DNA from: Nocardioidaceae bacterium
Lineage (GTDB): Bacteria > Actinomycetota > Actinomycetes > Propionibacteriales > Nocardioidaceae
Length of the DNA stretch: 40,155 nt
Reading direction: 5' to 3'
Assembly (NCBI GenBank): GCA_029266455.1
Contig: JAQSWV010000025.1
Coordinates: 1 to 40,155 of the forward strand
Under the pieces are notes generated by a model. That model searched no databases. It had not been told where the DNA came from and saw nothing but the letters and a program-made list of their open reading frames with translations. Shown here in pieces: positions 1 to 40,155 of this stretch (positions are counted from its first letter, which is position 1; each line of letters starts with the position of its first letter). The translations under genes and the position numbers were made by a program.

Positions 1-482
1 TCAGAAGGCGTCGCCCCACACGCCGCGGTACTCGCCCAGTAACCACCCCGTCGGACACAAGGGCGGTCACGCGTGCACTGCCGACAAGTCGGGCGCAGCG
101 TTGGCGTCGGACGCAGCCTCGCTGCTGATCAGTTGCAGGCAGGCGATCTTCTTTGGACACGACCTCCAGTTCGGAGGCGGCGACGTTGGCATCGGTGAGC
201 GTCTGCAACTCGGCCTACCCTCCGGCAGTACCACCGGAGATGACGGGGAGTAGCACCTTCGTCGAGTCGACGTCGAGCCGGGTCAGGGCGGAGTCGAGGA
301 CGACACTGCGGGGAATAGTGGGTCGGTGACGAGTTCACGGATGGATTGGACAGTGAAAAGGCTGGAAGCCGTCACCGCACACGGCCCGCGCTACTCAGGG
401 GTGGACACAGTGCCCAGGTCGCAGTAGACACGAAGGAGCGATGGCGCCCGCCGCCTTGCAGCGCTTGAGGGGAGCAGCACGC
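1..482. other. No intact gene; possible decayed coding remnant
   Basis: No open frame here looks like a functional gene. On the minus strand between about 125 and 300 a frame reads as protein-like text (for example VDSTKVLLPVISGG, a stop, then AELQTLTDANVAASELEVV), which resembles a decayed gene interrupted by a stop and probable frameshifts. A second short minus frame at 1-66 ends in GWLLGEYRGVWGDAF and is closed by an upstream stop after about 20 codons. I recognise neither family. The stretch could equally be non-coding high-GC DNA with chance open frames. Confidence 0.3.
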
Positions 483-785
483 ATGTCAGAACCGATATAT
501 CTCCTCGTGCTCGGCAAGGGGTTCACGGAAGCGTGGTATCGCCTCTCCAAGCAGGAGCAGGACGAACTCTGGGCGAAGGTCGAGGAGATCGACAACCGTG
601 CAGGTGGCGCCTGGCAGATTCTCTGTGACTCGCGGTGGGCGAACGAGGAGATATTCGATTGGGGCGTTCTCGAGTACCCCGACCTGGAGTCGTATCGCAA
701 CAAGGTCGCCGCCCTCGAGGAACTGCAGTGGTGGCGGTACTTCGAGGCAAAGACGATCTTGGGCACGAAGATGCGAGACGACTGA
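483..785 (+). CDS. Small hypothetical protein, about 100 residues
   Basis: A 100-residue soluble protein with no signal peptide or membrane segment; I do not recognise the family with certainty. It begins MSEPIYLLVLGKG, is rich in acidic and aromatic residues (WQILCDSRWANEEIFDWG, WWRYFEAKTILGTKM), and has the size and strand-helix pattern of small ferredoxin-like alpha+beta barrel proteins. That last point is an inference. The ATG at 483 is preferred over the upstream one at 441 because a GGGGAG-type ribosome binding site lies about 9 bases before it and the 14 upstream residues look random. It stands alone, facing the msrA-like gene. Confidence 0.75.
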   Translation: MSEPIYLLVLGKGFTEAWYRLSKQEQDELWAKVEEIDNRAGGAWQILCDSRWANEEIFDWGVLEYPDLESYRNKVAALEELQWWRYFEAKTILGTKMRDD

Positions 786-908
786 CCCCCAAACTCACCG
801 ACCCCCGATTATCTGTCCTCGGCGGTCCTGGTCTGCCAGCGCGGTGCCACGCGCCGGTAGAGACGTACACCGGCCGGACCCGCCGAACTTCGACTCGAGT
901 GCAGGCGG

Positions 909-1412
909 CTACCTCCAAGCCCGCGTCCGTCGTGTGTCGTCCTGTCGAGGGAATGGAGGCGTGCAGCCATGCGGAAACCGCAGCAAGTAGTCCTGATCCG
1001 CAGGTTCCATCTCCCAGAACATCTCGGCCTCGCTGATGTTCGTCACCGTCTTACCGGGCCAATGGCCCGACGCGTCAACGTCGCGGATCATCTCCTCGGC
1101 CTCCGTCCGCTGCTCCACGCTGGTGCAGAAGATCTCGGAGCGGTAGAGGGAACCCACCACAGCTTCGTCGAGATCGGCTCGGTGGACGAGGAAGAACACC
1201 TCCAGTAGTCCCCGATACGAAAGCAGCTCAGGATCGAAGATGACTTCAACGACCTCAGCGTGACCGCCGTCGTCCTCCTCTGTCGGGTTCTCGTTATCGC
1301 CACCCATGAAACCGGTCCGAGTGGAGATGACCCCTTTAGGGTGACGCAACAGTTGCTGCATGATCCAGGCGCAGCCTCCGGCGAGAACCGCAGTCTCGGT
1401 GTCGTCGCTCAT
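909..1412 (-). CDS. Divergent MsrA-like peptide methionine sulfoxide reductase
   Basis: A 167-residue protein of the MsrA family, which reduces methionine-S-sulfoxide using a nucleophilic cysteine. The N-terminal active-site loop reads AGGCAWIM, keeping the cysteine (residue 14) and Trp but with Ala where family members have Phe in GCFW. Downstream GFMGG, GHAEVVEVIFDP, LYRSEIF and a late DQDYL match the family in order. The usual motif with catalytic Asp (HDPTT...QGxDxGxQYRS) is replaced by HRADLDEAVVGSLYRS, so that Asp is missing, and the C-terminal GYTCHFPR-type end is GCTPPFPR. The ATG at 1412 follows a GGAG site. Fold assignment is strong; normal catalytic activity is doubtful. Confidence 0.8.
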   Translation of the reverse strand: MSDDTETAVLAGGCAWIMQQLLRHPKGVISTRTGFMGGDNENPTEEDDGGHAEVVEVIFDPELLSYRGLLEVFFLVHRADLDEAVVGSLYRSEIFCTSVEQRTEAEEMIRDVDASGHWPGKTVTNISEAEMFWEMEPADQDYLLRFPHGCTPPFPRQDDTRRTRAWR

Positions 1413-1631
1413 CGCCAACTCCGTCCATCCAGAACTATGGAGGCTACTACCGCACCCTGAGGGCTGACAGCCCCGCGTAGGAGCACACCCCTCCACCGGC
1501 ACCGTCATTACCTGGGGCATGGCGCGGATACTCCCTTGTACATACCAGTGGTAGAGCGTCGACCTGGAGGCGGCAGCCCCGCGCGTGCAGGGACTGTGGC
1601 ATTGGGGGAAGGCCACGCGTGGGGGATCGGC

Positions 1632-1957
1632 TCAGGCGAGCCCCACTGCCCACCCGACCAGTGCGAGAAGCCCGCCAAAGAAGGTGAGACCTAGGACTTG
1701 CACGACCAGAGGTCGCGCTACTGCGACTGACTTCGGGCGCACCATGAGAGCAAGGAGCACGAACCCCATCGTCGCCCCAGTCAGGCCCCAGGCGATGGTT
1801 TGCCAGAGTCCGCCGTTACTCCGGACAGCGAGCACAGCGGCACCCACGAAGATCACACCGCCAGAGGCGATTTGTCAGCCGGGGGGACCAGGAAGCCTGA
1901 CGGTGCGACCGGCGCTGGCGGAGTGGCTGCTGTGAACTGAGTTTCTTGCTTGCTCAT
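1632..1957 (-). pseudogene. Frameshifted small membrane protein gene
   Basis: Two overlapping minus-strand frames together make one sensible protein. The 5' part starts at ATG 1957 (MSKQETQFTAATPPAP...) with a proline/alanine-rich soluble N-terminus and runs to a TGA just after SPLAV. The 3' part, in another frame, continues IFVGAAVLAVRSNGG and has about three hydrophobic segments up to the stop at 1632 (LALVGWAVGLA). Adding one base near 1855 (for example GTG-TTG-ATC) would fuse them into about 108 residues. Either a real one-base deletion has broken the gene or there is a sequencing error. If intact it would be a small multi-pass membrane protein of unknown function. Confidence 0.6.
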
Positions 1958-2436
1958 AGCCGGGGCGGCTACGTCCGGGTACCTGGCCGTGCGGGCAAGC
2001 GCACCGACTTGTTGCGCCTCATGAGGTACGCCCTTGGGGAGTCGGGTCGCTTCCGCGTCCAGCCGGCTCGTCCTGGGCCCCGACTGTGGGTTACTGGTCC
2101 GGGGACGCTCGGCCGTATCTGCCGGGGGGTCCGAGCCGAGCTATCGAGCGCGGCTCTGTAGTCCAGGTGTCGAATGGTCGACGCTCGTGCCTTCTCGAGC
2201 ACTTGCCGGTGCCCGGTCCTGCCCGACTGACTGATCCGGCACATGAAACAGCCGGGACGCGGTCAAGGAATTGCGCGTCAGAAGCCGCGTCCAGGTGTGC
2301 TCAAGCCTCGTCACCGACCCACGCGTCCTGCCGCACAATGGCAGGACCCAGGCGATCCGTATGCGTCCGATGAGTTTCCGTTGTCGGCGCGGTCGGTACA
2401 CAGAAGACTGACCCAGCCGGATGGGAGGCTGACACC
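1958..2436. other. Intergenic stretch without a recognisable gene
   Basis: Several open frames cross this stretch on both strands, but none shows family motifs, a good ribosome binding site or natural residue composition. I see no tRNA, insertion sequence or clear repeat. It contains the upstream region and GGGAGG ribosome binding site (about 2422-2427) of the reductase gene that follows. Confidence 0.5.
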
Positions 2437-3000
2437 GTGCGGAAACTGATCTACTCGATGAACGCGAGCCTGGACGGCTACATCGCCGCGACCGGCGACG
2501 ACATCGGCTGGAGCGTGCCCAGTGCCGAGCTGCACCAGTGGTTCAACGACCGAGCCCGCGAGATAGGGGTCTCGCTGTACGGCCGCAAGCTGTGGGAGGT
2601 GATGAGCGCGTACTGGCCGACCGCCGACCAGCAGCCGGACGCCACGCCCGTGGAGGTCGACTTCGCCCGGGTCTGGCAGAGGACGCCGAAAGTGGTGTTC
2701 TCCACGACCCTCGACGAGGTCAGCGGGAACGCGCGCCTGGTCACCGGCGACGCCGTGGCCGAGATCACCCGACTGAAGGCGGAGGACGGTGCCCCAATGG
2801 AAATCGGCGGCGCGACCCTCGCGGGCGCGGCGATGCGCGCCGGCCTGATCGATGAGTATCAAGTCGTCACGCACCCGGTACTGATCGGCGGCGGCACGCC
2901 GTTCTTCAGTGCGCTGGACACCTGGGTGGACCTGCGCCTCGTGGAGACGAGAACCTTCCCGGACGGCGTGACCCTGTCCCACTACGAATCAAGGCGCTGA
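2437..3000 (+). CDS. Dihydrofolate reductase family / RibD C-terminal domain protein
   Basis: A 187-residue single-domain protein of the RibD_C/DHFR-like family, NAD(P)H-dependent reductases whose true substrates are often unknown. It opens MRKLIYSMNASLDGYIA, the typical first strand and substrate loop, continues VSLYGRKLWEVM, and has the C-terminal nucleotide-binding segment MEIGGATLAGAAMRAGLIDE followed by HPVLIGGGTPFF. Length matches stand-alone family members. The start is GTG at 2437, about 9 bases after GGGAGG. No riboflavin or folate gene is near, so a biosynthetic role is not supported; a general small-molecule reductase is the safest reading. Confidence 0.88.
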   Translation: MRKLIYSMNASLDGYIAATGDDIGWSVPSAELHQWFNDRAREIGVSLYGRKLWEVMSAYWPTADQQPDATPVEVDFARVWQRTPKVVFSTTLDEVSGNARLVTGDAVAEITRLKAEDGAPMEIGGATLAGAAMRAGLIDEYQVVTHPVLIGGGTPFFSALDTWVDLRLVETRTFPDGVTLSHYESRR

Positions 3001-3105
3001 CCTGCAGCGGTGGCTCGTCGACCAGATCAGACTGTCGACAACGCCGAATCACCACCATCTGCTCCGGCCCCGTGAGAGCACCTGCCGGGGTGATACGCCA
3101 TCAGG

Positions 3106-3474
3106 CTACGCATGGTCGATGATGCAGAACTCGTTACCGTCGGGATCGCGAAGGACGACAAAGTCCGCACCCTTCGGATAGGGCCAGTCCTCCACTCGAG
3201 TCGCCCCAAGCTTCACGAGGCGTTCGACGTGCCGTGCCTGGTAGTCGGTGTACAAGTCAAGATGTACCCGAACCGGCTCCTTCGGTGGTGCATCGCTGAG
3301 TTGCAGCGAAAGGGATGACCTTCGGCCGGTGGGGTCCACCAGCATCATGAAGGCGGGGTCCCAGTCGTCCTCGCGGGGCTTGTAGCCGAGGGCGGCCGAC
3401 CAGAAGGCGACCGCGCGGTGCATGTCCTGGACGTTGACGACCACCGTCGCAAGGTAGAGGTCTCCCACCTCCAT
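3106..3474 (-). CDS. VOC-superfamily (glyoxalase/bleomycin-resistance-like) protein
   Basis: A 122-residue vicinal-oxygen-chelate protein with the two beta-alpha-beta-beta-beta halves expected of a single VOC module. The first half reads LATVVVNVQDMHRAVAFWSA, LGY and FMMLVDPTG. The second half has VHLDLYTDYQARHVERLVKL, GATRV, and the typical end FVVLRDPDGNEFCIID. VOC proteins include glyoxalases, dioxygenases and antibiotic-binding proteins, and nothing here fixes the substrate. ATG 3474 is chosen because GAGGA lies about 5 bases upstream, although the frame extends further. The gene is divergent from the YbjQ-like gene, with at most about 54 bases between starts. Confidence 0.88.
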   Translation of the reverse strand: MEVGDLYLATVVVNVQDMHRAVAFWSAALGYKPREDDWDPAFMMLVDPTGRRSSLSLQLSDAPPKEPVRVHLDLYTDYQARHVERLVKLGATRVEDWPYPKGADFVVLRDPDGNEFCIIDHA

Positions 3475-3489
3475 GTCTTCCTCTGACAC

Positions 3490-3816
3490 GTGGAGCAACG
3501 TACCTGTCACGCAAGAGCGTTTCCACACGTGGGACGCGTCGTCGAAACCGACGTGGCCACACCGACCCGCCTCACCGTGCGGTCGCGCCACATCGGCTCG
3601 CGATTGGGCCCGAACCTGAAGTCGATCGTGGGCGGGGAGCTGCGGGGCATGACCAAGGCCCTGGTAGACAGCCGTCACGAGGCTCAGCAGCGACTCGTGG
3701 AAGAAGCAGCAGCACTAGGTGCTGACGCGATCCTGGCCATGCGCTTCGACGCCTCCGAGATCGGCGGAGGATGGCAGGAGATCTGCGCCTACGGGGGCGG
3801 GTGGGCGAGCGTGTGA
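3490..3816 (+). CDS. YbjQ/UPF0145-like heavy-metal-binding-domain protein, N-terminus short
   Basis: The protein matches the YbjQ family (UPF0145; small pentameric beta/alpha proteins of unclear role) from TVRSRHIGSRLGPNLKSIVG through GELRGMTKALVDSRHEAQQR, VEEAAALGADAILAMRFDAS and EICAYG. The usual first strand (a TT..PGY type segment leading into LGxVxG) is not visible. The upstream residues do not look like the family, and no convincing ribosome binding site precedes either GTG 3490 or GTG 3529. The start is therefore uncertain and the gene may be 5'-truncated, perhaps when the divergent VOC gene was placed beside it. Confidence 0.7.
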   Translation: MEQRTCHARAFPHVGRVVETDVATPTRLTVRSRHIGSRLGPNLKSIVGGELRGMTKALVDSRHEAQQRLVEEAAALGADAILAMRFDASEIGGGWQEICAYGGGWASV

Positions 3817-3859
3817 CGTAGCAGTGGCGCTGCGGTAGCGGCACGGCTGCATGCGGCGG

Positions 3860-4585
3860 TCACCTCACAGTCACGTGAATCCCGTCCATCAGTCCGACGA
3901 ACTGCTCTCGACCACTGACTCCGTCTCTCCTGAAGTGGAACCCGATGAGCAGCGGGTCCTTGCTGGCGAGACCACCAAGGTTGCCCGAGGTCGGTCGTCG
4001 GGTGACATTCCGGTCGATCGTCAGGGAGACAGTGTTCCGGTCGAGGCGGGCGCACGTGATGGTGTGCCATCGACCGTCCGCAATCGTCTTGAGCGAGCCC
4101 TTGCCCCGTACGTATCCCACGCCGTCGCCGTCGCCGTCGTGCATGGCGCAGAACGCGACAACAGCGCCACCGTCGGTCTTCTTGAGCTCGAGCTTGTAGT
4201 CGCCACCTCGGGTGTCAGTGTCGCCATGCCGGAGCACCGCCATCTCACTGTGCGACCACTCGGCGTTGGGAGAGACTTTCACGCGGGCGCCGTACGTGAA
4301 CGGGGACCACCTGGGGTTGAGGGAGCGGGCCGACGGCGTGCGGATGCGGTCGTACCGGTTGTCTCCGGAAAGGCGGTGGAACTTGTAGGCGCCGTCGCGA
4401 CGGGTGACTCCGCCCAGGAGCTTGCCATGGTTGTGATGGCGCGATGCATCGATAGCCAACCTGCCACCGGGTTCCGATGCTGTGTAACGGACGCGGTCAC
4501 CCACGGCTCCCACGGCCGCCGCCGACGGCGCAAGAAGGTAGGCAACCACCATCACGGCAGCGAAGAATCGAACCAAGCGCGTCAT
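3860..4585 (-). CDS. Secreted LamG/concanavalin-A-like protein
   Basis: A 241-residue exported protein. Residues 1-24 form a signal peptide (MTRLVRFFAAVMVVAYLLAP followed by an AAA cleavage region). The rest is a single LamG/pentraxin-like jelly-roll: LAIDASRHHNHGKLLGG, WSPFTYGARVKVSP, the central YKLELKK strand, DGRWHTITCARLD, VSLTIDRNVTRR, LLIGFHFRRDG, ending in FVGLMDGIHVTVR, a typical last strand. There is no catalytic domain and no anchor, so it is probably released or loosely cell-wall associated and may bind carbohydrate or protein. It lies on the same strand as the next secreted gene, 169 bases away, so separate promoters are likely. Confidence 0.82.
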   Translation of the reverse strand: MTRLVRFFAAVMVVAYLLAPSAAAVGAVGDRVRYTASEPGGRLAIDASRHHNHGKLLGGVTRRDGAYKFHRLSGDNRYDRIRTPSARSLNPRWSPFTYGARVKVSPNAEWSHSEMAVLRHGDTDTRGGDYKLELKKTDGGAVVAFCAMHDGDGDGVGYVRGKGSLKTIADGRWHTITCARLDRNTVSLTIDRNVTRRPTSGNLGGLASKDPLLIGFHFRRDGVSGREQFVGLMDGIHVTVR

Positions 4586-4754
4586 GCCGCAACACTACTT
4601 ACGGGCGCCCGACTGTCCGAGAGTGCGCCACGCGCCCTGACGGTCGACGCCGGCTCGAGCGAGCCGGACTCGTCAGCGGCGCCCCCATCGGTTAGAACGA
4701 TGAGGGCGTCGCTGACTCGCTGAAATCAGGTCGTCCGCGCGGCCCGGTGACTGG

Positions 4755-5246
4755 TCAGAGTGGGCAGCCCAGGTTGTTCAGGTTGTCCAGCCTGGTAGCC
4801 AGGTCGATCATCGTCTGCCGGTCGCCGCTGGCGATCGCGGCGTTGACCTCGGCGATGAACTGCTGGCGGCGCAGGGGGTAGCCGAGCCCCTCGTGGGCCG
4901 CATTGAGGTAGGCCGCCACCGAGGCGCGCAACAGGATCTGCTCGGCGCCCTCCAGATCCGAGCCGCCCTGGAAGTTGAGCGCATCCAGGTACGTGTCGGG
5001 GAGGCCGTCGTGGTTCAGGTCATCGGTGCTGGGGGCGAAGGCGACGATCTTCACACTGCGGTGGTCCCACGTGAGGAGACGGGTGGGCTTCGCCTCTTGC
5101 CAGTTGCTCGTGTGGTTCTTCCAGTAGCCGGGAGTGCAGCCCTCGTTCCCGACCTTCGAAGCGTTAGCGGGAGCCACGAGCCCCAGTGCAGCGACGAGAC
5201 CTGCGATGACCAGGGACAATATCCCTGTGGCGATTGTTCTCTTCAT
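4755..5246 (-). CDS. Secreted 'CTPGYWKNH'-motif protein
   Basis: A 163-residue exported protein with a clear signal peptide (MKRTIATGILSLVIAGLVAA, cleavage near APANA-S). The mature part opens with EGCTPGYWKNHTSNW, a motif I know from surface or extracellular proteins of actinobacteria, chloroflexi and others, of unknown biochemical role. It is followed by a short EF-hand-like DLNHDGLPDTY and a helical C-terminus (GAEQILLRASVAAYLNAAHE, RQQFIAEVNAAIASGDRQTM). Two cysteines (CTPGYW and the NLGCPL end) could form a disulfide. There is no anchor. A palindrome lies about 105 bases upstream in the presumed promoter. Confidence 0.82.
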   Translation of the reverse strand: MKRTIATGILSLVIAGLVAALGLVAPANASKVGNEGCTPGYWKNHTSNWQEAKPTRLLTWDHRSVKIVAFAPSTDDLNHDGLPDTYLDALNFQGGSDLEGAEQILLRASVAAYLNAAHEGLGYPLRRQQFIAEVNAAIASGDRQTMIDLATRLDNLNNLGCPL

Positions 5247-5337
5247 GAGTACCCCTGAGAATGGGGCTCCTCGATACGGCCGCCCCGGTGATTCCTAGTG
5301 TCGACGATTCGCAGGCTTGTCGTGTCGTTCTCGGAAA

Positions 5338-5366
5338 GATATATCCCGCTGGGACACATTGTGTCC
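5338..5366 (-). promoter_or_regulatory. Putative promoter with 15-bp palindromic operator
   Basis: A perfect 15-bp palindrome, GGACACA-T-TGTGTCC, spans 5352-5366. On the minus strand a TATATC -10-like hexamer (5343-5338) follows it by 8 bases, so the palindrome would cover the -35 to spacer region of a promoter driving the secreted gene that starts at 5246. No strong -35 is visible, so this would be a regulated promoter. The palindrome is seen directly; the regulator is unknown. Confidence 0.45.
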
Positions 5367-6034
5367 GTATCCTCAAGCGCTGCCTCAACGAACAGTGCAC
5401 ATACTTGACTCGTTATTGCCTGCGCCTTGAGCCGAACTTGAGATTGTGTCTTACCCGGCGCACTTCCGAGGCGTCAGCTTGCCCGTCGAAGGGCCCACGG
5501 CCACCTCGGCCGTGCCCGAGTCACACTCCTCGGATACGGGCGAGCTGTCTTCTCGCCACTCGCCCAGCACACAGCGGAACACTTTTGCCCTGTTTCTCTG
5601 GGCGGAATCGCACAGTATTGATCTACGGTTGAATATCGTCGACCGACGGAACCGCTTGTGATCACCGTCTGACGCCCAGATGCCAGCACTCCGCCTCACG
5701 TCATGCTCAAGAGTCGCTCAGTGTTCTCCGACGTGTCGGTCGACTCCCGTGACCGAGGACCTCTCTCCGGCAGGCAGCGCAGATCCGCTGTCGTCCTCAC
5801 TGCGAGAGCTGTGGCTTGTCGCGCGCTGCACTCGCCGACGACCCGGAGATTGGTCTGACCGATCCGGCACGAAGCGGGGCACGCCCGACATGCGGGCAAA
5901 CGGCGTGACAGCCCTAGCAGCCCGGTTGTACGGTCGGACAGCACCGATTGACACCGGTGTGCGCGCGCCGTGGCCCATCGCGGCTCGTGATGTCCCCGCG
6001 GCCCGGCCCCTGCTGCTCGTCAGTAGGAGTCGTC
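5367..6034. other. Long intergenic region, no gene seen
   Basis: About 670 bases with lower G+C than the surroundings in the first half (to about 5680). Open frames exist on both strands but lack domain motifs, start signals or natural composition. No tRNA or insertion sequence is recognised. It separates the secreted-protein genes from the B12 region and holds a TAGGAG ribosome binding site (about 6023-6028) for the next gene. Confidence 0.45.
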
Positions 6035-6253
6035 ATGTCCAGCGACACCCGGAGCCCCGCCACGCTCACGGCATACGGCGCACCACGCATCCGGGTCGAG
6101 GGCCTGGACATGACCGGCGTGGGCTGGAGCCTTCGGGTGCCGTGTCAGGTAGCCCTGGCCGGCCGCCCGGGCTGCTACTGCCGGCTGGCCGTGGGACACG
6201 GTGGTCCGCACGCGGGTGAGCCCGACGACTCGTCCGTGCCGCGTCTGTCCTGA
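6035..6253 (+). CDS. Small Cys/His-rich protein, 72 residues
   Basis: A 72-residue soluble protein starting at ATG 6035, seven bases after an AGGAG site. The centre carries C-x9-C-x-C-x5-H-x3-H (PCQVALAGRPGCYCRLAVGH then GGPH), which looks like a small metal site, probably zinc. Similar 'C...C.L..GH.G.H' miniature proteins occur as hypothetical genes in actinobacteria, as far as I recall, without assigned function. It converges on the end of the corrinoid operon with a hairpin between them, so it is not part of that operon. Confidence 0.6.
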   Translation: MSSDTRSPATLTAYGAPRIRVEGLDMTGVGWSLRVPCQVALAGRPGCYCRLAVGHGGPHAGEPDDSSVPRLS

Positions 6254-6274
6254 CCCCTGACCCACCGTCGCGAA

Positions 6275-6292
6275 GGACCGGGCCGCCGGTCC
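6275..6292. terminator. Hairpin between converging genes
   Basis: Perfect 7-bp inverted repeat GGACCGG-GCCG-CCGGTCC in the 42-base gap between the stops at 6253 (+) and 6296 (-). A CTCTC tract follows on the plus side. It is a G/C-rich stem without a long U run, as is common for high-GC actinobacterial terminators, and could serve both strands. Confidence 0.6.
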
Positions 6293-6295
6293 CTC

Positions 6296-7213
6296 TCACG
6301 GAGTCCGCACGGCTTCACCCGGCTGCGCGAACTCGACCGACGCGCCGTACGACGCCCGTCGCGACGCCCGCCGGAGGGTGGCCAGAACGGCGGGGCCGAA
6401 AAGGACGAGGGCGACCGAGTTGGTGATGGCCCGGCCCGTGTCCCAGCCCAAGGTCGATGTGAGCGCCGTGTACACGCCGAACCGCTGCAGGTTGTCGATC
6501 AGTGGCGCGCCGGGCACGTAGGACAGGCCGGCGTCGTAGTTGTCGAGCTGCACACCGGTGATGAACGGCCAGAAGAACAGATTCATGAGCAGCCCGAAAC
6601 CGTACGCCGCCACGATGCCGTAGCCGACGAGCATGGCGATCTCGGCCCGCCCGCGGACCCGGTGCGGCAACAGCCCGGCGCCCATGCCGATCCAGGCCGA
6701 CGCCAGCATCTGGAACGGCAGCCACGGCCCGACCCCGGCGGTCACCAGCGCCGACGTGAACAGCGAGGTGCAGCCCAGCACGAAGCCGAAGCCTGGACCG
6801 TACACGCGTCCGGCGAGTACCAGCAGGAAGAAGACCGTCTCGATGCCAGCCGTCCCGGCCCCGAGCGGCCGCAGCGCCGCGTTGATGGCCGACAGGACGC
6901 CGAGCATTGCCAGCGCCTTGGAGTCCATGCCGTTCTCGGACAGCTCGGCCAGCACGACCAACACCAAGACCGGCATCACCGCCATGAACAGGAACGGGGC
7001 CTCGCCGATGTGCAGCCCGGAGCCTGCGGCCGGGGTGGCGAACAGCGGCCAGCTGAACATGGCGAGCCCGGCGATGGTCGCCAGCGTCAGCACCATGGCG
7101 GAGCGGCGCCCCACCCGGACGGCGCCCGGCCGGTCACCCACCCTCCCGGACGTCGTGCCCAGGCCCCTGCCGGCCAGCTGACCAGCGGGCTCGCCAACCC
7201 GTCTGCCGGTCAT
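6296..7213 (-). CDS. ECF transporter S component, probable corrinoid (CbrT-type)
   Basis: A 305-residue integral membrane protein with about six hydrophobic segments (for example SAMVLTLATIAGLAMFSWPL, FLFMAVMPVLVLVVLAEL, AGIETVFFLLVLAGRVYGPG, MLVGYGIVAAYGFGLLMNLF) after a basic cytosolic N-terminus of about 38 residues. This is the substrate-binding S subunit of an energy-coupling-factor importer. Its ATG (7213) overlaps the stop of the ATPase gene by 4 bp, and it is the last gene of an operon led by a cobalamin riboswitch. Family knowledge (B12-regulated CbrT with its own T and A units in actinobacteria) and the transcobalamin-like genes upstream make a corrinoid the likely substrate. S-component specificity cannot be read from motifs alone. 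Confidence 0.85.
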   Translation of the reverse strand: MTGRRVGEPAGQLAGRGLGTTSGRVGDRPGAVRVGRRSAMVLTLATIAGLAMFSWPLFATPAAGSGLHIGEAPFLFMAVMPVLVLVVLAELSENGMDSKALAMLGVLSAINAALRPLGAGTAGIETVFFLLVLAGRVYGPGFGFVLGCTSLFTSALVTAGVGPWLPFQMLASAWIGMGAGLLPHRVRGRAEIAMLVGYGIVAAYGFGLLMNLFFWPFITGVQLDNYDAGLSYVPGAPLIDNLQRFGVYTALTSTLGWDTGRAITNSVALVLFGPAVLATLRRASRRASYGASVEFAQPGEAVRTP

Positions 7214-8823
7214 GTCGCTACCGCCGACAGCGCACGCTCGACGTCGCCCACGGTGAGCCACCCGCCCGCACCGAGGACGCGCGACACCTGGGGCGCGAAA
7301 GCGGTCGAGCCGCTGAGGACGTGCGCGACCGGCCCGTCGGCGACGACCTCCCCCTCCGCCATCACGACGACTCGGTCCGCCACCTCGGCGACCAGCTCGA
7401 CGTCATGAGTGGCCAGCACGACGCTGTGGCCCCGGGCGGTCAGCTCGTGCAGCACCGCACCGAACGCCGCCTTCGCCTCGTAGTCGAGCCCGCGCGTCGG
7501 CTCGTCCAGCAGCAGCACCCGGGGCGCGGCAGCCAGTTGTACGGCGAGGGCCAACGCGAGGCGCTGACCCTCGGACAGGTCCCGAGGGTGCTGGTCGGGG
7601 TCGATGCCCGTGGCGATCCGCTCGAGCAGCGCCCGGGTCTCGCCGGGGCGGGCGCCCGACTCACGGTCGGCCGCCTCGCACTCGGCCCGCACCGTCTCCA
7701 GGTACAGCAGGTCGGCGGCGGTCTGCGGCACGAGACCGACCAGACGCCGGGCTTGGCGGCCCGGCACGTCGTGCGGGTCCACCCCGGCGACCTCGACGGT
7801 GCCTGCCGCCCGGGCGCCGGAGCCCTGCACCGCCCAGAGCAGGGACGACTTCCCCGAGCCGTTGCGCCCCATCAGAGCGGTGACCTGACCGGCGTGCAGC
7901 CGCAGCGACACCTCGCGGACGGCCACCACCCGGCCGTACCGGACGGTGATCCGCTCGGCCACGAGCACCGGCGCACCGTGAGGAGGAAGGCCACGGTACG
8001 GGGCGGGCGCGTCGGCCAGCCGGGCGCGCAGCGGTGCCGCGAGCCGGCGCGCATCGCGCACCGACAGCGGCAGGGGGGTCCAGCCGGCCAGCCGGCCCAG
8101 CCGGACCACCGGCGGCACCGAGACCGCGGTCACCAGCAGCTCGGCAGGCGTGCCGTGGAGCACGCGACCGTCACCGGGCAGCAGCAGCATGCCATCGGCG
8201 TACTGCACCACCCGTTCCATCCGGTGCTCGGCCATCACGACCGTGACGCCGAGGTCGTGCACCAGCCGGGTGACGGCCGCCAGCACCTCCTCGGCTGCGG
8301 TGGGGTCCAGCGCCGAGGTCGGCTCGTCGAGGACCAGGACCCGCGGGTGGGCAGTGAGCACCGAGCCGATGGCGACGCGCTGCTGCTGGCCGCCGGACAG
8401 GCTCTGCAGCGGCCGCCGGCGGAGCCCGGCGATGCCGAGCAGGTCGAGCGTCTCCTCGACGCGGGTTCGCATGGTGTCGGGAGGCGTGCCCAGCTGCTCC
8501 ATGCCGTAGGCCAGCTCGTCCTCGACGATGTCCGTGACGAACCCCGCCAGCGGGTCCTGCCCGACGACGCCCACCAGGTGGGCGAGCTCGCGGGGCGCGC
8601 GGTGCCGCGTGTCGATGCCGTCGATGCGGACCGTCCCCTGCAGGTGACCGCCGGTGAAGTGCGGGACCAGACCGTTGAGCAGCCCCAGCAGGGTCGACTT
8701 CCCGACTCCGGTTCGGCCGGACACGAGCACGAGCTCGCCCTCGGCGATGGTCAGGTCGACGTCGCGCAGCGTGGGGCGCGCCGCGTCGGGGTAGGTCACG
8801 GTCACCCGGTCGAGGTTGATCAT
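7210..8823 (-). CDS. ECF transporter ATPase, two fused ABC domains (A-A')
   Basis: A 537-residue fusion of two CbiO/EcfA-type ATPases powering the ECF importer. Domain 1 has Walker A GRTGVGKS (36-43), an ECF-type Q-loop VGVVGQDPLAG, signature LSGGQQQR (142 on), Walker B VLVLDEPTSALDP and switch His in MAEHR. Domain 2 has GRNGSGKS (319-326), a slightly degenerate signature LSEGQ (416-420), VLLLDEPTRGLD and ATHD. The pair probably forms one complete catalytic head, so no second ATPase gene is needed. ATG at 8823 overlaps the stop of the T-component gene as ATGA, and its own stop overlaps the S-component start. Confidence 0.93.
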   Translation of the reverse strand: MINLDRVTVTYPDAARPTLRDVDLTIAEGELVLVSGRTGVGKSTLLGLLNGLVPHFTGGHLQGTVRIDGIDTRHRAPRELAHLVGVVGQDPLAGFVTDIVEDELAYGMEQLGTPPDTMRTRVEETLDLLGIAGLRRRPLQSLSGGQQQRVAIGSVLTAHPRVLVLDEPTSALDPTAAEEVLAAVTRLVHDLGVTVVMAEHRMERVVQYADGMLLLPGDGRVLHGTPAELLVTAVSVPPVVRLGRLAGWTPLPLSVRDARRLAAPLRARLADAPAPYRGLPPHGAPVLVAERITVRYGRVVAVREVSLRLHAGQVTALMGRNGSGKSSLLWAVQGSGARAAGTVEVAGVDPHDVPGRQARRLVGLVPQTAADLLYLETVRAECEAADRESGARPGETRALLERIATGIDPDQHPRDLSEGQRLALALAVQLAAAPRVLLLDEPTRGLDYEAKAAFGAVLHELTARGHSVVLATHDVELVAEVADRVVVMAEGEVVADGPVAHVLSGSTAFAPQVSRVLGAGGWLTVGDVERALSAVAT

Positions 8824-9995
8824 CCGACAGCCTGCGGGCTTTCGGCGGCGCGTGAGGTGGGGGCCGGCTCGACGGGCGCTGGCACCCCGGCCTCGATCGC
8901 GGGATGGGGCGTGAGCACGGCAGGCAGGGCACCGATCAGCACGGCGATCGCGGGAACCATCGGCACGCTCGGCCACGCCAGCACGGACACGGGCGGGTTC
9001 ATCGCGAGCGGATCGCTGGTACTGGCCCACATCAGGACGAGGGTGGTGAGGCCACTGCCGGCCGCGACCAGTTCGGCTGTCCGCCAGCGGTCGGGGCGGT
9101 ACCGGGTGCAGCGGACCCGGCGGCCGCTGAGGACGAAGCCCGTGGCCGCGACGGCGACTGCCACGGCGAGCAGCGGTCCCGCCAGGTACCGGGGCGACGA
9201 GCCGTCGAGCGTCGCGTAGATGCCGACGCAGACGCCGACCAGTCCGCCGATGGTGAGCACCCCGGTCAGGCGACGGCCGGCGGCCGATGCCTCCCCCGAG
9301 CGGCCGTAGCCGCGGGAGTCCATGGCAGCGGCCAGCCGCAGGGACCGCTCGAGCGCGTCCTCGAGCACCGGCACCACCACGGCTCGCAGGGCGCGCAGGC
9401 CGCTGCCGGCGTCGCCGCGCAGCCGGCGGGCCGCCCGTACGCGCAGCACACTCTCGGCGAGCTGCGGGAACACCGACATCGCCACCACCACGACGGTGCC
9501 GGTCTCGTACAGCGCCCCGGGCATCGCCTTCAACATGCGCTTGGGGTTGGCCAGAGCGTTGGCCGCGCCGATGCACACGACCATCGTGGCCAGGCGCAGG
9601 CCGTCGTAGAGACCGCCGAGCAGCGCCTCGGCCGACACCGGTCCGAACAACGAGACCCCGGCTGCCCACGACGGCAGCGGGATGCCTGGCGCCGAGATCA
9701 GGATCGTCTCGCCCTCTCCGCCACCGAAGACCAGCCGGAACGCCACGCGCAGGACCACGATGGCGAGCGCCAGCCACAGGTACAGGCGGAACGCAGCTGC
9801 CCAGGGGGCGTTGCCTCGACGTGCGAAGACCACGGTGCAGGCCACACCCAGCAGCATGAGCAGGAGGACGGGGTTGGTGGTGCGGCTGGCGGCGGCCGCC
9901 AGTCCGAGGGCCCACAGCCACCACGCGCCGGGATGCAGGTCGCGCTCCAGCCAGTAGCTGCGCGAGGCCGCGGTGATCCGGCCGGAGATGGTCAC
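8820..9995 (-). CDS. ECF transporter T component (CbiQ/EcfT family)
   Basis: A 391-residue transmembrane scaffold that couples the ATPases to the S component. About five to eight hydrophobic segments are visible (GAWWLWALGLAAAA, PVLLLMLLGVACTVVFA, LYLWLALAIVVLRVAF, LATMVVCIGAANALA and C-terminal ones). The two ATPase-coupling helices carry the diagnostic Ala-Arg-Gly-type motifs: RAARRLRG near 188-194 and AMDSRGYGRSG near 225-234. It is longer than minimal EcfT because of an extra C-terminal membrane region of about 130 residues. The GTG start at 9995 overlaps the upstream stop as GTGA and fits the coupling seen through the operon. Confidence 0.9.
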   Translation of the reverse strand: MTISGRITAASRSYWLERDLHPGAWWLWALGLAAAASRTTNPVLLLMLLGVACTVVFARRGNAPWAAAFRLYLWLALAIVVLRVAFRLVFGGGEGETILISAPGIPLPSWAAGVSLFGPVSAEALLGGLYDGLRLATMVVCIGAANALANPKRMLKAMPGALYETGTVVVVAMSVFPQLAESVLRVRAARRLRGDAGSGLRALRAVVVPVLEDALERSLRLAAAMDSRGYGRSGEASAAGRRLTGVLTIGGLVGVCVGIYATLDGSSPRYLAGPLLAVAVAVAATGFVLSGRRVRCTRYRPDRWRTAELVAAGSGLTTLVLMWASTSDPLAMNPPVSVLAWPSVPMVPAIAVLIGALPAVLTPHPAIEAGVPAPVEPAPTSRAAESPQAVG

Positions 9996-10768
9996 GCCGG
10001 AGGCGCCTCGGACGGATGGCGCCGGCGGCGCACGGCCAGAGCCGCCGCGAGCGCCGCGACACCGGCGACGGCACCGAGGCCGGCGACCGACGACCAGACC
10101 GACCCCGTGGCGGACGGCTCCGCCGCGTCGGCCGACTCCCGACCGCCGCTCCACCGCTCGCCGGAGCCGTTCACGCTGTCCGGCCCGCCCGGCCGCTCCG
10201 GGGCGACACCCGGGGCCGGGGCGGCGTTGCCGCGCGCGTTCAGCGAGAAGGACCAGCCCTGGAAACTCCCCGGGGCGGCCGCGCTGTTCTTCACTCCCGT
10301 CTGGCTGTACTGCCAGCTCCCGCCTTCCTCGGCCTGCCAGTAGCCCCAGAAGGCCGAGGCGGGTGGCGTGTCGACGCAGGCCTCCCGGTAGTCCTCGGCG
10401 CCCTGTACTGGCAGCCGCTCGGTCGCGGAAGGCCGGCTCTCGATCCGGCAGACGAACCCCTCCCCCCAGCGCTGCACGCCGTCGACCTGGAAGCCGGCGT
10501 CACGCAGCGCCTGCAGGCCGGTACGGGTCTGTGACCCCGGCGCACAGCGCACGAGCGTCGTCCCGCCCAGGTCCTGGAAGTCGACCACGACCGTCACGCC
10601 GTCGTCGTCCGGGCAGAAGCCGGGACTGCCGGCGGAGCTGTCGACCGCCCCGGCCGAGGCAGCGGCGACCTGCCCGCCGAGGAGCAGCGCGGCAAGCACT
10701 GCAGCGCCCGACCCAGCAGCACGTCCCACCAGCCCGGACGTGCCCGCCGACGCCGGGGCAGGGATCAT
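9992..10768 (-). CDS. Exported, membrane-anchored transcobalamin C-domain-like protein
   Basis: A 258-residue exported protein: signal or anchor helix about 14-40, one globular domain about 50-178, a low-complexity linker, and a C-terminal membrane helix (VAGLGAVAGVAALAAALAV) followed by RRRR. This is the layout of a surface-tethered binder. The domain has four cysteines (52, 75, 107, 131) and the same landmarks as the larger protein upstream: GVTVVVDF, FVCRI, YREAC, WGYWQAEEGG, SWQYSQTG, GWSF. I relate it to the DUF4430/transcobalamin-like C-terminal domain from the WxYW...W.Y..G pattern and context. The ATG overlaps the upstream stop by 4 bp. Likely role: capture or hand-over of corrinoid outside the membrane. 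Confidence 0.75.
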   Translation of the reverse strand: MIPAPASAGTSGLVGRAAGSGAAVLAALLLGGQVAAASAGAVDSSAGSPGFCPDDDGVTVVVDFQDLGGTTLVRCAPGSQTRTGLQALRDAGFQVDGVQRWGEGFVCRIESRPSATERLPVQGAEDYREACVDTPPASAFWGYWQAEEGGSWQYSQTGVKNSAAAPGSFQGWSFSLNARGNAAPAPGVAPERPGGPDSVNGSGERWSGGRESADAAEPSATGSVWSSVAGLGAVAGVAALAAALAVRRRRHPSEAPPA

Positions 10769-12744
10769 GCCGGCAGCCCGGGGCGACGCCTGGTCCACCG
10801 GACGAGCGCGGCGGTGGCGGCGCCGGCCGCAACGAGGGCCGCAAGCCCGCCCAGCAGCAGCCGCGGCCAGCCAGTCCCGCCGGTGGCGTCTTCCGACGGT
10901 GACGCCGCCGCGGTCGTCGTGGGATCCGCCTCGACGGGGTGCCCGCCGAGGTCGGCGAACGAGGTCCCGGCCAGGCCGAGGACGGCCTGTGCCGTGGCGC
11001 GCCGCCACTGGTCGCGCGCGAGCGGCTCGATGCCACCGGATCGCGCCCCGCGCAGCGCGCCGGCGTCATAGGCGACCGCGCCGGTGTCGGCGGCCGCCTG
11101 GGTGTCGGCCGTGCGAGGCCCGAGGATCTGGACCGAGCGGAGCCAGCGGTTCGCGCGGGCGGCGGCCGCGGGGCGGCCGCTCGCGTCCAGCGCCTGCGCC
11201 GCCAGACCGGTGCTGTTGGCGTTCGCGCCCGCGGTGAGCTCGCCGCCCCCGAACGAACCGTCCGCGGCCTGCTGCCCTACCAGCCACGCCGTGGCTCTCC
11301 GGATCGAGCTCTGGAAGGCGCTCGCCCCGGTGGCCCGGGCGGCGAGCAGGGCCTGCAGCGCCATGGCGGTGCCGTCGGCGTCGGGCGCGCTGGCCGCTCC
11401 CTGACCGTCGGCACACGTGCGACCCTGGTCGCCGTACATCCGGAACCAGCCGGCCGGGCACTGCTGTCGACGCAGGTACGTCAGCGCCGGCTGCGGGACA
11501 TCACCCGAGCGGGCCAGACCGATCACCGCCAGAGCCTGGCTGACGGTGTTGCTGGAGTCGGCCCCGGTTCGCTGGTCCGAGAAGCGGCCGGGGTGCCGGT
11601 CCCCGGGCTTCTGCATCAGGCCCAGCAGCTCGCTGCGCAGGTCGTAGCCGCTCATCCGGGTCGTCGGCCTGCCGTCCACCGCGAGCGCGACCAGCGTCTT
11701 GGCAGTCGCCCCGGCGATCCGGGCGCGAGGGTCGGCATAGATCGCCGGACCCAGGTACGCGTCCAGCTCGCCAGCCAGGGCCGCCAGGATCTCTGCAGCC
11801 TCCGCGCTGGCGACCCCGGCGGCGCGGGACGCGAGGAATGCGTCCAGGGTCAGCCCCCAGTCGGTGCGGCCGCCGGGACCCGGCAGTCGTCCCGATCTCA
11901 GGTCGTCCAGCAGCCACTCGGCCGCCCGTCGCGCCGCCCGCGTGGAGGCATCGCCCGAGGAGTGCCGGGAGGGGGTCAGTCGGTGTGGCGCTGCGGCCCC
12001 CGCGGAGGCCGCGACGGCACTGACCGTGCTGACCCCGCCGGCGCGGCTGACGGAGCCGAAGGACGCTGGATCTGCGACCCGCCCCGGACGGTTCGGCTTC
12101 CTCCGTGGCGGCTTGGCGTCACCGCGACCGGCGTGGAACGACCAGCCCTCGAAGCCGCCCCGGATCACGTTCCGGCCGCCGGCCCCGGTCTTGCTGTAGC
12201 GCCAGCGTCCGCCGTCCCGGGCGTACCAGTACGACCAGTACGCCGACTTGGGAGGAATGCGCCGACACTTCTCGCGGTAGGTCCCCGGGCCCGGCTTCAC
12301 GTCCTCACGGGGACGGGGGCGACCCTGCAGCCGGCAGACGAAGGACTTGCCGAAGCCGTCGACACCACGCACCCGGATACCGGCCGCCTGCAAGGCATCC
12401 AGCCCGCTGAAACCGCGGCCGATCCGCCGCTGCACGCAGCGGACGATCTTCCCCCGCCCGAGCGACCGGAAGTCGACGACCACGGTCACCCCGCGCCCGT
12501 TCCGGCACTCGCCGCGGCGCCAGGCGCGGGTGGTCGCGGGGGACTGCACGGCGGCGGCGTCCAGCGAGCGGTCCGGCGTCGTCCGTGGGGTACTGGCGGG
12601 CACCCCGGACGACCCGCGGGGTGCCGGACTGCCGGCCGCCGCGGGTGTGGACAACAGGGTTGCCAGCACACCGACGACGACGGCCAGAGCCAGGCCGACG
12701 CGTGGACGCGGGACGTTGCCCAAGGCTGGAAGGCGCCGCCACAT
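10765..12744 (-). CDS. Exported transcobalamin/intrinsic-factor-like protein with alpha/alpha barrel
   Basis: A 659-residue exported protein, first gene after the cobalamin riboswitch. A signal peptide covers about 1-37. Residues about 78-205 form the four-Cys domain (Cys 80, 103, 137, 160) with GVTVVVDF, SFVCRL, YREKC, YWSYWYARDG, WRYSKTG and GWSF. Residues about 265-610 are helical repeats of the prenyltransferase/squalene-oxidase toroid type (AEWLLDDLRSG, TLDAFLASRAAG, ATAWLVGQQAADGSFGGG, STGLAAQALDASG). The C-terminus has a hydrophobic anchor (LLLGGLAALVAAGAATAALV) and a basic tail. Vertebrate transcobalamin and intrinsic factor combine an alpha/alpha barrel with a small C-terminal domain; here the order is reversed. 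Likely a surface corrinoid-binding protein feeding the ECF importer; not a terpene cyclase. Confidence 0.8.
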   Translation of the reverse strand: MWRRLPALGNVPRPRVGLALAVVVGVLATLLSTPAAAGSPAPRGSSGVPASTPRTTPDRSLDAAAVQSPATTRAWRRGECRNGRGVTVVVDFRSLGRGKIVRCVQRRIGRGFSGLDALQAAGIRVRGVDGFGKSFVCRLQGRPRPREDVKPGPGTYREKCRRIPPKSAYWSYWYARDGGRWRYSKTGAGGRNVIRGGFEGWSFHAGRGDAKPPRRKPNRPGRVADPASFGSVSRAGGVSTVSAVAASAGAAAPHRLTPSRHSSGDASTRAARRAAEWLLDDLRSGRLPGPGGRTDWGLTLDAFLASRAAGVASAEAAEILAALAGELDAYLGPAIYADPRARIAGATAKTLVALAVDGRPTTRMSGYDLRSELLGLMQKPGDRHPGRFSDQRTGADSSNTVSQALAVIGLARSGDVPQPALTYLRRQQCPAGWFRMYGDQGRTCADGQGAASAPDADGTAMALQALLAARATGASAFQSSIRRATAWLVGQQAADGSFGGGELTAGANANSTGLAAQALDASGRPAAAARANRWLRSVQILGPRTADTQAAADTGAVAYDAGALRGARSGGIEPLARDQWRRATAQAVLGLAGTSFADLGGHPVEADPTTTAAASPSEDATGGTGWPRLLLGGLAALVAAGAATAALVRWTRRRPGLPA

Positions 12745-12861
12745 GAGATGTCCGTTCCCGAGGAGGCGCCCTCGTCCCCGGTCGGCGTCGCGCGCCGCCT
12801 ACCCGACCAGCGGGCAGTACCGGGGGTGTTGACTGCGGTCCTCGACAGTGAAGTAACCCGG

Positions 12862-12980
12862 GCAGCAGGCAGGCATTCCGACTCGTGGCGCCCTCACGAC
12901 GCCACCCACGGCTGCGGGCCAGTGCCGGACTTCGACCGGCTTCCCCTGCAGGCTGCGGCCTGTACGCGTTGCCGTACAGG
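12862..12980 (-). promoter_or_regulatory. Cobalamin riboswitch
   Basis: On the minus strand the leader contains the conserved cobalamin-aptamer core: GGGGAAGCCGGTCGAAGTCC followed by GGCACTGGCCCGC (12946-12905), then a B12-box-like segment AGTCGGAATGCCTGCC (about 12883-12868). The closing stem is GCAGCCTGCAGG (12956-12945) with CCTGCCTGCTGC (12873-12862). An upstream hairpin CCTGTACGGCAACGCGTACAGG type stem lies at 12980-12959. It ends 117 bases before the ATG of the transcobalamin-like gene. By family knowledge it lowers expression when adenosylcobalamin is plentiful. It gives the whole five-gene operon a B12 assignment independent of protein similarity. Confidence 0.9.
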
Positions 12981-13038
12981 TTGGGCGCACGCTAGCACGC
13001 CGTCGCGGCCTCGGATCAGGCTCGGGCCGGACCGCAGA

Positions 13039-14118
13039 TCATGCCGACTTGCGGACGGTGGTCTTCCTCGCAGCGGTCTTCTTGGCGGCCGTCGTCTTCG
13101 CAGCAGGCTTCTTGGCTGCGGACTTCTTCGCTGCGGTCTTCTTCGCCGCGGGCCTGTTCGCCGACGCCTTCTTGGCCGCAGGCTTCTTGGCGGTCGACGT
13201 CTTCGTCGGGGGCTTCTTGCCGGTCGACTTCTTGACCGGCTGCTTGCCGTTGGACGCGGACGGCGCCTCCTCCGGCTCCGACTCCAACGCCGACTCCGAC
13301 GACTCACCGGACCTCTCGGCCGACGAGGACCTGCCGCCCTTGGCCTTCTCGACGCTCGCCCGCAAGGCCGCCACCAGGTCGACGACGTCGGCGTCGTCAC
13401 CGGTCTCGGCAGTGTCCGGTCGGAGCAGCTCGCTGGCGTCCGTGCCATCGAGCTTGGCCTCGACGAGCTGTTCCATGGCGATCTTGTACTCGTCCTCGAA
13501 CTGGGTCGGGTCGAAGTCGGCGGCGAGGCTCTCGACGAGCGACTCGGCCATCGTGACCTCCTGCGGGCGCAGGTCGATGTCCTCGTCCAGCACCTTGAAG
13601 TCGGGCTCACGCACCTCGTCCGGCCACAACAGGGTCTGCAGCACGATGACCTGGTCACGCACGCGCAGCACTGCCAGGGTCTCGCGCTGGCGCAGCGCGA
13701 CCTTGACCAAAGCCATCCGCTCGGTGCTTCCCAGCGCCTCCCGCAGCAGTGCGTACGGCTTGGCCGCCTTGCCGTCGGGCTCCAGGTAGTACGTCTTGTC
13801 CATCAGCATGGGATCGACCTGGTCGGCGGGCACGAACTCGACGACGTCGATCTCACGGCCGCTGGCCACCGGCAGCGCGTCGAGGTCCTCGTCGGTGAGG
13901 ATGGCCGACCGCCCGTCATCGGACTCGAAGCCCTTGGCGATGTCGGAGTACGCGACCACCTCGCCGCAGACCTCGCAGGTGCGCTTGTACCGGATGCGGC
14001 CGCCGTCCTTCTCGTGCACCTGGTGGAAGCGGAGGTCGTGCCCCCCGGTCGCGGAGTACAGCTTGACCGGGATGCTGACCAGTCCGAAGGACACGGAGCC
14101 CTTCCAGAGGGAGCGCAC
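13039..14118 (-). CDS. ku: Non-homologous end-joining protein Ku
   Basis: A 359-residue bacterial Ku, a homodimeric ring that binds DNA ends and recruits ligase and polymerase activities. It starts VRSLWKGSVSFGLVSIPVKL, the family's first strand, and has a CxxC pair in RTCEVCGEVV, then DKTYYLEPDG and the beta-barrel and arm region to about residue 250. The C-terminus beyond about 280 is acidic and then a long Lys/Ala/Pro/Thr-rich tail of repeated KKPAAKK/AAKK units, like histone H1, typical of many actinobacterial Ku proteins and expected to bind DNA without sequence specificity. GTG 14118 is chosen for the GGAGGAGG site 8 bases upstream. It is divergent from the polymerase gene. Confidence 0.95.
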   Translation of the reverse strand: MRSLWKGSVSFGLVSIPVKLYSATGGHDLRFHQVHEKDGGRIRYKRTCEVCGEVVAYSDIAKGFESDDGRSAILTDEDLDALPVASGREIDVVEFVPADQVDPMLMDKTYYLEPDGKAAKPYALLREALGSTERMALVKVALRQRETLAVLRVRDQVIVLQTLLWPDEVREPDFKVLDEDIDLRPQEVTMAESLVESLAADFDPTQFEDEYKIAMEQLVEAKLDGTDASELLRPDTAETGDDADVVDLVAALRASVEKAKGGRSSSAERSGESSESALESEPEEAPSASNGKQPVKKSTGKKPPTKTSTAKKPAAKKASANRPAAKKTAAKKSAAKKPAAKTTAAKKTAARKTTVRKSA

Positions 14119-14258
14119 CGTGACCACCTCCTCCACACTCGTACAGACTTGCCCTTGCCCGGTACTGGCCGTACCCGACGGGACGAACACTAGACGGCGG
14201 CAGGGAAGCCGTGACGGTCAAGCGTCCAGTGTGACCGATGAGACGCAGGAGGCGCCAG

Positions 14259-15164
14259 ATGCCGGAGCGGGAGACTCTGGAGGTCGACGGTCGCCGGCTC
14301 ACGGTGTCCAACCTGGCCAAAGTGCTCTACCCCGGCGACGGGACCACCAAGCACCAGGTCATCGAGCACTATGTGCGGGTGGCCGAGGTGCTGCTCCCGC
14401 AGCTGAGTGGGCGGCCCGCGACCCGCAAGCGCTGGCCCGACGGCACCGGTCGCCAGCCCTTCTTCGAGAAGAACGCCCCGCGCGGCACGCCTGCGTGGGT
14501 ACGCACCGTGACCCTCGACTCCCCCGGCAGCACCCGCAACCGCGAGGAGGTCACCTACCCCGTGGTCGAGGGCCTCGCCACGCTGGTGTGGCTGGCCAAC
14601 CTCGCGGCGCTCGAGCTGCACACCCCCCAGTGGACCGTCGGACCCCGGGGCGGGGTGCGCCACCCCGACCGGCTGGTCGTCGACCTCGACCCGGGCGCAC
14701 CGGCCGGGCTGGCCGAGTGCGCCGAGGTCGCCTGCCTGGTCCGTGACCGCCTGGCAGCCGACGACCTCGAGACCTTCCCGGTGACGAGCGGCAGCAAGGG
14801 GCTACAGCTGTACGCCCCCATCAGCGGGCGCCAGGACGCCGACGTGGTCCGCGGGTACGCGCACGAGATGGCGACGGAGCTGGAGGCAGCACACCCGCGA
14901 CTGATCGTGTCCCGGATGGCCAAGGCCGTCCGCGGCGGCAAGGTCTTCATCGACTGGAGCCAGAACGACAGCGCCAAGACCACGATCACCCCGTACTCGC
15001 TGCGCGGGCTGGACCGCCCTTTCGTGGCCGCGCCGCGCACGTGGCTGGAGGTGGAGGACCCGGGCAGCCTCACCCAGCTGCTGACCACGGACCTGCCCGA
15101 GCGACTCGACACGCTCGGAGACCTCGCACCCGCGACCGGCCGGGGGGGTCCCCGGCTGCCCTGA
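14259..15164 (+). CDS. Stand-alone LigD-type polymerase/primase domain
   Basis: A 301-residue archaeo-eukaryotic-primase-superfamily polymerase of the NHEJ (LigD Pol) type, without ligase or phosphoesterase domains. It fills gaps at broken ends, often preferring ribonucleotides. Visible motifs: the N-terminal LEVDGRRLTVSNLAKVLYP, metal-binding aspartates in LVVDLDPG, motif II TSGSKGLQLYAP, and KVFIDWSQNDSAKTTI with the third acidic residue. Motif II has Gln where many LigD polymerases have His (GLHxY). Start ATG 14259 sits 6 bases after CAGGAGG. It is divergent from ku across about 140 bases, so the two probably share a regulatory region. A ligase partner is not in the window. Confidence 0.92.
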   Translation: MPERETLEVDGRRLTVSNLAKVLYPGDGTTKHQVIEHYVRVAEVLLPQLSGRPATRKRWPDGTGRQPFFEKNAPRGTPAWVRTVTLDSPGSTRNREEVTYPVVEGLATLVWLANLAALELHTPQWTVGPRGGVRHPDRLVVDLDPGAPAGLAECAEVACLVRDRLAADDLETFPVTSGSKGLQLYAPISGRQDADVVRGYAHEMATELEAAHPRLIVSRMAKAVRGGKVFIDWSQNDSAKTTITPYSLRGLDRPFVAAPRTWLEVEDPGSLTQLLTTDLPERLDTLGDLAPATGRGGPRLP

Positions 15165-15278
15165 GTCTGTGACCCATCCGCCAGGACCTCGGCCGCGAAC
15201 CAGAGATGAACTCGCCGATGTCCGCCCGGACGTCGACACATCGCACATTGCGTTCCGAGCTGCTGGAAGGTGGACAAC

Positions 15279-16583
15279 GTGACCGCGTCGCCTGCCGCCG
15301 AACCGGTGCGCCGTCGGGTGGCAGTGGTGGGTGCCGGCGTGTCCGGGCTGACGGCCGCATACCTGCTCCGACGGACCCACGACGTCACGCTCTTCGAGGC
15401 GGACGACCGGCTCGGCGGGCACGCGCACACTCACGCCGTGACCGCAAGCGACGGCCGTCGGTTCGCCGTCGACACCGGGTTCATCGTGCACAACGACCGC
15501 ACCTACCCGATGCTGCGCCGTCTGTTCGGTGCCCTGGGCGTCGAGGTACGGGCCACCGAGATGTCGATGAGCATCCGCTGCGACGGGTGCGGGCTCGAGT
15601 ATGCAGGTGGCCGCGGCATGGCGGGGATCCTCGCCCAGCCGCGCCGGCTCGCCGACCCGCGGTTCTGGCGGCTGCTCCTCGACGTGCGCCGCTTCCAGAA
15701 GCTGGCGGTCGGGTTCCTGGCGGCAGCAGAGGGGCCGACCGAGACCACGTACGGCGACTTCCTCGCCGCGCACGGGTTCGGCGACTACTTCGTCCGGCAC
15801 TACGCGGTCCCGGTGGTCTCGTGCGTGTGGTCGTCCGGGCACGACGTGGCGCTCGACTACCCCGCCCGCTACCTGTTCCGCTTTCTCGACCACCACGGCT
15901 TCCTGAGCCTGGGCGACGCCCCGCAGTGGTACACGGTCGTGGGCGGCTCACAGAGCTACGTACGCGCGCTGGCAGCCCGGCTGGACGACGTGCGCCAAGG
16001 ACTCAGCGTGCGAGCGGTGACCCGCAAACCCGACCACATCGAGCTCCAGGACAGCGCCGGGCAGGCACACGTGGTCGACCAGGTGGTCCTGGCCACGCAC
16101 GCGGACGACGCCCTGGGTCTCCTCACCGATCCCAGCGATGAGGAGCGAGAGGTGCTGGGCGCCTTCACGTACTCGCGCAACACGGTCGCACTGCACACGG
16201 ACGCCACTGTGCTGCCACGGGCGAAGCGGGCCCGTTCGGCCTGGAACTACCGGCTCGACGAGTGCGCCGAACGGCGGTCGGCGACCCGCGTGAGCTACTG
16301 GATGAACAGGCTGCAGGGCTATGACGACGCGGCAGACGCCTTCGTGGTGACGCTCAACGACGACGACGAGATCGATGCCGGCCGGGTGCTGGCACGGGCC
16401 ACGTACACGCATCCCATCTACACCGTCGCGTCGGTGGCAGCCCAGCGCCGGCTGGCCTCGCTCGGGGACGACCGCACCGTGTTCGCCGGGGCACACCACG
16501 GCTGGGGTTTCCACGAGGACGGCTGCCGATCCGGTGTCGACGCCGCCACCCGGCTCGGCGCGGATCCGGAGCAGGCATGGTGA
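15279..16583 (+). CDS. FAD-dependent amine-oxidase-type oxidoreductase of the cfa operon
   Basis: A 434-residue flavoprotein of the phytoene-desaturase/amine-oxidase superfamily. The FAD-binding Rossmann motif VAVVGAGVSGLTAAYLLRR is near the N-terminus, followed by FEADDRLGGHAHTH and VDTGFIVHNDRTYP, and the C-terminal FAD motif FAGAHHGWGFHEDG. It is first in a tightly overlapped operon with DUF1365 and a cyclopropane-fatty-acid-synthase-like methyltransferase, a combination widespread in bacteria and inferred to make or modify an unusual fatty acid or membrane lipid. GTG 15279 is preferred over GTG 15270 because GGAAGG lies 8 bases upstream of it. Its stop overlaps the next ATG (ATGGTGA). Confidence 0.9.
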   Translation: MTASPAAEPVRRRVAVVGAGVSGLTAAYLLRRTHDVTLFEADDRLGGHAHTHAVTASDGRRFAVDTGFIVHNDRTYPMLRRLFGALGVEVRATEMSMSIRCDGCGLEYAGGRGMAGILAQPRRLADPRFWRLLLDVRRFQKLAVGFLAAAEGPTETTYGDFLAAHGFGDYFVRHYAVPVVSCVWSSGHDVALDYPARYLFRFLDHHGFLSLGDAPQWYTVVGGSQSYVRALAARLDDVRQGLSVRAVTRKPDHIELQDSAGQAHVVDQVVLATHADDALGLLTDPSDEEREVLGAFTYSRNTVALHTDATVLPRAKRARSAWNYRLDECAERRSATRVSYWMNRLQGYDDAADAFVVTLNDDDEIDAGRVLARATYTHPIYTVASVAAQRRLASLGDDRTVFAGAHHGWGFHEDGCRSGVDAATRLGADPEQAW

Positions 16584-17320
16584 CCGGGCTCCCGGAGCTC
16601 CCCGCCGTGGTCGAGGGGGTCGTCCGCCACGACCGGGTCGCGCCGCTGCGGCACGGGTTCCGGTACCGCGTCTACCAGTGGCTCGTCGACGTCGACGACA
16701 TGCCGATGCTGCCGGGTTGGCTACGACCGTTCGCCCGCTTCCGGGCGGCCGACCATCTCGGTGACCCCGACCGGAGCATCCGCGCGAACGTGGAGCGGTT
16801 CTGCGGTGAGCGGGGCGTCGACGTGCGCGGCGGCCGCATCGTCATGCTGGCGAACGCCCGGGTGCTGGGGCACGTCTTCGACCCGCTCAGCGTCTTCTGG
16901 TGCCTGGAGGCCGACGGCACGGTGCGCTGTGTGGTGGCCGAGGTGCACAACACGTACGGAGAGCGGCATGCCTACCTGCTCGACGTCGATGCGACCGGCC
17001 GCGCCAGCACGGACAAGGCGTTCTACGTCTCGCCGTTCCTTGCCGTCGACGGGCGCTACGACCTGCGCCTCGAGATGGGGCAGGACAGCGTCGCCACTGC
17101 GGTCCGGCTGCGCCAGGGCGGCGCCGTGGTGTTCACGGCCAGCTTCCGGGGCAGCCCTGCCCCCGCTACGACGAGACGACTGGTGTCGGTGCTCATCCGG
17201 CTCCCGTTCATGACCCAGCGGGTGAGCTTCCTGATCCGCCTGCAGGGGCTGCGGCTCTGGAGCCGGCGCCTGCCGGTCCTGCCGCGCACACCGCACCAGC
17301 ACCAAGAAGGAGTCCGATGA
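16577..17320 (+). CDS. DUF1365 family protein of the cfa operon
   Basis: A 247-residue protein with DUF1365 landmarks in order: VVEGVVRHDRVAPLRHGFRY, YQWLVDVDDMP, FDPLSVFWCLEADG, VVAEVHNTYGERHAYLLD, KAFYVSPFLAVDGRY and the C-terminal RLPFMTQRVSFLIRLQGLRLW. Its biochemical role is unknown. It is almost always found between an FAD oxidoreductase and a CFA-synthase-like methyltransferase, as here, and may act on the lipid product. It overlaps both neighbours (7 and 4 bases), so the three products are probably made in fixed ratio. Confidence 0.92.
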   Translation: MVTGLPELPAVVEGVVRHDRVAPLRHGFRYRVYQWLVDVDDMPMLPGWLRPFARFRAADHLGDPDRSIRANVERFCGERGVDVRGGRIVMLANARVLGHVFDPLSVFWCLEADGTVRCVVAEVHNTYGERHAYLLDVDATGRASTDKAFYVSPFLAVDGRYDLRLEMGQDSVATAVRLRQGGAVVFTASFRGSPAPATTRRLVSVLIRLPFMTQRVSFLIRLQGLRLWSRRLPVLPRTPHQHQEGVR

Positions 17321-18606
17321 CCATCGAGATGCATCGCCCACAGGTCGCCGTCCCCCCGGCGACACTGCCCCGCGAGGACGAGTGGCCGGGACTGGCTCGC
17401 GCCCCCCGACTGCCCGTGCACGCGACGGTGGCGCGGGCGGTCGTGGCGCGGGCGATGCGCCGCCTGCCGGTACGCATGGTCTTCCCCGACGGGTCGTCCT
17501 GGGGTGCGGGCGGGCCCGACTCCCCCATGATGGCCATGGTCCGGCCCGCTGCGGTCTTCGCCCGGCTCGGCGGCGACCTGCGCATCGGGTTCGGCGAGGC
17601 GTACATGTGTGGAGACTGGACGACCGGGCCCGAGACGGACCTCGCCGATCTCCTCACCCCCTTCGCGGAGCGGCTCACCCGGCTCGTGCCCCAGCCACTG
17701 CAGAGGCTGCGCGGGCTCGTCGACCGGCGCCTGCCGGCACACGAGGAGAACACCGTGTCGGGTGCCCGCAACAACATCGCGAGGCACTACGACCTCTCCA
17801 ACGACCTGTTCGCGCACTTCCTCGACCCCACCATGACCTACTCGTCGGCGTGGTTCCCCGACGCCATCTCGGGTCCGGGCGACCTGGACCTGGAGCGCGC
17901 ACAGCTACGGAAGATGGACGGCGTGCTGGATCAGGCCCGCGTGGGCACGGGGACCCGGCTGCTCGAGATCGGCACCGGCTGGGGCGCCCTCGCCGTACGG
18001 GCCGCACAGCGCGGAGCCGAGGTCACGAGCATCACGCTGTCGGCCGAGCAGCGCAGTCTGGCCCAGGAGCGGATCGCCGAGGCCGGGGTCTCCGACCGGG
18101 TGGAGGTGCGGCTGCAGGACTACCGGGAGGTGGCCGGCAGCTACGACTCCATCGTCAGCGTGGAGATGGTCGAAGCGGTCGGCGAGCAGTACTGGCCGAC
18201 CTACTTCGCCACCCTCGACCGGCTGCTGGCGCCTGGCGGGCGGGTCGGCCTGCAGGCCATCACGATGTCGCACGACCGCATGCTGGCCACCCGGCGCTCG
18301 TACGGTTGGATCCACAAGTACATCTTCCCGGGCGGGCTGATCCCGTCACTGGAGGCCATCGACGCCACGCTCGACCAGCACACCGGGCTCCGGGTGCTCG
18401 AGCGGCGCGAGCTCGGCTGGCACTACGCCCTGACGCTGCACCAGTGGCGGCAGCGGTTCGCGGCGGCCTGGCCGGAGATCGCCCTGCACGGGTTCGACGC
18501 CACCTTCCGCAGGATGTGGGAGTTCTACCTCGCCTACTGCGAGGCGGGCTTCCGCACCGGCTACCTGGGGGTGAGCCAGCTGTCGCTGGGTCGCCCCCCG
18601 GCCTAG
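17317..18606 (+). CDS. Cyclopropane-fatty-acyl-phospholipid synthase family methyltransferase
   Basis: A 429-residue SAM-dependent methyltransferase of the CFA synthase family, which transfers a methylene or methyl group to double bonds of membrane phospholipid acyl chains. An N-terminal lipid-binding region (about 1-140) is followed by HYDLSNDLFAHFLDPTMTYS, the SAM-binding EIGTGWGALAVRAAQRGAEV, EMVEAVGEQYWPTYF, WIHKYIFPGG and the C-terminal FYLAYCEAGFRTGYLG with the conserved cysteine. ATG 17317 overlaps the DUF1365 stop as ATGA. It is the last gene of the operon, converging on the CarH-like regulator 49 bases away. Exact product (cyclopropane or methyl-branched) cannot be told. Confidence 0.93.
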   Translation: MTIEMHRPQVAVPPATLPREDEWPGLARAPRLPVHATVARAVVARAMRRLPVRMVFPDGSSWGAGGPDSPMMAMVRPAAVFARLGGDLRIGFGEAYMCGDWTTGPETDLADLLTPFAERLTRLVPQPLQRLRGLVDRRLPAHEENTVSGARNNIARHYDLSNDLFAHFLDPTMTYSSAWFPDAISGPGDLDLERAQLRKMDGVLDQARVGTGTRLLEIGTGWGALAVRAAQRGAEVTSITLSAEQRSLAQERIAEAGVSDRVEVRLQDYREVAGSYDSIVSVEMVEAVGEQYWPTYFATLDRLLAPGGRVGLQAITMSHDRMLATRRSYGWIHKYIFPGGLIPSLEAIDATLDQHTGLRVLERRELGWHYALTLHQWRQRFAAAWPEIALHGFDATFRRMWEFYLAYCEAGFRTGYLGVSQLSLGRPPA

Positions 18607-18655
18607 CCCAGTACACCCGCCAGGTCGCGCGGTGCTTGCAACACTGGGTCGACCG

Positions 18656-19732
18656 TCAGCCGACCATGGTGGTGATGCACTGCGCGGCCCCGGAGAGGTC
18701 GGTCACCCGCACCACCCGGCCCGGCGCGGCGGGCTGCAGCTGCAGCCGGTCCCACCCCGGGCCGCCGAGCACCAAGGCGGGCACGGCGGCGCGGCCGGCG
18801 GTCGGCAGCCGGGGTACGAGCCCGGTGGCCGGCAGGCTCGACCACAAGAAGACGACGCGAGGGGAGGTCCGCTCGATCGCCGCTATCAGCGCGGGGGTCG
18901 GCGTCCGGGCCGACAGCACCCGGAGGGAGACGCGATGCTCGGTCAGCACGGCCGCGAGAGCGAAGATGGCCAGCGCGTGCTGCTCGTCGGCAGCGCTGGC
19001 GAGCAGCACGGGCGCAGTGACCGGGCGACGACCCTGACCGGCCCGGATCCGGTATCGCAGCTCGGTCTGCACGCACTCGCTCACCAAGTGCTCGCACTCG
19101 ATGCCGATGTCACCCCGTGCCCACTCGTCGCCGACGGCGACCAGCAGCGGCGCCACGACGTCGGACCAACCACCCACCAGACCGCGTCGGTCGAACGTCT
19201 GGCTGAGCATCTTCCCGAGCGTCGCGGAGTCGAGGTCGCGAACCGCACGCAGCATGGCGGCGATCGTCATCGACACGCCGCGACCAGTCACCGTCGTGTG
19301 GGGGAAGGCGCGCGGGCCCCGGGCCAGCACCGCAGTGGAATCGTGCACGGATCGCTGAGACACCTGCGCGGCCTGCGCGGGGGGCACCCCTTCGGCGATG
19401 AGCTGGCTCATCCGGGCCACCCGGGCCACGTCGAGCTCGGAGTAGCGCCGGTGACCGCCTTCGGTGCGGATGCTGGGTCCCATGCCGTAACGGCGGTCCC
19501 AGGTACGCAGCGTCGGCGTCGCGATGCCGAGCCGCTGGGACACCGCCCCGACGCCCCACAGCACCGACGGGTTCCCGTCCACGTCCGGGTCAGGCTCCGC
19601 CGTCGGGACCGCCGCGATATCGGACTGCGAGCTCGCGGTCGGGTCGCCGCCGGGCGGGTTGCCGCCGGCCGCCGACCGACCACTCCCCTGAGGATCAGGG
19701 TCGTCAGCTCGGCCCTTGTCCCGGCGCTGCAT
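18656..19732 (-). CDS. MerR-family regulator with CarH/LitR-type B12-binding domain
   Basis: A 358-residue protein: disordered N-terminus (1-55), MerR DNA-binding domain about 58-125 (GVGAVSQRLGIATPTLRTWD, RRYGMGPSIR, GGHRRYSELDVAR), and a C-terminal B12-binding module about 160-345. The module shows the CarH-type helical-bundle signature W-x9-EH (Trp204, Glu214-His215) and a candidate lower-ligand His252 in AADEQHALAIFALA, 48 residues on (46 in Thermus CarH as I recall). In CarH, adenosylcobalamin drives tetramer repression in the dark and light breaks it. The residue after Trp204 is Ala rather than the His that ligates cobalt after illumination in Thermus CarH. The position opposite the cfa-type operon makes that operon a likely target. 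Confidence 0.85.
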   Translation of the reverse strand: MQRRDKGRADDPDPQGSGRSAAGGNPPGGDPTASSQSDIAAVPTAEPDPDVDGNPSVLWGVGAVSQRLGIATPTLRTWDRRYGMGPSIRTEGGHRRYSELDVARVARMSQLIAEGVPPAQAAQVSQRSVHDSTAVLARGPRAFPHTTVTGRGVSMTIAAMLRAVRDLDSATLGKMLSQTFDRRGLVGGWSDVVAPLLVAVGDEWARGDIGIECEHLVSECVQTELRYRIRAGQGRRPVTAPVLLASAADEQHALAIFALAAVLTEHRVSLRVLSARTPTPALIAAIERTSPRVVFLWSSLPATGLVPRLPTAGRAAVPALVLGGPGWDRLQLQPAAPGRVVRVTDLSGAAQCITTMVG

Positions 19733-19874
19733 GGGTTCCAGTCTCAGCCCGTCTGTGGAAATCGGCCACCCGGCCGCCGATGTGGGAGAAATTGTCCACT
19801 CGGGGCCTTGTCACAGTGAATAAGTCCTGAGTAGGTTACTGACAGGTTCGCAGCGTCGAGGACAGGGATGACAC

Positions 19875-20162
19875 ATGGCCAACATCGCGCGGCTCCCGAT
19901 GCCGTTGCTGGACGTGTACGACTGGCAGTTCGAGGGTGCCTGCCGCGAGGCCGACCCCGCACTGTTCTTCTCTCCCGAGTCCGAACGCGGCCCCCGCCGC
20001 CGGGCCCGCGAGAACGCCGCGAAGCTGTACTGCCAGCGCTGCCCGGTGGTCGACCAGTGTCTGCAGCACGCGCTGCGGGTGAAGGAGCCCTACGGCGTCT
20101 GGGGCGGCCTCACCCCGTCCGAGCGGGGGGCCAACGAGGTGACGCAGTCCGTCGCCTCCTGA
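19875..20162 (+). CDS. whiB3: WhiB-family Fe-S regulator, WhiB3/WhiD-like
   Basis: A 95-residue actinobacterial WhiB protein binding a redox-sensitive [4Fe-4S] cluster and partnering with the principal sigma factor. The four cluster cysteines are Cys23 (GACREADPALFF), Cys53, Cys56 and Cys62 (LYCQRCPVVDQC), and the beta-turn GVWGG is at 74-78. The WQFEGACR opening, SERGPRRRAREN stretch and EPYGVWGGL match WhiB3/WhiD more than WhiB1 or WhiB2. There is no basic C-terminal AT-hook-like tail beyond ERGANEV, so DNA contact may be weak. ATG 19875 has a short GAGGA or AGGGA site upstream. It converges on glnE with only about 10 bases between stops. Confidence 0.93.
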   Translation: MANIARLPMPLLDVYDWQFEGACREADPALFFSPESERGPRRRARENAAKLYCQRCPVVDQCLQHALRVKEPYGVWGGLTPSERGANEVTQSVAS

Positions 20163-20171
20163 TCCCACCTC

Positions 20172-23111
20172 TCACTGCCAGAACACCCGGTCGACGACCG
20201 CGCGTGCCCGCCGGGCGGTACGACGCCACTCGTCGTCCACCGCCTCGAAGCCCTCGGGCCCGCGGCCGAGCAGATATGCCACCCCCGCACGGTTCCGGGG
20301 ATTGTGCGGCAGCGAGTCGGCCGGCCTGCCCCGTACGAGCATCATCACGTTGCGCAGCCGCTGTGCGAGGCGCCAGGCCGCCGACAGCTCGTCGGCGTCC
20401 GGGCGGCTGAGCAGCTCCGCATCCACGGCCGCCTGGAGCGCCGGAAGGGTGGCGGTGGTGCGCAAGCCCTCCACCCGGGCGGCGTGCCGCAGCTGCAGCA
20501 GCTGCACCGTCCACTCGACGTCGGCCAGTCCGCCGGGGCCGAGCTTGACGTGCGTGGACGGGTCGGCGCCCCGGGGCAGACGCTCAGCGTCGACGCGAGC
20601 CTTGATGCGCCGGATCTCGGTCTCGGCAGCCGTGTCCAGCCCGCCGGCGCGCCAGCGGAGCGGGTCGATCATCGCGGTGAACGCCTGGCAGAGCTCGGCG
20701 TCCCCGACCACTGCTTCGGCACGCAGCAGCGCCTGCGACTCCCACGGCTGCGACCAGCGTTCGTAGTAGGCGGCATACGACGGCAGGCTGCGCACGAGCG
20801 GGCCCTGCTTGCCCTCGGGCCGGAGCCCGGCGTCGACGTCGAGTGGCGGCGCGTCGCCGGGCAGCGCCAGCATGCGACGCATCTCCTGCGCCACCGCGTG
20901 TGCTGCCTCCGCCGACTTCTGCTCCGAGGCGCCGGGCACCGGCAGGTACACGAACATCACGTCGGCATCGCTGGCGTAGCCGACCTCGTGTCCGCCCAGA
21001 CGCCCCATGCTGACCACCGCCATGCGGACCGGGTCCTGCTGCCGCTCTTCGGCCACGGCCTTGGACGCCACCGCGAGCGCTCCACTCAGCGTCGCGAGCG
21101 TCACGTCGGTCAACGCGTCCCCGACGGTCTCGACATCCATGAGCCCCAGCACGTCGGCCACCGCGATCCGGCACAGCTCGCGGCGCCGCATGGCGCGGAC
21201 GGCAGCGATGGCTGCGACCGGGTCGGAGTGCCTGCGGGCCGCGGCGGTCATCTCCCGGAGCAGTACCGCCCGCTCCCGTGGCTCCAATTCGGAGCCGCCG
21301 CGCAGCATCATCACCGACTCGGGAGCCCCCAGCAGCAGATCGGCGGCGAAGCGGCTGCTGGTCAGCACCTGGGCCAGCTGCTGGGCCGCTGCCCCCTCGT
21401 CCCGCAGCTGGCGCAGGTACCAGTGCGTGGAGCCGAGCCGGTCCGAGACCTTGCGGAAGGCAAGCAGTGCCGCATCGGGATCGGGACCGTCGGCGAACCA
21501 GCCGAGCATCGCCGGCAGCAGCTGGCGTTGGATGGCGGCGCGCCGGGTGAGCCCGCTGGTCAGCGCCTCGAGGTGAGCCAGTGCGCTGCGGGGGTCGGCG
21601 TACCCCAGCGCGGTGAGGCGGGCGCGGGCGTTGCTGGGACTGAGCCGCAGTCCCTCGTGCGGCAGCCGCGCCACCGCGTCCAGCAGCGGACGGTAGAAGA
21701 GCTTCTCGTGCAGCCGGCGCACCTCTCGCGTGCACAGCCGCCACTCCTCCTCGAAACCGGCGATCGGGTCGGACAGGTGGCCGAGCGCCCGCCCGAGCCG
21801 TCGCCTGGTCTCGTCGTCGTCCGGCAGGACCTGCGTACGGCGCAGCGACCACAGCTGGAGCAGGTGCTCCACCGTGCGGAGGAACTCGTACGCGCGGGCC
21901 AACGCCGCACCGTCGTCACGACCGACGTAGCCACCGGTGGTCAGCGCGCGAAGGGCGCTCAGCGTGCTGCGCCGGCGCAGGTCCTCGTCACCACGGCCGT
22001 GCACGAGCTGGAGCAGCTGAACGGCGAACTCGACGTCTCGGAGTCCACCGCGACCGAGCTTGAGTGCTGCTTCGGCCTGCCCGGCAGGGATGTGGTGCAC
22101 GACCTTGCGCCGCATGGCCTGCACCTCGGCGACGAACCCGGGCTGCTCGGCCGCCCGCCAGACCAGTGACGAGACCGTGTCGAGGTAGGCGGCGCCGAGG
22201 GCCGGGTCGCCGGCAGCCGGGCGCGCCTTCAGCAGGGCCTGGAACTCCCACGGCCTCGCCCACCGGTCGTAGTAGCCGCGGTGCCCGGCCAGCGTGCGGC
22301 TCAGCGGCCCGGACCTGCCCTCCGGGCGCAGGGCGGCGTCCACCGGCCAGATGGAACCCGCCCCGGTGTGCTCGGAGCAGACCTTGATGACGCGGGCCGC
22401 GAGCCGCGCGGCCGCTCTGGCGGCTGCGTCGTCACCGGTTCCCTCGGCCGCCTCGTGCACGAAGATCACGTCGACGTCGCTGACGTAGTTCAGCTCGCAG
22501 GCGCCGCTCTTGCCCATGGCGATCACTGCCAGTCGGCAACGGGCCGCCTCCTCGGGGAGCTGGGCCGCTGCCACCTCCAAGGCCCCGGCGAGGGTCGCGT
22601 CGGCGAGCTCGGACAGGTCTGCGGTGACCGTCTCGTACGTGCTGGCCCTCGAGAGGTCACGGGCGGCGATGGCCAGCAGCCGGCGTCGGTAGGCCACCCG
22701 CAGTGCGTCCGCCGCAGCGGGGCCCTGGGCCGTCTCCGCGTCGAGCAGGGCTGCTCCGGGCCGGTCGAGGGACGCCCCTGACCGCAGGTCGACCCAGTAC
22801 TCGGGATGGGCTCGCAGGTAGTCGGCCAGGGCGGGGCTGGCTCCGCACACCGCGCTCAGGCGTACGCGCAGTCCCTCGTCGTCGGCGGCAGCACGCAGCA
22901 GCGCGGCTCCGTCCGCCGCCGCCTCGACGATCCGGACCGCTCCGGCGAGCCCGACGTCGGGATCGGCCGCCTCCGCCAGGGCGCCGACGAGCCCCTCCAC
23001 GTCTCCGCCGACCCTGGTGAGGGCGGCCACCGCCTCCGCCGCCTGGTCGACGTCGCGAAAGCCGAGTCGGGCCAGCTGGCCGGGTCCCATCGTGGCCGGC
23101 GGCGGGCTCAC
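20172..23111 (-). CDS. glnE: Glutamine synthetase adenylyltransferase/deadenylase GlnE
   Basis: A 979-residue bifunctional nucleotidyltransferase that adenylylates glutamine synthetase when glutamine is high and removes AMP when it is low. Both catalytic halves are visible. The N-terminal deadenylase site reads MGKSGACELNYVSDVDVIFV (Asp pair near 212-214). The C-terminal adenylylation site reads MGRLGGHEVGYASDADVMFV (about 715). Each half carries the companion LRPEGRSGPLSRTL or LRPEGKQGPLVRSL and the LGRGGLRDVEF / LGPGGLADVEW motifs. GTG 23111 is chosen because it overlaps the amidotransferase stop as GTGA; a longer upstream frame is noise inside that gene. It is the last gene in the glnA2 - amidotransferase - glnE row. 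Confidence 0.96.
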   Translation of the reverse strand: MSPPPATMGPGQLARLGFRDVDQAAEAVAALTRVGGDVEGLVGALAEAADPDVGLAGAVRIVEAAADGAALLRAAADDEGLRVRLSAVCGASPALADYLRAHPEYWVDLRSGASLDRPGAALLDAETAQGPAAADALRVAYRRRLLAIAARDLSRASTYETVTADLSELADATLAGALEVAAAQLPEEAARCRLAVIAMGKSGACELNYVSDVDVIFVHEAAEGTGDDAAARAAARLAARVIKVCSEHTGAGSIWPVDAALRPEGRSGPLSRTLAGHRGYYDRWARPWEFQALLKARPAAGDPALGAAYLDTVSSLVWRAAEQPGFVAEVQAMRRKVVHHIPAGQAEAALKLGRGGLRDVEFAVQLLQLVHGRGDEDLRRRSTLSALRALTTGGYVGRDDGAALARAYEFLRTVEHLLQLWSLRRTQVLPDDDETRRRLGRALGHLSDPIAGFEEEWRLCTREVRRLHEKLFYRPLLDAVARLPHEGLRLSPSNARARLTALGYADPRSALAHLEALTSGLTRRAAIQRQLLPAMLGWFADGPDPDAALLAFRKVSDRLGSTHWYLRQLRDEGAAAQQLAQVLTSSRFAADLLLGAPESVMMLRGGSELEPRERAVLLREMTAAARRHSDPVAAIAAVRAMRRRELCRIAVADVLGLMDVETVGDALTDVTLATLSGALAVASKAVAEERQQDPVRMAVVSMGRLGGHEVGYASDADVMFVYLPVPGASEQKSAEAAHAVAQEMRRMLALPGDAPPLDVDAGLRPEGKQGPLVRSLPSYAAYYERWSQPWESQALLRAEAVVGDAELCQAFTAMIDPLRWRAGGLDTAAETEIRRIKARVDAERLPRGADPSTHVKLGPGGLADVEWTVQLLQLRHAARVEGLRTTATLPALQAAVDAELLSRPDADELSAAWRLAQRLRNVMMLVRGRPADSLPHNPRNRAGVAYLLGRGPEGFEAVDDEWRRTARRARAVVDRVFWQ

Positions 23112-23845
23112 GCCGATGTCCGGCTCGCCGCCAGCTCCGAGGCGAAGGCGTGCGCCGCCTGCCGCCAGACCACCCGAAGCCGGGGTTCCGCCGCGCCGAT
23201 CTGGTCGAGGGCAACCGGGGCGGACGGGTCGGACTGCGCCCAGGTGGCCACCAGGTCGCGTCCGACCTCGGGGTGCACCTGCAGTCCCCATGCGCGCGGG
23301 GCGAAGCGCACCGCCTGGACGACGCCGCCCGGCGTCTCGGCCAGGACCGTGCTGCCTGTCGGCAGAACGCTCACGATGTCGTTGTTCCAGTGCACGGCCG
23401 GGGTCGGCGTTCCCTCCGCCGCGGCCGCTGCCAGCCGCCCCAACAGGCGGTCGTCCGTCGCTGCCGGTGTCCAGCCCAGGTCGAACACCCCGATCTGCTG
23501 TCCCGCCGGGTTGCGGCTGACCGTGCCGCCGAGCGCGACCGCCGCCAGCTGATGGCCCAGGCAGATGCCGAGCACGCAGGTGCCGGTGTCCACTGCCTGG
23601 CGGATCAGAGCCCTGGTGGGTACGAGCCACGGGTGGTCGGCGTCGTCGTACGCGCCCATCTCGCCGCCCATCACCAGCAGGCCGTCGTACCCGGCCAGCG
23701 TGTCGGGCAGCGAGTCGCCGGCATGGCAGCGACGTACGTCGAGAGTGGTCCCGGCCTCGTCCAACCACGTACCGAACAGGGCGGGCGGGTCGTCGTCCTC
23801 GTGCTGGACCACGAGGACGCAGGGGTCGTCGGCGCCTGCACTCAT
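23108..23845 (-). CDS. Class I glutamine amidotransferase (GMP-synthase-like)
   Basis: A 245-residue class I glutamine amidotransferase domain alone, releasing ammonia from a gamma-glutamyl amide. The nucleophile elbow is GICLGHQLAA; HWNND lies in the substrate region; the catalytic His-Glu pair is in WGLQVHPE. There is no synthetase domain, so either a partner enzyme exists or it hydrolyses gamma-glutamyl compounds as PuuD-like proteins do. Its place between a GlnA2-type enzyme and glnE fits either a nitrogen role or cleavage of gamma-glutamylated amines; this is inference. The start ATG overlaps the stop of a 17-codon mini-frame (see the repeat at 23841-23940). Confidence 0.9.
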   Translation of the reverse strand: MSAGADDPCVLVVQHEDDDPPALFGTWLDEAGTTLDVRRCHAGDSLPDTLAGYDGLLVMGGEMGAYDDADHPWLVPTRALIRQAVDTGTCVLGICLGHQLAAVALGGTVSRNPAGQQIGVFDLGWTPAATDDRLLGRLAAAAAEGTPTPAVHWNNDIVSVLPTGSTVLAETPGGVVQAVRFAPRAWGLQVHPEVGRDLVATWAQSDPSAPVALDQIGAAEPRLRVVWRQAAHAFASELAASRTSA

Positions 23846-23940
23846 CGCAGTCGCCTCATCCCAGGCCCCATCGCAGGGCTCATCGCGGGTCTCATCGCAG
23901 CGGCCTCATCCCAGGCCGCATCACAGCGGGGCTCACAGCA
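23841..23940 (-). repeat. Two 50-bp imperfect tandem units carrying ATGA-linked mini-frames
   Basis: Unit one is 23841-23890 and unit two is 23891-23940; their first 30 bases differ at about three positions. On the minus strand the stretch between the glnA2 stop and the amidotransferase start reads as two mini-frames. The first starts at ATG 23921 (MRPGMRPLR, stop 23894-23892). It overlaps as ATGA with the second, ATG 23895 (MRPAMSPAMGPGMRRLR, stop 23844-23842), which overlaps as ATGA with the amidotransferase ATG at 23845. Duplication of a start-stop junction would explain the pattern. Translation of the mini-frames is not shown. Confidence 0.7.
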
Positions 23941-25270
23941 CCGACAGCAGCCGGTCGAGCTCGAACTGCGACACCTGCCGTCGGTAGTCGCGCCACTCCG
24001 CGCGCTTGTTGCGCAAGAAGAAGTCGAAGACGTGCTCGCCCAGCGTCTCGGCGACGAGCTCGCTCGACTCCATCGCCTTGATCGCCTGGTCGAGGTTGTG
24101 CGGCAGTGGCGCGATGCCCAGGGCGCGCCGCTCACCGTCGGTCAGCGACCACACGTCGTCCTCGGCCTCGCGGGGCAGCTCGTAGCCCTCCTCGATCCCC
24201 TTGAGCCCGGCAGCCAGCAACAGGGCGTACGCCAGGTAGGGGTTGCAGGCAGAGTCGATCGAGCGGACCTCGACGCGGGTGGACTGGCCCTTGTGCGGCT
24301 TGTACATCGGCACGCGGACCAGCGCGGAGCGGTTGTTGTGGCCCCAGCAGACGTACGACGGTGCCTCGCCGCCACCGATGATCCGCTTGTAGCTGTTCAC
24401 CCACTGGTTCGTCACCGCCGTGATCTCGGCCGAGTGCCGGAGGAGCCCTGCGATGAACGACCGGCCGACCGAGGACAGGTGGTACTCCGCGCCGGCCTCG
24501 TAGAACGCGTTGCGGTCGCCCTCGAACAGCGAGAGATGGGTGTGCATGCCCGAGCCGGGATGCTCGGTGAACGGCTTGGGCATGAAGGAGGCGAAGATGC
24601 CCTGGCTGAGCGCCACCTCCCGGACCACCAGCCGAAAGGTCATGATGTTGTCGGCGGTCGACAACGCGTCGGCGTAGCGCAGGTCGATCTCCTGCTGACC
24701 GGGGCCGTTCTCGTGGTGGCTGAACTCCACCGAGATGCCCATCGCCTCGAGCATGGTGATCGCCTCACGACGGAACTCCTGGCCGAGGCCCTGCGCGGTG
24801 TGGTCGAAGTAGCCGGAGTTGTCGACCGGCTCCGGGATGCGCCCCGCCTTTGCCTCGTTCTTGAACAGGTAGAACTCGATCTCGGGGTGGGTGTAGAAGG
24901 TGAACCCCAGATCGCCCGCCTTCGCCAGCGAGCGCTTGAGCACGTGCCGCGGGTCGGCATAGCTGACGCCGCCCTCGGGCAGCTGGATGTCGCAGAACAT
25001 CCGGGCGGTGGCCGGTCCTTCGCCGCGCCAGGGCAGCACCTGGAAGGTGCCCGCGTCCGGCTTCGCCAGCATGTCGGCCTCGTACACCCGGGCGAATCCC
25101 TCGATGGCCGAGCCGTCGAAGCCGATGCCCTCGTCGAACGCGTTGTCCAGCTCGGCAGGCGCGACGGCCACGGACTTCAGGAACCCGAGTACGTCGGTGA
25201 ACCACAGCCGGACGAAGCGCACCTCGTGCTCCTCGAGCGCGCGCAGCACGAAGTCCTCTTGCTTGCCCAT
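23933..25270 (-). CDS. glnA2: Type I glutamine synthetase, GlnA2 type
   Basis: A 445-residue glutamine-synthetase-family enzyme. Order of motifs: VRLWFTDVLGFLKSV and FDEGIGFDGSAIEGF (N-terminal beta-grasp), EIEFYLF, FSHHENGPGQQEIDLRYADA, the metal/ATP segment GSGMHTHLSLF, NSYKRIIGG, and the ammonium/glutamate region NRSALVRVP. The adenylylation site (NLYDLP type) is not present near residue 400, and the length is about 25 residues shorter than GlnA1. Thus GlnE encoded downstream probably does not modify this protein; its target would be a GlnA1 elsewhere. GlnA2-type enzymes in Streptomyces have been linked to gamma-glutamylpolyamine synthesis, so the substrate may not be ammonia. Confidence 0.95.
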   Translation of the reverse strand: MGKQEDFVLRALEEHEVRFVRLWFTDVLGFLKSVAVAPAELDNAFDEGIGFDGSAIEGFARVYEADMLAKPDAGTFQVLPWRGEGPATARMFCDIQLPEGGVSYADPRHVLKRSLAKAGDLGFTFYTHPEIEFYLFKNEAKAGRIPEPVDNSGYFDHTAQGLGQEFRREAITMLEAMGISVEFSHHENGPGQQEIDLRYADALSTADNIMTFRLVVREVALSQGIFASFMPKPFTEHPGSGMHTHLSLFEGDRNAFYEAGAEYHLSSVGRSFIAGLLRHSAEITAVTNQWVNSYKRIIGGGEAPSYVCWGHNNRSALVRVPMYKPHKGQSTRVEVRSIDSACNPYLAYALLLAAGLKGIEEGYELPREAEDDVWSLTDGERRALGIAPLPHNLDQAIKAMESSELVAETLGEHVFDFFLRNKRAEWRDYRRQVSQFELDRLLSVL

Positions 25271-25349
25271 GCGGCCCAGTGTGGCTCATGCGGTGGGTCG
25301 CGACCGCCGCGGGCAACCGGCTGCCCGTCCAGCGGGCGGGCGTGCCCTC

Positions 25350-25361
25350 TACGCTGGCCCG
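25350..25361 (+). promoter_or_regulatory. Leaderless -10 element of nadE
   Basis: TACGCT (25350-25355) lies 6 bases before the GTG at 25362, and no Shine-Dalgarno sequence is present. This spacing places transcription start at or next to the start codon, the usual leaderless arrangement of actinobacteria. The same pattern precedes map and yaaA. Confidence 0.6.
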
Positions 25362-27113
25362 GTGCCGCAGCTGCGTCTGGCGCTCGCCCAGGTGAACCCG
25401 GTCGTGGGCGACCTGCGAGGCAACGCCGACCTGGTGGCGGCCTACGTCCGGCGTGCCGCCGGCGCGGATGCTCATCTGGTCGCGCTGCCCGAGATGGTGC
25501 TGACGGGCTACCCCATCGAGGACCTGGCGCTGCGGGCGTCGTTCGTCGAGGCGTCCACCAGGGCGCTGGCCGATCTGGCTCGACGGCTGGCCGACGACGG
25601 CCTCGGGTCACTCCCCGTCGTGCTCGGATGCCTCGACCGCGTGGAGGGAGCGGTCGACTCCCCCGGTGTGCCGAAGGGCTCGCCGCAGGACGCCGTCGCG
25701 GTGCTGTACCGCGGCGAGGTGGTGGTCCGCCAGGCCAAGCACCACCTGTGGAACTACGGGGTGGGCGACGAGATCCGCTACTTCGTGCCCGGAAGCACGC
25801 TGAACCTGGTGCGGGTCGCCGGTGTGGACGTGGCCCTGGCGGTCTGCGAGGACATCTGGCGCGACGGGCCGTCCGCGGCCGCCGCGGCCGCCGGTGCCGG
25901 GTTGTTGCTGGTGGTCAACGGGTCACCGTACGAGCGGGACAAGGACGACACCCGGCTGGACCTGTGTCGACGACGTGCGGCCGAGGCGGGGTGTCCGCTG
26001 GCGTGGGTGAACCTGGTGGGCGGGCAGGACGAGCTCGTCTTCGACGGCGACTCGATCGTCGTGGACCGCGACGGCACCCTGCTGGCCCGCGGCGAGCCGT
26101 TCGTCGAGCAGCTCCTGACCGTCGACCTCGACCTTCGCGCTGCCAGTGCCACACCGCTTCCGCAGCAGGCAGGCAGCCTGCAGCTGGTCCGCACCAGCCT
26201 CAGCGTCGAGCCGGTGGCGCCCTACCCGGCCGCCCCGGTGGCCAGAGAGGCACGTCCGGACGACATGGGCGAGGTGTGGCAGGCCATCGTGCTGGGCCTT
26301 CGGGACTACGTGCGCAAGAACGGCTTCTCCTCGGTGCTGCTCGGCATGTCCGGGGGCATCGACTCCACCGTCGTCGCCCAGCTCGCCTGTGACGCCGTCG
26401 GCCCCGCCAACGTGCACGGAGTCTCCAACCCGAGTGCCTGGTCGACCGAGCACTCGCGTTCCGACGCCGCCGAGCACGCCCGGCGCACCGGACTGAACCT
26501 GCGCACCGTGCCGATCGCCGATCTCGTGGACGCGTACAACACGGCGCTGCCGGGCCTGGACGGACTGGCCGCCGAGAACCTGCAGGCGCGGCTTCGCGCC
26601 GTGATCTGGATGGCGCTGTCCAACGCCGAGGGGCACCTGGTGCTGGCCTGTGGCAACAAGTCCGAGCTCTCGGTGGGCTACACCACCATCTACGGCGACG
26701 CGGTCGGCGGCTACGGACCTCTCAAGGACGTGCCGAAGACGATGGTGTGGGAGCTGGCGCGCTGGCGCAACGACCGGGCGGCCGCCCAGGGAGAGCAACC
26801 GCCGATCCCCGAGAACACCATCAGCAAGCCACCGAGCGCCGAGCTGCGCCCGAACCAGCTGGACACCGACTCCCTCCCCGACTACGCCCTGCTGGACGAC
26901 ATCCTCGACGACTACGTCGAGCGTGACGCCAGCTCGCTGGATCTGGTGGACATGGGCTTCGACCGTGACCTGGTCGAGCACGTCATCCGCCTGGTCGACC
27001 GGGCCGAGTGGAAGCGTCGCCAGTACCCGCCCGGCCCGAAGATCAGCATCCGCAACTTCGGCCGCGACCGCCGGGTGCCCATCACCAGCGCCTGGCGCGA
27101 ACACCTCCCCTGA
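25362..27113 (+). CDS. nadE: Glutamine-dependent NAD+ synthetase
   Basis: A 583-residue two-domain enzyme making NAD+ from nicotinic acid adenine dinucleotide, ATP and glutamine. The N-terminal nitrilase-type glutaminase has the triad Glu44 (LPEMVLTGYP), Lys126 (QAKHHLWNYGVGDE) and Cys162 (AVCEDIW). The C-terminal synthetase has the ATP pyrophosphatase loop SGGIDS (330-335), GNKSELSVGYTTIYGD and PPSAELRPNQ. The length matches the shorter bacterial glutaminase-NadE enzymes rather than the 679-residue mycobacterial form. GTG 25362 is supported by the start of similarity (LRLALAQVNPVVGD) and the -10 element. It is divergent from glnA2. Confidence 0.96.
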   Translation: MPQLRLALAQVNPVVGDLRGNADLVAAYVRRAAGADAHLVALPEMVLTGYPIEDLALRASFVEASTRALADLARRLADDGLGSLPVVLGCLDRVEGAVDSPGVPKGSPQDAVAVLYRGEVVVRQAKHHLWNYGVGDEIRYFVPGSTLNLVRVAGVDVALAVCEDIWRDGPSAAAAAAGAGLLLVVNGSPYERDKDDTRLDLCRRRAAEAGCPLAWVNLVGGQDELVFDGDSIVVDRDGTLLARGEPFVEQLLTVDLDLRAASATPLPQQAGSLQLVRTSLSVEPVAPYPAAPVAREARPDDMGEVWQAIVLGLRDYVRKNGFSSVLLGMSGGIDSTVVAQLACDAVGPANVHGVSNPSAWSTEHSRSDAAEHARRTGLNLRTVPIADLVDAYNTALPGLDGLAAENLQARLRAVIWMALSNAEGHLVLACGNKSELSVGYTTIYGDAVGGYGPLKDVPKTMVWELARWRNDRAAAQGEQPPIPENTISKPPSAELRPNQLDTDSLPDYALLDDILDDYVERDASSLDLVDMGFDRDLVEHVIRLVDRAEWKRRQYPPGPKISIRNFGRDRRVPITSAWREHLP

Positions 27114-27124
27114 CCCCCCGGTCC

Positions 27125-27212
27125 CGCGATCCGCGGCTCGTGGTTGCGCGATCCGCGGCTCGTGGTTGCGCGATCCGCGGCTCGTGGTTGCGCCATCCGC
27201 GGCTCGTGGTGA
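27125..27212. repeat. Four 22-bp tandem repeats downstream of nadE
   Basis: Four direct copies of a 22-base unit beginning CGCGATCCGCGGCTCG: 27125-27146, 27147-27168, 27169-27190 and 27191-27212. The first three are identical; the fourth has C for G at its fourth position and a changed last base. Each contains the palindrome CCGCGG. The array lies between the nadE stop and panB. Because 22 is not a multiple of 3, each copy is read in a different frame, so it is unlikely to be coding. Confidence 0.95.
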
Positions 27213-27314
27213 CGGAGGCGACACCGTTCTACGTCGCCCGCCGGCGACGCACCGTGTCAGGCTGGATGCGTCCGGGGACTCCAGCGTCGGAGCCTCGAGA
27301 GCGGAGAACCACCC

Positions 27315-28181
27315 ATGAGTGACAGCAATCCCGACGCGCCGCCGGTGGACGGTGGTGCCCCCTCCAGCCCCTCACCAACCGGTCCGCGCCGCATCCGGGT
27401 GCACCATCTGCTCGAGATGAAGCAGCGCGGCGAACGCTGGGCGATGCTCACCGCCTACGACCAGTACGCCGCCGCCACATTCGACGAGGCGGGTATTCCG
27501 GTCCTGCTCGTAGGCGACTCGGCGAGCAACAACGTGTACGCGAACGAGACCTCGCTGCCCGTCACGGTCGACGAGCTGATCCCGCTGACCCGCGCCGTCG
27601 CCCGCTCCGCGCGACGCGCGCTCGTCGTCGCAGACCTGCCCTTCGGCTCGTACCAGCGCTCTCCCGAGCAGGCGTTCGACACCGCGGTGCGCTTCATGAA
27701 GGAGTCGGGGGCGCACGCCGTGAAGCTCGAGGGCGGCCGAGCGATGGCACCGCAGGTGCGACTGCTCAGCGAGGCAGGCGTGCCCGTCATGGCGCACATC
27801 GGCTTCACGCCTCAGGCCGAGCACAGTCTGGGCGGCTACCGGGTGCAAGGCCGTGGCGACGCGGCCGCCCAGCTGCTGGACGAGGCGGCGACGCTGCAGG
27901 AGGCGGGCGCGTTCGCCGTGGTGATGGAGATGGTGCCGGGAGACGTGGCCCGCGATGTCACCCAGAAGCTGACCGTCCCGACCATCGGCATCGGAGCGGG
28001 TCCGGGCTGCGACGCGCAGGTGCTGGTGTGGCAGGACATGGCCGGGCTGCGGACGGGCCGGCTGCCGCGCTTCGTCAAGACCTATGCAGATCTGCACGGC
28101 GCACTGCTCACCGCAGCGCGTACGTTCGCCGCCGAGGTCGCCGACGGCACCTTCCCCGGCGACGAGCACACGTTCAGCTGA
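27315..28181 (+). CDS. panB: 3-methyl-2-oxobutanoate hydroxymethyltransferase
   Basis: A 288-residue ketopantoate hydroxymethyltransferase, first committed step of pantothenate/CoA synthesis, transferring a hydroxymethyl group from methylene-tetrahydrofolate to 2-oxoisovalerate in the cytosol. After a proline-rich, probably disordered N-terminus (about 1-25) it has [20 protein letters not shown], the metal-binding [40 protein letters not shown] and [20 protein letters not shown], all family motifs. ATG 27315 follows GCGGAGAACC. It stands apart from other pantothenate genes. Apart from the 22-bp repeat array upstream, nothing is unusual. Confidence 0.96.
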
Positions 28182-28221
28182 GCGGGTCGTCCGCCCATGG
28201 CGTCCCCGCCGTGCAGGCCAC

Positions 28222-28959
28222 TCAAGCCCGTCGGGTCGCGGTGGCCAGCTGTCCGGCGAGTACGGTGCGCGCCTCGGCCAGCGAGGGGCCGTACCACGTG
28301 AGATGCCGGCCCGACACCAGCGCGCACGGCGTCGGAGCGAACGCCTCCGGTCCGTCGTCGGCGGCGAAGGCGTACGGCTCGTCAGGGAGCACGACCAGCT
28401 CGTGCTCCGGCAGCGCCGCCAGATCGATCCGGGGGTAACGATCCGGGGAGTCGGCCAGCGCGTTGTCGACACCGAGCCGGCCGAGCACATCGCCGGCGAA
28501 GGTGTCCCTGCCCAGCGCCATCCACGGACGCCGCCAGATGGGGACGACCGCGCGCAGCCTGCTGCCTCGCCATGGGGTTGCCCACGCGCGCTCGGCAGCA
28601 TCGAGCCAGTCGACCCTGTCAGCGCCGAGTGCGCCGAGCAGCGTACGCAGCTGTGCCAGTGCATCCGGCACCGTCTCCGGGTCGGTGACCCAGACGTCGC
28701 AGCCCGCGGCGCGCAGTGCCTCGAGGTCGGCCGCGCGGTTCTCCTCGGCGTTGGCGATGACCAGCTCGGGCGCGAGGGCCACGATCCGCGCCACGTCGGG
28801 GTTCTTGGTGCCACCGACCCGAACGACCTCGAGACCGGCCGGATGGGTGCACCAGTCGGTGGCGCCCACCAGCAGACCCGGGAGGGTCTCGGCCACTGCC
28901 TCGGTGAGAGACGGCACCAGGCTGACAGCGCGGCGCAGCTGCCGAGCTAGTCGTTCCAT
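28222..28959 (-). CDS. Cytosolic BtuF-like helical-backbone metal/corrinoid receptor
   Basis: A 245-residue protein of the periplasmic-binding-protein-like BtuF/FecB fold. It opens with [20 protein letters not shown], then [49 protein letters not shown], a long helix, [20 protein letters not shown] and [20 protein letters not shown], the usual order for cobalamin-binding family members. There is no signal peptide or lipobox, so it should be cytosolic and cannot be a classical uptake receptor. It may sequester or deliver a corrinoid or other metal complex. ATG 28959 lies inside the end of the small gene upstream (13-base overlap), suggesting coupled translation. Confidence 0.85.
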
Positions 28960-29120
28960 CTCGGATCGTTGTCCCACTCCTCGTTACGCTCCTGGACCTT
29001 CTCCAGGGCGCGGGCCGCCTCCTCCTCGGACGCATACGGCCCGAGGCGGTCGCGTCCGGGGCACCCCTCGGCGCCCTCGACGGCGTGGTGCTTGAGGCAG
29101 AAGTACCAGCGATCGGCCAT
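28947..29120 (-). CDS. 57-residue conserved-type small protein
   Basis: A short gene starting at ATG 29120: [20 protein letters not shown], then [20 protein letters not shown] and [17 protein letters not shown] before TAG at 28949-28947. The Trp-Tyr-Phe-Cys-Leu-Lys-His-His opening, central GPY-AS turn and Glu-rich helix resemble a small SPOR-like fold common as a hypothetical protein in actinobacteria. That is family knowledge from memory, not a search. Cys8, His11-His12 and Cys20 could bind metal. The 3' end overlaps the BtuF-like start by 13 bases, in another frame, so the two are probably co-translated. Function unknown. Confidence 0.75.
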
Positions 29121-29245
29121 GACCCCATCCTGGCCGCCTCTCCACCTGTTGACGAACTGACGAGAAGCCGTCCCTCAGCCAGCAGGTCCTGCGCGCCCCC
29201 ACCACATCGAGGGCTGGGAGGAGAGGGAGGAGAACCCGCGGCTCC

Positions 29246-29258
29246 TACACTTGGCGGC
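29246..29258 (+). promoter_or_regulatory. Leaderless -10 element of map
   Basis: TACACT (29246-29251) sits 7 bases before GTG 29259. There is no ribosome binding site in the proper window (the GGGAGGAGAGGGAGG tract at about 29216-29230 is too far upstream). A leaderless transcript is the likely reading. Confidence 0.6.
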
Positions 29259-30131
29259 GTGAGTCCGACCGCCGTGAGCCTGTCCCCCGCCACGATCTCG
29301 CCGCGCCGTCCGGTGCCCGCCTCGATCGCGCGGCCCGAGTACGTCGACCGGCCGGCCCCGCGGCCGTACAGCGGACCGCACGTCATGCCCGCCGAGGTCA
29401 TCGAGGTGATGCGCGTGGCCAGCCGCATCGCGGCGCAGGCGCTGGACGCGGTCAACGACGCGGTCCGCCCCGGGGTGAGCGGCGACGAGCTCGACCGCGT
29501 GGGTCACGAGTTCCTGCTCGACCACGGCGCCTACCCGTCGACGCTCGGTTACAAGGGCTTCCCCAAGTCGGTGTGCACCAGCGTCAACGAGGTCATCTGC
29601 CACGGCATCCCCGACGCCCGCCGACTCGAGGACGGCGACATCGTCAACGTCGACATCACGGCGTACCTCACCGTCGACGGCGTCGGCGCCCACGGCGACA
29701 CCAACCGTACGTACCTCGTCGGGGATGTGGCTGACGAGTCACGCCTGCTGGTCGAACGGACGCACGAGGCGATGATGCGCGGGATCAGGGCCGTGCGTCC
29801 GGGCCGCCAGGTCAATGTCGTGGGCCGAGTCATCGAGTCGTACGCGAAGCGGTTCGGGTACGGCGTCGTACGCGACTTCACCGGGCACGGGGTGGGCACC
29901 GAGTTCCACTCCGGGCTGGTCATTCCGCACTACGACGAGCCGCGCTTCGACGACGTGATGGTGCCGGGCATGACCTTCACCATCGAGCCGATGCTCACGC
30001 TGGGGACGTACGAGTGGGACATCTGGGACGACGGCTGGACGGTCACGACCAAGGACAAGTCGCGGACAGCGCAGTTCGAGCACACGCTCCTGGTCACCGA
30101 CTCGGGAGCGGAGATCCTCACCCTGCCCTGA
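29259..30131 (+). CDS. map: Type I methionine aminopeptidase
   Basis: A 290-residue metalloenzyme removing N-terminal methionine from nascent proteins. Metal ligands by motif: Asp132 (VNVDITAY), Asp147 (AHGDTNRTY), His210 (TGHGVG), Glu243 (TIEPML) and Glu274 (FEHTLLV). The N-terminal 40 residues are proline-rich, ending in PYSGP, the extension found in actinobacterial MapB-type enzymes. The strand between the first two ligands has about four extra residues ([11 protein letters not shown]) compared with the E. coli spacing, a small insertion close to the active site. GTG 29259 agrees with the -10 element. It is divergent from the small gene at 29120. Confidence 0.96.
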
Positions 30132-30161
30132 CCGTCGCACGACGCGCCCAGCCGATCCTCC

Positions 30162-30521
30162 TCAGGTCAGCAGGAGCCGCTCCACCCGCAGGACGGCGAC
30201 ATCATGCTCAGGGTCACCCGACATGACGGCAGCCATCCGCAGGTGCGGTAGCGCCTCGGACAGTCTGCTCTGCCGCTCCAGTGTTCGACCCAGAGCGAAC
30301 CGGGCCCAGACGTCCGTCGGCGCATCCTCGACGAGGACCCGCAACTCCGCCTCCGCGTGCTGCAGCTGCGCCGTCATGAAGTACGCCCATGCCAGCAGCG
30401 TGCGCAGGCTGACGCTGCGCGGCTCCTCGCGCAGCGCGGGCTCCAGCAGATCCAGGGCTTCGCGCGGCTGACTGTCCTCGAGCAGCTGGCGCGCCTGATG
30501 AAAACGGGCGACCGGATCCAT
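30162..30521 (-). CDS. TPR-repeat protein
   Basis: A 119-residue all-helical protein with about three tetratricopeptide repeats: ARQLLEDSQPREALDLLEPA, LLAWAYFMTAQLQHAEAELR, and ARFALGRTLERQSRLSEALP. The W-LG-Y-A-F-A-P pattern of TPRs is visible, spaced by 34 residues. TPR modules mediate protein-protein contacts; no enzymatic domain or signal is present, so it should be a cytosolic adaptor. It converges on map (30-base gap). Short TPR proteins of this length are common hypothetical genes in actinobacteria. Confidence 0.85.
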   Translation of the reverse strand: MDPVARFHQARQLLEDSQPREALDLLEPALREEPRSVSLRTLLAWAYFMTAQLQHAEAELRVLVEDAPTDVWARFALGRTLERQSRLSEALPHLRMAAVMSGDPEHDVAVLRVERLLLT

Positions 30522-30570
30522 GCTCCAACGCTACTGAGCGGCTCAACATGAGCCGCGTGGGACACGGTGA

Positions 30571-30675
30571 TCCGTGGCGCCTGCCTCCAACGGGCCGATC
30601 GGCGGCTACATCGACGACGTGACCGTCAACGGGGTCACCGACATCCTCAAGCCGGCGCCGAGCATGCTCAGGTGA
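30571..30675 (+). pseudogene. C-terminal remnant of a jelly-roll/carbohydrate-binding protein
   Basis: A plus-strand frame bounded by a stop at 30568-30570 reads VAPASNGPIGGYIDDVTVNG, then VTDILKPAPSMLR and a stop at 30673-30675. The GYIDDVTVNGV segment is like the last strand of a LamG- or CBM-type domain. At 34 codons, with a stop directly before it and no start signal, it cannot be a gene on its own. It overlaps the end of the DUF1036 gene by 8 bases. Confidence 0.4.
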
Positions 30676-31009
30676 GCACCAGGGTCTGGTTCACGCTCGT
30701 CAACGGCACGTCAAGCCGTCGCATCCCCCGTAGCGAGGAGTTGCTGCTCGAGGTCCGCCAACACCAGTCGAACACGTCGTTGGGCAGCCACGTCGTGATG
30801 TCACCGGCCCACTGAGCACCGGTGTCGGTCTCGGCGTACCAGAAGTACTTGGCTCCGTTGGAGGCGCCACCGCGCACCGTGACGGTGCCGCCTGGCGGGA
30901 TCTGCCACCAACCCGTCTTCGCCCAGTTCTCACCGTCGCAGTTCGGATAGTGATACCCGAGGGCGAAGTAGATGCGCTCGTTCCCGTCGTTTCGCACGAA
31001 GACAGCCAC
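30668..31009 (-). CDS. DUF1036 family protein
   Basis: A 113-residue protein matching DUF1036: VFVRNDGNERIYFALGYHYP, GWWQIPPGGTVTVRGG and KYFWYAETDTG. In proteobacteria these are exported proteins, but here the protein begins directly with the domain and no signal peptide is visible, so location is uncertain. Function unknown. GTG 31009 has an excellent GGAGG site 6 bases upstream, which lies inside the last codons of the upstream 73-residue gene; the two genes are one base apart and almost certainly co-transcribed. Confidence 0.82.
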   Translation of the reverse strand: MAVFVRNDGNERIYFALGYHYPNCDGENWAKTGWWQIPPGGTVTVRGGASNGAKYFWYAETDTGAQWAGDITTWLPNDVFDWCWRTSSSNSSLRGMRRLDVPLTSVNQTLVLT

Positions 31010-31010
31010 G

Positions 31011-31232
31011 TCAGTCCTCCGTGGTCAGGCTGCGGGGTGGCGGGAACGGGTCATCGTCTGCGGCGACCGGTTCCTGATGGAGAACCCCTGGGAAGTGGAT
31101 CTCGGCCGTATGGCCGGAGGTACGGCCGCCGCGGTCGGTGGTGGGGCTCACGCCGTCGCCAGCCGGCATCGGTCCGAGGGCCTCGACCTCGTCCGCCTCG
31201 AGGCTCCGGCAAAGATCATTGGGGTCTGGCAT
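31011..31232 (-). CDS. Small hypothetical protein upstream of DUF1036 gene
   Basis: A 73-residue, acidic, proline- and threonine-rich protein (MPDPNDLCRSLEADEVEALG at the start, PPPRSLTTED at the end) with little predicted order in the middle. I recognise no family. Evidence for coding: its stop abuts the DUF1036 start, the DUF1036 ribosome binding site lies in its last codons, and TAGGGT (31243-31238) sits 5 bases before ATG 31232 with a TTG-type -35 about 15 bases further up, fitting a leaderless promoter. It could instead be a long leader, but natural composition and coupling favour a gene. Confidence 0.55.
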   Translation of the reverse strand: MPDPNDLCRSLEADEVEALGPMPAGDGVSPTTDRGGRTSGHTAEIHFPGVLHQEPVAADDDPFPPPRSLTTED

Positions 31233-31377
31233 AACGAACCCTATCCGTCGGGGGCACCCCGCAACCCCACAGGATAAGCTCGGCGCTCGCGCTCATACAA
31301 GCCTCGCCGTGGGCCGGAGTCACATCGGCGCTGTCGAGCGCAGACCGCCGTGAGCGGGTCAGCGCGCGGGTTGTGGC

Positions 31378-31806
31378 GGACGAGCCGGCCTGTAGGCCGG
31401 ATTCTGTCCGGCCGTCGCCACCGGAGCAACGACGGCCTGTGCGGCCATCCATCTCGGAGCACCGTTGCCGGTGCCCTCGTGCGGCCTACCCGCGGACTCG
31501 GGCGGGCAGCCCTCGATCGTCCGCGCAGGCCGATCGCCGTAGCGACCCGCCCTCTTGGCCTTGCACCAGGTGGGGTTTACCGAGCCACCCCGGTCACCCG
31601 GGATGCTGGTGGTCTCTTACACCACCGTTTCACCCTTACCCGCACCGCACGCACCCGAGAGCCCGTGCGGCCGCTGGCGGTCTGTTTTCTGTGGCACTGT
31701 CCCGCAGGTCGCCCTGGGTGGGTGTTGCCCACCACCTCGCCCTGTGGAGTCCGGACCTTCCTCGACGAGCACGATGGCCCGCCGCGGCCGCCCGGCCGGC
31801 TCGTCC
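31378..31806 (-). ncRNA. rnpB: RNase P RNA, bacterial type A
   Basis: The minus strand carries RNase P RNA, the catalytic RNA that matures tRNA 5' ends. The P1 helix is closed by GGACGAGCCGG at the 5' end and CCGGCTCGTCC at the 3' end. Near the 5' end is the universal GAGGAAGGTCCGGACTCC with ACAGGGCGAGGTGGTGGGCA, internally GGGTAAGGGTGAAACGGTGG and GGTAAACCCCACC, and near the 3' end GGACAGAATCCGGCCTACAG. Total about 429 nucleotides, consistent with high-GC type A molecules. Ends are set from P1 pairing and could be off by a few bases. Confidence 0.97.
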
Positions 31807-31814
31807 GCCCCGAC

Positions 31815-31820
31815 AGGATA
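31815..31820 (-). promoter_or_regulatory. -10 element of rnpB
   Basis: Minus-strand TATCCT lies 8 bases upstream of the first P1 base (31806), the right distance for a -10 box. A clear -35 is not seen in the G/C-rich sequence before it. Confidence 0.55.
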
Positions 31821-31913
31821 GCGGTGCCGGCGCAGGGGACGGCACGTACGCACGGCGGCTGGCCACGCCCGCCGTTGCCCAGGACCTCCGCACCGGCTGC
31901 GAGCACCGGCACG

Positions 31914-31925
31914 TAGTCTCGCCCG
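31914..31925 (+). promoter_or_regulatory. Leaderless -10 element of yaaA
   Basis: TAGTCT (31914-31919) is 6 bases before GTG 31926 and no Shine-Dalgarno sequence is present, so transcription probably starts at the start codon. Confidence 0.6.
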
Positions 31926-32693
31926 GTGCTGGTCCTGCTGCCACCGTCGGAGACGAAGTCGGCCCCGTCGAGAGGGCGGCCCCTGGACCTCCACCGGCTG
32001 TCCGTGCCCGAGCTCACCGCAACCAGGCAGACGGTTCTGACGGCGCTGACACGGCACTGCCGCTCCGACCCGGAGGCGGCCCGCGAGACGCTCGGGTTGA
32101 GCGCCGGGCTCTCCTCGGAGGTGGATCGCGACGCCGCCCTGGACACCGCTCCCACCTCGCGGGCCGACAAGGTCTACTCGGGCGTGCTCTTCGCCGCCCT
32201 CGACCTCTCATCGCTGGACGCCGGCGCCCGCCGTCGGGCCGCTGCGTGGATCCTGATCTCCAGCGGGCTGTTCGGAGTGGTACGCCCCGGCGACCCGGTG
32301 CCGGCCTATCGGCTCGGCGGGCAGGTGCGTCTTCCCGGGGTCGGGCCCGTGGCCGCCGTGTGGCGGGAGGCGCTCGGCACGGTGCTGCCGACACTGGCCG
32401 GTCGCGGCCCGGTGCTCGACCTGCGCTCGACGACGTACGCCGCGTTCTGGCGGCCCGTGGGCACGCTGGCGCATCGGACGCTTCGGGTGCGTGTGCAGCA
32501 GGACCTCGGCGGTCACCGCACGACGGTCAGTCACCTGAACAAGGCGACCAAGGGCCGGCTGTTGCGCAGCCTGCTGCGAAGCGGTGACACGCCGCGAAGC
32601 CTCGACGGCCTGGTGGGCCGCCTCGGCGAGCTCGGCTGGCGACTGGAGCGGCGCACCGCCAACGACGTCGACGTCGTGGTCACCGAGCTCTGA
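31926..32693 (+). CDS. yaaA: YaaA/DUF328 peroxide-stress protein
   Basis: A 255-residue protein of the YaaA (DUF328) family, DNA-binding proteins that limit iron-driven oxidative damage in E. coli. It begins with the diagnostic VLLPPSETK, continues DKVYSGVLFAALDLSSLD, WILISSGLFGVVRPGDPVPA, YRLGGQVRLPGVG, LDLRSTTYAAFWRP, and ends with the VSHLNKATKGRLLRSLL helix carrying the conserved basic residues. Length is standard. GTG 31926 is supported by the motif at residue 2 and by the -10 element. It converges on the RNase H-phosphatase gene with 13 bases between stops. Confidence 0.93.
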   Translation: MLVLLPPSETKSAPSRGRPLDLHRLSVPELTATRQTVLTALTRHCRSDPEAARETLGLSAGLSSEVDRDAALDTAPTSRADKVYSGVLFAALDLSSLDAGARRRAAAWILISSGLFGVVRPGDPVPAYRLGGQVRLPGVGPVAAVWREALGTVLPTLAGRGPVLDLRSTTYAAFWRPVGTLAHRTLRVRVQQDLGGHRTTVSHLNKATKGRLLRSLLRSGDTPRSLDGLVGRLGELGWRLERRTANDVDVVVTEL

Positions 32694-32706
32694 CGCGGAG
32701 CGCCGG

Positions 32707-33918
32707 TCAGTCGGGCACGTGCGAGAAGGTACGCAGCGCCGTCACACCATCAGGCCACCACTGCACCACCGTGAGGGAGCCCGGTGCGACGTTCATCCGG
32801 TGCACCACGTGGGCGGGTGCATCGAGGGCCCGGCGTACGACGGCCTTGATCGGGGTCACATGGCTGACGATCAGCACCGTCTCGCCCGCGTGCGTTGCCA
32901 GCAGCCGCTCCAGAGCGGATCCGACCCGCGCCGCCAAAGCAGCCAGCGACTCGCCGCCGGGTGGCGACTTCTGCTCGTCGGCGAACCAGTGCAGCAGGTC
33001 CTCGGGCCAGCCCGCACGTACCTGGGCCAGGGTGAGACCGTCCCACGCGCCGAACGCGAGCTCGGTGAGGCCGTCGTCGACCGCCATCTCGAGGCCGAGC
33101 CGGTCCGCCGCCACCGTGGCGGTCTCGCGCGCACGCCGCAACGGGGAGGTCACGACCGCTGTGACGTCTCGCCGGCGGTCGAGCCACGCCGCGGCCCGCG
33201 CGGCCTGTTCCTGACCGGCCGGGGTGAGGCCGGGGTCGCTGCCGCCGGTGCCGGAGAACAGCTGGGCCTCCGTACTGGGTGTCACGCCATGGCGCAGCAG
33301 AACCAGGGTTGTCGGGACACCCTGGTCAGGCGTACGCCACCCGATCAGCGGATCGTGCGGAGCCGGCTGGGGCGCGGTGTCCACCGGCTCTGCCGCTGGG
33401 CGGCCGGCGGCGAGGTCGGTGGCCGGCTCCGTCGGCGCCGCCAGCGTCGCGTCGGGCGGGTGGTCGAGGATCGTTCCGGGGAAGGTGATGCCCTCAGGGC
33501 GCTGCCCGTCGAGCACGGCGTTGACGAGCGCGTCGGCGGCCGCGTTCTGCTCGCGCGGCACCCACGTCCAGGTGGTGTCGGCCGGCGCCAGGGGCCGTGC
33601 GCGCAGCGCGAGCGGCCGCATGTCGGGGTGCTTGACCTTCCACCGGCCGGCCATCTGCTCGATGACCAGCTTGGAGTCCATCCTGACCTCTACCGACGCA
33701 CCGGGCGCGTACTCGGCCACCAGCTCGAGACCGGCGATCAACGAGTGGTACTCGGCCACGTTGTTCGATGCGATCCCCAGCCGCCCGGCGCGCTCGACGA
33801 TGACCTTGCCGCTGTCGGCGTCGCGCACCAACGCGCCGTAGGCCGCCGGACCCGGGTTGCCACGGGAGCCCCCGTCGGCCTCGATGATCACCCGGCTCGG
33901 GGAACCGGCCGCGGTCAC
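32707..33918 (-). CDS. Bifunctional RNase H / acid phosphatase (Rv2228c type)
   Basis: A 403-residue fusion. The N-terminal RNase HI domain (about 1-140) has IIEADGGSRGNPGPAAYGAL, NNVAEYHSLIAGLE, VRMDSKLVIEQM and QNAAADALVN, giving the DEDD metal-binding residues for cutting RNA in RNA-DNA hybrids. After a proline-rich linker, the C-terminal histidine-phosphatase (CobC-like) domain has VLLRHGVTPST, SPLRRARETATVAAD and VSHVTPIKAVV. In mycobacteria this fusion has RNase H and alpha-ribazole phosphatase activities, another possible B12 link. GTG 33918 overlaps the zinc-ribbon gene stop as GTGA. Confidence 0.94.
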   Translation of the reverse strand: MTAAGSPSRVIIEADGGSRGNPGPAAYGALVRDADSGKVIVERAGRLGIASNNVAEYHSLIAGLELVAEYAPGASVEVRMDSKLVIEQMAGRWKVKHPDMRPLALRARPLAPADTTWTWVPREQNAAADALVNAVLDGQRPEGITFPGTILDHPPDATLAAPTEPATDLAAGRPAAEPVDTAPQPAPHDPLIGWRTPDQGVPTTLVLLRHGVTPSTEAQLFSGTGGSDPGLTPAGQEQAARAAAWLDRRRDVTAVVTSPLRRARETATVAADRLGLEMAVDDGLTELAFGAWDGLTLAQVRAGWPEDLLHWFADEQKSPPGGESLAALAARVGSALERLLATHAGETVLIVSHVTPIKAVVRRALDAPAHVVHRMNVAPGSLTVVQWWPDGVTALRTFSHVPD

Positions 33919-34658
33919 AGCCCCGACTCGGCCGTACGCACGAGCAGCCGGTTGCACTCGGGACAGCGCATCACCTCGTCGGCCGGCAGCCCGGCCAGCT
34001 CGCGGAGATCGGCGGCATTCAGCTCCAGCCGGCACGCCTCGCACCGGCGCTGCCGAAGTGCGCCGGCGCCCACCCCGCCGTGCTGGGCACGCACCCGCTC
34101 ATACAGGGCCAGCAGGTCACCAGGCAGCAGATCCGCCGCCTGCTGCCGTTCCGTACCGACCACGGCAACCTCGGTCGCAATCGCCCCGAGCTGCTGGTCG
34201 AGGCTCTCTCCCACGGTCGCCATCTCGGCGTCGATGCGGTCCAGCTCCTTGTCCAGCTGCTGCTGCTCGGCCTGGGCGACCTCGAGTCGCTCCATGACCT
34301 CCAGCTCCGCATCCTCGAGGGTGGCGATCCGTCGGTCGAGGCTGACGACCTCCCGCTGCAGCGCCTCCAGGTCCTTGGCCGACCCCACGGCGCCGCTGTC
34401 CAGCCGCTGCTGGTCCCGAGCCCGACGACTGCGTACCAGAGCGACGTCGCTCTCGGCCTTCTTGATCTCGTCCGCCAGGTCGTCGACCTCCGTGCGCTGC
34501 GCGACCGCCCGCGACGCGAGCTCGGCTCGCGCCTGCTCCATCTCGGCCAGCTGGGCGGTCTCGGGCAGGGTCTGCTGGCGGTACGCCAGCCGGTCCAGCC
34601 TGGCGTCGTAGGCCTGGACGTCGAGGAGGACGGCCTGGGCGGCGGGCTCGGCTCTCAG
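33915..34658 (-). CDS. Coiled-coil zinc-ribbon protein (Rv2229c/DUF164 type), CTG start
   Basis: A 247-residue protein: a long coiled coil (about 20-180, heptad-rich LDRRIATLEDAELEVMERLE and similar) and a C-terminal C4 zinc ribbon, RRCEACRLELNA ... VMRCPECNRLLV. Function is unknown, perhaps a nucleic-acid-linked adaptor. The first ATG would be at 34541, but the frame upstream reads RAEPAAQAVLLDVQAYDARL and DRLAYRQQTLPETAQ, the expected N-terminus of this family, and length then matches the roughly 245 residues of Rv2229c. It reaches a CTG at 34658, 6 bases after AAAGGAG, overlapping the Nif3 stop as CTGA. CTG is therefore the probable start codon. Confidence 0.88.
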   Translation of the reverse strand: MRAEPAAQAVLLDVQAYDARLDRLAYRQQTLPETAQLAEMEQARAELASRAVAQRTEVDDLADEIKKAESDVALVRSRRARDQQRLDSGAVGSAKDLEALQREVVSLDRRIATLEDAELEVMERLEVAQAEQQQLDKELDRIDAEMATVGESLDQQLGAIATEVAVVGTERQQAADLLPGDLLALYERVRAQHGGVGAGALRQRRCEACRLELNAADLRELAGLPADEVMRCPECNRLLVRTAESGL

Positions 34659-35824
34659 GGGAGGCTCCTTTCGGGGCCGATCATCGGCAGGGAGAAGGTC
34701 CAGGGGTCGGTGTTGGTCGTCGACACCCGGACCTCCACCGTAGCCGTGGCCGGCTCAGCGCGAAGCCGCGCGGCGAGCCGTGGCAGCCACATCCACTCCG
34801 CCGCCGCGTGCGGCACGTCCATGAGCGCCGGGGTGGACGGGTCGGTGCCGGCGTGCTCGCGGAGCTCGGAGACGGGGTGGTGGCGCAGGTCGGACGTCAC
34901 GTACACGTCGGCGCCGCCGGCGCGGGCGCGGTCGAGCAGGAAGTCGCCGGCGCCGCCGCACACCGCCACGGTCTCGATCCGACGCTCTGGGTCGCCGGCG
35001 ACGCGCACGGCGCCGCCCGTGGACGGCAACGTCGCGACCACCCGCGAGGCGAAGTCCCGCAGCGACAGCGGCTCGGCGAGCCGTCCGATCCGTCCGCTCC
35101 CCCGGTCTCCCGGTAGCGCCGCCATCTCCAGCACGTCATACGCCGGCTCCTCGTACGGGTGCGCCGCACGCAGTGCGGAGATCACAGCCGTTCGACGCCC
35201 CCGCGGCGCCACCATCTCGAGCCGGGTCTCCGGGACCTGCTCGAGGTCTCCCACCTGCCCGATCACCGGACGCGCCCCCGCCATCGGTCTGAACGAGCCA
35301 GTGCCCGTCGAGACGAACCTGCACCGCTCGTAGTCACCGATGGCACCGGCACCCGCCTCGGCGAGCGCGTCGGTGACGCGCTCCAGGTCATCGTGTGGGA
35401 CGAAGACGACGATCTTGTCCATCGGATCGGTCGGGTGCGCCTCGAGGGGCACCGCGTCGTCGACACCCAGGGCCGCGGCCAGCGCCGCGCTGACGCCATG
35501 TGGTGGCGAGTCGGCGTTCGTGTGACAGACGTGCAGCGCGATGCCGTTGCGCACCAGGCCGTGCACGACTCGGCCCTTGGGAGTGGTGGCCGCCACCGAG
35601 TGCACCGCACGCAGCAGCAGCGGGTGGTGCACCACCACCAGATCGGCATCCCAGCTGATCGCCTCGTCCGCGACAGCATGGACCGGGTCGACCGCGAGCA
35701 GAACCCGACGGACCGGCGCCGCCGGGTCACCACAGACCGGGCCGACGGAGTCCCACGAGTCGGCCCACGTCGGCGGGTACCAGGCGTCCAGCAGCCCGGT
35801 GAGGTCACTCAGGGGGAGATGCAC
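34655..35824 (-). CDS. Nif3-like dinuclear metal centre hexameric protein
   Basis: A 389-residue member of the Nif3/YbgI family, ring-shaped proteins with a two-metal site and uncertain enzymatic role. Metal-binding motifs: DADLVVVHHPLL (HH pair), CHTNADSPPHGV and the C-terminal VPHAAAEWMW region. Between them is the inserted YqfO/CutA-like domain (about 140-250: PMDKIVVFVPHDDLERVTDA through RRTAVISALRAAHPYEEPAY), as in the longer Gram-positive forms. GTG 35824 is chosen because CGGAGAGG lies 5 bases upstream; the 25 residues before it look random. First gene of a three-gene operon with 4-bp overlaps. Confidence 0.93.
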   Translation of the reverse strand: MHLPLSDLTGLLDAWYPPTWADSWDSVGPVCGDPAAPVRRVLLAVDPVHAVADEAISWDADLVVVHHPLLLRAVHSVAATTPKGRVVHGLVRNGIALHVCHTNADSPPHGVSAALAAALGVDDAVPLEAHPTDPMDKIVVFVPHDDLERVTDALAEAGAGAIGDYERCRFVSTGTGSFRPMAGARPVIGQVGDLEQVPETRLEMVAPRGRRTAVISALRAAHPYEEPAYDVLEMAALPGDRGSGRIGRLAEPLSLRDFASRVVATLPSTGGAVRVAGDPERRIETVAVCGGAGDFLLDRARAGGADVYVTSDLRHHPVSELREHAGTDPSTPALMDVPHAAAEWMWLPRLAARLRAEPATATVEVRVSTTNTDPWTFSLPMIGPERSLP

Positions 35825-36017
35825 TGCCACCTCTCCGAGGCTAGTGAGCGGTGGCCACGGTGACCCGCTGGGGGCCGCATGCGCGGAACCCTCGGCCATC
35901 CGGCCATACCTTTCCGCCGTTCATGTGAGCGGCCGCCCGTGCGGGCGACACGCGTCCGGCCGCAGGTGATGCTGGTGCGGAATCTGACCTGTGCCACACC
36001 TGGACGGAGGAGGTCCC

Positions 36018-38309
36018 GTGCAGGACGCGGCCGTGCCAGCCGTGCTCACTTCGGGCCGGCGTTCGTGGGCGAGCCCGTTCCTTGTCCTCGCCGCGTTCTG
36101 GGCGATCTATGTCTTCGCGCTGCCGAAGGTGCTCGACGAGGCGGGCCGGACCATGGCGATGGTGGTGGTCATCGCCGCCTTCTTCCTGTTCCTCGTCGCC
36201 AAGGTCGTCCGCACGGCCGTCACTGACGCCGCTCGCCGACTTCCGCTGCTGCTGCTCGCCGGCGGCATGACCCTGTGGGCGGCCGGCTCGGCGACGGTGA
36301 ACGCGACAGAGGCCGTCTCGACGGTGTCGTTCCCGTCCCCGGGCGAGGTGCTGTTCCTGCTGTCGTACGGAGGGATCGCCGCCTTCCTGCTCACCGAGGT
36401 GCCCCGGCGCCGACGGCTGCCCCCTCTGACGCTCTGGCTCGAGACCATGGTCATCTGTGGCGCCGTCGCCTGCGTGGCCGCTGTCGTCGTGGTGACACCC
36501 ATCTCCCTGTCCTTCGACCGCGGCGGGCTGGCGCTGTTGCTGGCGGTGCTCTACCCGCTCATCGACCTGGCGCTGGCCACGATGGTCCTGGGCCAGCTGC
36601 TGCTCCACCAGCGCGAGCCGTCACTGCGTACCGGGGCGATGGTGCTCGGCTTCGTGCTGCTGGCGGCGGCCGACAGCAGCTTCGTGCTGACGCTGGGCAG
36701 CGCGAGCTACACCTCCAACGTCAGCCTGGACGTTCTGTGGGGCGCCAGCTTCAGCCTCATCGTGACGGCGGCCTGTCTGCGGCCTGGCGCAGCCCCGCAT
36801 CGGGCTGTCCTCGAGCGACGTGCTCGTACGCTGCTGATCGCAGGTGCCATCGCGCTCGGAGTGCTGATCCTCAGCCCCCGCGACGGTGTCGGGTGGGTCC
36901 TGGTCGCCGTCGCCGTCGTGACGCTGCTGTCAGCCGGCGCCCGGATGGCCGTGGCGCTGCGAGACGCGCAGGGAGCGGCTGAGGCACTGCGGCTGTCCCG
37001 CACCGACGAGCTGACCGGTCTACCCAACCGCCGTGCGATCCTGTCCGACCTCGATGTCGCCCTGCGCGACGACCGGCCGCTCGGCTTCATGCTCCTGGAC
37101 CTGGACGGGTTCAAGGACATCAACGACAGCGTCGGCCACGGTACGGGCGATGCACTGCTGGTCCTCATCGCCCGTCGACTCACCGAGGCGATGGGCAGTC
37201 ACATGTCGGTCGCTCGCCTCGGCGGCGACGAGTTCGGGATCATCGCGCGAGAGAGCGACCCGGTCAGCCTGGTGGAGAGCGCGCAGAGGATCCGGGACCT
37301 GCTGCGGCAGCCTCACCAGGTCGACGGGCTGCAGGTGTCCATCGAGGTGTCCATCGGCATCACGGTCCAGCAGGCGGACGACACCGGCGCGACCGACCTG
37401 CTGCGTCGCGCCGATGTCGCCATGTACGAGGCGAAGGCCGCCCGCGTGGGCGCCCTGCTGTACGACCTGACCCAGGACGGGTTCTCACGAGACCGGCTGC
37501 GCCGCACCGACGACCTGCGTGGCGGCATCCGCGACGGTCAGCTGGTCATGTGGTACCAGCCCCAGATCGACGCGGCCACCCAGCAGGTCACCGCGGTCGA
37601 AGGCCTGGTCCGTTGGCAGCACCCCACCGACGGCCTGCTGTCCCCGATCGCGTTCCTTCCGGACGCACGCCGGTACGGGCTGATGCCCGAGCTCTCCCAC
37701 TGGGTCGTCCGCAAGGTGGTGGACGACGCCCGACGCTGGGCGGACGACGGCTTCGACTTCCGGGTGGCGGTGAACTGCGCGCCTCCCGAGCTCATGGGGG
37801 GCACCCTGCTTCCGCTCCTGTATGAGGAGCTCGCGCGGGCCGATCTGCCCCCGCGGCGGCTGGTCGTGGAGGTCACCGAGGACTCGTTCATGTCCGACCC
37901 CGAACGCGCCCGTGAGCGGCTGCTCGAGCTCCGCGACCACGAGGTCGAGATCTCGATCGACGACTACGGGACGGGGTTCTCGTCGCTGGCGTACCTCCGC
38001 GACCTGCCGGTGCAGGAGCTGAAGATCGATCGATCCTTCGTCGCCACGATGTGCACCGATGCCCGAAGCCGCATGATCGTCGACACCACCCGCCAGCTGG
38101 CCCACGGCATGGGACTGCGCCTGGTGGCCGAGGGTGTGGAGGACGCGGAGACCGCTGCCGCCCTGGTGGCGATGGACATCGACGTGCTCCAGGGCTACCA
38201 CCTGTCCGCGCCCATGCCTGCCGTTGACGTCGCGGGTTGGGTGCGGGACTGGTCCCGGGCCCTCAGCAGTGACCCGGCTGAGCTACCCGAAGTGTCCGAC
38301 CGGGGTTGA
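36018..38309 (+). CDS. Membrane GGDEF-EAL cyclic-di-GMP protein
   Basis: A 763-residue sensor enzyme. Residues about 18-310 make nine or ten membrane helices (an MASE-like sensor region, type not recognised). The GGDEF domain is about 325-485 with ARLGGDEFGII (402-406) and SRTDELTGLPNRRA; there is no RxxD inhibitory site in the usual position (GSHM instead). The EAL domain is about 500-750 with VEGLVRWQHP (EGL in place of EAL, catalytic Glu kept), VNCAP, VEVTEDSF, DDYGTGFSS, LKIDRSF, AEGVED and QGYHLSAP. Both synthase and phosphodiesterase residues are present. GTG 36018 follows GGAGGAGG. It overlaps the convergent acyltransferase gene by 27 bases. Confidence 0.95.
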   Translation: MQDAAVPAVLTSGRRSWASPFLVLAAFWAIYVFALPKVLDEAGRTMAMVVVIAAFFLFLVAKVVRTAVTDAARRLPLLLLAGGMTLWAAGSATVNATEAVSTVSFPSPGEVLFLLSYGGIAAFLLTEVPRRRRLPPLTLWLETMVICGAVACVAAVVVVTPISLSFDRGGLALLLAVLYPLIDLALATMVLGQLLLHQREPSLRTGAMVLGFVLLAAADSSFVLTLGSASYTSNVSLDVLWGASFSLIVTAACLRPGAAPHRAVLERRARTLLIAGAIALGVLILSPRDGVGWVLVAVAVVTLLSAGARMAVALRDAQGAAEALRLSRTDELTGLPNRRAILSDLDVALRDDRPLGFMLLDLDGFKDINDSVGHGTGDALLVLIARRLTEAMGSHMSVARLGGDEFGIIARESDPVSLVESAQRIRDLLRQPHQVDGLQVSIEVSIGITVQQADDTGATDLLRRADVAMYEAKAARVGALLYDLTQDGFSRDRLRRTDDLRGGIRDGQLVMWYQPQIDAATQQVTAVEGLVRWQHPTDGLLSPIAFLPDARRYGLMPELSHWVVRKVVDDARRWADDGFDFRVAVNCAPPELMGGTLLPLLYEELARADLPPRRLVVEVTEDSFMSDPERARERLLELRDHEVEISIDDYGTGFSSLAYLRDLPVQELKIDRSFVATMCTDARSRMIVDTTRQLAHGMGLRLVAEGVEDAETAAALVAMDIDVLQGYHLSAPMPAVDVAGWVRDWSRALSSDPAELPEVSDRG

Positions 38310-39023
38310 CACCACCTGCCTGGCGGGGGCGCGGGCAGGGGCGCCCGCCGGCGTCAGCCGGAAGGCGTCCGGCGCGGGCACACTGATGCCGTCGAGCCCG
38401 ATCCCCAACGTGACGAGGCGATGGGCCTCCGGTGCGAGGCGCCGCTGCTGGTCGAGCCCCGCGGCCAGGTGAGCATAGACCGGAGTGCTCGCCGCCGAGC
38501 CGAGATACGGGGCCGCAGTCGTGCCCGGGATGGGGTGCAGGACCAGGCCGATCGAGGACAGCAGCCGGCGGGCACGCTCGTCAAGGACGGCGACCACCGT
38601 GTGCACCTGGTTGACCCGCAGCGCGAGCAGCAGGCCGTGGTACAGCGCCAGGCTCAGCCTGGCGGCTGATCGCGACCGATCCGGGCGCAGCCCCATCGTG
38701 GCGCAGTCCCAGGTCGTGGCCGGATCGATGCGTGCCGCGGCGGCGCTGCGGACCGGGACCGCATTCCACGGCGGCAGACCCACGTCGTTCAGGGTCTTCA
38801 GGCCGGCCACTCCGGGGACAACGAACCGCACGATGCCGAGCACGTCGTCGCGCTCGTCGGCCAGCGCGACGAACACCGAGCTGGCCTCGTAGCGGTCGTA
38901 CTCCTCCGCCAGCTGCTGGCTCGTGTTGCCGTACCACCGCAGGAAGATGTCTGCCTCACAGCGCCTCGACGCTGCCAGCAGGTCACCTGTCGGGTTGAAC
39001 ACCAGCCGCAACGGCGTCGCCAT
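38283..39023 (-). CDS. LuxI-like/GNAT-superfamily acyltransferase
   Basis: A 246-residue protein whose first half resembles LuxI-type N-acyl-homoserine-lactone synthases and related GNAT enzymes: SRRCEADIFLRWYGNTSQQL, AEEYDRYEASSVFVALAD, LGIVRFVVPGVAGLKTLND. This follows the R...F...W...E.D.YD...R pattern of LuxI enzymes, which use SAM and an acyl donor. The second half (LSLALYHGLLLALRVNQVHT, VLDERARRLLSSIGLVLHPI) fits the GNAT acceptor side. The C-terminal 30 residues are Pro/Ala-rich. ATG 39023 shares one base with the stop of the SpeD-like gene (TGATG), so translation is coupled. Substrates are unknown; the fold call is from pattern, without a search. Confidence 0.7.
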   Translation of the reverse strand: MATPLRLVFNPTGDLLAASRRCEADIFLRWYGNTSQQLAEEYDRYEASSVFVALADERDDVLGIVRFVVPGVAGLKTLNDVGLPPWNAVPVRSAAAARIDPATTWDCATMGLRPDRSRSAARLSLALYHGLLLALRVNQVHTVVAVLDERARRLLSSIGLVLHPIPGTTAAPYLGSAASTPVYAHLAAGLDQQRRLAPEAHRLVTLGIGLDGISVPAPDAFRLTPAGAPARAPARQVVSTPVGHFG

Positions 39024-39364
39024 CAGAAGTCCTTCCAGACGACATCGTCGGCACCGAAGAACTCACGGGTGAAAGCCACGACGTCGTCCGTACGAAAGCT
39101 CTTGCAGGCATAGATGTCGACGCTGAAGAAGAGCCTCGGTGTGTCCCAGGCGTAGAAGTGGGCACCGGACGTCTCCCAGTGGATCCAGCCCGCCCATCCG
39201 TACAGGGGTGACTGGTGCGTGACCGGCTCGATGAGGGTGACCATGTCGATGGTCTCCGACAGCTTCGACAGATAGTCGCGGATCGAGCAGGCGTCGATCG
39301 ACTCTCGACTCAACCCCTCGACGACAAGTCGCTGGCGGATGATGTCTGGGGCGAGGTCAAGCAC
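39023..39364 (-). CDS. S-adenosylmethionine-decarboxylase-like (SpeD-related) protein
   Basis: A 113-residue protein related to the pyruvoyl-dependent AdoMet decarboxylases: LAPDIIRQRLVVEGL, LSETIDMVTLIEPVTH, GWAGWIHWETSG, AHFYAWDTPRLFFSVDIYAC. Aligning by eye to Thermotoga SpeD (Ser63, His68, Cys83), Ser66 matches the self-cleavage serine and Cys87 the catalytic cysteine. The residue before the serine is Thr rather than Glu, and the His position is Tyr71. It may therefore process differently or have another reaction. No spermidine synthase is nearby; instead it is coupled to a LuxI-like acyltransferase. GTG 39364 is chosen because GGGAGGA lies 8 bases upstream and similarity begins there. 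Confidence 0.78.
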   Translation of the reverse strand: MLDLAPDIIRQRLVVEGLSRESIDACSIRDYLSKLSETIDMVTLIEPVTHQSPLYGWAGWIHWETSGAHFYAWDTPRLFFSVDIYACKSFRTDDVVAFTREFFGADDVVWKDF

Positions 39365-40012
39365 GGCGGAGGTCCTCCCGGAGCAGTGGGGCCCAGGAGC
39401 CGTCGCGAGCCCTTGGAACGCCGACGACGGCACCTGCAGCAGGTAGGGCGACCGTCGCACCCCATAGGGGGCACAAGCACTCGTTCGGAGCAAGGGGGGC
39501 CGACCAGCCGAGAAGCCGCAGTCCGTGCAGATGACGACAGAAAGAAAAGTTCTACATCAGGCTGAGAAGCGATGGGACGCTGGAAGGTTAAGCACTGGTA
39601 GTTCTCGATGCCTGATTGGTGATCCGGTCCGGCTATCCGCATCCGGGGAAGAAATGCGTTGACGGGTCCAGGTCGACCAGCACCCGCGCAGGCTATGGGT
39701 TATTTGGTCCCGGTTCGACCGTTCAAGCACATTTTCTGGCGATGCCTGCGACGATTCTCGTGCGTCCCCGGTCACCGATCCCCCCCATCGATGACCGGGG
39801 CCGCGTTAGCCCCGCAGGCGAATGACCGGGCTCGCAGGTGCCACTCGGCGACCAACGTGCGGAGGTGGCGTAGGCCCGGTCCTCGTCGTTTGTTTCCGGA
39901 GCAGCCGCTGGCCTTCTCCCTGCTCGGGGGCCTGGGCAGTGATCCCGTGCCGGCCCCGGCCTGGTTGCTGGGTTCAGCCGGCTGGTTCACACGGTGGGGT
40001 CGGGTGTCAGGG
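39365..40012. other. Intergenic region without a recognisable gene
   Basis: About 650 bases, relatively A/T-richer around 39500-39750. Open frames on both strands have no family features. It must contain the promoter of the SpeD-like operon on the minus strand, but no convincing -10/-35 pair is evident. The only clear structure is the hairpin at 39766-39800. A GGTTCGACC string near 39711 resembles a tRNA T-loop, but no tRNA can be folded around it. Confidence 0.5.
39766..39800. terminator. Strong hairpin, possible terminator
   Basis: CCCCGGTCA (39766-39774) pairs perfectly with TGACCGGGG (39792-39800). Inside, after one C/A mismatch, CGAT pairs with ATCG around a loop of seven C. There is no U run on either side. 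It lies about 210 bases beyond the stop of the minus-strand gene at the window end and could end its transcript. Confidence 0.5.
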
Positions 40013-40155
40013 TCACTTCTGCCAGCCCTTGGGCAGGACGTAGAAGTCGTCCCAGCTGATCTTGCCCTTGAGGCAGTCGGTGCTGACGTTGGTTCCGGGG
40101 TAGCCCCCGGACTGTCCCTTCAGCTGGGTGGACGAGCCGGAGTTGTCGCCGATGT
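40013..40155 (-). CDS. C-terminus of an unidentified gene, cut by window edge
   Basis: The last 47 codons of a minus-strand gene: IGDNSGSSTQLKGQSGGYPG, TNVSTDCLKGKISWDDFYVL, PKGWQK, then TGA. The Gly/Ser/Asn-rich stretch with one Cys and the aromatic end look like an extracellular protein, but the family cannot be named from this fragment. Reading frame and codon usage are natural for this genome. Confidence 0.65.
   Translation of the reverse strand, partial: IGDNSGSSTQLKGQSGGYPGTNVSTDCLKGKISWDDFYVLPKGWQK

Follow-up and report, generated by a model that had tools for sequence, protein, structure and literature searches.

The SpeD and LuxI families both use S-adenosylmethionine (SAM), and signal synthesis of the LuxI type, which draws on SAM, is known mainly from Pseudomonadota. 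Some SpeD homologues have moved to ornithine or arginine; these enzymes, SpeDC and SpeDA, are pyruvoyl decarboxylases, and acyltransferases go unmentioned in the main text of the study that describes them (PMC10407285). In T. maritima SpeD, His68 has a part in processing and catalysis (PMC10407285, section 7), and the reasoning of the same study leads one to expect that Ser63, His68, and Cys83 are kept.

Here, we analyzed a stretch of 40,155 nucleotides of Nocardioidaceae DNA, referred to as the window, in which a gene for a SpeD-like protein is joined to a gene for a LuxI-like acyltransferase. The pair looks like an undescribed route to making and sensing a chemical signal.

Organization and conservation of the gene pair

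Both open reading frames lie on the minus strand, at the positions given in the initial annotation. The first (39023–39364), assigned by Pfam, fold, and conserved residues, encodes a SpeD-like proenzyme of 113 amino acids; it starts with a GTG codon at 39362–39364, and a ribosome-binding-site-like GGGAGGA (39373–39379, minus strand) sits 8 nt 5′ of this codon. The second (38283–39023), assigned by fold and by a profile match to AHL synthases, encodes an N-acyltransferase of the LuxI/FeeM superfamily with 246 amino acids. The stop and start codons overlap in the TGATG described earlier, which is present at 39021–39025 on the minus strand, and the two genes are translationally coupled. A gene for a membrane GGDEF-EAL protein of 772 amino acids (35991–38309, plus strand) converges on the pair and overlaps the 3′ end of the acyltransferase gene by 27 nt. 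No Rfam model reached its gathering score over positions 37900–40155.

Of 80 related loci, 72 have a LuxI-like gene after the SpeD-like one (71 strong matches and one divergent match), bearing out the adjacency on which the earlier proposal depended; a curiosity confined to the window is thereby ruled out. The related loci are mostly from Actinomycetota, with Saccharibacteria represented too. Junctions are tight in 63 of the 72, where the acyltransferase frame offers a possible start codon between −12 and +10 nt from the SpeD stop, and in 19 loci one lies at exactly −1; as a control, the two other frames give 5 and 1 of 72 loci.

Ser66 and Cys87 are still present in the 8 loci without a neighboring acyltransferase. 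For six of these genomes, the acyltransferase profile found no match at E 0.001, and the other two loci are second copies in genomes holding the full set. In a congeneric genome (G302), a SpeD-like remnant covering only the first 37 profile positions adjoins acyltransferase and GGDEF-EAL genes that both look whole. In an even sample of 296 phylum genomes, counting the genome of the window itself, the SpeD-like gene was found in four. Three of these carriers (the window's own genome, which has a single SpeD-like copy, G284, and G186) hold the SpeD-like, acyltransferase, and GGDEF-EAL genes, and the fourth (G275) has neither partner gene. At E 0.01, a phage search with the SpeD-like protein and a plasmid search with the acyltransferase gave no match.

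Fourteen of the loci examined are labeled as candidate phyla or Micavibrio, or are unassigned. Contamination of low-GC bins by Actinomycetota DNA was rejected on the GC content of these loci, which is 38–52% for the locus and 33–45% for the SpeD gene, as compared to a locus GC of 70–75% in three actinobacterial loci.

A SpeD-like protein with replaced SAM-type residues

The SpeD-like protein of the window belongs to the SpeD superfamily, scoring 33.4 bits against Pfam AdoMet_dc (cut-off 25), and the same family matched 39 of 39 rows picked for its alignment, A1, at E 0.01. The best structural match to its AlphaFold model (pLDDT 96.2) is T. maritima SpeD, with Z 13.8 over 106 residues at 13% identity, so the SpeD likeness first proposed from the letters alone agrees with structure prediction. 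When the sequences of solved structures were searched with each protein singly and with the SpeD profile, the outcome was weak matches to RNA-binding domains and one unrelated weak match.

Thr65, Ser66, Tyr71, and Cys87 are as first described. Seven positions are invariant in 81 of 81 SpeD-like proteins: Ser66, Gly67, His69, Tyr71, Asp83, Tyr85, and Cys87. They include the serine that is predicted to form the pyruvoyl group and the catalytic cysteine. Compared with canonical SpeD, Thr replaces the Glu before the serine (rarely Gln, Ala, or Asp in canonical proteins), His64 is Gly in 81/81, one more residue precedes the cysteine, and a Lys follows it in 78/81. The equivalent of T. maritima His68 is Tyr71, which is Tyr in all 81 proteins, whereas canonical-type SpeD loci have His at this position in 21/21. 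The protein thus lacks a residue that a bona fide S-adenosylmethionine decarboxylase keeps, and because this residue serves processing and catalysis in T. maritima, the activity of the SpeD-like protein is not certain.

A LuxI/FeeM-like acyltransferase

The best structural matches to the AlphaFold model of the acyltransferase (pLDDT 93.4) include FeeM, LasI, and BjaI, with Z 17.1 over 172 residues for FeeM, 16.4 for LasI, and about 15.6–15.7 for BjaI; the score against EsaI is only 11.9–12.2, inside the general GNAT range. The protein therefore has the fold of both the LuxI AHL synthases and the N-acyl amino acid synthase FeeM, as the earlier suggestion of a LuxI-like protein would predict. 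By hhalign, its profile aligned with a profile of seven AHL synthases at a probability of 96% and E 2e-9, and among solved-structure sequences the profile found LasI alone, at E 0.025. The window protein had no Pfam match at E 1; across the 49 rows of its alignment, A2, searched at E 0.01, 37 matched exosort_acyl, 8 Autoind_synth, and 5 FeeM.

Residues were assigned to LuxI positions through the hhalign alignment with the AHL synthases. The equivalents of LuxI Phe28 and Arg70 are kept in 73 of 73 acyltransferases each. Arg24, Trp34, and Arg104, which we take to be the conserved set of LuxI AHL synthases, are kept in the AHL synthases compared (6/6, 7/7, and 7/7, respectively) but are replaced here: the first is Glu in 73/73, the second Asn in 72/73, and the third Thr in 62 and Ser in 10 of 73. 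The LuxI pattern of the initial annotation accordingly stands as homology, on fold and profile, but not in its tryptophan: W30 is not at the LuxI Trp34 position, and only 11 of 73 proteins have Trp at the W30 site. Chance resemblance of the two proteins to SpeD and LuxI was ruled out by the confident models, the family-wide profile matches, and the conserved linkage.

Neighboring sensor genes

The GGDEF-EAL protein, our proposed receptor and output on the evidence of Pfam, hydropathy, motifs, and linkage, scores 222 bits for EAL and 130 bits for GGDEF, and these domains follow about 9 hydrophobic segments. The motifs GGDEF, DDYGTG, EVTE, LKID, and EGVE are kept, and EAL reads EGL. The initial annotation was right about the convergence of this gene but treated it as a bystander, a status that does not hold: 48 of the 80 loci have a GGDEF-EAL-like gene no more than 3.5 kb away, in four orientations (upstream on the same strand in 23, downstream convergent in 20, upstream divergent in 4, and downstream on the same strand in 1). 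The inner flanks gave 48 such matches over 518 kb, and the outer flanks gave 3 over 550 kb. A fifth gene order occurs in G186, where the GGDEF-EAL gene lies between the other two. Seven Saccharibacteria loci instead have a gene for a sensor histidine kinase in the adjacent position (checked by Pfam in 3), and the sensor regions of the GGDEF-EAL proteins and the kinases have no detectable homology. The SpeD-like/LuxI-like pair is associated with membrane sensor genes.

Twelve Micromonosporaceae loci hold the pair but lack a GGDEF-EAL-like gene in the 3.5 kb to either side, and no common partner was found among 9 neighbor proteins scanned from 6 loci of this family, which include a sulfotransferase, an ABC transporter, a LacI-type regulator, a glycoside hydrolase, an APH-type kinase, a protein kinase, and two unmatched proteins. 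A protein-kinase-like group was recurrent in 5 loci.

The sensor subtype of the window is carried by 5 of 61 family genomes (E 1e-10) and is seemingly specific to the module; three carriers have the SpeD-like gene, one has the SpeD remnant, and in one the contig ends inside the gene. Remote relatives (26–32% identity) occur in 27 further genomes of the 296, none of which has a SpeD-like gene, and the partners in G284 and G186 were missed by single-sequence search and visible to the profile only. These observations indicate that the sensor family of the window also occurs apart from the module, and that it is not the module's only sensor family.

Proposed pathway and alternatives

We propose, at what we judge to be even chances, that a decarboxylase, an N-acyltransferase, and a membrane sensor form a module that makes and senses a signal. 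The SpeD-like protein would cleave itself between Thr65 and Ser66, forming the pyruvoyl group, and would decarboxylate an amino acid that is probably not SAM, leaving a primary amine. This amine would then be acylated by the LuxI/FeeM-like enzyme, with acyl-ACP or acyl-CoA as the donor; decarboxylation would come first because the Schiff base of a pyruvoyl enzyme needs a free amine. The resulting N-acyl amine may set c-di-GMP through the neighboring membrane GGDEF-EAL protein in many Actinomycetota, and may drive a phosphorelay through the membrane histidine kinase in Saccharibacteria.

It is unlikely, in our estimate, that the N-acyl amine is a membrane lipid or another metabolite with no signaling role, its linkage to c-di-GMP and kinase genes reflecting joint regulation of a life on surfaces. 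The products of N-acyl amino acid synthases can be surfactants instead of signals, and the Micromonosporaceae loci without a nearby GGDEF-EAL-like gene would suit such a product, but the pair is repeatedly linked, in several gene orders, to two unrelated kinds of membrane sensor, which argues against this reading.

That the SpeD-like enzyme makes decarboxylated SAM, which the LuxI-like enzyme acylates to an acyl-dcSAM-type signal, is distinctly improbable, even though both parent families are SAM users, the genes are adjacent, and the first protein has the SpeD fold. The His64 and His68 equivalents are replaced throughout, and those of LuxI Arg24, Trp34, and Arg104 are replaced as well; the only spermidine-synthase-like match of the window's own genome is on a different contig; and SpeD homologues switched to ornithine or arginine exist (PMC10407285). 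The acylated SAM-derived amine first suggested for this locus is weakened in its SAM part, since both enzymes have lost residues that users of SAM typically carry, while decarboxylation followed by acylation, the general idea of that suggestion, remains the best reading of the pair.

Trypanosome SpeD is activated by a prozyme, and by analogy the SpeD-like protein might have no catalysis of its own and serve to activate the acyltransferase. The replacement of His68 in all SpeD-like proteins, the overlap of the genes, and the congener with two whole genes and a SpeD remnant are in keeping with this idea, which we find decidedly doubtful given that Ser66 and Cys87 are invariant even where no acyltransferase is adjacent. 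An ordinary AHL synthase with a SpeD-like gene merely along for the ride is scarcely credible, as the LuxI fold and profile match are offset by the loss of the Arg24, Trp34, and Arg104 equivalents and by a pair kept in 72 of 80 loci.

If the proposed module is real, a conserved SpeD–LuxI pair linked to c-di-GMP and kinase sensors in the membranes of Actinomycetota and Saccharibacteria would add a signal chemistry, give a handle on what the transmembrane GGDEF-EAL proteins of Actinomycetota sense, and extend the known substrate switching of SpeD (PMC10407285) from polyamine synthesis to signaling. More tentatively, the N-acyl amine could possibly represent a new class of bacterial signal, for which the membrane sensors would be c-di-GMP enzymes in Actinomycetota and histidine kinases in Saccharibacteria. 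The known Saccharibacteria dwell on the cell surface of their Actinomycetota hosts, and with the same synthase in both, epibiont and host could share, or eavesdrop on, one chemical language.

Comparison with known systems

The SpeD-like protein shares with class 1b SpeD of T. maritima a common fold and the catalytic-site Ser and Cys. SpeDC and SpeDA are SpeD homologues that have given up SAM (PMC10407285), as the protein here probably has, but His68, which that study expects to be kept, is Tyr here. A protein encoded beside a canonical SpeD (L115), presumed from its motif to be SpeDC, likewise has Glu-Thr-Ser and Cys-Lys; of the SpeDC-diagnostic Gln, Thr, Phe, and Tyr (PMC10407285), Thr alone seems to be kept, as judged by eye against this one presumed SpeDC.

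The acyltransferase resembles the exosortase-associated acyltransferases of the PEP-CTERM system (TIGR03694), whose profile matches most A2 rows, but at 28.4 bits the window protein falls below the curated cut-off of 111.95. FeeM gives the highest Z, counted as a tie with LasI, at 12% identity, and differs from the present enzyme, which has a coupled SpeD-like gene and sensor neighbors. With the AHL synthases of the LuxI family (LasI, BjaI, and TraI), it shares the fold, the Phe28 and Arg70 equivalents, and a Glu-x-x-x-Tyr stretch, whereas the other three LuxI positions are replaced and its partner is a SpeD-like gene.

Organization and conservation of the gene pair

The SpeD-like gene (39023-39364, minus strand; 113 residues) has a GTG start and an RBS-like GGGAGGA, and the LuxI/FeeM-like acyltransferase gene (38283-39023, minus strand; 246 residues) starts inside its stop codon; the TGATG junction reported in the initial annotation is thus present in the sequence. 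Both genes are placed at the end of the contig (C93, 40155 bases), which the window covers in full. A gene encoding a GGDEF-EAL membrane protein (35991-38309, plus strand; Pfam GGDEF 130 bits, EAL 222 bits) converges on the pair and shares 27 nt with it, and genes for NIF3-like, zinc-ribbon and RNase H/histidine phosphatase proteins lie upstream of it on the minus strand.

Searching one genome per species, we found 108 SpeD-like relatives and analysed the best 80 of the 108 (58-77% identity). These loci come from 77 assemblies, three of which contribute two loci each (L013/L040, L021/L049, L028/L041), and they cover Actinomycetes, Acidimicrobiia, Saccharibacteria, and a few bins that belong to other candidate phyla, are Micavibrio-labelled or are unassigned. 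A LuxI-like gene adjoins the SpeD-like gene in 71 of the 80 at E 4e-18 or better with an iterated acyltransferase profile. The acyltransferase of Saccharibacteria locus L069 scored only E 0.008, and by eye its form is a divergent one seen also in L084, a locus of another genome; we therefore put the total at 72 of 80, which upholds the adjacency that the initial annotation proposed to survey. The loci are related and many are from one genus, so these counts are not independent events. The divergent type (YDFxEGMxPYE core, by eye; L084 6945-10928, L069 8315-9115) adjoins a GGDEF-EAL gene in actinobacterial L084 and a histidine kinase gene in L069. The Blastococcus mobilis assembly carries two copies of the pair (L028, L041), each with a GGDEF-EAL-like gene upstream.

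A candidate start in the LuxI-like frame lies at -12 to +10 nt from the SpeD stop in 63 of the 72 loci (one-base overlap in 19), as compared to 5/72 and 1/72 for the two other frames over the same interval; in the remaining nine, the closest start is 11-172 nt downstream of the stop. Eight loci have no adjoining acyltransferase (L015, L040, L046, L049, L050, L052, L058, L076). L040 and L049 belong to genomes with the complete three-gene set elsewhere and are second, orphan SpeD-like copies. In the genomes of the remaining six loci, the acyltransferase alignment matched nothing at E 0.001. At L040, the next ORF encodes an FMN oxidoreductase (NADH:flavin oxidoreductase family).

Sensor genes linked to the pair

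In 48 of the 80 loci, a search with the window GGDEF-EAL region (phmmer, E 1e-5) places a GGDEF-EAL-like gene no more than 3.5 kb from the SpeD-like one: upstream on the same strand in 23, downstream convergent in 20, upstream divergent in four and downstream on the same strand in one. Pfam confirmed both domains in all six proteins scanned (window, L014, L051, L072 and, from outside the 80 loci, L083 and L084). Where the acyltransferase scores below E 1e-10 and the locus extends 3 kb or more to either side, 39 of 55 loci have this gene, as compared to none of the nine classed as acyltransferase-less at 1e-10 (L069 included). As an internal control, 48 matches fell in 518 kb of inner flank versus three in 550 kb of outer flank. 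Inheritance of one unchanged operon would hardly account for linkage that is kept across five or more gene orders.

In 296 Actinomycetota genomes sampled evenly, the window's own genome among them, the SpeD-like gene was found at E 1e-10 in four, and the full set of three genes in three of these (own, G284, G186). In G186 the SpeD-like gene is separated from a divergent LuxI-like gene (E 8e-8; no Pfam match) by the GGDEF-EAL gene, and G275 has a diverged SpeD-like gene with neither partner on its 7.9-kb contig. The acyltransferase search passed 1e-10 in the own genome and G284 among the matches listed, with up to nine candidates scored per genome. Among the 61 genomes of the family sample, three have the SpeD-like gene, all with the acyltransferase and a GGDEF-EAL-type gene; one of the three, G329 (L087), appears to be the same genome as that of L008.

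In seven Saccharibacteria loci (L062, L064, L068, L069, L070, L074, L078), the next same-strand ORF matches one 731-residue histidine kinase; the contig of L062 ends inside this ORF, and in L074 the kinase is spread over two ORFs. Pfam found HisKA and HATPase_c in the three kinases scanned (L064, L068, L070), and the L068 kinase also has the 7TM sensor HisKA_7TM. L073 comes from an unassigned bin of similar type, and its contig stops before the kinase position. No homology was detected between the sensor regions of the kinase and GGDEF-EAL proteins. Twelve Micromonosporaceae loci have the pair with no GGDEF-EAL-like gene within 3.5 kb, and in a thirteenth, L072, the acyltransferase is followed immediately by a PAS-GGDEF-EAL gene. 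Protein-kinase-like genes occur a few kb from the pair in Micromonosporaceae loci L048, L054, L067, L077 and L079; they are a possible third kind of partner (the Pfam check covered L048 and L067).

Folds and conserved residues

The SpeD-like protein matched Pfam AdoMet_dc at 33.4 bits, and so did all 39 aligned rows chosen from 81 SpeD-like sequences. Among solved structures, its model (pLDDT 96.2) is most similar to T. maritima SpeD (Foldseek E 5.5e-6; VIA-align Z 13.8 over 106 residues, 2.4 Å, 13% identity), as expected from the initial assignment to a small AdoMet-decarboxylase-like protein. Ser66, Gly67, His69, Tyr71, Asp83, Tyr85 and Cys87 are invariant in the 81 sequences (80 loci plus window) and Thr65 is present in 78, with a core motif GWxGWIHWETSGAHFYAW[ED]. 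The early observation that Ser66 and Cys87 are kept and a His is replaced by Tyr71 thus applies to the whole set; judged by alignment, the family retains the pyruvoyl Ser and Cys, with His64 changed to Gly and His68 to Tyr (T. maritima numbering).

The window acyltransferase had no Pfam match at E 1 and scored 28.4 bits against the NCBIfam exosortase-associated acyltransferase, below the cut-off of 111.95. At E 0.01, the 49 aligned rows chosen from 73 sequences matched exosortase-associated acyltransferase (37), Autoind_synth (8) and FeeM (5). Its model (pLDDT 93.4) is closest to FeeM (Z 17.1) and LasI (16.4), followed by BjaI (15.6-15.7), RpaI (15.3), TofI (15.1) and MesI (14.9), as expected for the LuxI-like protein of the initial annotation; one general GNAT chain reached 15.6, the other listed ones 11.6-14.2, and EsaI 11.9-12.2. 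The family profile matched seven AHL synthases (six whole sequences and one LasI stretch) with 96% probability (E 2e-9), and Phe27 and Arg66, equivalent to LuxI Phe28 and Arg70, are invariant.

SpeD-like relatives and the own genome

In a 58-row tree, support of 98/90 separates the module and its sisters (36 rows) from canonical rows. The module by itself is poorly supported (55/96), and the one row presumed to be a SpeDC has a very long branch and an unsure placement. Plasmids of two cyanobacteria and one gammaproteobacterium (Acaryochloris, Nostoc and Halioglobus; L116, L117, L118) carry a sister SpeD-like family at 29-33% identity, with the SGxxxY form and the motif DLAPxIxRQRLLIEGFY. The acyltransferase profile found no LuxI-like neighbour within 6 kb of these relatives, and it did not match an annotated GNAT gene directly upstream of the Acaryochloris one. 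In a congener of the window genome (G302; L125 4215-5164), the SpeD-like gene could be traced over no more than the first 37 profile positions, beside acyltransferase and GGDEF-EAL genes that look whole.

The own genome has a single SpeD-like copy at E 0.1, and one spermidine-synthase-like match on another contig (35.5 bits). A Pfam AdoMet_dc search of it gave nothing at E 0.001 and missed the window copy too; it is therefore informative only for canonical SpeDs with high scores (76-135 bits among phylum matches).

Proposed function and comparison with known systems

The gene association itself is close to certain. Pyruvoyl enzymes hold the free amine of their substrate as a Schiff base, so decarboxylation would have to come before N-acylation: the SpeD-like protein may convert an amino acid to an amine, which would then react with acyl-ACP or acyl-CoA to give an N-acyl amine. 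Two unrelated kinds of membrane sensor are linked to the pair, and this linkage points to a signal. We give this sequence of decarboxylation, N-acylation and signalling an even chance. Against it stand the loci lacking the acyltransferase or a sensor neighbour, the missing His68, and G302, where a SpeD-like remnant persists beside whole-looking partners; remote relatives of the window sensor region are also frequent beyond the module, in 28 of the 296 genomes with the own one counted.

In titles and abstract beginnings of the open-access papers listed, we found no description of a SpeD-LuxI pair, and its novelty is provisional. PMC5539150, a survey of LuxI homologues in Gram-positive bacteria, names by abstract and term search none of four genera queried and no decarboxylase. 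A substrate change in SpeD has precedent, since Li and colleagues demonstrated SpeD homologues that have turned into ornithine or arginine decarboxylases (PMC10407285); no acyltransferase appears in the main text of that paper.

The canonical-type SpeDs compared have SHxxxH (21 of 21 loci from 149 phylum genomes, canonical by sequence), whereas the module proteins and plasmid relatives have SGxxxY. Likewise, the AHL synthases compared have Arg24, Trp34 and Arg104, the first two of which line the SAM site, whereas the module acyltransferases have Glu23 (73/73), Asn33 (72/73) and Thr or Ser109 (72/73); Glu at the Arg24 position would fit an acceptor without a carboxylate.
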